This document shows, piece after piece, positions 1 through 50,425 of a DNA stretch of 50,425 nucleotides. Position numbers and translations under genes: made by a program. The first letter of the stretch is position 1, and every line of letters begins with the position of its first letter. Under the pieces are notes generated by a model, which was given only the letters and a program-made list of their open reading frames with translations, searched no databases and was not told the origin of the DNA. The DNA comes from Magnetovibrio sp. PR-2 (GTDB lineage Bacteria; Pseudomonadota; Alphaproteobacteria; Rhodospirillales; Magnetovibrionaceae), in the NCBI RefSeq assembly GCF_036689815.1, contig NZ_JBAHUR010000017.1, positions 1-50,425 on the forward strand, written 5' to 3'.

Positions 1-9
1 AAAGTGCAC

Positions 10-41
10 AAAAAAGGCGGAGCCCAAAAGCTCCGCCTTTT
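10..41 (-). terminator. Rho-independent terminator of the ilv operon
   Basis: The arms GGCGGAGC (16-23) and GCTCCGCC (30-37) form a perfect 8-bp stem with a 6-nt loop. Read on the minus strand the stem is followed by a run of T (complement of the A-run at 11-15). It lies 26 nt after the ilvC stop codon. The short T-run on the other strand could make it bidirectional. Confidence 0.85.
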
Positions 42-66
42 AATCTTCGGATCGAAGAGAAAGAAC

Positions 67-1128
<1,062 letters not shown>

Positions 1129-1137
1129 TCAAAATGG

Positions 1138-1689
1138 TTAGTCTTGCCCAGCCATGCTTTCCGGCCCGCGGGCAATAGCCACCACACCTGTGCGGGAAAG
1201 ATCCACAAGGCCCAGCGGCTTCATCAGTTCAATAAATGCGTTGAGCTTTTCGGTGTCCCCGACAATCTCAAACACAAAACTTTCCGTGGTGGCGTCCACC
1301 GGACGGGCACGGAAGATGTCGGCGATGCGCAGCGCTTCAACGCGCTTATCGCCGACACCGTCAACTTTAACCAGCGCCAATTCACGCTCCACCGACGGAC
1401 CTTCTATGGTCAAGTCCGACACGCTGTGAATGGGAACCAAACGGCCCAACTGCGCCTTGATCTGTTCGATGATCATGGCCGTGCCGGACGTCACGATGGT
1501 GATGCGCGACAAACCTTGGCGGTGACGGGTTTCAGCCACCGTCAAGCTTTCGATGTTGTAGCCGCGCCCCGAAAACAAACCGATGACGCGCGCAAGCACG
1601 CCCGGTTCGTTGTCCACCAAGACGGAAATGGTGTGGGTGCGAACTTCTTCGTTTAGAGTATTTTCGCCGTAGATGCTGGTCGTCGCCAT
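1138..1689 (-). CDS. ilvN: acetolactate synthase small (regulatory) subunit
   Basis: Regulatory subunit of acetohydroxyacid synthase: it stimulates the large subunit and confers valine feedback inhibition through an N-terminal ACT domain (THTISVLVDNEPGVLARVIG, about residues 19-38), followed by the C-terminal small-subunit domain. The length of 183 aa is normal. An upstream GTG at 1698 is in frame, but the GAGGAG ribosome site would abut it; GAGGAG sits 8 nt before the ATG at 1689, so that start was chosen. It lies 24 nt after ilvB and 51 nt before ilvC. The symbol ilvH is used for the same family in some alphaproteobacteria. Confidence 0.96.
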   Translation of the reverse strand: MATTSIYGENTLNEEVRTHTISVLVDNEPGVLARVIGLFSGRGYNIESLTVAETRHRQGLSRITIVTSGTAMIIEQIKAQLGRLVPIHSVSDLTIEGPSVERELALVKVDGVGDKRVEALRIADIFRARPVDATTESFVFEIVGDTEKLNAFIELMKPLGLVDLSRTGVVAIARGPESMAGQD

Positions 1690-1713
1690 GTTATTCACTC
1701 CTCAATTCCGTCT

Positions 1714-3477
1714 TTACACCAGCACCATACCTTCTTCGCCGATGGCGTTTTCGGTATCGACATCTGCGCCGAAGATCATTTCGTTGTGCGCTGCGCCCGA
1801 CGGAATCATCGGGAAGCAGTTTTCTTCCGGCGCAACGGCGATTTCGCAAATCACCGTATCGTCGGTTTCGATCATTTTGGTCAGCACGTCGTCCAGCTCT
1901 TCGGGCTTGGTGGCACGAAGACCCGTAGCGCCGAAGCTTTCGGCCAGTTTGACGAAGTCCGGCAACGCTTCCATATAGCTTTCGGAATAACGCGAGCCAT
2001 GCAGCAGTTCTTGCCACTGACGCACCATGCCCATGTACTGGTTGTTGAGGATCAAGATTTTAACCGGCAGCTTGTACTGCACCATGGTCGAAATTTCTTG
2101 AATGTTCATCATGGTCGAAGCTTCGCCCGCAATGTCCACCACCAGCGCATCCGGATGTGCCACCTGCACACCCATGGCGGCCGGCAGGCCGTAGCCCATG
2201 GTGCCCAGTCCACCGGACGTCATCCAGTGCTTTGGCTTTTCGAACGTAAAGTGCTGCGCCGCCCACATTTGGTGTTGGCCCACCTCGGTGGTGATGTACA
2301 CGTCTTTGCGGGTTTTGGTCAGCTCATACAAACGCTGAATAGCTTCTTGCGGCTTGATGACTTTTTTGTCTTTTTGGTACGCCAAGCAATCCTTCGCGCG
2401 CCAATCTTCGATTTGCTTCCACCAAGACTTTAGTGCCTTTTGATCGACCTTGGCTTGGCTCGCGCGCCAGACCTTGATCATGTCTTCCAGCACATGGGCC
2501 ACATCGCCGATGATGGGCAAATCGACCGCAACACTTTTGTTGATGGAGCTGGGGTCGATGTCGATGTGGATTTTTTTGGAGTTTGGACTAAACGCATCCA
2601 GGCGCCCCGTAATCCGGTCGTCGAAACGCGCACCGATACAAATCATCACGTCGCAATCGTGCATCGACATATTGGCTTCGTACGTGCCATGCATGCCCAG
2701 CATGCCCAGGAACTGTTTGTCGGAACCGGGATAAGCCCCCAGCCCCATCAACGTCAAGGTGATGGGAAAGCCTGTCAGTTGCGTGAACTGGGTCAGCAAT
2801 TGCGTTGCACCCGTGCCAGAGTTCACCACACCTCCACCGGCGTAGATGATCGGCTTTTTGGCTTTGGCCATCATCTTGACGGCTTCTTTGATGGCCGCCG
2901 TGTCGCCTTTGATTTGCGGGTTGTAGCTCTTGTGTTTGACCTTGGTGGGCGGCGTGTACGCACCCAAATCCATCAGCACGTCCTTGGGCAGGTCAATAAC
3001 GACCGGACCCGGACGACCGGTCTGGGCCACATAAAACGCTTCATGCATGATGCGCGGCAAGTCGGCAATGTCTTTGACCAAGTAATTGTGCTTGGTGCAC
3101 GGACGCGTGATGCCCGTGGTGTCGGCTTCTTGGAAAGCATCGTTGCCGATCAGGTGCGTCGGCACTTGGCCGCACAAGCACACCAATGGCACGGAATCCA
3201 ACATAGCATCCAACAAGCCGGTCACCGCATTGGTCGCACCGGGGCCGGACGTCACCAAGACGCAGCCCACTTTACCGGTGGAGCGCGCATAGCCTTCGGC
3301 TGCGTGCACGGCACCGCCTTCTTGACGCACCAAAATGTGGCGTAGCTTGTTCTGTTTGAAAATCTCGTCATAGATGGGTAGGACAGCGCCACCGGGATAT
3401 CCAAATACGAATTCAACGCCTTGGTCTTGCAAGGCTTTGATTACGATCTCCGATCCGGTCATTTCGTCTTTTGACAT
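1714..3477 (-). CDS. ilvB: acetolactate synthase large (catalytic) subunit
   Basis: ThDP- and FAD-dependent enzyme that condenses pyruvate with pyruvate or 2-oxobutyrate, the first common step of branched-chain amino acid synthesis. The protein has 587 aa in the usual order: ThDP pyrimidine domain with FGYPGGAVLPIYDE and the catalytic Glu in VRQEGGAVHAAEGYAR, central FAD domain, and C-terminal ThDP diphosphate-binding domain with GEAS...NIQE and NNQYMGMVRQWQE. The start at 3477 (MSKDEMTG) follows AGAGGAC closely. The reading frame stays open upstream, with in-frame ATGs at 3540 and 3621; 3540 would give a 21-residue extension but has a weak ribosome site. The symbol ilvI is equally used. Confidence 0.97.
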   Translation of the reverse strand: MSKDEMTGSEIVIKALQDQGVEFVFGYPGGAVLPIYDEIFKQNKLRHILVRQEGGAVHAAEGYARSTGKVGCVLVTSGPGATNAVTGLLDAMLDSVPLVCLCGQVPTHLIGNDAFQEADTTGITRPCTKHNYLVKDIADLPRIMHEAFYVAQTGRPGPVVIDLPKDVLMDLGAYTPPTKVKHKSYNPQIKGDTAAIKEAVKMMAKAKKPIIYAGGGVVNSGTGATQLLTQFTQLTGFPITLTLMGLGAYPGSDKQFLGMLGMHGTYEANMSMHDCDVMICIGARFDDRITGRLDAFSPNSKKIHIDIDPSSINKSVAVDLPIIGDVAHVLEDMIKVWRASQAKVDQKALKSWWKQIEDWRAKDCLAYQKDKKVIKPQEAIQRLYELTKTRKDVYITTEVGQHQMWAAQHFTFEKPKHWMTSGGLGTMGYGLPAAMGVQVAHPDALVVDIAGEASTMMNIQEISTMVQYKLPVKILILNNQYMGMVRQWQELLHGSRYSESYMEALPDFVKLAESFGATGLRATKPEELDDVLTKMIETDDTVICEIAVAPEENCFPMIPSGAAHNEMIFGADVDTENAIGEEGMVLV

Positions 3478-3551
3478 AGCGTCCTCTTTGATTTCACCCG
3501 TGGCTTTTGTGAGAGGCCACTTGGGGTCTGTTCTACTCATCTTCAATGTTG

Positions 3552-3621
3552 TTGGGGCGGCCCACACAAACGTGAAGAATGCTTGTGTGGGCCCAGCCCG
3601 AACGCAGATGGGCCGCCCCAA
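3552..3621 (-). promoter_or_regulatory. structured leader of ilvB, candidate attenuator
   Basis: The untranslated stretch before ilvB contains three mutually complementary arms. The outer pair TTGGGGCGGCCCA (3552-3564) and TGGGCCGCCCCAA (3609-3621) is a perfect 13-bp inverted repeat. Inside, GGCCCACACAAAC (3559-3571) pairs with GCTTGTGTGGGCC (3581-3593) with one G-U pair. The two helices share arm 3559-3564 and so exclude each other in part, as in attenuators. No T-run follows, and no leader peptide rich in Leu/Ile/Val codons was found, so the mechanism is inference. Confidence 0.45.
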
Positions 3622-3660
3622 AAGGGCGGGCCCACGTGCAAGAGAAGGGAAACTAGACGT

Positions 3661-4647
3661 TCACGTCTGTTCGGTCAACAAAAACTGATGAACAAATGAA
3701 AAGATTTCTTCGCGAAAGCTTTCCGAATATTGCGCAGAGATCACATGGGCTTCGGGGATTTGCGAACGCAGCCATGTGAGCTGGCGTTTGGCGTAGTTTC
3801 TGGACACCTGTTTGGCCTTGGAAACTGCGGCTTCCAGCTCCATTTCGCTGCGGAGATAAGCGGCCAATTCAGGCACGCCTAAGGCCTTCATCAAGGGCTT
3901 GTCCGGATCAATATTCAGGGGCAAAAGGGCGCGCACCTCATCCAGGCCGCCATGGTCCACCATCCAATCGAAGCGTTTTTCGATTCCGTCATAGAGTTTT
4001 TGACGATCCGGGATCAGCGCAATGTGCGCAAATCGCACGTTTTGTAAGAGCGCAATGCGCGGCTCATCTTGCCAGTCCGAAAACGCGCGCTCGGTGGCAG
4101 TGCTGACTTCCCACGCGCGGATTAAACGCTGGGTGTCGCCTGCGGGTAGTTTTTCTGCACTTGCGGGGTCAAGCTTGGCGACTTCATGGCGAAACGCCTC
4201 CCCGCCCAAGTGTTCATGCAAAGCGCGGGCGTGTTCGCGGATTTCATCGGGCACTTCGGGGATGGGCGACAGACCCTCCACCAAGCTTTTGAGGTACATC
4301 CCCGTTCCGCCTGCGAGAATCGGCAAGCGGTTTTGGGCAAAACAGGCTTCAATTTGGGCCACGGCCATGTCGCACCACCGCCCGGCGGAGCACACTTCAT
4401 GGCCCGACAACACCCCAAAAAGCCTGTGCGGGACGCGGTTTTCGTCCTCAATCGAAGGGCGCGCGGAGATTATCCGCAATTCCTTGTAGACCTGTTGGGA
4501 ATCAGCGTTTATCACGGTCCCCGTAAAACGTTCGGCGACATCCATCGCCAGCGCCGATTTGCCACTGGCGGTCGGCCCGGCGACAATCAAGACCGGACGC
4601 CTCCCCTGCCCACTGTTGGGCGCTGAATTGGTGTCGTGTGCCGACAT
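3661..4647 (-). CDS. miaA: tRNA dimethylallyltransferase
   Basis: Transfers a dimethylallyl group to N6 of A37 in tRNAs reading UNN codons, the first step to ms2i6A. The protein has 328 aa. The P-loop GPTASGKS lies at residues 24-31, followed by the family motifs DSQQVYKEL, LAGGTGMYLKSL and the C-terminal RNYAKRQLTWLR region that holds tRNA. The start was set at 4647 because homology begins soon after; an ORF continues upstream but is only the antisense of serB. Its ATG overlaps that of divergent serB (shared CATG at 4645-4648). A GGTGAG lies about 10 nt upstream, inside serB. Confidence 0.96.
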   Translation of the reverse strand: MSAHDTNSAPNSGQGRRPVLIVAGPTASGKSALAMDVAERFTGTVINADSQQVYKELRIISARPSIEDENRVPHRLFGVLSGHEVCSAGRWCDMAVAQIEACFAQNRLPILAGGTGMYLKSLVEGLSPIPEVPDEIREHARALHEHLGGEAFRHEVAKLDPASAEKLPAGDTQRLIRAWEVSTATERAFSDWQDEPRIALLQNVRFAHIALIPDRQKLYDGIEKRFDWMVDHGGLDEVRALLPLNIDPDKPLMKALGVPELAAYLRSEMELEAAVSKAKQVSRNYAKRQLTWLRSQIPEAHVISAQYSESFREEIFSFVHQFLLTEQT

Positions 4648-5542
4648 GGACAACGTACTCACCCTGATCACGCATCCTGACGACAGGACACTCAGCTCTG
4701 CAGACGTTGACCTGGCCCGCAAAGCGTTAAACGAATTGGGCACGGAAACTTCCGGCCCGGATTGGCTGGCAGACCATGAAGCCTGCGACATCGCGTTTGA
4801 AAACGTATCACACGCCGAAGCCGAAGCCACCGTGCGCCAAGCCTTGGACAACCTGCCCATTGATGTGATCGCGCAAACGACGCTCCGGCGCAAGAAAAAG
4901 CTGATCATTGCCGATATGGACAGTACCATCGTCAATGGCGAGACTTTGGACGATTTGGCTGAATTTGCCGGCGTCAAAGACAAAATCTCTGCCATCACAG
5001 CCCGCGCCATGGAAGGTGAGCTGGACTTTTTTGAAGCGCTGAAAGCCCGCGTCGCCATGCTGGAAGGTTTGTCCGAACAGTTCCTGATTGAGACCATGGA
5101 CGCGGTTCAGCTCAACCCCGGCGCCAAAGAATTGATCCGCACCATGAAAGCGGGCGGTGCATTCACGGCGCTGATTTCAGGTGGCTTTTCGTTCTTCACC
5201 GACCGCGTGCGCCAAGACATCGGCTTTGATATGTCCTTGGGCAACCGATTGAACATCCAAAAAGGTGTGCTCACGGGCAAGGTCGTGCCGCCCGTGGTGA
5301 CCAAGGACACCAAGCTCGAAATGCTTATAGACATGGCCGCTCAGCAAGAGCTGGGCATGAAAGACACGCTGGCCATCGGCGACGGGGCCAACGATGTGCC
5401 CATGTTGAGAGACGCAGGCATGGGCATTGCTTACCACGGCCACAAGGTCGCACGCGAAAACGCAAACGCCCGCCTGGACCACGGTGTCCTGACGGGCGCG
5501 CTGTTTATTCAAGGCTATCGCCGCGACGAATTTGTCGCTTAG
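4646..5542 (+). CDS. serB: phosphoserine phosphatase
   Basis: Last step of serine synthesis: hydrolysis of O-phosphoserine. It is a HAD-superfamily enzyme of 298 aa with a short N-terminal ACT-like region (residues 1-80). The catalytic motif is DMDST with Asp90 and Asp92; the Ser of [11 protein letters not shown] is motif II and [10 protein letters not shown] is motif IV. The start at 4646 is the only Met before the catalytic motif that keeps the N-terminal domain. No clear ribosome site precedes it, possibly because the start overlaps that of miaA. Its stop overlaps the stop of the converging acuI-like gene by 4 nt (TTAG). Confidence 0.96.
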
Positions 5543-6522
5543 TCGTTCACATCCACAACCACACGACCGCGAATGTTTCCGGCCATTTGGTCTTTGGCGT
5601 AATCGATAGCGTCGGCCAAGGCGATTTCGCTCATGATCTCTTCTAAGTGCACCGGGTCCAAATCGCGGGCCAAGTTGCTCCAGGCCTGTAGGCGTTTTTC
5701 TTTGGGTGCATAGACGCTGTCCACACCCGCCAAAGTCACGCCGCGCAAAATGAACGGCATCACGGTTGCGGGCAGATCGAAGCCCTGTGCCAGACCGCAC
5801 GCAGCGACCGTGCCGCCGTACTGGGTCGTTGCGCATGCGTTCGCCAAGGTGTGAGAGCCCACGGCGTCCACCACACCGGACCAACGTTCTTTGCCCAAAG
5901 GCTTGCCTTTTTCCGACAGCTCTTTGCGATCCATCACGTCCGCAGCGCCCAAGCCTTTCAAATAGTCAGCCTGTTCGTCCGGGCGGCCCGTGGAGGCCAC
6001 GACCTTAAAGCCGCGTTCCGCCAGCAACGTGATGGCGACGGAGCCCACACCGCCTGCAGCACCTGTGACCAAGATTTCACCTTGGTCCGGGGCAACGCCG
6101 TGCGCTTCCAAGGCCATGACACACAGTTCTGCGGTGTAGCCTGCCGTGCCGATGGCCATGGCTTGCTTGGCGTTAAACGCATCCGGCAACGGCACCAACC
6201 AGTCGCCTTTGACGGATGCTTTTTCCGCCAAGCCACCCCAATGCCCTTCACCAACACCCCAGCCGTTCAAGACGACCTTGTCGCCCGGTTTGTAATCGGG
6301 GTGAGAGCTTTCTTCGACCGAGCCCGCAAAGTCGATGCCCGGCACCATGGGGAATTTGCGAACCACTGGAGATGCCCCTGTGATCGCCAGGCTGTCTTTG
6401 TAGTTCATGGTGGAATAGTCCACTTTGACCAAGACATCACCTTCGGGGAGGTCTGCTTCTTTTACGTCAGCCACATTGGCGGCGTAGGTGTCGTTTTCGT
6501 TGGTGATTAAAATTGCTTTCAT
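5539..6522 (-). CDS. acuI: acrylyl-CoA reductase (NADPH), AcuI/YhdH family
   Basis: Medium-chain dehydrogenase/reductase of 327 aa without structural zinc. The family reduces toxic acryloyl-CoA to propionyl-CoA with NADPH. Visible are the N-terminal GroES-like domain ([26 protein letters not shown]) and the nucleotide motif [11 protein letters not shown]. It is the last gene of a three-gene minus-strand operon with a TetR-type regulator and an AhpD-like protein. That matches the known acuR-acuI pairing in DMSP/acrylate metabolism, which supports AcuI over a generic quinone oxidoreductase. No DMSP lyase is visible in the window. Confidence 0.88.
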
Positions 6523-6550
6523 GGTGGAGGTCCTTGTTCAACGTGGCGCG

Positions 6551-7120
6551 TTAGCTGCGCCCCAATGTGTAAAATTCATCGTTCGGGCGCATGGAGGTAA
6601 AGTTCGCCATGCGGTTCGAAAGTCCAAAGAATGCGGTGATGCCCGCGATGTCCCAAATGTCTTCGTCGCTGAAACCGTGATTGCGAAGACCCTCAAAATC
6701 TTCGTCGCCAATAGACGGAGCATCCAGTGAAACTTTCAGGGCAAAATCCAACATGGCGCGTTGGCGCGCCGTGATATCGGCCTTGCGATAGTTCACCGCG
6801 ACTTGGTCAGCGATCAAGGGATCCTTTGCGCGCACCCGCAAGATCGCACCGTGCGCTACGACACAATACTGGCAGTTGTTTGCACCAGATGTCGCCGTGA
6901 CAATCATTTCCATCTCCGCCTTCGTCAGACCACTGTCCTTTTCCATCAAAGCATCGTGGTAAGCGAAGAACGCCCGGAATTCATCGGGACGGTGGGCCAG
7001 CACCAAAAAGACATTGGGGATAAATCCAGCCTTGTCCTGAACGGCCAAAATACGTTCTTTGATGTCGTCCGCCAGTGCGTTGATGTCAGGCACCGGGTAA
7101 CGGCTGATGGGTTTGTTCAT
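6551..7120 (-). CDS. AhpD-like peroxidase-related protein (carboxymuconolactone decarboxylase fold)
   Basis: The protein has 189 aa and belongs to the all-helical CMD/AhpD superfamily. The redox motif CQYC (Cys83, Cys86) is followed by VVAH with His90, the AhpD proton-relay arrangement, so a thiol-peroxidase or related redox role is likely. The start at 7120 (MNKPISRY) was chosen because its ATG overlaps the TGA of the upstream regulator as ATGA, a mark of translational coupling. It ends 28 nt before acuI. The natural substrate is unknown; a part in handling reactive acrylate-type electrophiles is inference from the operon. Confidence 0.88.
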   Translation of the reverse strand: MNKPISRYPVPDINALADDIKERILAVQDKAGFIPNVFLVLAHRPDEFRAFFAYHDALMEKDSGLTKAEMEMIVTATSGANNCQYCVVAHGAILRVRAKDPLIADQVAVNYRKADITARQRAMLDFALKVSLDAPSIGDEDFEGLRNHGFSDEDIWDIAGITAFFGLSNRMANFTSMRPNDEFYTLGRS

Positions 7121-7773
7121 GTCATACGCCCCTTTGACAATTGTGCAAAAAATGCATTTGCGAAAACATCCAGTGGGGCGTTGGAGCGCACCAACTTGGC
7201 GCGCAAAATCGCACCCTCCCAACCGATCCAGAAAAATGCGGCGAGCTCAGTGCAGTTCGCGTCCCGGGACAATTCACCCGCGTCGCGCGCCAGGACCAAG
7301 CACGCTTTGATGCGCGCCTGCCAATCCTTGAACACCGCTTCCAATTGCGCGCGAAACACGTCGTGCGTGCCGCCCAGCTCTTGGCCCAAATTGCCGATCA
7401 AGCACCCCCGGCGAAAATCGTGGCGCGACATGCCGTCTTTGGCATCGTCGATAAAATTCTGCAACCGCTGCAAGGGCGTGAATTGATCATTCAGCAATGA
7501 CTTATCCAGCTTGTCAGAGAAGTAATTGGCGTAACCCTCAATCACGGCTAGGCCAAAATCGTCTTTGCTCTTGAAATAGTGATAGAACGACCCCTTGGGC
7601 ACGCCGACAGCCTTCAAGGTTTTGTCCAACCCCGTACTGGCATAGCCGTGCTCGGTCAAAAGCTCGATCCCTTTTCGCACCAAACGTTCACGCGTCACGG
7701 CTTGCCCACCAGCCTTTGGCGGGCGTCCGCGTTTGCGTTTTTTGGGGGCCGATTGGAGCGTTTCTAAGGTCAT
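7117..7773 (-). CDS. acuR: TetR-family repressor, AcuR-like
   Basis: The protein has 218 aa. A basic tail (KKRKRGRPPK, residues 11-20) precedes a TetR helix-turn-helix whose recognition part contains VGVPKGSFYHYFKSKDD. The C-terminal ligand domain includes RRGCLIGNLGQELG, typical of the AcuR/YxaF-like C-terminal family. It heads the operon with the AhpD-like gene and acuI, so it most likely represses its own operon and responds to acrylate or acryloyl-CoA. An inverted repeat lies 12-26 nt before its start. No strong ribosome site is visible. The acuR assignment rests on context and family resemblance. Confidence 0.8.
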   Translation of the reverse strand: MTLETLQSAPKKRKRGRPPKAGGQAVTRERLVRKGIELLTEHGYASTGLDKTLKAVGVPKGSFYHYFKSKDDFGLAVIEGYANYFSDKLDKSLLNDQFTPLQRLQNFIDDAKDGMSRHDFRRGCLIGNLGQELGGTHDVFRAQLEAVFKDWQARIKACLVLARDAGELSRDANCTELAAFFWIGWEGAILRAKLVRSNAPLDVFANAFFAQLSKGRMT

Positions 7774-7784
7774 GTTGGTATTAT

Positions 7785-7799
7785 TAGACCAATCGTCTA
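7785..7799. promoter_or_regulatory. candidate AcuR/TetR operator
   Basis: TAGAC (7785-7789) and GTCTA (7795-7799) form a perfect inverted repeat with a 5-nt spacer in a TA-rich setting (TATTAGAC...GTCTATTA). The site lies just upstream of the acuR start codon, where binding would block transcription or ribosome access. Confidence 0.5.
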
Positions 7800-7879
7800 T
7801 TAAATGTCAATATTGATCTTTACCCCAGGAGTTCGTTAGTCTTATTGGACACACACGCCAGACGACCAAATGGATAATC

Positions 7880-8932
7880 ATGACCGACGCGCCCACGCCC
7901 CCCGATGATGCTCCCGACGCGGGAGAAGCCCCTTCATCGCCTCAGGACGACAACAAGATTCCTGAGGTGATTGAGTTTAATCACCCCTTCTTTAGGTCCA
8001 TTGAAAAGACCGGCTTCAAGGTTTTGGAAGACACAAACGAAACCGTCATGACCATGATTTTGGATGACGGGGAAGTGACCCTGAAATTGGGCGGCATTAA
8101 GACCGAGCTTAAACTGAGTGACGACGACCCGGATGCCAAAATGCTCGACTACATCGCCAAAGGCTTGGAATTCGTTCGCGAACTGCACATTGGCGACAAG
8201 ATGCCAACAGAGCTCACCACGGGGCGCGCCTCGTGGGAGATCACCGAACTTCACAAAGCCGTTGCCCACAACCGGGTTACCATGCAGCTGGTGTCTTGGG
8301 TGTCTGGTGATGAGCATCTCATCACGGACCCGACCGAATTGGAGCAAGTCGTCAACGACCCGACGACCAAAACCAAAATCAACGAAGCCTTTTCCAAAGC
8401 CGCCAAGGCGCTCAAAATTGGCGAAGACCGCCGCGAAGACGTGATCGCATTGATTTCCAACTTGGCTGAAGAATTGGCTTACATCGAAGCCTTGCGCGAT
8501 GCCTACCACGATGTCGAACACATCATCACGAGCGTTCTCAGACTGGAACAAAAGTACAAATCCGAACAAAGCGTGATGGATACGATCCAGCCGATCAAAC
8601 GCTTGCTCAAAATTGCCAACGACAGTTTCCAAATGAACTTCTTGGAACTGGATGCACAAACGGGTGAAATCTTATCCGCACTCAGCAACATCGCCCAGGT
8701 CACCCGCTTTATCCGCGAACACCGTGACGATTTGCATCGCCGCCTGTGGGCTTGGGAAGAGATCGCGGGCGATTGGCGTGACCACGATGTGAAGCGTTCG
8801 CGCAAATCGGAACAGTTGTTGGAAGAGCTCTATCACTTCCTCGCCCAACGCTTCTTACCCCGCAAAGAATGGGAGCTCTATTCCAAGGCGTTGGAAAACA
8901 CCAAGAAGCGCGCGACGGAAGTCATTTGGTAA
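7880..8932 (+). CDS. conserved-looking protein of unknown function
   Basis: I do not recognise this 350-aa protein. It has no signal peptide or membrane segment. The first 25 residues are acidic and rich in Pro and Asp, likely disordered. A mixed alpha/beta part follows (about 30-150), with VTLKLGGIKTELKLS. Residues 170-350 look helical and charged, perhaps coiled coil, with repeated Leu heptads around LEQKYKSEQSVMDTIQPIKRLLK and a Trp-rich stretch RRLWAWEEIAGDW near 290. It diverges from acuR and shares a terminator with converging trpB. Codon use matches neighbouring genes, so it is a genuine resident gene, probably cytoplasmic. Confidence 0.75.
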   Translation: MTDAPTPPDDAPDAGEAPSSPQDDNKIPEVIEFNHPFFRSIEKTGFKVLEDTNETVMTMILDDGEVTLKLGGIKTELKLSDDDPDAKMLDYIAKGLEFVRELHIGDKMPTELTTGRASWEITELHKAVAHNRVTMQLVSWVSGDEHLITDPTELEQVVNDPTTKTKINEAFSKAAKALKIGEDRREDVIALISNLAEELAYIEALRDAYHDVEHIITSVLRLEQKYKSEQSVMDTIQPIKRLLKIANDSFQMNFLELDAQTGEILSALSNIAQVTRFIREHRDDLHRRLWAWEEIAGDWRDHDVKRSRKSEQLLEELYHFLAQRFLPRKEWELYSKALENTKKRATEVIW

Positions 8933-8935
8933 CAA

Positions 8936-8968
8936 AAAAGGCCGATCCAAAGACCGGCCTTTTGTTTT
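8936..8968. terminator. bidirectional hairpin terminator
   Basis: GGCCG (8940-8944) pairs with CGGCC (8955-8959), flanked by A-runs on the left and TTTTGTTTTT on the right. It sits between two converging genes and can end both transcripts. Confidence 0.8.
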
Positions 8969-8980
8969 TCCGGACGGAGC

Positions 8981-10345
8981 TTACTCTGCCACGTCCGGCA
9001 ACATGCTCAGGGATTTTTCCAAGCTGGCTTCGTCGTAGGGCTCATCCGTCAACTTGCCGTCGAAATAATCTGTGTAGGCCTGCATGTCGAAATAGCCATG
9101 GCCGGACAGGTTGAACAGGATGGTTTTGCTCTCACCCGACGCTTTGCACTTCAAAGCTTCGTCAATGGCACCTTGCACAGCGTGGGTGCTTTCGGGTGCG
9201 GGCACGATGCCTTCGGCTTTGGCGAAGGTGACGCCAGCCTTGAAACAATCCAACTGACCGTACGCACGGGCTTCCATCAGCCCTTGGTCATAGACGTGGC
9301 TCACCAACGGCCCCATACCGTGGTAGCGCAAGCCACCCGCATGGATGGGCGACGGCACAAACTGAGAGCCCAGCGTATGCATCTTCACCAAAGGCGTCAG
9401 GCTGGCCGTATCGCCAAAGTCATACGCAAACTTGCCTTTCGTCAATGTTGGACACGATGCCGGTTCAACGGCAACGATCTTGGTGTTTTTCCCTTCACGC
9501 AAGTTGCGTCCAATGTAAGGGAACGACAAACCAGCAAGGTTCGAGCCCCCGCCCGCACAGCCGATCACGATGTCGGGATCATCGCCCGCCATGTCCATCT
9601 GTTCCATAGCCTCCAGACCAATAACCGATTGGTGCAACAACACATGGTTCAGCACACTGCCCAGGGCATACTTGGTATCGTCGCGCCCTGCGGCCAGCTC
9701 GACCGCTTCGGAAATGGCAATGCCCAGAGATCCGGTACTGTCCGGATGTTCGGCTAGAATGGCCCGCCCTGAGTTGGTTTCTTCGGACGGGCTGGGCACA
9801 CAGCGTGCGCCGAAGGTTTGCATCAAGGCCCGGCGGTAAGGCTTTTGCTGATAGCTCACCTTCACCATGTAAACGTCAACTTCCAAGCCGAAGTACTGAC
9901 CTGCGTATGCAATGGAAGAGCCCCACTGCCCGGCCCCCGTTTCCGTAGTCAGGCGCTTGGTGCCTTCTTCTTTGTTGTAGAACGCTTGTGGAACCGCCGT
10001 GTTCGGCTTGTGCGACCCGGTGGGGCTGACACCTTCGTACTTGTAATAAATCTTTGCCGGGGTATCCAAAGCCTTTTCCAGCTTGCGCGCGCGGAACAAC
10101 GGCGACGGACGCCATTGCGCCAAGACATCGCGCACCGGCTCGGGAATTTCAACGTCACGCTCTTGGGTAACTTCTTGACCGATCAGCGCCATGGGAAATA
10201 GCGGTGCCAGGTCGTCTGGTCCAACGGGATTTCCCGTGCCCGGATGAAGAACGGCGGGCGGCGGCTCAGGCAAATCCGCCATCAAATTGTACCAAGCTTT
10301 CGGAAGCCGATCTTCAGTGAGTAAGTATTTAATACGATCAGGCAT
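8981..10345 (-). CDS. trpB: TrpB2-type tryptophan synthase beta-like PLP enzyme
   Basis: Fold-type II PLP enzyme of 454 aa, longer than TrpB1 (about 400). The N-terminal extension, LFRARKLEKAL and the PLP-lysine motif PTGSHKPNTA mark the TrpB2 branch. The phosphate-binding loop is GCAGGGSNLAG, and the C-terminal motif is ILFNLSGHGYFD. TrpB2 joins indole and serine (or phosphoserine) to tryptophan, and many act without a TrpA partner; none is nearby, which points to indole salvage. The start at 10345 (MPDRIKYL) was preferred over 10366 because GAGAGGGG precedes it. Confidence 0.92.
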   Translation of the reverse strand: MPDRIKYLLTEDRLPKAWYNLMADLPEPPPAVLHPGTGNPVGPDDLAPLFPMALIGQEVTQERDVEIPEPVRDVLAQWRPSPLFRARKLEKALDTPAKIYYKYEGVSPTGSHKPNTAVPQAFYNKEEGTKRLTTETGAGQWGSSIAYAGQYFGLEVDVYMVKVSYQQKPYRRALMQTFGARCVPSPSEETNSGRAILAEHPDSTGSLGIAISEAVELAAGRDDTKYALGSVLNHVLLHQSVIGLEAMEQMDMAGDDPDIVIGCAGGGSNLAGLSFPYIGRNLREGKNTKIVAVEPASCPTLTKGKFAYDFGDTASLTPLVKMHTLGSQFVPSPIHAGGLRYHGMGPLVSHVYDQGLMEARAYGQLDCFKAGVTFAKAEGIVPAPESTHAVQGAIDEALKCKASGESKTILFNLSGHGYFDMQAYTDYFDGKLTDEPYDEASLEKSLSMLPDVAE

Positions 10346-10576
10346 TAACCTTGTCCCCTCTCCCATTCATAAGATCAATTGTCTTCTGCACATCTGAAGC
10401 AAGCATTATCCCTCTGTGATTGAAAAAATGCCACCTTCGAATGACAGCAGAACGCTTGTTTCAGCTTTGTTATGGGAGTACAAATATATGAATGCACTTT
10501 CGTTCAGCTGCGGGCAGACAGACACCGATCACGGGCCAAGAGCTGCGGTTTTGTGCGACTTGGGGAATGGGCGATT

Positions 10577-11992
10577 ATGGATACCTTGCAAACCACATCA
10601 CCGTCTTCCACTGACGGCGAACATTCAGAACGATCGGTGGACACACCTGTCCTCGACCGTCTATCTGCAGAAACGCTCGGGACCCTTTTTGACGAACTCT
10701 CCGACCTGGTGGTGGTGTGTATTGATGGCGAAATTCGCCACGTCAACAAAATGGGCGCTGCCCTGTTGGATGCCGGCAGCGCCGACGCACTTCTGGGCAA
10801 GCGTTTCCAAGATTTCATTTGCGACGATTTTGCCGACAGTATCCAAGACATCATTTCTGTAATGGCTGGCGAAACCGACGCGACGCCATTGCGTGTGCAA
10901 ACCTTGAAGGGCAAGATGATCAGCCTCAACATCAAGGTTCAGTTCTTGTCGGACCTTGGCACATGCGCGCACGTGGTTTTGGGCGAAAATCTGACTGCGC
11001 AAACCATGATGGCTGAAGCCATGCACAAAAGCGAACAGAGATTTCGCAAGCTGGTGAACAATGCTTTGGATTTGATCTGCGTGGTCGACGGTGGCAAGGT
11101 CAACTACATCAACAAGGCCGGCTTGAGCTTGCTTAAACTGAACAACAAAAACGATATCATTGGAAAATCGCTGGATGATTTCCTGCATGAAAACTACCAA
11201 GGCCTTTTAGACGGTGATGTCACAGAGTTTGCCGATGAAGAAATGCTGATGCCCATGCGCTTTATGGATCAGCAAGGCAACATCTTGGACGCCGAAGTCA
11301 GTCTAACGATGTTGGACCGGGCCACCGGCTCCAACTACATGATCGAAGCCCGTGACATCACCGCACACAACCGCGCGGTGACGGCACTGCGGGCCTCCAT
11401 TGAAAATTTGGAACAGCGCGTGCGCGAACGCACCCAAGAACTTCAAGACGAGGTCATGGAGCGCCGTCGCGCCGAAGAAAAACTGCGTCACGTCGCCACC
11501 CACGACGGGCTCACAGACTTGCCCAACCGCTCACTTTTGATGGACCGTTTGAAAACCTCCATCGCGCGCGCCAACCGCAGCAAAGAAAAATGCGCCGTCG
11601 TGTTCATTGATTTGGACGGGTTCAAACCCATCAACGACACCTTGGGCCACGACAAGGGCGATTTGGTGTTGCAAGAAACGGCCAAGCGCCTCAATGCCTG
11701 CGTTCGCCAAACCGACACGGCGGCCCGGTTCGGTGGTGATGAGTTCGTGCTTGTGTTGAGCGACATCAGCCACGCTGACGATGCCATTCCCGTGGCAGAG
11801 AAAATTTTGGAAATCTTAGCCGAACCGATTGTGTGCGGTGATGCTGAAGCCCGCATTGGCGCCAGCATCGGCATTGCCATGTACCCCGACCACGGCGAAG
11901 ATGCCGAAGCCGTCATCAAATGTGCGGACAACGCCATGTACGACATCAAGGCCAGCGGCAAAAACAATTTCGGTTTTGCGCCTCTGCCCTAA
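10577..11992 (+). CDS. PAS-PAS-GGDEF diguanylate cyclase
   Basis: Makes the second messenger c-di-GMP from two GTP. The protein has 471 aa and no membrane span: two PAS-type sensor domains (about 30-150 and 155-275), a coiled-coil linker (ASIENLEQRVRERTQELQDE) and a C-terminal GGDEF domain. The active-site motif GGDEF is at 386-390 and intact. The inhibitory I-site RQTD (377-380) is present, so product feedback is expected. The start at 10577 follows a GGGGAATGGGCG stretch; an in-frame ATG at 10472 would add 35 residues without similarity. No EAL domain is attached. The signal sensed by the PAS domains is unknown. Confidence 0.93.
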   Translation: MDTLQTTSPSSTDGEHSERSVDTPVLDRLSAETLGTLFDELSDLVVVCIDGEIRHVNKMGAALLDAGSADALLGKRFQDFICDDFADSIQDIISVMAGETDATPLRVQTLKGKMISLNIKVQFLSDLGTCAHVVLGENLTAQTMMAEAMHKSEQRFRKLVNNALDLICVVDGGKVNYINKAGLSLLKLNNKNDIIGKSLDDFLHENYQGLLDGDVTEFADEEMLMPMRFMDQQGNILDAEVSLTMLDRATGSNYMIEARDITAHNRAVTALRASIENLEQRVRERTQELQDEVMERRRAEEKLRHVATHDGLTDLPNRSLLMDRLKTSIARANRSKEKCAVVFIDLDGFKPINDTLGHDKGDLVLQETAKRLNACVRQTDTAARFGGDEFVLVLSDISHADDAIPVAEKILEILAEPIVCGDAEARIGASIGIAMYPDHGEDAEAVIKCADNAMYDIKASGKNNFGFAPLP

Positions 11993-12015
11993 TCGCTCAC
12001 GTGTTCCTGACAAAC

Positions 12016-12046
12016 AAAAAGCCCCGCCGCAATGGACGGGGCTTTC
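12016..12046. terminator. bidirectional hairpin terminator
   Basis: AAAAGCCCCG (12017-12026) pairs with CGGGGCTTT (12037-12045), with a 10-nt loop. It lies between the converging diguanylate cyclase and degP genes. Confidence 0.8.
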
Positions 12047-12065
12047 GTGTTGGGCAGGAGCCCGC

Positions 12066-13565
12066 TTATTGCAGCTTCACAGCGACAAAGCGGAAACCGG
12101 TTTGGCCTTGGACCAGCAACAGGACGGAACGTTTGCCCGCCTTCTTCGCAGCCTTGACCAAGCGCTTCGCGTCTGCGGGTGACTTGACCTTTTCTTGGCT
12201 GATTTCACCGATCACGTCACCTGGGCGCACGCCTTCTTCATAAGCCGTGCTTTCCACATCAACGTCGGTGACAATCAAACCTTTGACGTCTTCGGGCAGA
12301 TCAAATTCTTCGATCAAGCGATCGGTGGGGCTCGCCACTTTGATGCCAAGCTCAACCAAAGAGACCTGAGAAGATTTTTTCGGTCCGCGTTCCGGGGCTT
12401 GAGCAACTTGCTCGGTGTCGTCCAAGCGGCCAATTTGTACGGACAAGGATTTCATCTTGCCGTCACGCCAGACTTTGACTTTGACTTTCTTTTCAACGTC
12501 CGTGTTTGCCACGATGCGCGGCAGTTTGCGCATTTCATCGACACGTTGGCCGTCGAATTCCAAAATCACGTCACGGGCTTTGATGCCGGCTTGGGCTGCT
12601 GGGCCGTCTTCAATCACACTTGCCACCAACGCACCTTCGGCTTTGTCCAGCCCCAGCGTTTCGGCAATGGATTCGGTGACCACTTGGATGTGAACACCCA
12701 ACCAACCGCGAGAGACCTTGCCGTCTTTGATCAACTGTTTGATCACAGGTTTGGCGGCGCTGGACGGAATGGAGAAACCGATGCCGACGGAACCGCCGGA
12801 CGGGGAATAGATTGCCGTATTCACGCCAATGACTTCGCCGTCCATGTTGAACATAGGTCCACCCGAGTTGCCGCGGTTGATGGACGCATCCGTTTGAATG
12901 AAGTCGTCATAGGGCCCGGCGTTGATGTCGCGTCCGCGTGCGGAAATGATGCCAGCCGTCACGCTGCCACCCAGACCGAAGGGATTGCCAATAGCCACAA
13001 CCCAATCGCCCACGCGCGATTTGTCGGAATTGCCGAACGGCACGGTGGGAAGCTTGGCTTTCGATTTAACCTTCAACACAGCCAAATCGGATTTTGCGTC
13101 GCGCCCAACCATCTCAGCGCTGAGACGCGTATCGTCTTGCAAGATGACCGAGATTTCGTCGGCACCTTCGATGACGTGGTTGTTGGTCACCACATAGGCT
13201 TCACCGTTGGATTTGTGTTCAATGATAAAACCGGACCCCAACGAGGTCGCTTTGCGTTTGCGCGGGCGATCTCCGTTGCCGTTGCCATTGCCATTGGGCT
13301 GACCGCGATCAAAAAAATCTTTGAAAAAATCTTCAAACGGCGAGCCCGGAGGGAACTGCGGCATTTCTTGAGAGCCCGAGCGCCCTTCCACCACTTGGCT
13401 GGTGGAAATATTCACCACCGCCGGCAAAAGCTGATCGGCCAGGTCGGCGAAACTTTCCGGAGCACTTTTGGCGTGGGCTGTGTGAGCACTGGCAATAACG
13501 AGCACAAAGGCCACGGCCAGCATACGAAATACGTTCAAAGAAATAGGCATATGATTGTGTCTCAT
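12066..13565 (-). CDS. degP: periplasmic serine protease Do (DegP/HtrA family)
   Basis: Periplasmic protease/chaperone of 499 aa. A signal peptide with a hydrophobic core (about residues 9-31, ending AHA) is followed by a trypsin-like domain with the complete triad His130 (TNNHVIEG), Asp160 (SDLAVLK) and Ser234 (RGNSGGP). Two PDZ domains follow, the first from about residue 300 and the second, shorter, at the C-terminus. An Asn/Gly repeat (NGNGNGNG, 91-98) forms the flexible loop before the protease core. An in-frame Met at residue 6 is an alternative start. It lies downstream of hflK-hflC-DUF2065 on the same strand, a common alphaproteobacterial quality-control cluster. Confidence 0.95.
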   Translation of the reverse strand: MRHNHMPISLNVFRMLAVAFVLVIASAHTAHAKSAPESFADLADQLLPAVVNISTSQVVEGRSGSQEMPQFPPGSPFEDFFKDFFDRGQPNGNGNGNGDRPRKRKATSLGSGFIIEHKSNGEAYVVTNNHVIEGADEISVILQDDTRLSAEMVGRDAKSDLAVLKVKSKAKLPTVPFGNSDKSRVGDWVVAIGNPFGLGGSVTAGIISARGRDINAGPYDDFIQTDASINRGNSGGPMFNMDGEVIGVNTAIYSPSGGSVGIGFSIPSSAAKPVIKQLIKDGKVSRGWLGVHIQVVTESIAETLGLDKAEGALVASVIEDGPAAQAGIKARDVILEFDGQRVDEMRKLPRIVANTDVEKKVKVKVWRDGKMKSLSVQIGRLDDTEQVAQAPERGPKKSSQVSLVELGIKVASPTDRLIEEFDLPEDVKGLIVTDVDVESTAYEEGVRPGDVIGEISQEKVKSPADAKRLVKAAKKAGKRSVLLLVQGQTGFRFVAVKLQ

Positions 13566-13691
13566 GGTTATGGATTGACCATTCTGGAATACAAGGTGTT
13601 GCGGATCCCTTCCGCGCAGACCTATAGATAGTTTTGAATTTAGGAAGAAGTATGGCGAAAGCCAGCCGCAATTGCGACACTTTTGAACAGA

Positions 13692-13877
13692 TTATGGCAT
13701 CGCCAGCCAAACAATCAGCAGCCCAAACCCAGCCGTAGCAACGGCTGCGACACGAATTTGCACCTCTTCCATACTCAACATTGCCTCCATGGCTTGGCGC
13801 ATGAAGTTTGGAAACAGAGCATATAAAACGCCCTCCAAAACCAGCATCAAGCCAAAAGCAGCCACAAAGTTGATCAT
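13692..13877 (-). CDS. DUF2065 (YjeT-like) small inner-membrane protein
   Basis: The protein has 61 aa and two hydrophobic segments (about 2-22 and 41-60) joined by a short charged loop (NFMRQAMEAMLSMEEVQIR). This is the DUF2065 family, usually found just after hflC. A strong ribosome site AGGAG precedes the ATG at 13877. The site begins inside the T-tract of a hairpin terminator (13893-13931), so expression probably needs read-through from hflKC or its own promoter. Function is unknown; association with the HflKC/FtsH assembly is inferred from context only. Confidence 0.9.
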   Translation of the reverse strand: MINFVAAFGLMLVLEGVLYALFPNFMRQAMEAMLSMEEVQIRVAAVATAGFGLLIVWLAMP

Positions 13878-13892
13878 GTGTTTGAACTCCTA

Positions 13893-13931
13893 AAAGCGAA
13901 CGGCCCGCCCTTTGAAAAGGAACGGGCCGTT
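13893..13931 (-). terminator. hairpin terminator after hflC
   Basis: AACGGCCCG (13899-13907) and CGGGCCGTT (13923-13931) form a perfect 9-bp stem. On the minus strand it is followed by CGCTTTTAGG. It separates hflC from the DUF2065 gene and may act as a partial terminator that lowers downstream expression. Confidence 0.75.
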
Positions 13932-13952
13932 GCGATTTATGTCAAACGGAAC

Positions 13953-14825
13953 TTAACGCTTGCCCGTCTGATCACCGAAGTAGCGGAAGAAATCGCTGTC
14001 TGGCGACAACACCAAGTTGGTGTCACCTTGCGCCAACGCTTCACGATACGCCGTCATAGACCGGTAGAACGCGAAGAATTCCGGGTCTTGGCCGTAAGCT
14101 TCACCCAAAATGCGGTTGCGTTCCGCATCGCCGGTACCACGCAGGATTTGTGATTTGCGTTGAGCTTCAGCCAGCAACACCGTCTTGTCACGGTCTGCTC
14201 GGGATTCGATTTCCAACTTGGCTTTTTCACCATCAGCACGAAGCTGGTTGGCTTCCTTCACACGATCAGAGCGCATGCGGTTGTACACCGTTTGCGAAAT
14301 TTCCGGGGGAAGGTCGGTGCGGCCAATCCGTACGTCAACGATTTCGATGCCGTAGTTTTGGGTTTCTTTCGCCAAACGCTGTTCGATCTCGACCATGATG
14401 GCGTCCCGTTTTTCCGACAACAGATCGGTCAAATTGTTCCGCGCCATGGAATCGCGAACCGCAGAGTTCAAGATCGAGCCCACTTGGTCACGAAACGCAG
14501 CTTCGGTGCGCAACGCTTGGAAAAAGCGTAGCGGATCGACAATGCGATAGCGCGCAAATGCATCAACGTTGATACGCTTTTGGTCAGCCAACGTCACTTG
14601 TTCCGGACGGGGGTCCAGGTCCAAAACACGATTATCGTAGTAAACCACGTTTTGGATGAACGGCAGTTTTACCGCCAACCCCGGTTCGCGGATCACGCGT
14701 TTGGGGTTACCAAACTGCATCACCATCGCTTGTTCGGTTTGCGAAACCGTGAACAGAGCCGATGCACCGACAATGCCGCCGCCCAGGACCAAGATGCCGA
14801 GAACGGCCATGAATACCTTATTCAT
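13953..14825 (-). CDS. hflC: HflC, SPFH/band-7 modulator of FtsH
   Basis: The protein has 290 aa, an N-terminal membrane anchor (residues 4-26) and a periplasmic SPFH domain (VSQTEQAMVMQFGNPKR onward). A long helical coiled-coil region rich in Ala, Glu, Lys and Arg lies around residues 180-240. HflC forms a large cage with HflK around the FtsH protease and tunes degradation of membrane proteins. Its ATG overlaps the hflK stop codon by one base (TAATG), which indicates translational coupling and equal expression of the two subunits. Confidence 0.96.
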   Translation of the reverse strand: MNKVFMAVLGILVLGGGIVGASALFTVSQTEQAMVMQFGNPKRVIREPGLAVKLPFIQNVVYYDNRVLDLDPRPEQVTLADQKRINVDAFARYRIVDPLRFFQALRTEAAFRDQVGSILNSAVRDSMARNNLTDLLSEKRDAIMVEIEQRLAKETQNYGIEIVDVRIGRTDLPPEISQTVYNRMRSDRVKEANQLRADGEKAKLEIESRADRDKTVLLAEAQRKSQILRGTGDAERNRILGEAYGQDPEFFAFYRSMTAYREALAQGDTNLVLSPDSDFFRYFGDQTGKR

Positions 14826-15967
14826 TATTGACCTCCCGATTGTTTCTTGAGTTCAGGTAAGGGCAGGTAAGGCACAACGCCGCTGCCGCCGTTTTTGTCC
14901 AAGATCACTTTGTTGGAATTTTTCATGATCTCTTCCATAGCTTCCAAATACAGACGCTGTGTGGTCACGTCTTTTGCCGCCTTATAGGTTTCATAAACGG
15001 CCAAGAACCGTTTGGCTTCACCTTCGGCCTGTTTGCTGACTTGTTCTTTATAAGCTTCGGCCTGTTGCAACATTTTCGCGGCCTGACCTTCTGCGGTAGG
15101 AACGATTTTGTTGGCGTAGGCTTCAGCTTCGTTTTTCAAACGGTCCAAATCTTGACGGGCCGACTGAACGTCGTTGAACGCATCGATGACCTGTGCGGGC
15201 GGATCGCCTTTCAGAAACTGAACTTCCAAAACCGAAATACCGGATTTGTAGCTGTCCAAAATGGTTTGCAGCAAATCGCGCGCCCGGTTCGCCACTTGTT
15301 GACGTTCCGTCGTCATGGCGTTTTGCAATGTGGTTTGACCGATGATTTCGCGCATGGCGCTTTCCGCAGCCAGCTTCACGGTCGATTCTGGATCGCGAAT
15401 GTTGAACAGGAAGTTCCCGGCATCTTTGACTTTCCATTGAACCCGGAAGTCCACGTCAAAGATGTTTTGATCCTTCGTCAGCATCAGGCTTTCTTCCAAC
15501 ACGTCGCGACCCGACGTGGTTTGGCGGCCAAATGCTGTCGCTTGTTCGCTTGCATCACGGAAACCGACGTCAATGCGTCGCACGGCTTCGACGTTTGGCG
15601 TCAAAACCGTTCCAATCGGTGAAGGATAGTACCAATGCAGCCCAGGCCCCACATCCTTGAGAGGATCGTGTTCACCAAACGTCAGCAGCACACCTTGGTG
15701 ACCGGCATCAACACGGTAGACCCCGCTGCCCAGCCACAACACCAATGCACCCAACAGAGCCAATACGATGACTTTGCCGGAGCCGAACCCGCCGGGCATG
15801 ATGTTTTTGAAGTTGTCTTGCGATCGACGCAGCATTTCTTCGATGTCGGGGGGCTGTTGACCACCGCCGCCTCCACCTTGAGAGCCGCCTCCGCCGCCCC
15901 AGGGACCGCCGCCGTTACCGCCGCCGCCCCATGGACCGCCGCCTCCACCTTGAGGTTTCCAAGCCAT
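14825..15967 (-). CDS. hflK: HflK, SPFH/band-7 modulator of FtsH
   Basis: Partner of HflC, 380 aa. The cytoplasmic N-terminus is an extreme Gly/Trp/Pro region (GGGGGPWGGGG-type repeats, about residues 5-38), characteristic of HflK. One membrane segment (about 65-83, VIVLALLGALVLWLGSG) and an SPFH domain starting at YRVDAGHQGVLLTFGE follow, then a helical region with the QAEAYKEQVSKQAEGEAKRF signature. It is the first gene of hflK-hflC-DUF2065-degP. Its 5' region (15999-16041) holds an imperfect hairpin AAAGGC...GCCTTT of uncertain meaning. Confidence 0.96.
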   Translation of the reverse strand: MAWKPQGGGGGPWGGGGNGGGPWGGGGGSQGGGGGGQQPPDIEEMLRRSQDNFKNIMPGGFGSGKVIVLALLGALVLWLGSGVYRVDAGHQGVLLTFGEHDPLKDVGPGLHWYYPSPIGTVLTPNVEAVRRIDVGFRDASEQATAFGRQTTSGRDVLEESLMLTKDQNIFDVDFRVQWKVKDAGNFLFNIRDPESTVKLAAESAMREIIGQTTLQNAMTTERQQVANRARDLLQTILDSYKSGISVLEVQFLKGDPPAQVIDAFNDVQSARQDLDRLKNEAEAYANKIVPTAEGQAAKMLQQAEAYKEQVSKQAEGEAKRFLAVYETYKAAKDVTTQRLYLEAMEEIMKNSNKVILDKNGGSGVVPYLPLPELKKQSGGQ

Positions 15968-16198
15968 GAGCTTAAGTTTCCTTCAAATCCGTTGTCCAAA
16001 GGCCTCCAAAGGAGTAAAAAACATCTCCACGGAGCCTTTAATATTTTGCTTTTCTAATACGCGCCCCTATATCAAGGACCGTAACGCTTATAGGCTAGCC
16101 TGCCGGACTGCGCAACGCCTCCTCGCTGAAGAGTGGGAGAAACGCACCAAAAAGCTAGTCTGACCAAGGATATCTGCTCGTTTTCGGAGATTTCAAGC

Positions 16199-17320
<1,122 letters not shown>

Positions 17321-17340
17321 TTCCCACACGTTCATCACAC

Positions 17341-17370
17341 AAAAGCGCCCCATTTTGGGGTGCTTTTTTT
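17341..17370 (+). terminator. Rho-independent terminator of apbC
   Basis: AAAGCGCCCC and GGGGTGCTTT form a stem around ATTT, followed by TTTTTTT. It lies 20 nt after the apbC stop. Confidence 0.88.
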
Positions 17371-17422
17371 GTGCGCGTTTACCACTTCTTCAATTTTCAA
17401 AGGCATTGTTGGATCAACAACA

Positions 17423-18559
17423 ATGAACAACAATATCTGGTATCTGATGTTTTCAACGCGTCGCACATTTGCCACCCTCACTTCCCTCAGCCTTTTTTGC
17501 GCGCTCACTCCCGCCGTTGGCGCCGATCCGGCCCAAGAACCATCTTGGACGGACGGTCTTTACGCCGGTGCAGCCCTGGGCGCGGTCCAGGCCAAAGACA
17601 CCACAGCCAGCGGCACATCCGGCGGCAGCGTCGATTTCGAACCCGGTGTGGCCGGAGCGGTTTTTGCCGGCTCAAAGCTCAACGACACCTTCCGCTTAGA
17701 ACTGGAGCTCAGCCAACGCAGCATGGGTTTGGACAGCGTCGCCAGTGCGTCCGCCAGCGGGGATGCCAAAGCCCAAGCCTTAATAGGCAACGCCATCGTT
17801 GACTTGGATCTGGACTTGCCGATCACGCCATATGTCGGCGGTGGTGTGGGCCTGGCGCGCGTCAGCCTCAACAACGCGTCGCCCTTTGGCGGCTCCACCA
17901 TTGACGACACGGACACGGCGCTCGCCCTGCAAGGCATTGCCGGGGCCAGCTATCAGCTGAACGATGCTGTGGACGTGTTTGCAGACTATCGCTACTTCAC
18001 CACAGGCGATGCAAATTTCTCCACGGCGGCCGGCACCAGCACCTCTGCGGACTTAACGACCCATAGCGTCATGGCGGGCCTGCGCTTGAATTTCAACTTA
18101 GGTCCAACCAGCTCCACGCTGAACGGCAGCGACAGCGACGCCAACGCAGGCGACACCATCGCCCAGGCCGAACCCGTTGCGGGACCCGCCCCTGAAATGG
18201 CTGAACAGCCCAAGCCCGTTCACACCATTGCCGAGACCTTCTTGGTGAACTTTGAATTCAACAAAGCCGACATCACCGATGACGGGGTCGCCATCATCGA
18301 AGGTGTGGTGCACACGGTCAAAGCCGCCAAGGTCACACGCTTGGTCCTCACAGGACACGCGGACACCATGGGCCCGGCGGACTACAACATGAAACTGTCC
18401 GTGCAACGCGCCGAAGCGGTCAAAACCGCCCTTCTGGCGCTGGGCTTTGAAGCCGACAACATCCGTGTGATCGGCAAAGGCGAAACGGATCTTCTGATCC
18501 CCACCCCCGACAACACATTTGAGCCCAAAAACCGCCGGGTCGAGATCGTTTTGCCCTAA
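17423..18559 (+). CDS. OmpA-family outer membrane protein (beta-barrel plus OmpA C-domain)
   Basis: The protein has 378 aa. A signal peptide (residues 1-34, ending AVGA) precedes an eight-stranded porin-like barrel (about 45-235) with glycine-rich amphipathic strands such as YVGGGVGLARVSL and ADYRYFTTG. A short acidic linker (SDSDANAGDT) leads to a C-terminal OmpA domain (about 265-378). The peptidoglycan-binding core is intact: NFEFNKADIT, LTGHADTMGP and LSVQRAEAVK. It should anchor the outer membrane to the cell wall. The start at 17423 was chosen for the signal peptide; Met at 17447 is an alternative. Confidence 0.9.
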   Translation: MNNNIWYLMFSTRRTFATLTSLSLFCALTPAVGADPAQEPSWTDGLYAGAALGAVQAKDTTASGTSGGSVDFEPGVAGAVFAGSKLNDTFRLELELSQRSMGLDSVASASASGDAKAQALIGNAIVDLDLDLPITPYVGGGVGLARVSLNNASPFGGSTIDDTDTALALQGIAGASYQLNDAVDVFADYRYFTTGDANFSTAAGTSTSADLTTHSVMAGLRLNFNLGPTSSTLNGSDSDANAGDTIAQAEPVAGPAPEMAEQPKPVHTIAETFLVNFEFNKADITDDGVAIIEGVVHTVKAAKVTRLVLTGHADTMGPADYNMKLSVQRAEAVKTALLALGFEADNIRVIGKGETDLLIPTPDNTFEPKNRRVEIVLP

Positions 18560-18562
18560 ACA

Positions 18563-18593
18563 AAACGGCCCGCAGCTTATCTGCGGGCCGTTT
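18563..18593. terminator. bidirectional hairpin terminator
   Basis: AAACGGCCCGCAG (18563-18575) and CTGCGGGCCGTTT (18581-18593) form a perfect 13-bp stem with a 5-nt loop, between the converging OmpA-like and cheZ genes. Confidence 0.85.
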
Positions 18594-18631
18594 GACATTT
18601 CGGTATTTTGATCAGGCTTAGTCGAACACCT

Positions 18632-19360
18632 TCAATCAAACAGGGCGTCGATATCGTTTTGGGAAATGCCGGAGCCTTCCAGCTGCGGGCCTTCCAGAAG
18701 TTTTTCGTCTTCGGAACGCACATCGTCCGACAGCTCAATGCCTTCGAAATCTTCTTCACCCCAGATGTTGATCATGGTGAGGATGCGTTCTTCCAGATAG
18801 TTGATGGTTTTCACCACCTTGCCGGTGCGCTGACCGGTGATGTCTTGGAAGTTGCAGTTTTCGTAGATGTGGATGACCAGGTTAGAAATGGCCTGCAAGT
18901 GATCGTGGGACTTCACATCGTCAATACGTTCTCTAATGCCTTGGACGTGGTCTTCAATGTCTTCGGCGGCGCCAAGAATATTGTTGGTGGCTTCCTCGGT
19001 CGCTTGAACGATGGCGCTCAATTCCATGGCGGCGGTGACGAATTTGTCTTCCTCAACACCCGGTTTGTGAATGGCAGCGATCTCTGCCTTGGTTTTGTCG
19101 ATGGAGCCTTTAAGATCGTGCAGTTGGCCGCGCAAGACAGACAGTTCCGGCGGCGCTTCGCCCGCACCCGGCGCAGCACCCGCCACGTTCAAGGTTTCTT
19201 GTTTGGAGATGTCTTCCAACATGCCCTTGAGCTCATCAATGGCTTTGAGAACTTCTTCGTTATGAACGACAGGCTGCGGCACATGATGCACGGGCGCAGA
19301 AATCCCGCGCTTTTTCATCAAATTGCGCTCTGCTGAAAACAGTTTCGTCGGTGTATTCAC
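18632..19360 (-). CDS. cheZ: CheZ-type CheY-P phosphatase
   Basis: Dephosphorylates CheY-P to end chemotactic signals at the flagellar motor. The protein has 242 aa and is mostly long helices, as in the CheZ four-helix bundle. The catalytic motif FQDITGQR (171-178) places Asp173 and Gln177 where E. coli CheZ has its catalytic Asp and Gln. A disordered acidic stretch leads to the C-terminal peptide GISQNDIDALF (231-241), which matches the CheY-docking tail. No other chemotaxis gene is adjacent. Most alphaproteobacteria lack CheZ; Rhodospirillales keep it. Confidence 0.9.
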   Translation of the reverse strand: MNTPTKLFSAERNLMKKRGISAPVHHVPQPVVHNEEVLKAIDELKGMLEDISKQETLNVAGAAPGAGEAPPELSVLRGQLHDLKGSIDKTKAEIAAIHKPGVEEDKFVTAAMELSAIVQATEEATNNILGAAEDIEDHVQGIRERIDDVKSHDHLQAISNLVIHIYENCNFQDITGQRTGKVVKTINYLEERILTMINIWGEEDFEGIELSDDVRSEDEKLLEGPQLEGSGISQNDIDALFD

Positions 19361-19445
19361 AGGTCTCTCACCCCTTCTGCACGGCTTTTTTTAGCGTTTT
19401 ATCACGCCTACTTTGGCCCCTTTATACCAAAGTTGAACCGTTTAG

Positions 19446-19485
19446 CAAAAAAAGGCAATCCCCCATTCCGATCTGGGGGAATTTC
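19446..19485 (-). terminator. terminator after the ThyX-like gene
   Basis: On the minus strand, ATTCCCCC pairs with GGGGGAT around AGATCGGAAT, and the stem is followed by GCCTTTTTTTGC. It lies about 20 nt after the stop of the ThyX-like gene. Confidence 0.75.
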
Positions 19486-19504
19486 CACCTTATTTCATAA
19501 TACC

Positions 19505-20824
19505 TTACGCGGTTGTCTCTTCACGCTTAAAAATGGTCTGCGTGCCGCGCTTAACGTCAAACTTGCAGAGCTCCAAGTCCGTGTGCAGGGCCAGCTCGGG
19601 ATGGCGATCCATCATCTCGTTATGCATCCAGTGCATCACTTCGCGCAAAGTCGAGTGCACGGTATTTTGGGATCTAAGCTCGATGACATAGATCATTTGC
19701 GCCAGGGTATAGACCGTCTGGCAGCGCACTTTTGCGCCCAGCGGGTAGAGATACTGTTTGTCCTCGTCCGACGCCTCCAGCGCATCAATGGCGGCGTATT
19801 GCTCTTCCACCAAAACCTCGGCCTTGGCGCGCAGCTCGTCCGTCAGCTCTTGCAAATACCACGCGTGGAACCCGCGCTCGCCCGTCAGCAGCGGGATACG
19901 GCAGGTGCCGTTCCTGTGGCGTTGAAGATCGCGATACGAGCCATAATCCAGATCGAACGTACAGGTGTACTGGCCATAGCTGTCCAGATAACGCGGCAAG
20001 TTGGTCTTGGGCGGGCGGGAATTGATCACGTCCAACTCACCCGCTTCCAGCGCCGCGTTGTCCACTGTGGAGCTAAAACTCAAGTCCGGCTGGTCGTCGG
20101 CGAAGAACGAACTGTCGAGATAGTTGGTCTTCCACGCGGTCTTGGCGAGGTACGCTTCCGTCGCTTCGTAGTCTTTATGCCCAAAGCTGGACGGATAGTT
20201 TTCGCGCAGCTCTGCGATGCAGCCGTCGGCAATGTCGCGGACTTCTTTGAGCGGATGATGACGCATCAGGTGCAGCTTGTCCGCTGCTTGTCGCAAATTG
20301 GTGGACCACGCCAGTTGCGAGGTGATGCCTGCAGGCAGGAAGCCCCGCAGAATGTCGAAACCGCGTGCCTTGATGGCGTTGTCCCAAACCTTCTCTTTTT
20401 CGCCTTCCGCCAGCGGGAATTGTTCTTTAAGTGCGGCTTCCAAAGGTGCTAGCGCGCCCAAATAGAAGTCCATCCACTTGTCCAAAATGGCTTGGCTCGC
20501 GGACGTTTTGATGGGGTCGATGATGGCTTGCTTGGAAAAATCGATATAGCGGGTCGAACTTTCTTGACCCGAATACAGCGGATTGTCCTGCACCGCTTTG
20601 CACGCCAGGATCGACAGGCCCTCGACAAACAAGGTGGTCGTACCGCAATCGCCGATGGAGGCATGGCCGTAGCCCACGTAATAGCTCTCCATAAACTTGG
20701 CCGAGCCGCGTTTTTTCACCATCTCCAAATGCGTGCGCGCACTGTCCGCCGAGCGCGAATACAGCGCCTGAAGCATTGCGGTGGCCTCAGGCCCCTGGTC
20801 ATCAACGATGAAAATGTCCGCCAT
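19505..20824 (-). CDS. double-domain ThyX-like (thymidylate synthase complementing) protein
   Basis: The protein has 439 aa, about twice a standard ThyX (210-250). The first half keeps the fold landmarks ESYYVGYGHASIGD, GQESSTRYIDF (86-96) and the late LPAGITSQLAWSTNLRQ with its LMRHHPLKEVRDIA helix. It lacks the RHR flavin/dUMP motif. The second half has YRDLQRHRNG (RHR 302-304) and LRSQNTVHSTLREVMHWM but lacks the S-x-N-E-x-S-x-R-Y loop. The two halves look like a tandem duplication with complementary loss of motifs. FAD-dependent methylation of dUMP is possible but not certain; a different nucleotide-related reaction is equally open. Confidence 0.8.
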   Translation of the reverse strand: MADIFIVDDQGPEATAMLQALYSRSADSARTHLEMVKKRGSAKFMESYYVGYGHASIGDCGTTTLFVEGLSILACKAVQDNPLYSGQESSTRYIDFSKQAIIDPIKTSASQAILDKWMDFYLGALAPLEAALKEQFPLAEGEKEKVWDNAIKARGFDILRGFLPAGITSQLAWSTNLRQAADKLHLMRHHPLKEVRDIADGCIAELRENYPSSFGHKDYEATEAYLAKTAWKTNYLDSSFFADDQPDLSFSSTVDNAALEAGELDVINSRPPKTNLPRYLDSYGQYTCTFDLDYGSYRDLQRHRNGTCRIPLLTGERGFHAWYLQELTDELRAKAEVLVEEQYAAIDALEASDEDKQYLYPLGAKVRCQTVYTLAQMIYVIELRSQNTVHSTLREVMHWMHNEMMDRHPELALHTDLELCKFDVKRGTQTIFKREETTA

Positions 20825-21028
20825 GGAACGTCTTCCCCAATTCTCTCAGGCCCTGATTTCCGGCCCCTTCCCCATATGCGAGCTCAATCGCACGATTCGT
20901 GGCCGCATTTTAGCAGAGGGGCTAGATGTTGTGGGAAAGAAGTGCGGCTGAGTGGGCCATTCAGAAAACAACAACTTGATGTACTGCCTTTATTGCGAAA
21001 ACCAATGGGTGTATTATCTGCTCAATAA

Positions 21029-21043
21029 TCTCACAATGTGAGA
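21029..21043. promoter_or_regulatory. perfect palindrome, candidate operator of the DUF488 module
   Basis: TCTCACAATGTGAGA is a 15-nt perfect palindrome (TCTCACA-A-TGTGAGA) lying 71 nt before the first gene of the module. A second inverted repeat TTTGAGC/GCTCAAA surrounds the following 40 nt. Both are typical positions for repressor binding; no regulator gene is present in the module. Confidence 0.4.
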
Positions 21044-21113
21044 CACTTTGTTTGAGCCCAAAACAAAATACCTTCAAGAGACGCTCAAAACAGGAACTAT
21101 ATGAAGGAAGCGA

Positions 21114-21809
21114 ATGACATATACGAAAAGATTTGTTTGCTTAGCCAAGTCCTGGCGGCCAGGAGGAAGCTGTGTTGCTGGAAAAGAAGTACTGGCTGAT
21201 GGTTCTTTCGGAAACTGGATTCGGCCAATTAGCAACCATGGTGAAGAAGGCATTAGCCAAGAAGAACTAACAAAAAGAAGCGGCTATGAACTTAAGCTTG
21301 GTGATATGGTCGATATCACTTTTGCAGAACACTCGCCTCACCTTCATCAGGTTGAAAACCATAAGATTGCCCCCAATATTCCCTGGGGAGATCAATATAA
21401 AAAAACGGCAGATGAGTTGCGAGCGGCAGTTGATCACTTTGAAGGTATTTTGTGGCATAATGGCACAAGCAGCCAACACGGGATGAACGACGAAGTTCCT
21501 GAAATCTATCTTCAGGGTTTTCAGCATTCTCTTTTATTGATTCAAGTACCGGAACTGAACATTCAAATCACCCATACACCGAAGGCTGATGGCAGCACTA
21601 AAAGAACATACAGAGGTGACTTCACGTTAAATGGTGTACCGTACAGTTTCAGGATCACTGACCCGACGATGCACTGGCGGATCAATGATAGAACCGCACA
21701 AAGGTACCAATATATAGGACCTCTATTATGTATAAGTTTGAGTGGGGTCTTTCCTGAAACCAGATGTGCTCATAAGCTAATTGCATCAGTAATTGCTGAT
21801 GACATGTAA
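21114..21809 (+). CDS. dual-OB-like accessory protein of the DUF488 module
   Basis: The protein has 231 aa with no signal or membrane segment. The start at 21114 follows GAAGGAAGCGA. The N-terminal half opens with KRFVCLAKSWRPGGSCVAGK and GNWIRPIS; the second half has LNIQITHT, YRGDFTLNGVPYSFRITDP and LLCISLSGVF. These are beta-strand-rich, and the layout agrees with the dual OB-fold family that I recall seeing next to DUF488 genes. That assignment is from memory and not verified. The DNA is clearly poorer in GC than the flanks. It is followed after 18 nt by two overlapping DUF488 genes, so all three form one operon, probably acquired together. Confidence 0.68.
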   Translation: MTYTKRFVCLAKSWRPGGSCVAGKEVLADGSFGNWIRPISNHGEEGISQEELTKRSGYELKLGDMVDITFAEHSPHLHQVENHKIAPNIPWGDQYKKTADELRAAVDHFEGILWHNGTSSQHGMNDEVPEIYLQGFQHSLLLIQVPELNIQITHTPKADGSTKRTYRGDFTLNGVPYSFRITDPTMHWRINDRTAQRYQYIGPLLCISLSGVFPETRCAHKLIASVIADDM

Positions 21810-21827
21810 GGAACACCAGCTGTACCA

Positions 21828-22451
21828 ATGACAATAAGTGTTTTCACCGTCGGCCACTCAACGCATTCCATTGAAAAATTCATAGGAATGTTGGATATGC
21901 ATGGCATCACAGCGCTAGCTGATGTTCGCTCTTCTCCTTACAGCCAATACAATCCGCAATTTAATCGAGAAAGCTTAAAGGCCGCTTTGCGCTGCCAAGG
22001 CATACAGTATGTATTTTTAGGTGAAGAGCTAGGCGCCAGAAGCGAGGATCCAAAGTGCTACAAAGATGGCAAAGTTCAATTTGATAGACTAGCACAAACG
22101 GAATTGTTTAGAGAGGGACTTGAGCGGGTTGCTACAGGTTCTGAACAATACAAAATTTCTCTCATGTGTGCTGAAAAAGACCCTATTGAATGTCATCGCA
22201 CGATATTGGTCTCCAGAAGTTTGAAAGAATCTGGTTTTTCAGTGATCCACATTTTAGCGGATGGAAAAACAGAGGCTCATGAAGACTTAGAAAGTCGTTT
22301 AATAGCTATGTTTAAGATGAATAATCATGATCTGTTTTTATCAGCAGATGAGATACTCAAAAAAGCATATACCAAACAAGGTGAAGCGATTGCCTACACA
22401 ATGAAAACAGAAGAAGAGGATGCTGATTCTCGAAAGAGGGCCCAGGGATGA
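21828..22451 (+). CDS. DUF488 family protein (first of pair)
   Basis: The protein has 207 aa. The N-terminus reads FTVGHSTHSIEKFIGML and LADVRSSPYSQYNPQFNRE, the DUF488 hallmark, with LGEELG downstream. The conserved cysteine/histidine motif is MCAEKDPIECHRT (about residues 115-127). A C-terminal extension of about 60 residues is charged and helical. The family has a Rossmann-like core and an unsettled role; the conserved Asp-Val-Arg and Cys-x-x-Cys-His-Arg residues suggest an enzyme. AAGGA precedes the start. Its TGA overlaps the next ATG (ATGA), so the two DUF488 proteins are translationally coupled. Confidence 0.9.
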   Translation: MTISVFTVGHSTHSIEKFIGMLDMHGITALADVRSSPYSQYNPQFNRESLKAALRCQGIQYVFLGEELGARSEDPKCYKDGKVQFDRLAQTELFREGLERVATGSEQYKISLMCAEKDPIECHRTILVSRSLKESGFSVIHILADGKTEAHEDLESRLIAMFKMNNHDLFLSADEILKKAYTKQGEAIAYTMKTEEEDADSRKRAQG

Positions 22452-22879
22452 AACTCTTTACTATCGGCTTTACAAAAACCACTGCCCAAAACTTTTTTGA
22501 ACGCCTGAAAAATTCAGGAGCCAAAAAGATTATTGACGTTCGCCTGAATAATGTCTCTCAGCTGGCAGGTTTTGCAAAACGCGATGACTTAAAATATTTC
22601 TCTCAAACCATTTGCAGTATGGACTACCTGCACGCTCCCAAGCTTGCTCCGACAAAAGATATTCTTGATGACTATAAAAAGAAAAAAGGCGCATGGGAGG
22701 ATTATGAAAAACGTTTTCATGATTTGATGGTGAAAAGAAAGATTGAAGACATCGACAAAAATGTTGTGGATGGAGGATGCTTGCTGTGCAGTGAAGACAA
22801 ACCTCACCACTGCCACAGACGTCTGGTCGCCGAGTACCTTAAAGATAAATGGGATGGAGTAGACATCATTCATCTATAA
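22448..22879 (+). CDS. DUF488 family protein (second of pair)
   Basis: The protein has 143 aa, a compact DUF488 of a different subfamily from its neighbour. Core motifs are FTIGFTKTTAQNFFERL, KIIDVRLNNVSQLAGFAKR and LHAPKLAPTKDILDDYK. The Cys/His motif is LLCSEDKPHHCHRRLVAEYL (about 112-131). The protein is rich in Lys and the DNA is AT-rich, like the two genes before it. Two divergent DUF488 paralogues side by side could form a heterodimer; that is inference. No terminator with a T-run follows; repeat-rich non-coding DNA begins after the stop. Confidence 0.9.
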   Translation: MKLFTIGFTKTTAQNFFERLKNSGAKKIIDVRLNNVSQLAGFAKRDDLKYFSQTICSMDYLHAPKLAPTKDILDDYKKKKGAWEDYEKRFHDLMVKRKIEDIDKNVVDGGCLLCSEDKPHHCHRRLVAEYLKDKWDGVDIIHL

Positions 22880-22933
22880 TTGCATTTCCGTCCCCCCAAT
22901 TGAAAACCTCCCCAAACAAGCCAACGATCAATG

Positions 22934-22962
22934 GGGTCAGTGTAATTTAATTTAATTTAATT
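22934..22962. repeat. REP-like head plus pentanucleotide tandem repeat
   Basis: GGGGTCAGTG is followed by four perfect TAATT units (22943-22962). GGGGTCAG next to an AT tract resembles the ends of REP elements in other proteobacteria, but no RAYT transposase is in the window. It marks the border between the DUF488 module and the repeat zone. Confidence 0.5.
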
Positions 22963-22966
22963 CACC

Positions 22967-23118
22967 TCACTCCTCGTCACCCCGGACTTGATCTGGGGTC
23001 CATGGGCGGGGGCTTGGGCGTGGTCGTCAGAAACTTTATGCCGCGATGCCCATAGGCTCCTGCCTGCGCAGGAGCGACGGGGGCGTTTGGGGTTAATAGG
23101 CTGGAAACAAAAACAAAA
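22967..23118. repeat. direct repeat copy 1 (about 150 bp)
   Basis: This matches 24323-24480 with high identity, best from GTCACCCCGGACTTGATC (22976) to the palindrome CTCCTGCCTGCGCAGGAG and on to an A-rich tail GAAACAAAAACAAAAA. It contains the imperfect inverted repeat CCCCGGACTTGATCTGGGG, a form common in alphaproteobacterial intergenic DNA. A CCCCAATTG lies 82 nt before the 22976 anchor, as one lies 74 nt before the equivalent point of copy 2. Confidence 0.85.
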
Positions 23119-23120
23119 AT

Positions 23121-23208
23121 CGTCATTGCGAGAAGCGAAGCGACGAAGCAATCCAGCATCTCTCGTGATGGACGACCCTGGATGGATTCGCTGCGCTCGC
23201 AATTGACG
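23121..23208. repeat. palindromic interspersed repeat
   Basis: CGTCATTGCGAG (23121-23132) is answered by CTCGCAATTGACG at the right end (23196-23208), with the inner arms GCAATCCAG and CCTGGAT also complementary. The phrase AAGCGACGAAGCAATCCAG is a widely scattered bacterial intergenic repeat type (MITE/RPE-like). Only one copy is in the window. Confidence 0.7.
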
Positions 23209-23285
23209 CCCTTCTCCCTTTCCCTCTGCGCACTCTGTGTCCTCTGTGGTGCAGACCCCAATTGCCCCCGCTCACGCGTACCCCC

Positions 23286-23360
23286 CCCCGTCAGCTTACT
23301 GACGATGGTGATAAACGTTTTTCGCAATAAGCCTATGGGACCCAGGGCGGGGGGCGTCCA
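23286..23360 (+). pseudogene. decayed copy of the tmRNA acceptor segment
   Basis: It aligns with 25099-25173, the acceptor piece of the intact ssrA gene. CCCCGTCAGCTT, CTGAC, then 21 unbroken bases (ATGGTGATAAACG through TTTTTCG, 23304-23324) and AATAAGC and GGACCC match with isolated substitutions. Similarity probably begins at CCCCAATTG (23256, matching 25062). From the T-arm onward it breaks down: the GGTACC part and the terminal CCTCCACCA are lost, so no functional acceptor can form. No second tag-coding part follows. Confidence 0.75.
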
Positions 23361-23392
23361 GACCATTACCGTCAGGCCATTTGGGGGCTTCG

Positions 23393-24172
23393 TTATTTCG
23401 CGCCGAAGACCTTCATGAGAATTTCTGACGTGCGTTTCGCGGGGTTTTGGCGGATGGCCGCTTCTTCTGCCGCCAGATAATGAAACAACCCCTCCAACGC
23501 CAAGTCCGTCGCGTGGTCCGTTAAATTGGCTTTCAAGTCCGGCACGAAGGGGATGGATTTGTATTCTCCAACCAACTGATCGTAAGCCGTCACGGCACCA
23601 ACGTCTTGGAGCGTTTTATCGATAACGGGGGCCATGGTCGATTTCAAATCTTGTGATGAGACGCGCCGGAAATACTGTGTCGCGGCGTCATTTGGACCTT
23701 CGTAAATGGCCTTTGCGTCTTGCAGTGTCATGGACGTGATCGCGTCCAAAACCAACTGCTTTGCTTTCGGCATTGCGGCTTCGGCCCCCCGGTTGAGTTT
23801 TAATTCAACGTCGTCAGCCAATCCGCCAAGACCAAACTTACGCAATGTCGATTGGACCGTTTGCAATTCTTTCGGCAAAGGGATGTGCACGGCGGGATCG
23901 GTGTTAAAACCATCGGCTGCCCCCAATTGTCCAGTTACAGTTTTGGTCCCGACAACCAGGGCTTCTTTTAATCCGGACACAAGGTCGTGCGTTGACAGCC
24001 CCATCATCGAAGCCGCCCCGCTGTCACGGCTTGGCTGATCCGTTACCGCCTCGACCGTACCTTGTAAGATTTTCATCCATTCCTGCGCGTAGGTCGGCAC
24101 AGCCGCCACAACCACAGCACAAACGAATACCGACATGAAAAACATCCGGATTGCTACATTTGGGAATTTCAT
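23393..24172 (-). CDS. DUF4197 family exported protein
   Basis: The protein has 259 aa. A signal peptide (residues 1-30, core FFMSVFVCAVVVAAV, ending TYA) precedes a helical DUF4197 domain: LVSGLKEALVVGTKTVTGQLG, IPLPKELQTVQSTLRKFGLG, LVLDAITSMTLQDAKAI, YEGPNDAATQYFRR and the C-terminal LAAEEAAIRQNPAKRTSEILMKVF. Family function is unknown; members are periplasmic or lipoprotein-like. GAGGCACAGCG precedes the ATG. The gene lies between the two ~150 bp direct repeats and beside the tmRNA relic, so it sits in a segment prone to duplication, though its composition is that of a resident gene. Confidence 0.88.
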   Translation of the reverse strand: MKFPNVAIRMFFMSVFVCAVVVAAVPTYAQEWMKILQGTVEAVTDQPSRDSGAASMMGLSTHDLVSGLKEALVVGTKTVTGQLGAADGFNTDPAVHIPLPKELQTVQSTLRKFGLGGLADDVELKLNRGAEAAMPKAKQLVLDAITSMTLQDAKAIYEGPNDAATQYFRRVSSQDLKSTMAPVIDKTLQDVGAVTAYDQLVGEYKSIPFVPDLKANLTDHATDLALEGLFHYLAAEEAAIRQNPAKRTSEILMKVFGAK

Positions 24173-24322
24173 CGCTGTGCCTCACAAACTGTGTCTCAAA
24201 AACGTTCCAACAAAACTATGTCAGTTGATTGTAAACCGTTTACCCATCGTGAGAAAGGGCTCCCCCAATTGCAAATAGGCCTCGCTATGCTTAAGAAATC
24301 AATGAGATCAGAATAAATTGGT

Positions 24323-24480
24323 TTCCCTCACCCCCCGTCACCCCGGACTTGATCCGGAGTCCATGGGCGGGGGCTGGGCGTGGTCGTGAGAAACTTTATG
24401 CCGCGATGCCCATAGGCTCCTGCCTGCGCAGGAGCGACGAGGTGCGTTTTGTCTTAATCAACTGAAAACAATAACAAAAA
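24323..24480. repeat. direct repeat copy 2 (about 150 bp)
   Basis: Second copy of the repeat at 22967-23118, in the same orientation 1361 bp downstream. The shared core includes CCCCGGACTTGATCC, TCCATGGGCGGGGGC and GAAACTTTATGCCGCGATGC, then the CTCCTGCCTGCGCAGGAG palindrome. It fills most of the 374-bp gap between the DUF4197 gene and the next ORF; nothing else is visible there. Confidence 0.85.
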
Positions 24481-24546
24481 CCACCCCGAAACAAGGTTGC
24501 GACCTGTCTCGTGGTGGCTGTGTTTTGAGCTATCCCGACAAGGACG

Positions 24547-24921
24547 TTATACTGACGCCGGATAATAAATGGCGATCGTTGCGTCGTTGTGGGATGCGTT
24601 GGTGAACGTCACCCGAGCATTTTGTGCTTGTTTCGGCGACAATGAGTTCAAGAATTTGGCCGCATCGCTATACAGCCGATCGTAATCCGTGGACGTACTC
24701 ACAATTTCCATCTGAAACGTTGTTGTCATGACGCCTTCGAAGCTATCCCCGTCTGAATCATAAAAACACACAGCCCGTGCGTCTTTACCACGCATATCGC
24801 TCGCAGAAATTTTGCAAGTCTCGCGTTGCGCTGTGTCCAAACCATTTGCTGCATTCAACATGTTCCGTTCTGCATCATCGGCTTGCGATCCTTCTACTGC
24901 TACATATGACCAAGTGCTCAT
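24547..24921 (-). CDS. small protein of unknown function
   Basis: The protein has 124 aa and is not recognised. It has no signal peptide or membrane span. GGGAG about 8 nt before the ATG at 24921 makes translation likely. The sequence is rich in Asp, Ser, Ala and Thr, with two Cys (CKISASD and VCFYDSDGD). FYDSDGDSFEG looks like an acidic turn and the C-terminus ends NDATIAIYYPASV, suggesting beta strands. It lies between repeat copy 2 and the tmRNA gene. The equivalent interval after repeat copy 1 lacks it and is shorter by about the gene's length. Confidence 0.6.
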   Translation of the reverse strand: MSTWSYVAVEGSQADDAERNMLNAANGLDTAQRETCKISASDMRGKDARAVCFYDSDGDSFEGVMTTTFQMEIVSTSTDYDRLYSDAAKFLNSLSPKQAQNARVTFTNASHNDATIAIYYPASV

Positions 24922-25098
24922 GTCACGTCTCCCTTTGTTTCTCTATCAACGATTTAAAAAAGATTAGTTCACGCTATACGAGTAAGCATCTGCATGCAAT
25001 TTTTAATTGTTTTCATATTTGTGAATAAACCTTGAATTGCTCTAAAAATGATCACCCCCGGCCCCAATTGAAATCCTCCTTCAGCAGGCGTATATATA

Positions 25099-25406
25099 CC
25101 CCGTCAGCTTGCTGACTATGGTGATAAACGTTTTTCGGAATAAGCATTTCGGACCCGGGGGCGGTACCCGGCGCCTCCACCAAAAATTCTCGCGGTTTGT
25201 GTAGGTTATCCAATGACATACAGCGGAAGGTTTGGGGGCGAAATAGGATCGACGAGTGTGGTAAAGGACTGACTTTCACCCGGCATTGTACCACCGTATC
25301 GGGCTACTTTTATAAATGCTAACGATAACGAAGCATTTGCAGTTGCCGCTTAATCGCTAAGCAACTACGGGGTTCGGAGGGCACCTTGCAACAGAAGCCC
25401 TCCACT
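25099..25406 (+). ncRNA. ssrA: permuted two-piece transfer-messenger RNA
   Basis: Rescues stalled ribosomes and adds a degradation tag. The gene is circularly permuted as in alphaproteobacteria: the acceptor piece comes first (about 25099-25182, ending CCTCCACCA), then a ~51-nt spacer that is removed, then the coding piece from 25234. The acceptor stem pairs GGGGGCG (25234-25240) with CGCCTCC (25172-25178). The T-arm region GGACCCGGG...TACCCGG lies before it. The tag frame at 25318-25353 encodes ANDNEAFAVAA and a stop, ending in the AVAA of alphaproteobacterial tags. A hairpin GGAGGGC/GCCCTCC (25376-25403) closes the piece. Exact mature ends are not determined. Confidence 0.93.
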
Positions 25407-25425
25407 TTATTAAAATAAAGCCCTT

Positions 25426-25514
25426 CAAGCGCCAGGCGAGGTTCTGCGAACCTCTTGGCTCGCCGCATAAGCGGCGGCGCGCGGTCGCGCTTGCCTCATG
25501 GCCCTTTGGGCCAA
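25426..25514. repeat. multi-branched palindromic element after tmRNA
   Basis: CAAGCGC (25426-25432) pairs with GCGCTTG (25487-25493) and encloses three smaller hairpins: GAGGTTC/GAACCTC, GCCGC/GCGGC and GCGCG/CGCGC. GGCCC/GGGCC follows at 25500-25512. No coding potential is seen. It may protect or process the ssrA transcript, or be an interspersed palindromic repeat. The rest of the gap to sspB shows no further structure. Confidence 0.5.
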
Positions 25515-25711
25515 TCGGTTGAGTGCCCTACGCCACGTGATTTGTTTTTGCCTGACTTCGCCATCCCCCCTAATCTCTTCCTCTTATAAAACTAGCGATT
25601 ACATCTATCTTTGCGCGCCGTTCTTCGGCTAAAATGACTAAAGCCTTGAAACGAATCAGTTTGGCCGCACCTCAAATGCGCAGCCAAAACCGCTTGAAAC
25701 CTGGAGTTTTC

Positions 25712-26266
25712 ATGACCGACGACACTCTCCGCTACGACATTTGGGTCGAAGAAGCGCTGCGCAGTGTGATCAAGAAAACACTCTCCCACGTGGCCGAACA
25801 CGGTCTGCCGGGGGACCACCACTTCTATATTTCGTTTCAAACCCAGGCCGAAGGGGTCGAAATCCCCGCACGCCTGCGTGCCCAGCACCCCAACGACATG
25901 ACCATCGTGTTGCAATATCAGTTCGAAGACCTGCAGGCGACAGAGGACACCCTGTCCGTCACGCTCAGCTTCGGCGGACAGAAAGAAAATTTGCTCATTC
26001 CGTATGAATCCGTGATTTCCTTCGCCGACCCGTCCGTAAACTTCGCCCTGCAGCTGAAAATGTTGCCGTTGGACGAAGATGACGAGCTCGAAGACGTCGA
26101 ATTCGATGGTTTGGCCCTGGATGACGACGACTACGACGCGCGCCACCTGGAATACTTTGAAGAAAGCCGCCGCCGCACCGGGCAAGACGAACTTGGCGGC
26201 GCAGGTGATGAAGGCGAGCAGAAAACCGGCGAAGTCATTGCGCTCGACGCGTTTCGCAAAAAGTAA
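25712..26266 (+). CDS. sspB: SspB, ClpXP adaptor for ssrA-tagged proteins
   Basis: Binds the ssrA tag and delivers tagged proteins to ClpXP. The protein has 184 aa: a compact beta-rich tag-binding domain (about 1-120, with GDHHFYISFQTQ, MTIVLQYQFEDL, LSFGGQKENLLIPYESV), a long acidic linker (DEDDELEDVEFDG and DDDDYD), and a C-terminal ClpX-docking peptide ending VIALDAFRKK. The start at 25712 has CTGGAG 5 nt upstream; the ORF extends 26 codons further without similarity. It lies 0.3 kb downstream of ssrA, so the tag and its adaptor are neighbours on the same strand. Confidence 0.93.
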   Translation: MTDDTLRYDIWVEEALRSVIKKTLSHVAEHGLPGDHHFYISFQTQAEGVEIPARLRAQHPNDMTIVLQYQFEDLQATEDTLSVTLSFGGQKENLLIPYESVISFADPSVNFALQLKMLPLDEDDELEDVEFDGLALDDDDYDARHLEYFEESRRRTGQDELGGAGDEGEQKTGEVIALDAFRKK

Positions 26267-26412
26267 GCTTTAAACTCTGCTTCCTGGGCTTCCCCCACCG
26301 AACACAACATTTCTTTGTGGCACCCAACGCCGCAAATCTATAAATATTGTCTCAGAACTTGACCTCCCCCAGGTTTCCCCACGTGACCGAAATAGGTGAA
26401 AAGACAGCAATC

Positions 26413-28044
26413 ATGAGCGACGTATCCAAAAACGAACTGTTCGATTTCGGCGAAGACACCACCGAATACCGCAAACTCACATCCGACTTCGTCAAAACCC
26501 ACGACGTCGCCGGGCGCACCATTTTGGAAATCGAACCTGAAGGGCTGGAGCTTTTGGCCGCAACCGCGCTGCGCGACACGTCGCACCTGTTGCGCTCCGC
26601 CCACTTGCAACAGCTCGCCAACATTTTGGAAGACGACGAAGCGTCCGGTAACGACCAGTTCGTCGCTATGGAGCTTTTGAAAAACGCCAACATCGCCGCC
26701 GGCGGCGTGCTGCCCATGTGCCAAGACACGGGCACCGCCATCATCATGGGCAAAAAGGGCGAAAACGTCTGGACCAACGGCGCGGACACGGACGCGCTTT
26801 CCAAAGGCGTGCAAAAAGCTTACGACGACAACAACCTGCGCTACAGCCAAATGGCGCCGCTGTCCATGTTCGAAGAAAAAGGCACCGGCACCAACCTGCC
26901 CGCGCAAATCGACATTGGGGCAGTGGACGGCAGCGCTTATAAATTCATGTTCATGGCCAAGGGTGGCGGCTCGGCCAACAAGACCTTCTTGCACCAACAA
27001 ACCGCGGCCTTGTTGAACGAAGCCTCAATGGAAAAATTCCTGCGCGAAGAGATCGCGAAGCTCGGCACCGCTGCGTGCCCGCCCTATCACTTGGCGGTGG
27101 TCATCGGCGGTTTGTCGGCAGAGCTGAACTTAAAAACCGTGAAGCTCGCGTCCACCAAGTATCTCGACGGCCTGCCCACCGAAGGCAATGAATTCGGCCA
27201 AGCCTATCGCGATCTGGAGTGGGAAGACAAAATCCACAAAATGACGCAAAACCTCGGCATCGGCGCACAGTTCGGCGGCAAGTACTTCTGCCACGACGTG
27301 CGTGTGATCCGCTTGCCGCGCCACGGCGCTTCGTGTCCGGTGGGCATCGGCGTGTCGTGCTCAGCCGACCGTCAGATCAAAGGCAAAATCACCACCGACG
27401 GTATTTTCTTGGAACAGCTGGAAACCGATCCGGCCAAGTTCCTGCCCGAAGCCAGCACCGAACAACTGTCCGACGAAGTGGTCAGCATCGATTTGAACCA
27501 GCCCATGGACGCCATCCGTGCGGAACTGTCCAAGCACCCCATCAAAACCCGCGTGAACTTGACGGGGTCTCTGATCGTGGGCCGCGACTTAGCGCATGCG
27601 AAGTTGAAAGAACGCCTGGACGCCGGTGAGCCCCTGCCCGACTACATCAAAAATCACCCGGTCTATTACGCAGGTCCTGCAAAAACGCCGAAAGGCTACG
27701 CATCTGGATCCTTCGGGCCCACCACGGCGGGACGCATGGACAGCTACGTCGATCAGTTCCAAGCCGCAGGCGGTTCCATGGTCATGGTCGCCAAAGGCAA
27801 CCGATCTCAACAAGTCACGGACGCGTGTAAGAAGCACGGCGGGTTCTATTTAGGCTCCATCGGCGGTGCAGCGGCCAACTTGGCGGAAAAAGCCATCAAG
27901 AAGGTTGAGTGCATCGAGTATGAAGAGCTCGGCATGGAAGCCATCTGGAAAATCGACGTGGTCGACTTCCCCGCCTTCATCATCGTCGATGACAAGGGCA
28001 ACGACTTCTTCGAAGACATAAAAAAAAATACGGTCACGACGTAG
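26413..28044 (+). CDS. fumA: class I (iron-sulfur) fumarate hydratase
   Basis: Reversibly hydrates fumarate to malate in the TCA cycle with a [4Fe-4S] cluster. The protein has 543 aa, with N- and C-terminal fumarase domains fused in one chain as in FumA/FumB. Cys103 (MCQDTG), Cys222 (AACPPYH) and Cys316 (VSCSAD) sit where the cluster ligands of E. coli FumA lie. The substrate region [11 protein letters not shown] and the C-terminal [15 protein letters not shown] are intact. AGGTGAAAAG precedes the start at 26413. The enzyme is oxygen- and superoxide-sensitive, which fits microaerobic or well-protected growth. Whether an oxygen-stable FumC exists cannot be told from this window. Confidence 0.96.
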
Positions 28045-28067
28045 ATAGACAGGATTCTGGTTAAGCC

Positions 28068-28721
28068 ATGTCCCTCCCCGAACTGCTCATTGACGGTCCC
28101 GACGACGCCCCTGTCACCATTGCCTTGGCGCATGGTGCGGGTGCTCCGATGGATTCTGTGTTTATGGTGGAATTCGCTGAAGGTTTGGCGGAGCGGGGCT
28201 TGCGCTGTGTGAGGTTTGAATTTCCTTACATGCACCAACGGCGCGAAGACGGCAAAAAGCGTCCGCCCAATCGCGCACCGGTCTTGTTGGAGACGTGGCG
28301 CGCGATTGTTGAACATCTGGGCCGTGACAACTTAGTCATCGGCGGCAAGTCCATGGGCGGGCGTATGGCGTCTATGTTGGCGAAAGAGCTGGAAGACGAA
28401 GGCACGCCTGTAAAGGGACTGATTTGTCTAGGCTACCCCTTCCACCCTCCGGGCAAGCCGGAAAAGGCTGCCGGGAATGATGGGGGACGCATGGCACATC
28501 TATTAGATATCAAAACGCCAACCCTGATTTTACAAGGCACGCGCGACACATTTGGCACCGCCGAACAAGTGCCAAGCTTTCCGCTCTCCAGCGCCATTGA
28601 CGTTCAATGGCTGGAAGACGGCGATCACGGCTTTAAGCCGCGCAAAAAGTCCGGCCGGACCGAGCAACAAAACTGGGGCGAGGCCATGGATGCCATGGAC
28701 GCCTTCGCCCGGAAACTCTAA
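28068..28721 (+). CDS. alpha/beta hydrolase of the KANL3/Tex30-like family
   Basis: Predicted cytoplasmic hydrolase of 217 aa. The oxyanion region is LAHGAGAPMDS (20-30). The nucleophile elbow GKSMGG carries Ser95, the acid is Asp160 (GTRDTFG) and the base is His187 (DGDHGFK), so the triad is complete. The substrate is unknown; this family is close to dienelactone hydrolases and is often annotated only as alpha/beta hydrolase. It follows the fumarase by 23 nt and precedes the LysE-type gene by 36 nt, all on the plus strand, so co-transcription is likely without an obvious metabolic link. Confidence 0.88.
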   Translation: MSLPELLIDGPDDAPVTIALAHGAGAPMDSVFMVEFAEGLAERGLRCVRFEFPYMHQRREDGKKRPPNRAPVLLETWRAIVEHLGRDNLVIGGKSMGGRMASMLAKELEDEGTPVKGLICLGYPFHPPGKPEKAAGNDGGRMAHLLDIKTPTLILQGTRDTFGTAEQVPSFPLSSAIDVQWLEDGDHGFKPRKKSGRTEQQNWGEAMDAMDAFARKL

Positions 28722-28757
28722 GCTCATCGCCAAAATTCATTCATGAGGAGAACCCCC

Positions 28758-29399
28758 ATGGCGTTCCCCGTAGACATGGCGACCTACGGCGCCTTTTTGC
28801 TGACGGCTTCGGTGATTGTTTTGACGCCAGGCCCCGACACCTTAATCATCTTGCGCTATTCGCTAAGCAGCGGACGCGACGTTGGACTTGCCACTGTTCT
28901 GGGCGTGCAGTTCGGCCTGATCGGTCACACGTTGCTGGCTATCTTTGGCATTTCGGTGATCATCGCGTCCACCCCTTGGGCGTTCAAAGCTGTGGCCTTA
29001 GGCGGTGCGGCCTACATTGGCTGGATTGGCATACAAGGCTTTCGCAAACAAGGCCTGTTGCACGTCGGTGCCACGGGCAAGCCACCCGTGAGTGCAAGAA
29101 AAGCGTTTGTAGACGCGATCTTTTGCAATCTGTTGAACCCCAAAGTCATCTTGCTGTTTTTGGCCCTGTTTCCCAACTTCGTCGACAACACCCGCGACGA
29201 CGTGCCGGTGCAGTTGATTGCCCTGTCGCTAGGTCTCATCGTCATCAACACGCTGTGGCAAGCCCCCTTGGCGTTCGCAGCCGAAGCGGTTCGGCGCTGG
29301 CTGAAAAATCAAAAGACCTATAAGCTCATCACCCACTCCACAGGCGTGTTGTTGATCGCCGTGGCCGTGTTGATGGTTTATGAGAATTTATTTTTATGA
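28758..29399 (+). CDS. LysE/RhtB-family amino-acid exporter
   Basis: Inner-membrane exporter of amino acids or their analogues, 213 aa with about six hydrophobic segments. The N-terminal signature LTPGPDTLIILRYSLSSGR and the conserved NLLNPKVILLFLALFPNFV identify the family; the exported substrate cannot be predicted. The start at 28758 was chosen because the AGGAG ribosome site lies between it and the earlier in-frame ATG at 28743. Its TGA overlaps the next gene's ATG (ATGA at 29396). Confidence 0.93.
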   Translation: MAFPVDMATYGAFLLTASVIVLTPGPDTLIILRYSLSSGRDVGLATVLGVQFGLIGHTLLAIFGISVIIASTPWAFKAVALGGAAYIGWIGIQGFRKQGLLHVGATGKPPVSARKAFVDAIFCNLLNPKVILLFLALFPNFVDNTRDDVPVQLIALSLGLIVINTLWQAPLAFAAEAVRRWLKNQKTYKLITHSTGVLLIAVAVLMVYENLFL

Positions 29400-29629
29400 T
29401 CGACGACGACTTCACCGCTCAAGACTTCCACATGCACAAACATTCCGTCTTGTTGGACGGGCACCAGACCAGCGTGTCCTTGGAAGATGCGTTTTGGCAA
29501 GGATTGGTCGCCATCGCCAAAGAGCGCGGCCAGTCCATCAACACGCTGGTGACGGAAATCGATCACGCCCGCACGACAAACTTGTCCAGCGCCATTCGCG
29601 TGTTCGTGCTGCGTCACCAAGCCCAGTAA
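29396..29629 (+). CDS. ribbon-helix-helix domain protein (RHH_4-like)
   Basis: The protein has 77 aa. HKHSVLLDGHQTSVSLEDAFWQGLVAIA is the beta strand plus first helix of a ribbon-helix-helix fold, and INTLVTEIDHARTTNLSSAIRVFVLRH follows as the second helix. Alphaproteobacteria carry many such stand-alone RHH_4 proteins; DNA binding is expected and the target unknown. It is translationally coupled to the LysE-type gene (ATGA overlap), so it may regulate that exporter or its own operon. No toxin partner is adjacent. Confidence 0.85.
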   Translation: MIDDDFTAQDFHMHKHSVLLDGHQTSVSLEDAFWQGLVAIAKERGQSINTLVTEIDHARTTNLSSAIRVFVLRHQAQ

Positions 29630-29691
29630 ATAATCACGCCGAACAGCGCCCACGTGGCGAGGGTTAAAGCCACTCCGAACTTTTTCATCAT
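29614..29691 (-). CDS. candidate 25-aa membrane peptide
   Basis: A short frame, MMKKFGVALTLATWALFGV and six further residues ending in WAW, starts 3 nt after the AsmA-like stop codon. It has two Lys at the N-terminus, then one hydrophobic segment with three Trp, as in real small inner-membrane proteins. A second ATG follows the first directly. It overlaps the 3' end of the RHH gene by 16 nt on the other strand. The ribosome site is weak (GGGGGC within the AsmA-like gene). Not proven to be translated. Confidence 0.42.
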   Translation of the reverse strand: MMKKFGVALTLATWALFGVIIYWAW

Positions 29692-29694
29692 GGC

Positions 29695-32600
29695 TTAAAG
29701 CCCCCGAAGCAAGCCTTTGAGCAAATCCTTGGCGTCGATCTTTTGGTTGTCGTTGGAAGACGAACCGCCCGACCCACTCGACCCGCTTTGCGGTGGTGGT
29801 GGGGCCAACGTACCGTCGGAATTGGGCGCCGGTGCGGGCTGGGTAGACGGCTGCTTTTGGGTGGGCAGCTTCACACCCGGCAAAGCTTTTTCAATCAAGC
29901 TTTTGAACGGATCGATTTTGCTGCCCGTTCCGCCACCCGTGGATACGGGAGCAACGGCCAGGTTCACGCCCGGCTTATCCAAATCGCCTTTGAGCGAAAA
30001 CGGAACCTCTTGACGGCCAATGCGGCCTTTGGAAATCAGGCTGGTGAGCAGGTTCGGTTCAACCGTCATGTTGCCCGACACATCAATGCCCCAGCCCGCC
30101 AAGTCCACTGTGCCCGAACCTGTACCGTTGCCCATGGCAGATTTGAGGCTGAGCTCCTTCGCCGTCGCCACGCCGTCTTGCAGATCAAACGCCATGGTCA
30201 CGTCGGCCAGACCTTTGCCGTCTTTTTTGGTGAGCGACAGTTTATTCATCGCCGCCACCAAACCGATAATCCCGGACAACGCCGAGCCCTTGCCTTGTTT
30301 TTTGGCGTCCAGTTCGCTGATGTTGAGACTGCCGTTACCGGACAGGGAACTCACCAAGTCCGCCGGGCTTAGCCCCGACGCGCTGAAGTTCAGCCCCATG
30401 GACATGGCGCCGTCGGCCAAGTTTTGCCCGGACACAGCTTTGACCGCTTGGCCCACTTGCAAGGCGTCTAGGCTGAAGTTGCTTTCCACCGTCGGCGTGC
30501 CCGAGGCCCGCACGGTGGCGGAACCGATCAACGGCCCGCCGAACAACACGCCACGCACGCGGTCGGCTTTTAAAACACCCTTGGCGACATTGGCGTGGAT
30601 GTCGGCTTTGTCCAAGCGGTAATCACCGAACTGGATGAAGTCGGATTTCAGGGTGATGTCTGCATCTAGAGTATTCAAGACGCTGAGATCGAACTTTTCA
30701 CGGGACCAGCGCTCACTCACTTGGGCCAACTGTTCATCACCGAAACTTGCAAACACGACGTTGCTGCGGGCTTGTGCGATTTTGCCGAACCGCGAACGCG
30801 GCTCACGCAGGCTTGCATTCTTTTGATCGCGGGGCATGAAACGATCCAACACCAAACCACCGGTTTGAAGATCAGCTGTGATGTTGGGCTTCAATCCGCC
30901 CGTAGCGGCAGACACATCGCCGTTGATGGCCGTTTTGCCCAGCGTGCTTTTGATGCCCTTCAAACTGTGGGTCTTGCCGTTCGTTTTCAGCTTGGCACTT
31001 AGGTCCAAAGCCCCCAGCGGGCCTTTGGGGTTGAAAGCAATGTCCAAAGCCTTCAACACGGCGGCCACATCTTTGAACTTGGTGTTCAGGGTGCCTTCGT
31101 AACCAAAGCCGATGGGCAGCACCGACGCCTGGCCTTTGGTAGCCACCGTGCCACCCAATGCGGACACACGGCTGTCAATTTTGGGTTTAAAGACCGATCC
31201 GTTCAGGGTCGTTTTAACGGCGACGGATCGCACACCTTTGGGCACGTCCGTTGCACCCAATTGCGTGGCGAACTGGGCCAAGTTTTTCACTTTGGCGTCA
31301 ACGTTAAGGTTGTTGAGCTCCGGCACACCGCCGAAGCCTGCGATTTTGCCTGTGACCTTCCCAGAAGCGCCTTGGTAACTGCCGACCGATAAGGCGCGCA
31401 GGTCCAGCGCACCGGAATAAAGGGTGCCGTCAAATAAGAAGTTTTTGAGTTTTTGGCCTTGATGGGTCAACGCATGGATGCGGAACTTTATATTGGCGTC
31501 AAAGTCGTTCAGCGCAGAAAACACGGCAAGAGCTTGCGTGATGTCTGCTGCTGGCTCCGGTTTGGTTTGTGGTGCAGGCTGTGCTTGCCCGGGAGCGGCT
31601 TCAGCTTGGGTGGTCGGTGTTGGTGCGGGCTTGTGCGCACCGCCATTCAAATAAGTGTCCAGGTTGATGGCGTCCAAGGTCAGGTCCGCGCCAAACGACA
31701 ACCGGTCGCGCACCGCCAAGGTCACGCCGCCCGACAAGGTGGACTTGTCCGCCTGAATTTTGAGATCGCTCACCACCACTTGTTTGGGATCAGCCTTGAG
31801 CTTGGAGTTGTAGCTCACCCGTTTGACCCTTCCGGCAATCTCCGGCGGCAACTTCACGCCCAACCAACTGGTGAGCGTTTGCGGATCCGACGACATCAGT
31901 TCAATATCGCCTTGGAACTGGGGCACCCCATCATTGGGGGCAACAAAGCCAAACACCGCGATCTCTGTAACGCCCGGGGCAATGGCTTGGAACAGGCTCA
32001 AGGTCAGCTCCCCATCGGCCAGCTCAGCCGACACTTGGAAATCGGAAATGATGTCACCCTTCAGCGTGATCGCGTCGATTTTCAACTGGACTTGGCCGAC
32101 CATATCTTTGGGGAAGGCGAAGGCTTTGGCAGCGGCGGCAGAGGTTTCCACCATCTTCGGCGGTGCGGGGGCGACATTGGGGGCGGCGGCTTGATTGTTT
32201 TCCTGTACCTGTTCGGTCATGGACGGGCCGGATACGTTCGCACCCGAGATCGCGTCAAGATCCACATGAGCTGATTTCAAATCCACATTAAAGTTCACAC
32301 CCTTGCCCAGGTCCGCGCGGATCGAACCGAGAATGCGCGAACTCCCCAATTGCATCTCCAGCTCAGCCAAATCTGCGCCTTCGCCGGAGGCATCCACTTG
32401 CGCTTCCAGCCCAAAGGTTTGTGACAACTGCATGGGCGCCGTACCCGGTCCCAAGATGCTGTTGAGCAACTGGGCGAGATTTTCACCGCCGCCTTGTATG
32501 GAGCCCTTAAAGTGGGGTGTGGACGCCAAGTCGAAGATTGCGCCAGAGAGCTGGATTTTGGTCCCGGCAGAGGCCTTGATTTCAGCATTGAGCGGCACGG

Positions 32601-33288
32601 TGCGCTCTTGAATGATTTGACCCACCGATGCCTCATACGCCAAAGGCACACCCCGCACCCGGGCAGAGCCCAGGGCTTCAAAAGGACCGCTCAACGATCC
32701 GGCGCGCAGGGTTGTATCGATGCCCTCAACAACTTCGCGTGTGCCAGCTTTCATGTCTGAATACACCACACGGCCACCGACGATTTCAAAGTTGTCCAGG
32801 CGGATGTCCATGTCAGAGCTTTGCGCGCTCGACGAAGGCGCTGAACCCGAAGCTTGGTTAGTGGAAGACGCGGGGGCCGAGACGCCCGGTTGCGTCGGCG
32901 GGCGCATATCCAAGTTGGATGACCCGTCTTCATATTGTTCGATAAAGACTTGTGGTGAAACCAAACGGATTTGTTCGACTTGCACTTGGCCCGACAACAA
33001 AGGGGCAAGGGCCACACGGACTTCAACCGCCTGCATATCGACCATGTGCTTAGCCTCACCCCTTGCGGCATTGGACAAGCGTACATTGTTGGCTGTCAGG
33101 GACGGTGAAGGAAAAATTCGGATTTCCAGATTGCCGTCGATGGTCAGGTCTCGCCCGGTCGCGGCACGCGCCTGGGTCGTGATTTCTTGTTTGATGGCTT
33201 GGGAATCCACAAAGCTGGGCGCAATGATGACGCCGCCGATCACCAAAGCCACCAGAACAACCACACCGATCAATACATTTTTTACCAT
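29695..33288 (-). CDS. AsmA-family envelope protein
   Basis: Very large protein of 1197 aa, anchored in the inner membrane by one N-terminal segment (residues 3-24, VLIGVVVLVALVIGGVIIAPSF). The AsmA N-terminal domain follows (GRDLTIDGNLEIRIFPSPSLTANNVRLSN), and then a long series of beta-strand repeats facing the periplasm. The late AsmA_2 part contains GNGSLNISELDAKK and a Ser/Gly/Pro-rich tail. Gln/Ala/Pro-rich linkers occur near 370 and 570. AsmA proteins are thought to bridge the membranes and move phospholipids to the outer membrane. The start at 33288 (MVKNVLIG) was chosen because the anchor begins there. Confidence 0.93.
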   Translation of the reverse strand: MVKNVLIGVVVLVALVIGGVIIAPSFVDSQAIKQEITTQARAATGRDLTIDGNLEIRIFPSPSLTANNVRLSNAARGEAKHMVDMQAVEVRVALAPLLSGQVQVEQIRLVSPQVFIEQYEDGSSNLDMRPPTQPGVSAPASSTNQASGSAPSSSAQSSDMDIRLDNFEIVGGRVVYSDMKAGTREVVEGIDTTLRAGSLSGPFEALGSARVRGVPLAYEASVGQIIQERTVPLNAEIKASAGTKIQLSGAIFDLASTPHFKGSIQGGGENLAQLLNSILGPGTAPMQLSQTFGLEAQVDASGEGADLAELEMQLGSSRILGSIRADLGKGVNFNVDLKSAHVDLDAISGANVSGPSMTEQVQENNQAAAPNVAPAPPKMVETSAAAAKAFAFPKDMVGQVQLKIDAITLKGDIISDFQVSAELADGELTLSLFQAIAPGVTEIAVFGFVAPNDGVPQFQGDIELMSSDPQTLTSWLGVKLPPEIAGRVKRVSYNSKLKADPKQVVVSDLKIQADKSTLSGGVTLAVRDRLSFGADLTLDAINLDTYLNGGAHKPAPTPTTQAEAAPGQAQPAPQTKPEPAADITQALAVFSALNDFDANIKFRIHALTHQGQKLKNFLFDGTLYSGALDLRALSVGSYQGASGKVTGKIAGFGGVPELNNLNVDAKVKNLAQFATQLGATDVPKGVRSVAVKTTLNGSVFKPKIDSRVSALGGTVATKGQASVLPIGFGYEGTLNTKFKDVAAVLKALDIAFNPKGPLGALDLSAKLKTNGKTHSLKGIKSTLGKTAINGDVSAATGGLKPNITADLQTGGLVLDRFMPRDQKNASLREPRSRFGKIAQARSNVVFASFGDEQLAQVSERWSREKFDLSVLNTLDADITLKSDFIQFGDYRLDKADIHANVAKGVLKADRVRGVLFGGPLIGSATVRASGTPTVESNFSLDALQVGQAVKAVSGQNLADGAMSMGLNFSASGLSPADLVSSLSGNGSLNISELDAKKQGKGSALSGIIGLVAAMNKLSLTKKDGKGLADVTMAFDLQDGVATAKELSLKSAMGNGTGSGTVDLAGWGIDVSGNMTVEPNLLTSLISKGRIGRQEVPFSLKGDLDKPGVNLAVAPVSTGGGTGSKIDPFKSLIEKALPGVKLPTQKQPSTQPAPAPNSDGTLAPPPPQSGSSGSGGSSSNDNQKIDAKDLLKGLLRGL

Positions 33289-33452
33289 ATCGCGATTATC
33301 CCACACTCTTTGCGGCAAACAAAGAATTGTCCCCCAAAGCCGTCACATTGCCAATGTGGAGTGTAGACACCCAAAGCCTTGAAAGGCCATCATTTTTTAA
33401 TAATGTAAAATTAGGTAAGAAATTTGACGTAAATGAGGCGTTCGGGCAAAGA

Positions 33453-33486
33453 AAAACCGCGCCCGACCCGAAGGTGGCGCGGTTTT
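33453..33486 (-). terminator. terminator of rpmJ
   Basis: AAAACCGCGCC (33453-33463) and GGCGCGGTTTT (33476-33486) form a perfect 11-bp stem, with the T-run included on the minus strand. It lies 51 nt after the rpmJ stop. Confidence 0.88.
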
Positions 33487-33536
33487 CTACAAGCTCGCCA
33501 AGGGGCAGGCTATACAGCCGCCGCCTGGTTACAGGA

Positions 33537-33662
33537 TCAGCCCTGGCGTGCTTTGAAACGCGGGTTGCGTTTGTTGATCACGTAGACGCGGCCTTTGCGG
33601 CGCACGACGACGCAGTTTTTATCGCGAGATTTCGCGGATTTAAGCGAGTTGCGAACCTTCAT
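33537..33662 (-). CDS. rpmJ: ribosomal protein L36 (bL36)
   Basis: A 41-aa protein of the large ribosomal subunit: it starts [17 protein letters not shown] and ends [10 protein letters not shown]. Only one Cys is present, so it is the zinc-free type found in alphaproteobacteria rather than the four-ligand zinc form. The ribosome site GAGGATAG lies 5 nt before the ATG. It stands alone with its own terminator, as usual in this class. A hairpin with a T-run lies directly upstream of the ribosome site (33669-33703). Confidence 0.95.
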
Positions 33663-33668
33663 GGCGTC

Positions 33669-33703
33669 TATCCTCAAAAAACAAGCGGAGCCAAATAGCT
33701 CCG
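33669..33703 (-). terminator. hairpin with T-run between marR and rpmJ
   Basis: On the minus strand CGGAGC pairs with GCTCCG around TATTTG, followed by CTTGTTTTTTG. It lies 140 nt after the MarR-type gene and only about 25 nt before the rpmJ start. It could end the oplAH-marR transcript or act as an attenuator in the rpmJ leader. Confidence 0.65.
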
Positions 33704-33843
33704 TGGTGGAGCCAAAGTGCCCCTGTGGAGGCGGAAAATAGGGGCAAGTGGCTCAACTGTCAACACGTTTTCCGCCAAAAAGGCGTGATTTTCGCCACGT
33801 CCGCATTTTTCTCAAAATCCACCGATTTCCGCCGCTTTCACCC

Positions 33844-34353
33844 TTAGAGGGAGGCCGCCGCCCGCGCGGCTTGGTCATAAAGTCCCGAAAGTGTGCGCAG
33901 GCGGCTACCGACGTCTTGAAATTCCGCCTCGCTCAGCCCCAAACGCTCCAGGGATTCGAGCAGGCAAGCCTCACGCACCTCGCGGTATGTCTCACAGGCC
34001 GCCCGCCCGGTCGTGGAGGCTGTGAAAAAGCTCTCCTTGCCGCGCTTATGGCGTTCCACCAGCTCCAATTTCACCAACTTTTTCAAAGCATACGTCACCG
34101 TGTGAGTGTCTTCGATGCCCAGCACAAAACAAATGTCCGTGGCCCGCTTATCACGGTCGCGGTGGTTAACCGAATGCAACACCAAAACATCCAGATGGCT
34201 CAGTTCCGACAAGCCCGCCGCCGCCATGCAGCGCACGGTCCAGCGTTCGAACGCGCCGCTCATCACGATCAGGCCATATTCAAACTCGCTCACACCTTCT
34301 GCGCCCGGCTGGGCCAAATGGGCGGAGGAGACAATCGGGGTGTGCTTGCTCAT
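33844..34353 (-). CDS. MarR-type winged-helix regulator
   Basis: The protein has 169 aa. The central winged helix reads LSHLDVLVLHSVNHRDRDKR, ICFVLGIEDTHTVTYALKKLVK, LELVERHKRGKESFF. The flanking helices are suited to dimerisation. It follows the 5-oxoprolinase gene by 3 nt in one operon, an arrangement seen for this subgroup of predicted winged-helix proteins beside hydantoinase/oxoprolinase genes. It probably controls that operon in response to its substrate; no operator was identified. Confidence 0.88.
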   Translation of the reverse strand: MSKHTPIVSSAHLAQPGAEGVSEFEYGLIVMSGAFERWTVRCMAAAGLSELSHLDVLVLHSVNHRDRDKRATDICFVLGIEDTHTVTYALKKLVKLELVERHKRGKESFFTASTTGRAACETYREVREACLLESLERLGLSEAEFQDVGSRLRTLSGLYDQAARAAASL

Positions 34354-34356
34354 GGC

Positions 34357-37300
34357 TCAGTCCTTTTTCCCATAACCGCCGCCGCCTGGCGTTTCAATCA
34401 CAAAGACGTCGCCCGCCGACAGATCCACCGCAGCCGTTGCGCCGAGGTCCTCACAGCTTCCATCGGCACGCTCAACGGTGTTTTTGCCAACCTGTCCATC
34501 CGCCCCACCCGCAAGGCCAAAGGGGGCAAGCGTGCGGTGGTTGGACAAAATACCCGCCTGCATGGCTTGCAAAAACTTGATGCGCCGGATGACACCGTCG
34601 CCGCCTCTATGCGCACCCGCCCCGCCAGATCCGCGGCGAATGGAAAAGCCGTCCACTAAAACGGGGAAACGCCATTCCAAGATTTCCGGGTCGGTGAGGC
34701 GCGAATTGGTCATATGGGTATGCACCGCACTTTGTCCATCAAACCCAGGCCCTGCCCCTGCGCCACCGCAGATGGTTTCATAGTATTGGTATGTATCGTT
34801 GCCAAAGGTGAAGTTGTTCATGGTGCCCTGCGCACCGGCCATGACACCCAGTGCCCCGTACAGGGCATCGGTCACGCATTGGCTGGTTTCCACATTCCCC
34901 GCGACCACCGCAGCCGGATAGACCGGATTGAGCATGGAGCCTTCGGGTGCAATGATATCTATAGGCTTCAAACAGCCTGCGTTGAGCGGGATGTCGTCGT
35001 CGACCAATGTGCGAAACACATATAACACCGCCGCCCGGCACACGGGGAACGGCGCATTGAAGTTGTTGTCGAGCTGCGCGGACGTGCCGGTAAAGTCCAC
35101 TGTGGCGCGACGGTTTGCCTTGTCGATGCGGATGGCGACCGTGATCGCAGCACCATTGTCGAGTTCGTAATGGAATTCTCCGTCGTCCAAGACATCCAAC
35201 ACGCGGCGCACGCTTTCTTCGGCATTGTCTTGAACGTGGCCCATATAGGCCTGCACCACGTCGAGGCCGAAGTGATCGATCATCTTGAGCAGCTCGGCAA
35301 TGCCTTTTTCGTTCGCCGCAATCTGGGCACCCAAATCCGAAATGTTTTGATCGATGTTGCGCGCGGGCCATGGGCCGGACGACAAGATTTTGCGCACATC
35401 TTGTTCCAAGAAGGTCCCCTGGGAGACGATTTTGACGTTATCAAGCAGCACGCCTTCATCTTCAACGGTGCGAGAATTTGGTGGCATGGAGCCCGGAGAA
35501 ATCCCCCCGATGTCCGCATGGTGCCCGCGTGAAGCAACGTAGAACAAGACCTTGCCCCCTTCGAATACCGGTGTGACCACCGTAACGTCGGGCAAGTGCG
35601 TCCCGCCGTTATACGGCGCATTGATGGCATAAACGTCACCCGGTTGCAGCTGTTCACCTTTGGCCTGTATCACGCTGATAACACTTTCACCCATACTGCC
35701 CAGGTGCACCGGCATATGTGGGGCGTTGGCGACCAAGTTCCCCCCTTGATCAAAAATAGCGCAGGAGAAATCCAAGCGTTCTTTGATGTTCACCGAATGC
35801 GCTGTGTTCGCCAATGTCGCCCCCATCTGTTCAGCAATGGACATAAACAGATTGTTGAAAATTTCCAACATGATGGGATCGGCAGACGTGCCGATGCTTT
35901 GGCGTTGAGGCCGTGGCTCAAAGCGGCTGAGAACCAAATTGCCGATGGCGCTCACCGCCACTTGCCAGCCGGGCTCCACCACTGTTGTGGCGTTGGCGTC
36001 CGTCAAGATCGCCGGACCCTTCACCACATCACCGGGGGCAAAGTCTGCGACACGGATCAGCGGCGCGTTAAAATGCTGCCCGCCCGAGGTCATGGAGACC
36101 GTGTCTTGCACATGAGGGCCGCCTGAACGTTCTGCAGAGATCTGCGGCGGCAAGGCATCATGTGCGTCTTTGCCTATGGCCTCCACAGCGATGGCTTCGA
36201 TGATCACGTCTTTGTTGGGTTGCGTAAAACCGAAGCGGCGTTGGTGGGCGCCTTCAAACTCAGTACGGACCTTCACAACTGTGTCCAACGCAACTTCCAT
36301 TGCCGTATCCGTCCCGGCGTAGCGCAACAGCACTTTTTTGCGCACCTGCATGTTCTCAGGACCAATATCTTGATCGCGAAGCTCTTGGCGGGCGTCTGAG
36401 ACCAGAGCGTCGAAGCTCTCAGCCAGATTTTCCAAACTTTCCGCCGTCATTGTTTGTTCGACGGCTTGCTCACGCATGGCGGTGAAGTCTGCTAGCCCCA
36501 TACCGTAAGCCGACAGGATGCCTGCGTAAGGATGAATAAAGATCGCGTCCATGCCCAGCGCATCCGCGACCAAGCACGCATGCTGCCCCCCGGCCCCGCC
36601 GAAACAATTGAGCGCGTATTGCGTGATGTCGTAGCCGCGCTCTACGGAAATTTTTTTGATGGCGTTGGCCATGTTTTCCACCGCGATGGACAAAAAACCT
36701 TCGGCCAGTTGTTTTGGGCTCATGGGCTCACCCGTTGCCTGCGCAACGTCTGCGGCCAAAGCCTCGAATTTCGCCCGCACAACATCTGCGTCCAACGCTT
36801 GATCCGCGTTGGGGCCAAAGACGTTGGGGAAATGTTTGGGCTGTATTTTGCCCAGCATCACATTGCAATCCGTTACCGCCAATGGCCCGCCACGCCGATA
36901 GCACGCAGGCCCGGGGTTTGCCCCTGCACTGTCGGGGCCGACACGCAACCGCGCCCCATCGAAGTGCAAAATCGAGCCGCCGCCAGCGGCAACCGTATGG
37001 ATGTGCATCATCGGTGCGCGCAGGCGCACACCGGCAACCTGGGTTTCAAAGACGCGTTCATAGGCACCATCAAAGTGGCTCACATCCGTGGACGTACCGC
37101 CCATGTCAAAGCCGATGACTTTGTCAAAGCCGGCCTCAGCGGCGGTTTGCGCCATACCCACGACCCCACCAGCGGGCCCGGACAAGATGCTATCTTTGCC
37201 CTGAAAATATGTGGCGTCCGTCAGACCGCCATTGGATTGCATGAACATCAAACGCGTGCCGGAAACCTGTGAGCGCACTTGCTCGACATAGCGGCGCAAA

Positions 37301-37971
37301 ATGGGGGACAAGTAAGCGTCCACCACCGTTGTGTCTCCGCGCGAAACCAGCTTCATCAAAGGGCTGGCTTCGTGTGACAGGGAAATTTGTTCGAAGCCAA
37401 TGGCCTTGGCGATGTCTCTTGCACGTTGTTCATGTTCGACGTAGCGATAGCCGTGCATAAACACGATAGCCGCCGAGCGAAAACCTGCATCAAAAGCGGA
37501 TTGCAGTTCGGACCGTAAACTTTGTTCATCGAGGGGCGTCAGCACTTCACCATCGGCTTTGAGACGTTCGTCGGCTTCTATGACAAGGGTGTGCAGCAAG
37601 TCCGGCAACACAATGTTTTGCGCAAATAAGTCCGGACGGTTTTGATAGCCAATGCGCAAGGCATCGCCAAAACCTTTTGTGGTGACCAATACGGTCCGTT
37701 CACCCTTGCGCTCCAAAAGCGCATTGGTGGCGACCGTGGTGCCCATTTTCACGTGTTCAATCTGTGCCCCATCCAGCGCAGCCCCATCCCGCACAGACCC
37801 GTCCAGCGCCCCCATCAGACGCCGCATACCTTCAACAGCTGCGTCGGGGTATTGTTCAGGGTTTTCGCTGAGCAATTTAAGTGTTTCGATCTGCCCCTGG
37901 GGCGAGCGCGCGGCGATATCGGTGAAGGTGCCACCGCGATCAATCCAGAATTTCCACTGTGCTTTTTTCAT
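34357..37971 (-). CDS. 5-oxoprolinase / hydantoinase (fused A and B subunits)
   Basis: ATP-dependent opening of 5-oxoproline to glutamate, or of a related hydantoin-type ring. The protein has 1204 aa and joins both subunits: a HyuA-type ATPase half (DRGGTFTDIAA at the start, IGFDMGGTSTDVS near 290) and a HyuB-type half beginning near residue 680 (EIFNNLFMSIAEQMGATLAN, NIKERLDFSCAIFD, GHHADIGGISPGSMPP). The C-terminal DVFVIETPGGGGYGKKD is typical. The full-length fused form favours 5-oxoprolinase (OplAH), but the substrate is not settled by sequence. The MarR-type gene follows in the same operon. Confidence 0.92.
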   Translation of the reverse strand: MKKAQWKFWIDRGGTFTDIAARSPQGQIETLKLLSENPEQYPDAAVEGMRRLMGALDGSVRDGAALDGAQIEHVKMGTTVATNALLERKGERTVLVTTKGFGDALRIGYQNRPDLFAQNIVLPDLLHTLVIEADERLKADGEVLTPLDEQSLRSELQSAFDAGFRSAAIVFMHGYRYVEHEQRARDIAKAIGFEQISLSHEASPLMKLVSRGDTTVVDAYLSPILRRYVEQVRSQVSGTRLMFMQSNGGLTDATYFQGKDSILSGPAGGVVGMAQTAAEAGFDKVIGFDMGGTSTDVSHFDGAYERVFETQVAGVRLRAPMMHIHTVAAGGGSILHFDGARLRVGPDSAGANPGPACYRRGGPLAVTDCNVMLGKIQPKHFPNVFGPNADQALDADVVRAKFEALAADVAQATGEPMSPKQLAEGFLSIAVENMANAIKKISVERGYDITQYALNCFGGAGGQHACLVADALGMDAIFIHPYAGILSAYGMGLADFTAMREQAVEQTMTAESLENLAESFDALVSDARQELRDQDIGPENMQVRKKVLLRYAGTDTAMEVALDTVVKVRTEFEGAHQRRFGFTQPNKDVIIEAIAVEAIGKDAHDALPPQISAERSGGPHVQDTVSMTSGGQHFNAPLIRVADFAPGDVVKGPAILTDANATTVVEPGWQVAVSAIGNLVLSRFEPRPQRQSIGTSADPIMLEIFNNLFMSIAEQMGATLANTAHSVNIKERLDFSCAIFDQGGNLVANAPHMPVHLGSMGESVISVIQAKGEQLQPGDVYAINAPYNGGTHLPDVTVVTPVFEGGKVLFYVASRGHHADIGGISPGSMPPNSRTVEDEGVLLDNVKIVSQGTFLEQDVRKILSSGPWPARNIDQNISDLGAQIAANEKGIAELLKMIDHFGLDVVQAYMGHVQDNAEESVRRVLDVLDDGEFHYELDNGAAITVAIRIDKANRRATVDFTGTSAQLDNNFNAPFPVCRAAVLYVFRTLVDDDIPLNAGCLKPIDIIAPEGSMLNPVYPAAVVAGNVETSQCVTDALYGALGVMAGAQGTMNNFTFGNDTYQYYETICGGAGAGPGFDGQSAVHTHMTNSRLTDPEILEWRFPVLVDGFSIRRGSGGAGAHRGGDGVIRRIKFLQAMQAGILSNHRTLAPFGLAGGADGQVGKNTVERADGSCEDLGATAAVDLSAGDVFVIETPGGGGYGKKD

Positions 37972-38021
37972 ATTACAGACACTTTATAGATAAATCGCCT
38001 GTATTTAAACTTTTTCAGGCC

Positions 38022-38043
38022 AAGCCTGACGAAACTCAGGCTT
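38022..38043. terminator. hairpin between the binding-protein and oxoprolinase genes
   Basis: AAGCCTGA (38022-38029) and TCAGGCTT (38036-38043) form a perfect 8-bp stem with loop CGAAAC, 87 nt after the binding-protein stop. No T-run follows on either strand, so a terminator role is uncertain. The rest of 37972-38130 shows nothing else. Confidence 0.35.
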
Positions 38044-38130
38044 CTTGCAGCGGCGAAGGGCCGTTTTTAAGAGGAAAGGCGAGGAACCGTTGTTCAGAGA
38101 AACACGAACGGGTGTTTTAAGACAAAGGCT

Positions 38131-39156
38131 TTAGCGCACCGGCGGCGCGTACAGCAAGCCACCGTCACTCCATAGTTTGTTGAGGCCACGCTGCATTTTG
38201 AACCGGGTGTCTGGCCCAATGTTGGCGTTGAAGATATCGGCATAATTTCCAACCTGTTTGATCACGCGATAGGCCCAACGGTCGTCCAGTCCAAAGGGGG
38301 TGCCGAGCCCTGGTTCCAGACCCAACAGGCGCCGAATTTCTGGCGAGCTGGTGCTGGCGCGCACTTCGTCAACGTTTTTTCGGCTAACCCCATACTCTTC
38401 CGCGGCAATGGTGACCATCACCAGCCAGGCATTGAAATCGCGCCACTGGGCATCGTCGTCGCGAACGGCCAAGGCCAAAGGCTCTTTGGAAATCACTTCA
38501 GGAAACACGACATAATCTGCGCTGTCGTCCATGCGTCCTGCATGAACGGTCGACAATGCCGAGCGATCATGAATAGCCATCTGGCAACGCCCGCCAAAAA
38601 AGGCCCGCCACATACCTTCCATGGTTTGAATGGGTACGACATCCCACTGCACGCCATTTCGCTTGATGAAATCTTGCAAGTTCACCATCGCCGTGGACGT
38701 TGTGTTGATGGCACAAACGGGCACGTCTTTGAGCTTCATTGCTTCACTGAGATTTGAAACACCAAGACCCGTGTTGGCGATGAAGCCTTGTCCATCATAA
38801 AAATAGATCGCAGGGAATTCGACTGCATTCTTTGTGTCACGTGTATAGGTCCAAGTCGAGCCTGCGTGGAGCACGTCCACTTCGCGTCCTTCCAAAGCAT
38901 CCAGCCAATAACTATCGACCGAGATTGCGTCCGCAGACCCCACGGCAGCAGCGGCGGCGGCGCGACAAAAATCAACAAAGAAGCCGCCCCATTTACCGTC
39001 AGGATTTTGCATGGAGAAACCGGGGATGCGGTCTGTGACACCGCATTTGACGAAGCCGTTGTTTTTCACCTGATCCATGGTCGAGGCTTGGGCATCGGGC
39101 CTTATGGTCAAAAGGCTCAATGCCGCCAAACAAATACCCGCAAATATTGAACGCAT
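38131..39156 (-). CDS. family-3 periplasmic amino-acid-binding protein (AapJ-like)
   Basis: The protein has 341 aa, with a signal peptide (about 1-24, ending AQA). The binding-protein fold starts VKNNGFVKCGVTDRIPGFSM and continues GGFFVDFCRAAAAA, VDVLHAGSTWTYTRD and IKQVGNYADIFNANIGPDT. This is the AapJ/BztA type of general L-amino-acid ABC binding protein. No permease or ATPase gene is nearby, so it is an orphan. Its neighbour across a 153-bp divergent promoter region is a membrane-bound sensor kinase, so it may present a ligand to that sensor or serve a transporter encoded elsewhere. Confidence 0.9.
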   Translation of the reverse strand: MRSIFAGICLAALSLLTIRPDAQASTMDQVKNNGFVKCGVTDRIPGFSMQNPDGKWGGFFVDFCRAAAAAAVGSADAISVDSYWLDALEGREVDVLHAGSTWTYTRDTKNAVEFPAIYFYDGQGFIANTGLGVSNLSEAMKLKDVPVCAINTTSTAMVNLQDFIKRNGVQWDVVPIQTMEGMWRAFFGGRCQMAIHDRSALSTVHAGRMDDSADYVVFPEVISKEPLALAVRDDDAQWRDFNAWLVMVTIAAEEYGVSRKNVDEVRASTSSPEIRRLLGLEPGLGTPFGLDDRWAYRVIKQVGNYADIFNANIGPDTRFKMQRGLNKLWSDGGLLYAPPVR

Positions 39157-39309
39157 GCTTCATCCTTCATTTCTGGCCATCCCAAGACGAGGGTCCTGGC
39201 CCCAATTGTTATATAAGACAATCCGCCGACTGTCACATGCAAACATATCATGTATAATGTCGAATTCATGTTACGCTACAGTGTCTTGCAATGACAAAGT
39301 TGAACGGGA

Positions 39310-41658
39310 ATGGACGAATACAACGCCCAAGACTGGCCTGATGATCAGCACACCCAGGCCCCGGGTGCGCCGACAAAATCAGCCATTTCAACCAAACTGT
39401 TTTTGGCATTAGGCCTCATCACGATCACCGCCATCGTGGCTGGCGCAGCGTCCATCGTTTCACTCAACAAATTCCAACACAACTATGACAACCTGATCAA
39501 CGCAGAGCTGCCAACGTTGGAGGACACGGCCAACATCAGTCAGCTGTCCATGAGTGTGGTTGGCCGCGGCGCGAACTTGATTGTCGCGCCGACATCCTGG
39601 GCACGCGCCAACCTTATTGCGCAAGTTGAAGACGACGCCAAATGGTTGGAAGAAATCGTGACCGGGATTTCCGATGAAGCCTTGTCCAGCACCCGCAAGC
39701 AGGAGCTTCTGAACCTCAAAGATCAACTGTTCGCGACCTACAACACGCTCAACACGTTAACAGAAAACCGCATCGTTTACGCTGAGCGTTTGTCCGAAAT
39801 CGATGAAGAAATTATGCGCCTTCAGCAAGACTTGATTTCTGTGCAGGCCGCCACCAACTTGCCGGACGGCGGCATTGCGCCCTCAGGCCCGTTGCGCCAA
39901 TGGAATGAATCCATCCATTCCGCCCTATTCTTGCTGACACAGGCGTCTCGCATGAAGCATGCAGCGCCTTTGGGCAACATTGAAAAGAAAGCCAAGCGGC
40001 GCATTGGCGGCGTGTTCATTCATCGTAAATTCCTGCCTTCGGAACTCCACCTGGATGCGGAAGACACGCTCCAGCGCCTGGACGAAATTGCCCTGGGCCG
40101 TAATGGACTGTTCCAAGTGAAACGCTTGGACTTGGACGCCTTAAACCAAATTGAAGCAACTTTGCGCACAGGCCGCACCATTGCTGAACAGTTCATTTCG
40201 AGCGCAGATCTCGCGACCCAAGACATCCGGGTCGCCATCACCGATGCCAACCGCCAAACAAGCCAATCCATGAACATCACGTTGCAAGCGATGATCGGCT
40301 TTATTTTGGTTTCCGTTTTGGTGGCCATCGCCACGTTCTTGTATGTCAATCGCACCGTGTTGCGCCGCTTAGGCCATTTGCGGATGTCCATGGTCGCCCA
40401 CGCGGAAGGTGAGTTCGCACAAATCGACACACGCGGCGACGATGAAATTACGGATATGGCGCGCTCCCTTCAATACTTAGTCGACACTTTGCATTCACGC
40501 GAAACCGGCTTAATGGATGCCCGCGACGAAGCTGAAAAAGCCTCCGTCGCCAAAACCCGCTTCTTGGCCGCAGCCAGCCATGACTTGCGCCAGCCCCTAC
40601 AGGCGCTCAACCTGTTCGTTTATGCCTTGGAAAGCAAAGAAGAAGACGAAGAAAAACGCGAAATCATCAAATTGATCCGCAACACTTTGGAATCTTTGAA
40701 AGAGCTTTTGAACACGTTATTGGACATCTCTAAACTGGAAGCAGGCGTCGTTCAGCCCCAGCTCAAAGACTTTTCCACAGGCTTCATGTTTGAGCGCATC
40801 AAAAGCGAGCTGGGCCCTGTTGCCTGGGCAAGCGATTTGGAGCTCAAGGTCGTAGACAGTTCCGTGCAAATTCACTCCGACCCGTCGCTGCTGGAAACCG
40901 TCATCCGCAACTTGGTTGACAACGCCATCAAGTACACCGAACGCGGCACCGTATTGGTCGGGTGTCGTCACCGCAAAAACCGCCTGCGCATCGAAGTCTG
41001 GGATACCGGCCCAGGCATCCCTGAAGAACAACGTCATTTGATTTTTCAAGACTTCTACCAAGCCGACAACCCAGCCCGCCAACGCACACAAGGGCTTGGA
41101 TTGGGGCTTTCGATTGTTCGGCGTATGTCCGATCTTTTGGGATGTTTAATGGGGTGTGAGTCGGTCGTTGGGCGGGGCTCTGTCTTTTGGGTCGAAGTCC
41201 CGGTTGCCCGCGAACGCATTCAGCCGCCGATCTCCTTCACGCCCATTCGCGTCAACCGGGGCAGCGCACATATTGTCGTTATCGAAGACGACGAACAGGT
41301 TCTGGCAGGACTGAAAGCCTTATTGGAAAATGCCGGACACACTGTCGATGCGTATCACACCGGAAACCCTCAAACGTTACGCAGCGCGTTCATCAATGCC
41401 AAACAGACGCCAGACATCATCATCGCTGATTACCGTCTGGATGCGGAATTTACCGGTCGGGGCGCCATTGATCTCATTCGCAAGACCTTAGCCACTAAAA
41501 TTCCGGCGATCATCGTCACCGGCGACACAGCACCTGAACGCCTGCGCGAAGCCAAGGAAAGTGGCTACCCGATCCTACACAAACCCGTACGGCCTGAAGA
41601 ATTGTTAAATATGGTGCATGAAACGCTGTCGCGCGCTGGAAGCGAGGACGACAGCTAA
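39310..41658 (+). CDS. hybrid sensor histidine kinase with receiver domain
   Basis: The protein has 782 aa. TM1 (about 29-51) and TM2 (about 328-350) bracket a helical periplasmic sensor of some 275 residues, followed by HAMP, HisKA with phospho-His424 in SHDLRQPLQAL, HATPase_c (NLVDNAIKYTERG, WDTGPGIP, GLGLGLSIV) and a C-terminal receiver with Asp707 (IIIADYRLD). The SHDLRQPL variant and long helical sensor resemble TorS-like kinases that work with a periplasmic binding protein. The converging NarL-type regulator is the likely output partner. Confidence 0.93.
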   Translation: MDEYNAQDWPDDQHTQAPGAPTKSAISTKLFLALGLITITAIVAGAASIVSLNKFQHNYDNLINAELPTLEDTANISQLSMSVVGRGANLIVAPTSWARANLIAQVEDDAKWLEEIVTGISDEALSSTRKQELLNLKDQLFATYNTLNTLTENRIVYAERLSEIDEEIMRLQQDLISVQAATNLPDGGIAPSGPLRQWNESIHSALFLLTQASRMKHAAPLGNIEKKAKRRIGGVFIHRKFLPSELHLDAEDTLQRLDEIALGRNGLFQVKRLDLDALNQIEATLRTGRTIAEQFISSADLATQDIRVAITDANRQTSQSMNITLQAMIGFILVSVLVAIATFLYVNRTVLRRLGHLRMSMVAHAEGEFAQIDTRGDDEITDMARSLQYLVDTLHSRETGLMDARDEAEKASVAKTRFLAAASHDLRQPLQALNLFVYALESKEEDEEKREIIKLIRNTLESLKELLNTLLDISKLEAGVVQPQLKDFSTGFMFERIKSELGPVAWASDLELKVVDSSVQIHSDPSLLETVIRNLVDNAIKYTERGTVLVGCRHRKNRLRIEVWDTGPGIPEEQRHLIFQDFYQADNPARQRTQGLGLGLSIVRRMSDLLGCLMGCESVVGRGSVFWVEVPVARERIQPPISFTPIRVNRGSAHIVVIEDDEQVLAGLKALLENAGHTVDAYHTGNPQTLRSAFINAKQTPDIIIADYRLDAEFTGRGAIDLIRKTLATKIPAIIVTGDTAPERLREAKESGYPILHKPVRPEELLNMVHETLSRAGSEDDS

Positions 41659-41659
41659 A

Positions 41660-42304
41660 TCACCCCAGACTCATGCCCAGATTGGCCCGCGGGATCAGCC
41701 CCAATCGCATCGCGGAATAGGCTGCTTCTGTCCGGTTGGTAGCATCCAGGGCACTGATAATGGCCGAGATATGGACCCGAACGGTATTTTCGGAAATCCC
41801 CAGTTCACGCGCGATTTCCTTATTGGAGTTGCCCTGAGCCATAAAGCGCAAGACCTCCATTTGCCGCTGGGTCAAGTTGGGCATATCGTCGCCACCGTCC
41901 GTTTGCGCATTGTCGCCATAGCCGGGCGGCAAGCAGACCCCACCCGACAAAACCAAACGCAACGAATTCAGCATAACCTCACCCGTTGCCGACTTTGGAA
42001 TGAAGCCACGCGCACCCAGTTCCATCGCACGTGACACCATGGCCTGATCTTCCATAGCTGACAAAATCACCACGGCCATATTGGGGTTGGCGGCATTAAT
42101 TGCGCTGAGCGCGTCCAGACCGCTGCCTTCCGGCAAATCCAAATCCATCAAGATGAGATTGATATCAGGATGAGCGCCAGCCGTTTCGATGGCCTCACGC
42201 CCCGTACCGGCTTCGATTAATTCAATCCCTTCTTCCATTTGCTTGAGCACCAACACCAACCCGGCTCGGACCAGTTTGTGATCATCTACCAAAAGAATCT
42301 TCAT
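41660..42304 (-). CDS. NarL/LuxR-family response regulator
   Basis: The protein has 214 aa. The receiver domain has the acidic pair in LLVDDHK, the phospho-acceptor Asp54 (LMDLDLPEGSG) and the conserved Lys in FIPKSA. The C-terminal LuxR-type helix-turn-helix reads LTQRQMEVLRFMAQGNSNKE and LGISENTVRVHISAII. It should bind DNA as a dimer after phosphorylation. It converges with the hybrid kinase, the stops lying 1 nt apart, and is flanked on its upstream side by a second kinase gene; either could be its partner. Confidence 0.93.
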   Translation of the reverse strand: MKILLVDDHKLVRAGLVLVLKQMEEGIELIEAGTGREAIETAGAHPDINLILMDLDLPEGSGLDALSAINAANPNMAVVILSAMEDQAMVSRAMELGARGFIPKSATGEVMLNSLRLVLSGGVCLPPGYGDNAQTDGGDDMPNLTQRQMEVLRFMAQGNSNKEIARELGISENTVRVHISAIISALDATNRTEAAYSAMRLGLIPRANLGMSLG

Positions 42305-42538
42305 GGGCTACCTTTAAGGGCTTCTGAAAAAAAAGAAACGATGTCATCAGTTTGCCTGCACAAAGTAATACAGGCAAATGAAAAGACATGTTTTTGATGC
42401 ACCAATCATCAGACAATGAGAATAATCCAAAGTGCGTATGACCTTCGTCTTTCCGTGGAATATACGACAAACCACAATTCTGTATGATGTATTTGTGTGT
42501 GTTCATTGGTATGCGTCCCCATTCGCATATCGGTGACA

Positions 42539-42613
42539 TCTCCATTATGGAGAGCAAGGGGTCAATATTCCTAAACGCCGGTGAGGCTTGTCCTCTCCGG
42601 CGTCCTTTTTTTT
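42539..42613 (+). ncRNA. two-hairpin element with intrinsic terminator; small RNA or leader attenuator
   Basis: In the 424-bp gap between the response regulator and the next kinase, TCTCCATTATGGAGA (42539-42553) is a perfect palindrome. It is followed by a terminator, ACGCCGG (42575-42581) with CCGGCGT (42597-42603), then CCTTTTTTTT. No convincing gene ends here on the plus strand. TATGAT at 42483-42488 could be a -10 box for a transcript of about 115 nt. It could also be a premature terminator in the leader of the downstream kinase. The rest of the gap shows no feature. Confidence 0.5.
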
Positions 42614-42728
42614 CCAACTCACCGTAACAACACAAAGAACAGCCTAATACGTTTGCGCTTTTCCGTCTGGCTGCGTTCAACGGCTATACTTGCTATTGTT
42701 GCAACTCAAATAGAGTATGGGGTACGGC

Positions 42729-45260
42729 ATGATCGCGTGGGAACGTCTCCTGATCGATCTCGGCACCAATATCGTGTTGTTGATGGCATTGGCTTTTGCT
42801 TATAGCCATGCCCTGCGCCATCTCAACCGGGTGGCTCCCCATTACAAAAGCCTTATCGTCGGCCTTATTTTTAGTGTAATTGCCATTCTCTGCATGAACG
42901 CGTTGGTCGAAATCACACCCGGTGTAGTCCTGGATGGGCGCAACGTCATCGTCTTGATTGCCACCGTGTTCGGCGGCCCCGTCGTCGGGCTCATCACCAC
43001 GGGGCTTGCATCGGCTTTTCGGCTGCACATGGGCGGCGTCGGGACTTTTACGGGCATTGCGGCCATGGCGTCAGCCCTGGGCGTGGGTGTTGCATTTCAC
43101 GTCTTTTATCACCACCCGCCGCACAAGATTCGTCTCGGACACATTTTCTCCATGTCACTGGCCGTCAGCCTCTTGAGCTTGGGCTGGATGTTTAGCCTCC
43201 CCGAAGCCATAGAACCCGCTGCCATCGTCAACAGCGTCGCCATACCGGTCCTGGTGTCCTATCCCCTTGCAGCTGTCTTTTTAGGCTATTTGTTGCGTCG
43301 AGAACACTTGCACCTGCGTGTCTTTGAGCGGTTGCGCAAAAGTGAGGAAAGTTTCCGTGACTTTGCCCAAGCCTCATCTGACTGGTTCTGGGAGACCGAT
43401 GAATATCGCCGCTTTACCAAAATAGCTTTGGGCAACCGCAAGCTTCCAGGTCTAGATCCAGAATCCTATATCGGCCGAACCCGTGAATCCATTGCCGTTG
43501 ATTACACCGACAACCCCAAATGGCAAAAATTGCTTCAAGACATCGCCAACCACAAACCGTTCCAAGATTTTGTTTACGAAGTGGCCCGCGACAACGGCGA
43601 ACGTGTCCATATCTCCATCAACGGCGTACCAATTTTTGATGAAGACGGTGTTTATCAAGGCTATCGCGGCACCGGGACCGACATTACGGAAAGTATCAAA
43701 GCGCAGGCGGATTTGGTTGAAGCCAAGGAACAAGCCGAACGTTTTTTGGATGTTGCCGAAGCCATTATCGTTGCCATCGACAAAAACGCCATCGTGACCT
43801 TGATCAACCGCCGGGGCTGCGATGTCTTGGGATACAGCGAAGATGAACTGTTGGGGCAAAACTGGTTCGACACGGTGATCCCCTTCGAAGAGCGCCGCGA
43901 AGTGTGGGCCATTTTCCAAGACCTGATCAAGGGCGGCGCACTCCCCAACCAATATTTTGAAAACCGCGTCCTCACCAAAGAAGGCGCACTCTTAACCGTC
44001 ACGTGGCACAACACCGTTCAGCGCGACAAGTATGGGCACATCATCGGCACGCTCAGTTCCGGACAAGACATAACCGCACGCAAGGTCGCCGAAGAAGAAA
44101 TGCAAGTCGCAAAAGATATAGCCGAAAGCGCTAGCCTCGCCAAAACAGAATTCCTCGCCAGCATGAGCCATGAACTTCGCACCCCCTTGAATGCCGTTCT
44201 TGGCTTTGCTCAAGTCTTGCAATACGACACCGAACACCCGCTGACCCCAAAACAACGGCGCAATGTCGAACATGTTCTGAGCGGCGGCGATCATCTGTTA
44301 CAGCTGGTCAATGAGATCTTGGACCTCACAACGATTGAGGCGGACCAATACGCTCTTGATCTGAAAGATATAAATGCCAACTCATTGGTGCGCGAATGTG
44401 TGGCGTTGTCCAAACCCATTGGCAAAACGCGCGCCATTGAGCTGATCGACACCTTCAGCGATATGGACCCCATCACACTGACCACGGACGGCATGCGTCT
44501 GAAACAAATTCTCATCAATCTGCTGTCCAACGCCATTAAATACAACACCTCTGGCGGTACGGTGACCGTCGAAGGGGATTTGGATACACCGGGGTATCTA
44601 CGCTTGATCATCACGGATACGGGCATCGGCATTTCCCCGCAAGACTTAAAAACCGTGTTCGGCATGTTCCAACGGGTTGGGGCTGACCCGATGATCACCC
44701 ACGAAGGCACCGGGATCGGGCTCACCGTCAGCAAACTTTTGGTCGAACGCATGGCGGGACAAATCGGCTGTTCGAGCATGTTGCATCAAGGCAGCTCTTT
44801 TTGGATAAAAATCCCCCTCGCATCCAATGATGACATCGTGATTTGGAACGACCAAATGCGTGTTGGCGTGGACCCCATCGACAAAGACCATCAAATCCTG
44901 GTCACACTGTTAAACAAAGTCATCACCAACGCGCATGACATTCCGGCAATGGATGAGGCCATAGGGCGTCTGATCGCCTATTTGCTGCATCATTTCCGTG
45001 CCGAGGAGGAAATCATGCGGTTGTGCCGTTATCCCAAACGCGAAGAACACGCAGATGCGCATGCGGCCCTGATCGAACGCGTACGCGTTCTCAACAACCG
45101 ATGGAAAGACGGCCGGGATGGCAACGATTTAAAAGCACTCAACGACATGCTGCATGACGAACTTCTCGTGCACTTGTTTTCGACAGATGACGATATCGCC
45201 CCCTACACCAAAGGGCGCGAGCGCGAAATCAAACAAGCACTTCAAAGCGTTCGCCTTTAA
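42729..45260 (+). CDS. 5TM-PAS-PAS histidine kinase with C-terminal bacteriohemerythrin
   Basis: The protein has 843 aa. The N-terminal 5TM-LytS-like membrane domain (about 1-190; VVLDGRNVIVLIATVFGGPVVG, LASAFRLHMGGVG) is followed by two PAS domains (about 205-330 and 340-460), HisKA with His481 (MSHELRTPLNAVLG) and HATPase_c (NLLSNAIKYN, ITDTGIGIS, GTGIGLTVSKLL). From about residue 704 a complete hemerythrin domain follows, with every metal-binding motif: DKDHQ, HFRAE, HADAH and HLFSTD. The di-iron site probably binds O2 or NO and modulates the kinase. There is no receiver domain. MIAWERLL at 42729 was preferred as start over the ATG 12 nt earlier because GGGG lies before it. Confidence 0.92.
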   Translation: MIAWERLLIDLGTNIVLLMALAFAYSHALRHLNRVAPHYKSLIVGLIFSVIAILCMNALVEITPGVVLDGRNVIVLIATVFGGPVVGLITTGLASAFRLHMGGVGTFTGIAAMASALGVGVAFHVFYHHPPHKIRLGHIFSMSLAVSLLSLGWMFSLPEAIEPAAIVNSVAIPVLVSYPLAAVFLGYLLRREHLHLRVFERLRKSEESFRDFAQASSDWFWETDEYRRFTKIALGNRKLPGLDPESYIGRTRESIAVDYTDNPKWQKLLQDIANHKPFQDFVYEVARDNGERVHISINGVPIFDEDGVYQGYRGTGTDITESIKAQADLVEAKEQAERFLDVAEAIIVAIDKNAIVTLINRRGCDVLGYSEDELLGQNWFDTVIPFEERREVWAIFQDLIKGGALPNQYFENRVLTKEGALLTVTWHNTVQRDKYGHIIGTLSSGQDITARKVAEEEMQVAKDIAESASLAKTEFLASMSHELRTPLNAVLGFAQVLQYDTEHPLTPKQRRNVEHVLSGGDHLLQLVNEILDLTTIEADQYALDLKDINANSLVRECVALSKPIGKTRAIELIDTFSDMDPITLTTDGMRLKQILINLLSNAIKYNTSGGTVTVEGDLDTPGYLRLIITDTGIGISPQDLKTVFGMFQRVGADPMITHEGTGIGLTVSKLLVERMAGQIGCSSMLHQGSSFWIKIPLASNDDIVIWNDQMRVGVDPIDKDHQILVTLLNKVITNAHDIPAMDEAIGRLIAYLLHHFRAEEEIMRLCRYPKREEHADAHAALIERVRVLNNRWKDGRDGNDLKALNDMLHDELLVHLFSTDDDIAPYTKGREREIKQALQSVRL

Positions 45261-45274
45261 TGACAGAACAAACA

Positions 45275-45306
45275 AAAACCCCGCCGAACCATGTCGGCGG
45301 GGTTTT
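45275..45306. terminator. bidirectional hairpin terminator
   Basis: AAAACCCCGCCG (45275-45286) and CGGCGGGGTTTT (45295-45306) form a perfect 12-bp stem between the converging kinase and HU genes. Confidence 0.88.
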
Positions 45307-45329
45307 GGTATTTGCAACCGCTTAAAAGC

Positions 45330-45698
45330 TTAGATGGAACCTTTCAAGGAGGCGCCAGCTTTAAAGCGTACGGACTTAGATGCTTTGATGCGGATGGTTT
45401 CACCGGTTTGCGGGTTGCGGCCTTTGCGGCCTGCACGCTTGGCAACATTGAACGTACCAAAGCCAACCAGCTGAACTTTTTGGTTCTTTTTCAAAGAAGC
45501 GGTAACGGTTCCGATAACGTCGCCCAAAGCTTCATTTGCAGCTTTGGCCGTGCAACCGGTTGCTTCTTGAATCACGCTGACCAGATGTAGGCGATCGCTG
45601 GTCCCTTCGGGGGTCGCTTTGTAACGTTTCGCCGGTTTCGCCGCTGCAGCTTTTTTCTTAGCCGGGGCTTTTTTCTTCGTGGTCGCTTTCTTAGCCAT
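45330..45698 (-). CDS. HU-family DNA-binding protein with lysine/alanine-rich N-terminal tail
   Basis: Nucleoid-architectural protein of 122 aa against about 90 for ordinary HU. Residues 1-31 are an Ala/Lys/Pro tail (KKATTKKKAPAKKKAAAAKP), resembling eukaryotic H1 tails. The HU fold follows from about residue 32, with VQLVGFGTFNVAKRAGRKGR and NPQTGETIRIKASKSVRFKAG forming the DNA-bending arms. AGGAGG stands 9 nt before the ATG at 45698; the ORF extends further upstream without similarity. A dimer that bends and compacts DNA is expected, the tail adding non-specific affinity. Confidence 0.93.
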   Translation of the reverse strand: MAKKATTKKKAPAKKKAAAAKPAKRYKATPEGTSDRLHLVSVIQEATGCTAKAANEALGDVIGTVTASLKKNQKVQLVGFGTFNVAKRAGRKGRNPQTGETIRIKASKSVRFKAGASLKGSI

Positions 45699-46225
45699 AG
45701 AAATGCACTCCTCCTGAGAATCGATCTGAGGCGGGAGTTTAACCCGATTCACACAAAAAGCACCATACGCAAACGTAGCTATCCAAAGAATTGTCACAAT
45801 CTACAGTTTGTCTGCACCAGCCCCAAAAAACGTAATCTGTCCCTTTTAAATTATCCTCCCAGCAGCTCGAAAACAAAGCAGAGCCCGACGACGGCATCTG
45901 CGCACGGGAATTGCTATTGAAACTGAACACGCTGACACCATATATGATGACAGAAAATAATGCGGCTGCATTCATCGTGAAGCCCTCTTTCCCGTGTGGA
46001 GCTTATGAGGCCTTCCGCAACTGCGAAACACACCACACCCCTTGCACACACCCCAGGGCTAATCCAAATGGATGAGCTAACCCCCTATTAGTCTTACATT
46101 TTTCCATGTAATACATTTGTACCATTTATACTACTAAGAAAACATTTGTTGCAAAACGATTGGTTTTGACACAGGATGTGCCGTCAGATCGTCAGGGGTA
46201 AGGACGAGGCCTGGGGAGGCCAGAG
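45699..46225. promoter_or_regulatory. intergenic promoter region of HU and the acyl-CoA operon
   Basis: This 527-bp gap separates divergent genes and holds no convincing ORF. ATGTAATACAT (46106-46116) is a perfect 11-nt palindrome in an AT-rich stretch about 110 nt before the RpiR-crotonase fusion, a reasonable site for an RpiR-type or other regulator. The CTGGGGAGGCCAGAG just before 46226 supplies its ribosome site. Nothing else was recognised. Confidence 0.4.
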
Positions 46226-46954
46226 ATGGAATACCAAGAGCTGTCACAGCGCGTCGAAGACGCCTTTGAAGGCCTAAGTGCGCAACTCAAGCGCGCGGCT
46301 CGTTATGTGTTGGACCATCCCGATGACGTTGCGTTGTTGTCCATGCGCCAGTTTGCAGCCAAAGCCAACGTCCATCCTTCGACCATGATGCGTTTGATCA
46401 AAGAATTGGGTATGGACGGCTACGCAGCCTTCCAAGAGCCCCACCGCCATCGCCTGCGCACATTGCCCAAGCCCATTGTTGCAGCCGTGAACGGCTACGC
46501 GTTGGGCGCTGGGGCGGAGATGGCTATTTCTGCGGACTTTGTGTTGATGAAACACTCTGCACAAATCGGTTTTCCGGAAGTGTCCATCGGAACGTTCCTG
46601 GGCGGCGGGGTGACGCATGTTCTCCCCCAGCTGGTTGGCATGGCCCGTGCGCGTGAACTTGTCTATACGGGCGAGCGCATCAACGGGGAACAGGCTGCAT
46701 CTATGGGCTTGGCGACACGGAGCTTTTCTGACGAAACCTATGACGAGGGTGTAAAGGCCTTTGCCAAACTCATCGCATCCAAAGCCCCCGTATCCATGGC
46801 CTTTGCCAAAGACCATTTCGCCGAACTGCGCACCTATGACGAAGCCTTTAACAGTGAGCTGGACGCCATATTGGCGTGTATGAAAACCGACGATTGGGCC
46901 GAAGGAGTCGCCGCTTTCGCTGAAAAACGCCCCCCTGTTTTTAAGGGGCAATAG
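46226..46954 (+). CDS. chimeric protein: RpiR-type HTH fused to N-terminally truncated crotonase
   Basis: The protein has 242 aa. Residues 1-78 are an RpiR-family helix-turn-helix domain (LKRAARYVLDHPDDVALLSM, FAAKANVHPSTMMRLIKELGMDGYAAFQE). At about 79 it passes without a break into an enoyl-CoA hydratase-type sequence, LPKPIVAAVNGYALGAGAEMAI onward. The SIS domain of the regulator and the first ~95 residues of the crotonase (with the first oxyanion-hole segment) are absent. The two Glu of crotonase chemistry (FPEVS and ARELVYTG) remain. It is probably a deletion fusion of adjacent genes; activity of either half is uncertain. It lies 2 nt before the acyl-CoA synthetase gene. Confidence 0.85.
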   Translation: MEYQELSQRVEDAFEGLSAQLKRAARYVLDHPDDVALLSMRQFAAKANVHPSTMMRLIKELGMDGYAAFQEPHRHRLRTLPKPIVAAVNGYALGAGAEMAISADFVLMKHSAQIGFPEVSIGTFLGGGVTHVLPQLVGMARARELVYTGERINGEQAASMGLATRSFSDETYDEGVKAFAKLIASKAPVSMAFAKDHFAELRTYDEAFNSELDAILACMKTDDWAEGVAAFAEKRPPVFKGQ

Positions 46955-46956
46955 TT

Positions 46957-49104
46957 ATGCCCGACGACACTCTTTCTTTTTTGTCGCCAAAATCCATTGC
47001 GATCATTGGCGCGTCCAAGGACCCCACCAAACGCGGCTATCAAGCCATTCGTTATTTGATTGCCGATAAGTTCCCAGGCGGTATCTACCCAATCCATCCC
47101 CGTGAACCAGAGATCCTGGGCATCCCCGCCTATGCCTCAGTCACGGACGTTCAAGACACCATCGATATCGCCCTGGTCTGCACCCAGGCCAAGACCTTGC
47201 CCTCTATTGTCGAAGACCTCGGCAAAAAAGGTGTAAAGGGCGCGATTATCTTAGCCGGCGGCTTTGGTGAAATGGGGCCGGAGGGCGAAGCCCTGGAACG
47301 CGAAACTCTGGACAAAGCCAAGGCCTACTCCATCCGTCTCATCGGGCCGAATACGTCGGGCATCTTCAATTTGCACGCTGCCATGAACTTGGTCGGTATG
47401 CCTGACGTGCGGGCGGGTGGCATCGGCATCGTGTCGCAATCGGGCAATATGGCGTTGTCCATTGTGACCGAAGCCTCTTCGCGCGGGTATTTGGGCTTTA
47501 GCACCTATGTCGGTGTGGGCAATCAAGCCGACGTGCACTTTCACGAATACCTGTCCTATATGGGCCAAGACCCGGACACGTTTGTCCCGGTGCTCTATGT
47601 CGAAGGCTTTAAAGAAGGCCGGGCGTTTTTGGACGTGGCCCGCGACGTGACCCAACACAAACCGGTTGTGCTTTATAAGTCCGGGCGCACATCTGTCGGC
47701 CAAGAATCTGCCAAATCCCACACGGGTGCATTGGCCGGTAGTTATGAAATGACCGTCGATTTGATGCGCCAAGCAGGCGTCACCGTCGCGCGCCAATCCG
47801 ACCATGTGGTCCCCGTAGCCGAAGCGCTACGCTTGTTGCCACCGGCGGCATCGAACCGGGTCGCTGTTTTGGCCGACGGCGGCGGACACGCGACCATCGC
47901 CGCCGACAGCTTGACCGAAAACGGAATTGAGCTGCCGCGTTTAAGCGCCGACACCACGCAAAAGCTATCAGAGCTTCTGCCGCCCGCAGCCAGCCTTGCC
48001 AACCCCGTCGACGTGGCCGGGGGAACCGACACCAACCCGGGCCTGTTTGCCGACTGCGCACAGCTGTCGTTGGAAGACCCCAATGTTGATGCCCTTCTGA
48101 TCGTCGGCTTGTTCGGCGGCTACAAGTTGCGTTTCGCCGAAAGCTTAGGCCACATCGAAAACGAAACGGCGATCCGCCTCAGCGCCTTGGTACGACGCTA
48201 TAACAAACCGATCTTGTTGCAAAGCCTGTACACCTTCGTGCAGCCCGACGCCTTAAAGACACTGCGCGGCGCTGGAGTCCCAGTCCAAGAATCCATCGAA
48301 ATCGCCTCCAGTTGCATGACCGCGCTGGTGCACTACGGTCACGCCAAACGCCGCAACGCCGAACACCCGCCCATCATCGTGACTGAAAAGCCCGAAGGTG
48401 CCGATAACATCGTTAAAACGTGCAGGGATGAAGAGCGTTTGTCTTTGTTCGAATACGAAGCCATTGAACTTCTCAAAGCTTACGGCGTGCAGATGGAAAA
48501 TTTCCAGTTCGTCAGCACCAAGGACGATTTGGACGCTGCATATGACGTCATCGGCGACATGCCGAAGGTCATGAAGGTGGTGTCGAAGGACATCTTGCAC
48601 AAAACCGAAGCGGGCGGTGTTCGCCTGGCTTTGCGCGACAAAGTGTCCGTGCATAAAGCTTTCGATCAAATCATGGGCAGCGCTTTGGCCTATGATCCCG
48701 GCGCGGATATCAAAGGCGTACTGCTGGGCCCCATGGCCGAGCCCGGCGTCGAAGTCATCATCGGCATGATGTGCGATCCGGTTTATGGCCCGGTGATGAT
48801 GTTCGGCATCGGCGGCACGCTGGTCGAGGTCTTGCGCGACGTTTCGTTCCGCGCCATCCCGCTCAGCCCCGCGGACGCAGAAGAAATGCTGGCCGAGATT
48901 AAATCGGGTGCCATTTTAGAAGGCGTGCGCGGTGCGCCGCCCATCGATAAAGAAGCCATCGTTGATGTGATGATGAAGGTTTCTGCCTTGGTCCAAGCCC
49001 ACCCCGAAATCGTCGAATTGGACTTGAACCCCATATTTGCGCATCAAGTCGGCTGCACCGTTGTCGATGCCCGCGTCATATTGTCAGAGGAGCCGGTCGC
49101 ATGA
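46957..49104 (+). CDS. ADP-forming acyl-CoA synthetase (acetate-CoA ligase family)
   Basis: The protein has 715 aa in the fused alpha-beta form: CoA-binding domain (SIAIIGASKDPTKRGYQAI), succinyl-CoA-ligase-like domains with the conserved SHTGALAGSYE histidine region, and a C-terminal ATP-grasp domain (LLKAYGV, VMKVVSKDILHKTEAGGV, VYGPVMMFGIGGTLVE, ELDLNP). It interconverts acyl-CoA, ADP and phosphate with the free acid, CoA and ATP; the acyl group is unknown. Placement between two crotonase-type genes suggests a catabolic pathway for an aromatic or branched acid. It is translationally coupled to the next gene (ATGA overlap at 49101). Confidence 0.92.
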   Translation: MPDDTLSFLSPKSIAIIGASKDPTKRGYQAIRYLIADKFPGGIYPIHPREPEILGIPAYASVTDVQDTIDIALVCTQAKTLPSIVEDLGKKGVKGAIILAGGFGEMGPEGEALERETLDKAKAYSIRLIGPNTSGIFNLHAAMNLVGMPDVRAGGIGIVSQSGNMALSIVTEASSRGYLGFSTYVGVGNQADVHFHEYLSYMGQDPDTFVPVLYVEGFKEGRAFLDVARDVTQHKPVVLYKSGRTSVGQESAKSHTGALAGSYEMTVDLMRQAGVTVARQSDHVVPVAEALRLLPPAASNRVAVLADGGGHATIAADSLTENGIELPRLSADTTQKLSELLPPAASLANPVDVAGGTDTNPGLFADCAQLSLEDPNVDALLIVGLFGGYKLRFAESLGHIENETAIRLSALVRRYNKPILLQSLYTFVQPDALKTLRGAGVPVQESIEIASSCMTALVHYGHAKRRNAEHPPIIVTEKPEGADNIVKTCRDEERLSLFEYEAIELLKAYGVQMENFQFVSTKDDLDAAYDVIGDMPKVMKVVSKDILHKTEAGGVRLALRDKVSVHKAFDQIMGSALAYDPGADIKGVLLGPMAEPGVEVIIGMMCDPVYGPVMMFGIGGTLVEVLRDVSFRAIPLSPADAEEMLAEIKSGAILEGVRGAPPIDKEAIVDVMMKVSALVQAHPEIVELDLNPIFAHQVGCTVVDARVILSEEPVA

Positions 49105-49916
49105 GCCATGTCTTCACACCGAAAGACTGCACCCTTACCCTGAATAACAGGGTTGCCACATTGACCTTCAACCGCGATGACGTGCGCAATGCGCTAACAG
49201 GGACCGCGCTCATTGACGACATCGTTGATACGGTTAACTGGGCAAACACGTCGCCGGAGGTCTCAGTTTTGGTTCTCACCGGCACAGGCAGTGCCTTTTC
49301 CGCAGGCGGCAACATCAAAGACATGCGTGAGCGCGCAGGCGACTTTGGTGGCAACGTGGCAGAGCTGGAAAACCGCTATCGTCGCGGCATCCAACGCATA
49401 CCTTTGGCGCTTCACAACGCCGAGCTCCCCACCATCGCCGCCGTCAACGGCCCAGCCATCGGTGCGGGGTTGGATGTGGCCTGCATGTGCGACATACGTA
49501 TTGGTTCGACGAAAGCAAAGTTCGGCGAAACGTTTGTGAATTTAGGCATCATTCCCGGTGATGGTGGAGCTTGGTTCTTACAACGCTTGATCGGTTATCA
49601 ACGGGCCGCTGAATTAACCCTGAGCGGTCGAGTGATCGGCGCGGACGAAGCCAAAGACATCGGTTTGTTGCTCGAAGTGGCTGAACCCGACACCCTCATG
49701 GAACAAGCCCACGACTTAGCCGCCACCATGGCGGCCAAACCGCCACAGGCGCTGCGCTATGCCAAGCGTTTGATGAAAATGGCCCAACGCCAAGAGCTTC
49801 CAGACTTTCTGGATTTCTGCGCCACGGTGCAAGGCATCTGTCACAACACCGAAGATCACACAGAAGCCGTCAGTGCATTTTTGGAAAAACGCGACCCCAG
49901 TTATACCGGGCGATAA
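49101..49916 (+). CDS. enoyl-CoA hydratase/isomerase (crotonase) family protein
   Basis: The protein has 271 aa, a full-length crotonase. The first oxyanion-hole segment is SAFSAGGNIKDM (about 70-81) and the second is NGPAIGAGLDVACMCD. The Glu positions of hydratase chemistry are occupied (FGETFVNLG and AAELTLSG), so hydration or isomerisation of an enoyl-CoA is plausible. It ends DPSYTGR, like many long-chain crotonases. It is the third gene of the acyl-CoA operon. As the intact paralogue, it shows what the fused upstream gene has lost. Confidence 0.92.
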   Translation: MSHVFTPKDCTLTLNNRVATLTFNRDDVRNALTGTALIDDIVDTVNWANTSPEVSVLVLTGTGSAFSAGGNIKDMRERAGDFGGNVAELENRYRRGIQRIPLALHNAELPTIAAVNGPAIGAGLDVACMCDIRIGSTKAKFGETFVNLGIIPGDGGAWFLQRLIGYQRAAELTLSGRVIGADEAKDIGLLLEVAEPDTLMEQAHDLAATMAAKPPQALRYAKRLMKMAQRQELPDFLDFCATVQGICHNTEDHTEAVSAFLEKRDPSYTGR

Positions 49917-50143
49917 GGTCTTTCCGCATTCCTTGCCCAATAGCTCTGACCTTGTGCGGAGCTTCTAAATTCTTCTGCAGATGACCCTGAGGAGAAATTG
50001 CTTCAGTTTGTGTAAACTAAAACTGGAAATAAATGAACTGAGAAACAGGGTTTAAATAAACGAAGATAAAAGGAACGGTATTCCCCCCCGAGTACCCTAG
50101 ACACTTTTTAGCGTACCAATTACGCAACAGAAAGGTGTTTAAA

Positions 50144-50425
50144 ATGAGTGCTAAACGTTACACGGAAGAATTTAAGGTTGAAGCTGTCAAACAAGTCACA
50201 GATCGGGGCTATAAGCTTGGTGAAGTGTCCGAGCGCTTAGGCGTTACGCCCAAAAGTCTGCGTGACTGGATCAGTAAATACGGCGATACCGGTTCTCAGC
50301 ATCAAGTTATTTCAGGTCAGCAAGACGAGCTTCGTCGATTAAAGTCGGAGCTCCGCCGTGTCACTGAGGAGCGCGACATCTTTTCTTTGGGTGAATTATG
50401 TCACCCAAATTCAGGCGCTATGGCG
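50144..50425 (+). CDS. IS3-family transposase OrfA, 3' part abnormal and cut by window end
   Basis: The frame starts MSAKRYTEEFKVEAVKQVTD and has the OrfA helix-turn-helix (LGEVSERLGVTPKSLRDWI) and leucine-zipper-like end (DELRRLKSELRRVTEERDI). In intact IS3 OrfA the ERDI is followed by a short Lys/Ala-rich tail such as LKKAA. Here the sequence turns after position 50382 into FSLGELCHPNSG, unlike any OrfA. That change coincides with an inverted repeat at 50386-50409. The frame is open to the window end. It is probably an insertion-disrupted element. Confidence 0.8.
   Translation, partial: MSAKRYTEEFKVEAVKQVTDRGYKLGEVSERLGVTPKSLRDWISKYGDTGSQHQVISGQQDELRRLKSELRRVTEERDIFSLGELCHPNSGAMA
50386..50409. 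repeat. perfect inverted repeat inside disrupted orfA
   Basis: TTTGGGTGA (50386-50394) and TCACCCAAA (50401-50409) are perfect 9-nt arms with a 6-nt loop. They begin where similarity to OrfA stops and may be the end of a second element inserted there. Confidence 0.5.

Follow-up and report, generated by a model that had tools for sequence, protein, structure and literature searches.

A horizontally acquired DuOB–DUF488–DUF488 operon of Magnetovibrio sp. PR-2 as a candidate defence module, with a related DUF488 branch in formaldehyde-resistance islands

The stretch of DNA analysed here, referred to as the window, comprises 50,425 nucleotides of contig NZ_JBAHUR010000017.1 of Magnetovibrio sp. 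PR-2. Three consecutive genes lie on its plus strand, gene A (21114–21809, 231 aa), gene B (21828–22451, 207 aa), and gene C (22448–22879, 143 aa), with an 18-nt gap between A and B and an ATGA overlap between B and C. The GC content of the operon is ~0.41–0.43, whereas that of the flanks is ~0.55, and the GC3 values of A, B, and C (0.38, 0.36, and 0.42, respectively) are lower than those of six genes outside the island described below (0.63–0.75). A 15-bp palindrome with 7-nt arms and a 1-nt centre (TCTCACAATGTGAGA, 21029–21043), a possible operator, is located 70 nt upstream of gene A, and a repeat on the plus strand adjoining the module (22953–23082) recurs at 24326–24442. The gene arrangement, the GC content below that of both flanks, the palindrome ahead of the operon, and the repeat zone beside it, all of which had been pointed out in a preliminary description of this DNA, were borne out.

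Palindromes with 7-nt arms within 250 bp before the DuOB gene were found in 5 of 36 module loci including that of the window, with no two alike, which rules out a conserved operator. The repeat has 24 matches in its own genome, itself included, and is therefore a dispersed repeat of the host genome that is not part of the module; its use as a module boundary was ruled out.

The three genes match, in order, the A, B, and C models of the candidate system PDC-M45 in PADLOC, which are also their best matches in that collection (E = 4.2e-60, 4.6e-89, and 1.4e-73, respectively). As judged from these matches, the operon is the complete set of PDC-M45, with the same three-gene content and no difference in gene content seen. 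Thus, the status of a defence candidate, as originally suggested, stands, whereas the system is not a new one, as it is already catalogued. PADLOC users describe the PDC systems as unpublished and unvalidated candidates (PMC12988326; PMC11811056). Our literature search found PDC-M45 named in no paper, and no functional test of it.

For gene A, the Pfam family DuOB (PF22557) was matched with E = 5.6e-51 and 174 bits, in comparison with a cut-off of 27 bits. The AlphaFold model, built from 42 sequences, consists mostly of strands arranged in two halves, with a mean pLDDT of 93.4. In the Foldseek search against the PDB, HIN-200 domains led the matches, the best being the HIN domain of MNDA with dsDNA (E = 1.4e-4, with a TM-score of ~0.3 and 10% identity), followed by RPA70 with ssDNA (E = 1.3e-3), RPA chains of nucleotide-excision complexes (E = 7.3e-3 and 1.2e-2), and, lower down, a telomere-end binding protein and LEF-3. 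The top five viral fold matches were four LEF-3-type proteins, the first-ranked of which we take to be LEF-3, and one DNA polymerase. HIN-200 and RPA70 resemble gene A in having two tandem OB folds, whereas the identities are 6–12% and the TM-scores normalized by query length are low (0.28–0.34 for the HIN rows and 0.41 for RPA70), and close homology is not claimed. These results support a predicted tandem-OB architecture for the 231-aa protein, in agreement with the dual-OB assignment made from its sequence, and the fold evidence extends to this architecture and no further. In addition, none of A, B, and C matched a solved structure by sequence up to E = 1, and NCBIfam gave no match for A or B and two below the cut-off for C. 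No paper on DuOB was found in the literature search, and no DuOB match was found in 50,697 phage records.

Genes B and C both belong to DUF488 (PF04343; B, E = 5.5e-27 and 95.2 bits; C, E = 6e-24 and 85.4 bits; cut-off, 22.2 bits). Only gene C exceeds the 27-bit cut-off of the DUF488-N3a subclade (PF22751), with 41.1 bits as compared with 18.9 bits for gene B, in line with the different subfamilies to which the preliminary description had assigned the two proteins. The D-V-R and C-x(n)-C-H-R motifs noticed in both proteins were located at D32-x-R34 and C114-x-E-x2-P-x2-C122-H-R in gene B and at D30-x-R32 and C114-S-E-x2-P-x2-C122-H-R in gene C. Not one of the 56 B and 81 C sequences, those of the window included, departs from the motif residues D, R, C, E, C, H, and R. 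The B and C profiles aligned over 137 columns (E = 1e-13) with the motifs in register, which, together with the invariance of the motif residues, suggests that B and C are two active cysteine-dependent enzymes.

The AlphaFold model of gene C (66 sequences, mean pLDDT of 91.9) has an alpha/beta fold, in which C114 ends the strand 110–114 and H123-R124 begin the helix 123–134. The rhodanese-phosphatase superfamily is defined by a catalytic Cys at the end of a strand and an Arg-bearing phosphate loop, and the Cys at the strand end and the Arg in the loop of the gene C model fit this definition. The Cys114-x9-Arg124 loop of gene C may thus be phosphate-loop-like. Burroughs and Aravind reportedly delineated, in 2023, a RapZ-C/DUF488/DUF4326 clade within this superfamily, and gene C resembles its members in the Cys at the strand end and the His-Arg at the helix start; DUF4326 itself replaces DUF488-B in variant modules, as described below. 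The phosphatase-like reading is based on this classification and on what has been predicted in print for DUF4326, a related family. The PDB fold search with gene C gave nothing below E = 0.001, with CobU nucleotide-kinase-like proteins as the best matches, and the phosphatase matches (8dhi, 3s4o, and 6byf; E = 0.11–0.45) were weak and ranked below other folds. The relation of gene C to phosphatases is therefore drawn from the motif and the classification. We know of no agreed function for DUF488, and the literature search found neither a function for it nor anything on its chemistry.

The module lies within DNA that is absent between thyX and ssrA of the congeners and extends approximately over 20940–25061, including the module, the repeats, a partial ssrA copy, and a DUF4197 gene. 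The order cheZ-like (a label that we assume for the gene preceding thyX), thyX, ssrA, and sspB was seen in all five congeners, and thyX is present in all six genomes of the genus. None of A, B, C, and DUF4197 had a match in the stretch analysed around these genes in any of the five. The gap before the ssrA match is ~0.2–0.25 kb in four congeners, and the remaining one (G002, locus L142) carries ~1 kb of other DNA there, suggesting an insertion hotspot.

Beyond the gap itself, gene A was unmatched in five of five congeners, one of which has a genome only 67% complete. Gene B was also unmatched in these five, in a search of 100 relatives of which 25 gave some match, mostly to weaker DUF488 proteins. 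The genome of PR-2 contains two DUF488 matches, both in this operon. Since the congeners lack DuOB, DUF488-B, and the island in the thyX–ssrA gap, the operon was acquired by horizontal transfer at this gap. The horizontal movement surmised from the sequence alone is thus upheld by the absence of A, B, and the island from the congeners, the low GC3, and the placement of gene C in a tree of 94 distinct proteins (103 rows), which was built from few columns and with a bootstrap that had not converged. In this tree, gene C groups with a Planctomycetaceae and a Hyphomicrobiales MAG (99/86), away from the two loci of the same order (L041 and L042), with the deeper forks being weak.

The island is bordered by ssrA, a two-piece (permuted) alphaproteobacterial tmRNA on the plus strand (25064–25406; Rfam RF01849, 254.4 bits; ARAGORN, 25090–25444). 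At 23286–23347 on the plus strand, 62 bp partially duplicate the beginning of ssrA (25099–25160; 89%) and form a putative att-like remnant, and from this copy we infer that the island integrated at the tmRNA gene. No integrase gene was identified in the thyX–ssrA gap of the window. The DUF4197 gene within the island has a near-native GC3 of 0.60 and is matched elsewhere in two congeners and unmatched in three, and the island is therefore a composite. The island also contains a 124-aa ORF on the minus strand (24547–24921), for which Pfam gave nothing above the cut-off.

As gene A alone gave no relative in a scan of genome contigs, the C alignment was used for the species scan (one genome per species), which yielded at least 569 relatives, the best 80 of which were kept; these 80 loci are thus biased to C proteins like that of the window. 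A, B, and C occur together in 51 of these best 80 loci, across many phyla, demonstrating the recurrent co-location of the three genes. Thus, none of the three outcomes that the preliminary description had named as refuting it, i.e., genes never found together elsewhere, a first protein lacking an OB fold, or a module shared by all close relatives, was observed. Eight of the best 80 have B and C without a separate A: six are on contigs whose sequence stops no more than 1.2 kb upstream of C, in L071 (667–1881) DuOB and DUF488-B are fused into one 404-aa protein, and L113 has a Macro-domain gene. Formaldehyde genes and uvrA or uvrB, with neither A nor B, were seen in 13 of the best 80, and neither A, B, nor formaldehyde or Uvr genes were found nearby in eight. 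The order B-C-A was seen in two cyanobacteria. A DuOB-like gene precedes B-C in L042 (25 bits, as compared with the cut-off of 27) and, as judged by eye, a similar one in L041. In L113, the Macro-domain gene (7402–8238) occupies the usual place of DuOB, ahead of B and C. In the Gallionella locus L053 (6564–13079), partly duplicated uvrB stretches flank the module on both sides, and an AAA_15 gene and a further gene are enclosed with it.

Among 398 genomes drawn evenly from the phylum, five carry DuOB (counting PR-2, and with one match under the curated cut-off) and nine carry C. C is adjacent to DuOB in all five, three of which have A-B-C (PR-2, L037, and L038), while L039 and L040 have DuOB-C-mSLOG-DUF4326. 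Among the other four C genomes, G284 has B and C, with a short B, adjoining an apparent IS21 ATPase (labelled by eye), whereas in G361, G345, and G417 no match to A, B, Uvr, or formaldehyde genes accompanies C. On plasmids, DuOB was found in 18 records; among the eight examined, three have A-B-C, four have DuOB-DUF488-DUF4326, and one has a third gene left unclassified. These results indicate a second module type, in which DuOB and C occur with DUF4326, which can replace DUF488-B. DuOB is not an oddity of a single species, as it recurs in genomes of the phylum, on plasmids, and at the loci of C relatives. In phage records, C was found only in seven Gordonia phage records, at 28.8% identity.

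The pairwise protein distances over 36 of the 81 loci were correlated (A-B, r = 0.34; A-C, r = 0.40; B-C, r = 0.69), with values as high in 1, 0, and 0 of 2000 permutations, respectively, for which shared host ancestry is a possible cause. The alignments used for modelling and for this distance test comprised 66 of the 81 C, 55 of the 56 B, and 42 of the 43 A sequences, while the motif count took in all 81 C and 56 B sequences.

The surroundings of the modules were compared with more distant genes. Of 167 neighbouring proteins, called mechanically as ORFs, 146 were scanned and 21 left out; 182 PADLOC models were matched, with mad3 (6), RmrA (4), AriA (4), capP (4), HEC-01A (3), and pAgo (3) as the most frequent among the matches listed, and Pfam matches to XRE-type HTH and IrrE-type peptidase domains were also found. 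For 121 genes ~4.5 kb or more away, 82 models were matched, with mad3 (3), mad2 (2), and others (1 each) among the matches listed. Phage integrases are not richer near the module (2 of 146 as compared with 3 of 121 at a distance). Defence-type neighbours are thus at most mildly enriched near the module, by a comparison of counts without statistics. CBASS or type III CRISPR genes were found in the vicinity of two of the three A-B-C sets examined on plasmids.

The earlier reading had missed that DUF4326 can stand in for DUF488-B and that DUF488-C occurs without A and B, most notably close to uvrA or uvrB in formaldehyde islands. The 13 formaldehyde-island loci among the best 80 represent six distinct C sequences, located 0.17–2.03 kb from uvrB (11 loci) or uvrA (2 loci). 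The DUF488 of these islands is 62–66% identical to gene C and has the same motif residues; it differs in its surroundings, in which DuOB and DUF488-B are absent and formaldehyde and Uvr genes are present instead. C relatives were also found in 130 plasmid records, 88 of them at 60–80% identity, and in four of five records examined C is surrounded by formaldehyde genes and adjoins uvrA or uvrB. On the fifth, a Shinella plasmid, genes for a formaldehyde dehydrogenase and for a formaldehyde-sensitive repressor lie no more than 8 kb from C, and the stretch contains no gene annotated as uvr. The uvrA-DUF488 unit of E. coli matched 90 plasmid records, 89 of them covered to at least 80%; 85 match at 99% identity or higher and are hence non-independent. 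The order on one plasmid, with other genes between, is uvrB (cut, on the other strand), frmR, an adhC-type dehydrogenase, fghA, uvrA, DUF488, and frmR. The enterobacterial plasmid islands L154 and L035 carry uvrA, and L154 also uvrB, with no annotated uvrC in the stretches.

In the C tree, the seven formaldehyde-linked rows and the Shinella row, labelled as solo, form one clade (100/99). Outside this clade lie, successively, the A-B-C loci L052 (99/87) and L047 (98/78) and the solo C loci L110 and L112 (95/77). Since A-B-C modules make up the two rows closest to the clade, a single recruitment of C from such a module into the formaldehyde islands is the probable and simplest history; a solo intermediate is also possible. 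A single DUF488 subclade is thus tied to two settings, the mobile DuOB module and the Uvr-bearing formaldehyde islands, with the tree placing the second in a nested position next to the first. E. coli uvrA mutants are sensitive to formaldehyde, and small DNA-protein crosslinks are handled by nucleotide excision repair (PMC6945406). The occurrence of formaldehyde and Uvr genes on one mobile element has already been published (PMC7156236). A link between DUF488 and formaldehyde was not reported in the main texts searched, the sole co-mention being in an unrelated Staphylococcus secretome study.

We favour, with a probability of roughly 45%, a mobile DNA-processing defence module, in which DuOB would bind DNA and the two putatively cysteine-dependent DUF488 enzymes, perhaps as the heterodimer proposed in the preliminary description, would process it. 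Gene A would recognise DNA ends, single-stranded stretches, or lesions, where B and C, differing DUF488 enzymes that each combine an Asp/Arg site with a Cys/Arg loop of phosphatase-like type, would act on phosphate or sugar. The outcome might be end trimming, adduct removal, or cleavage, and the most likely role would be the restriction of foreign DNA. The defence part of this reading is drawn from the PADLOC listing, the sparse and mobile distribution, and the proximity of CBASS or type III CRISPR genes to two of the plasmid copies. The chemistry of C may also be of use on formaldehyde-damaged DNA, with UvrA/UvrB supplying the recognition; defence and repair would both fit if one chemistry serves both.

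A bolder extension, which we regard as tentative and rather unlikely, is that DUF488-C is a portable enzyme processing DNA adducts or DNA-protein crosslinks with a swappable recognition partner, DuOB with DUF488-B (or DUF4326) in one setting and UvrA/UvrB in the other. If true, the defence module would be a lesion-repair-like machine aimed at foreign DNA, and its targets would perhaps be ends blocked by a covalently attached protein, as in complexes with relaxase or terminal protein, where the phosphate linkage would be attacked by the phosphatase-like Cys site. As a catalogue entry, the operon is ordinary; its interest lies in the DUF488-Uvr-formaldehyde branch, which makes a role in DNA lesions or DNA ends directly testable for a family of no agreed function. 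The chemistry learned from the island DUF488 could also reveal that of the defence candidate.

Alternatively, A-B-C may be a mobile DNA-repair module that clears lesions or covalent adducts from the DNA of the cell itself. The C relatives near uvrA or uvrB in the formaldehyde islands, the RPA chains of nucleotide-excision complexes among the fold matches of gene A, and the position of the L053 module between uvrB stretches are consistent with such a role. However, the sparse distribution, with only 5 of the 398 genomes carrying DuOB and 9 carrying C, and the two plasmid copies within defence islands argue against it, as does the occurrence of uvrA or uvrB in the DNA covered at only 1 of the 51 A-B-C loci, a count to be read with ample flanks on both sides in just 25 of the 55 loci with B and C. 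We therefore consider this role possible and, on balance, doubtful.

Another explanation is a nucleotide or ADP-ribose system, in which DuOB would be the sensor and DUF488 and DUF4326 would process sugar-phosphate ends, either those of ADP-ribose or those of ADP-ribosylated DNA. mSLOG-DUF4326 was found in two of the three third genes scanned from variant modules, the Macro gene replaces DuOB in L113, and published predictions place DUF4326 in ADP-ribose processing. The operon of the window, however, consists of three genes only, none of which is a known NAD or ADP-ribose enzyme, and the Macro gene is an incidental observation at a single locus. We consider this explanation improbable.

Small and tightly packed genes that are partly found on plasmids would also suit an addiction unit of the toxin-antitoxin kind, with one product restraining another. 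This is very unlikely, as C is maintained in the absence of A and B, both in the formaldehyde islands and elsewhere, and the motif residues are kept in both DUF488 proteins.
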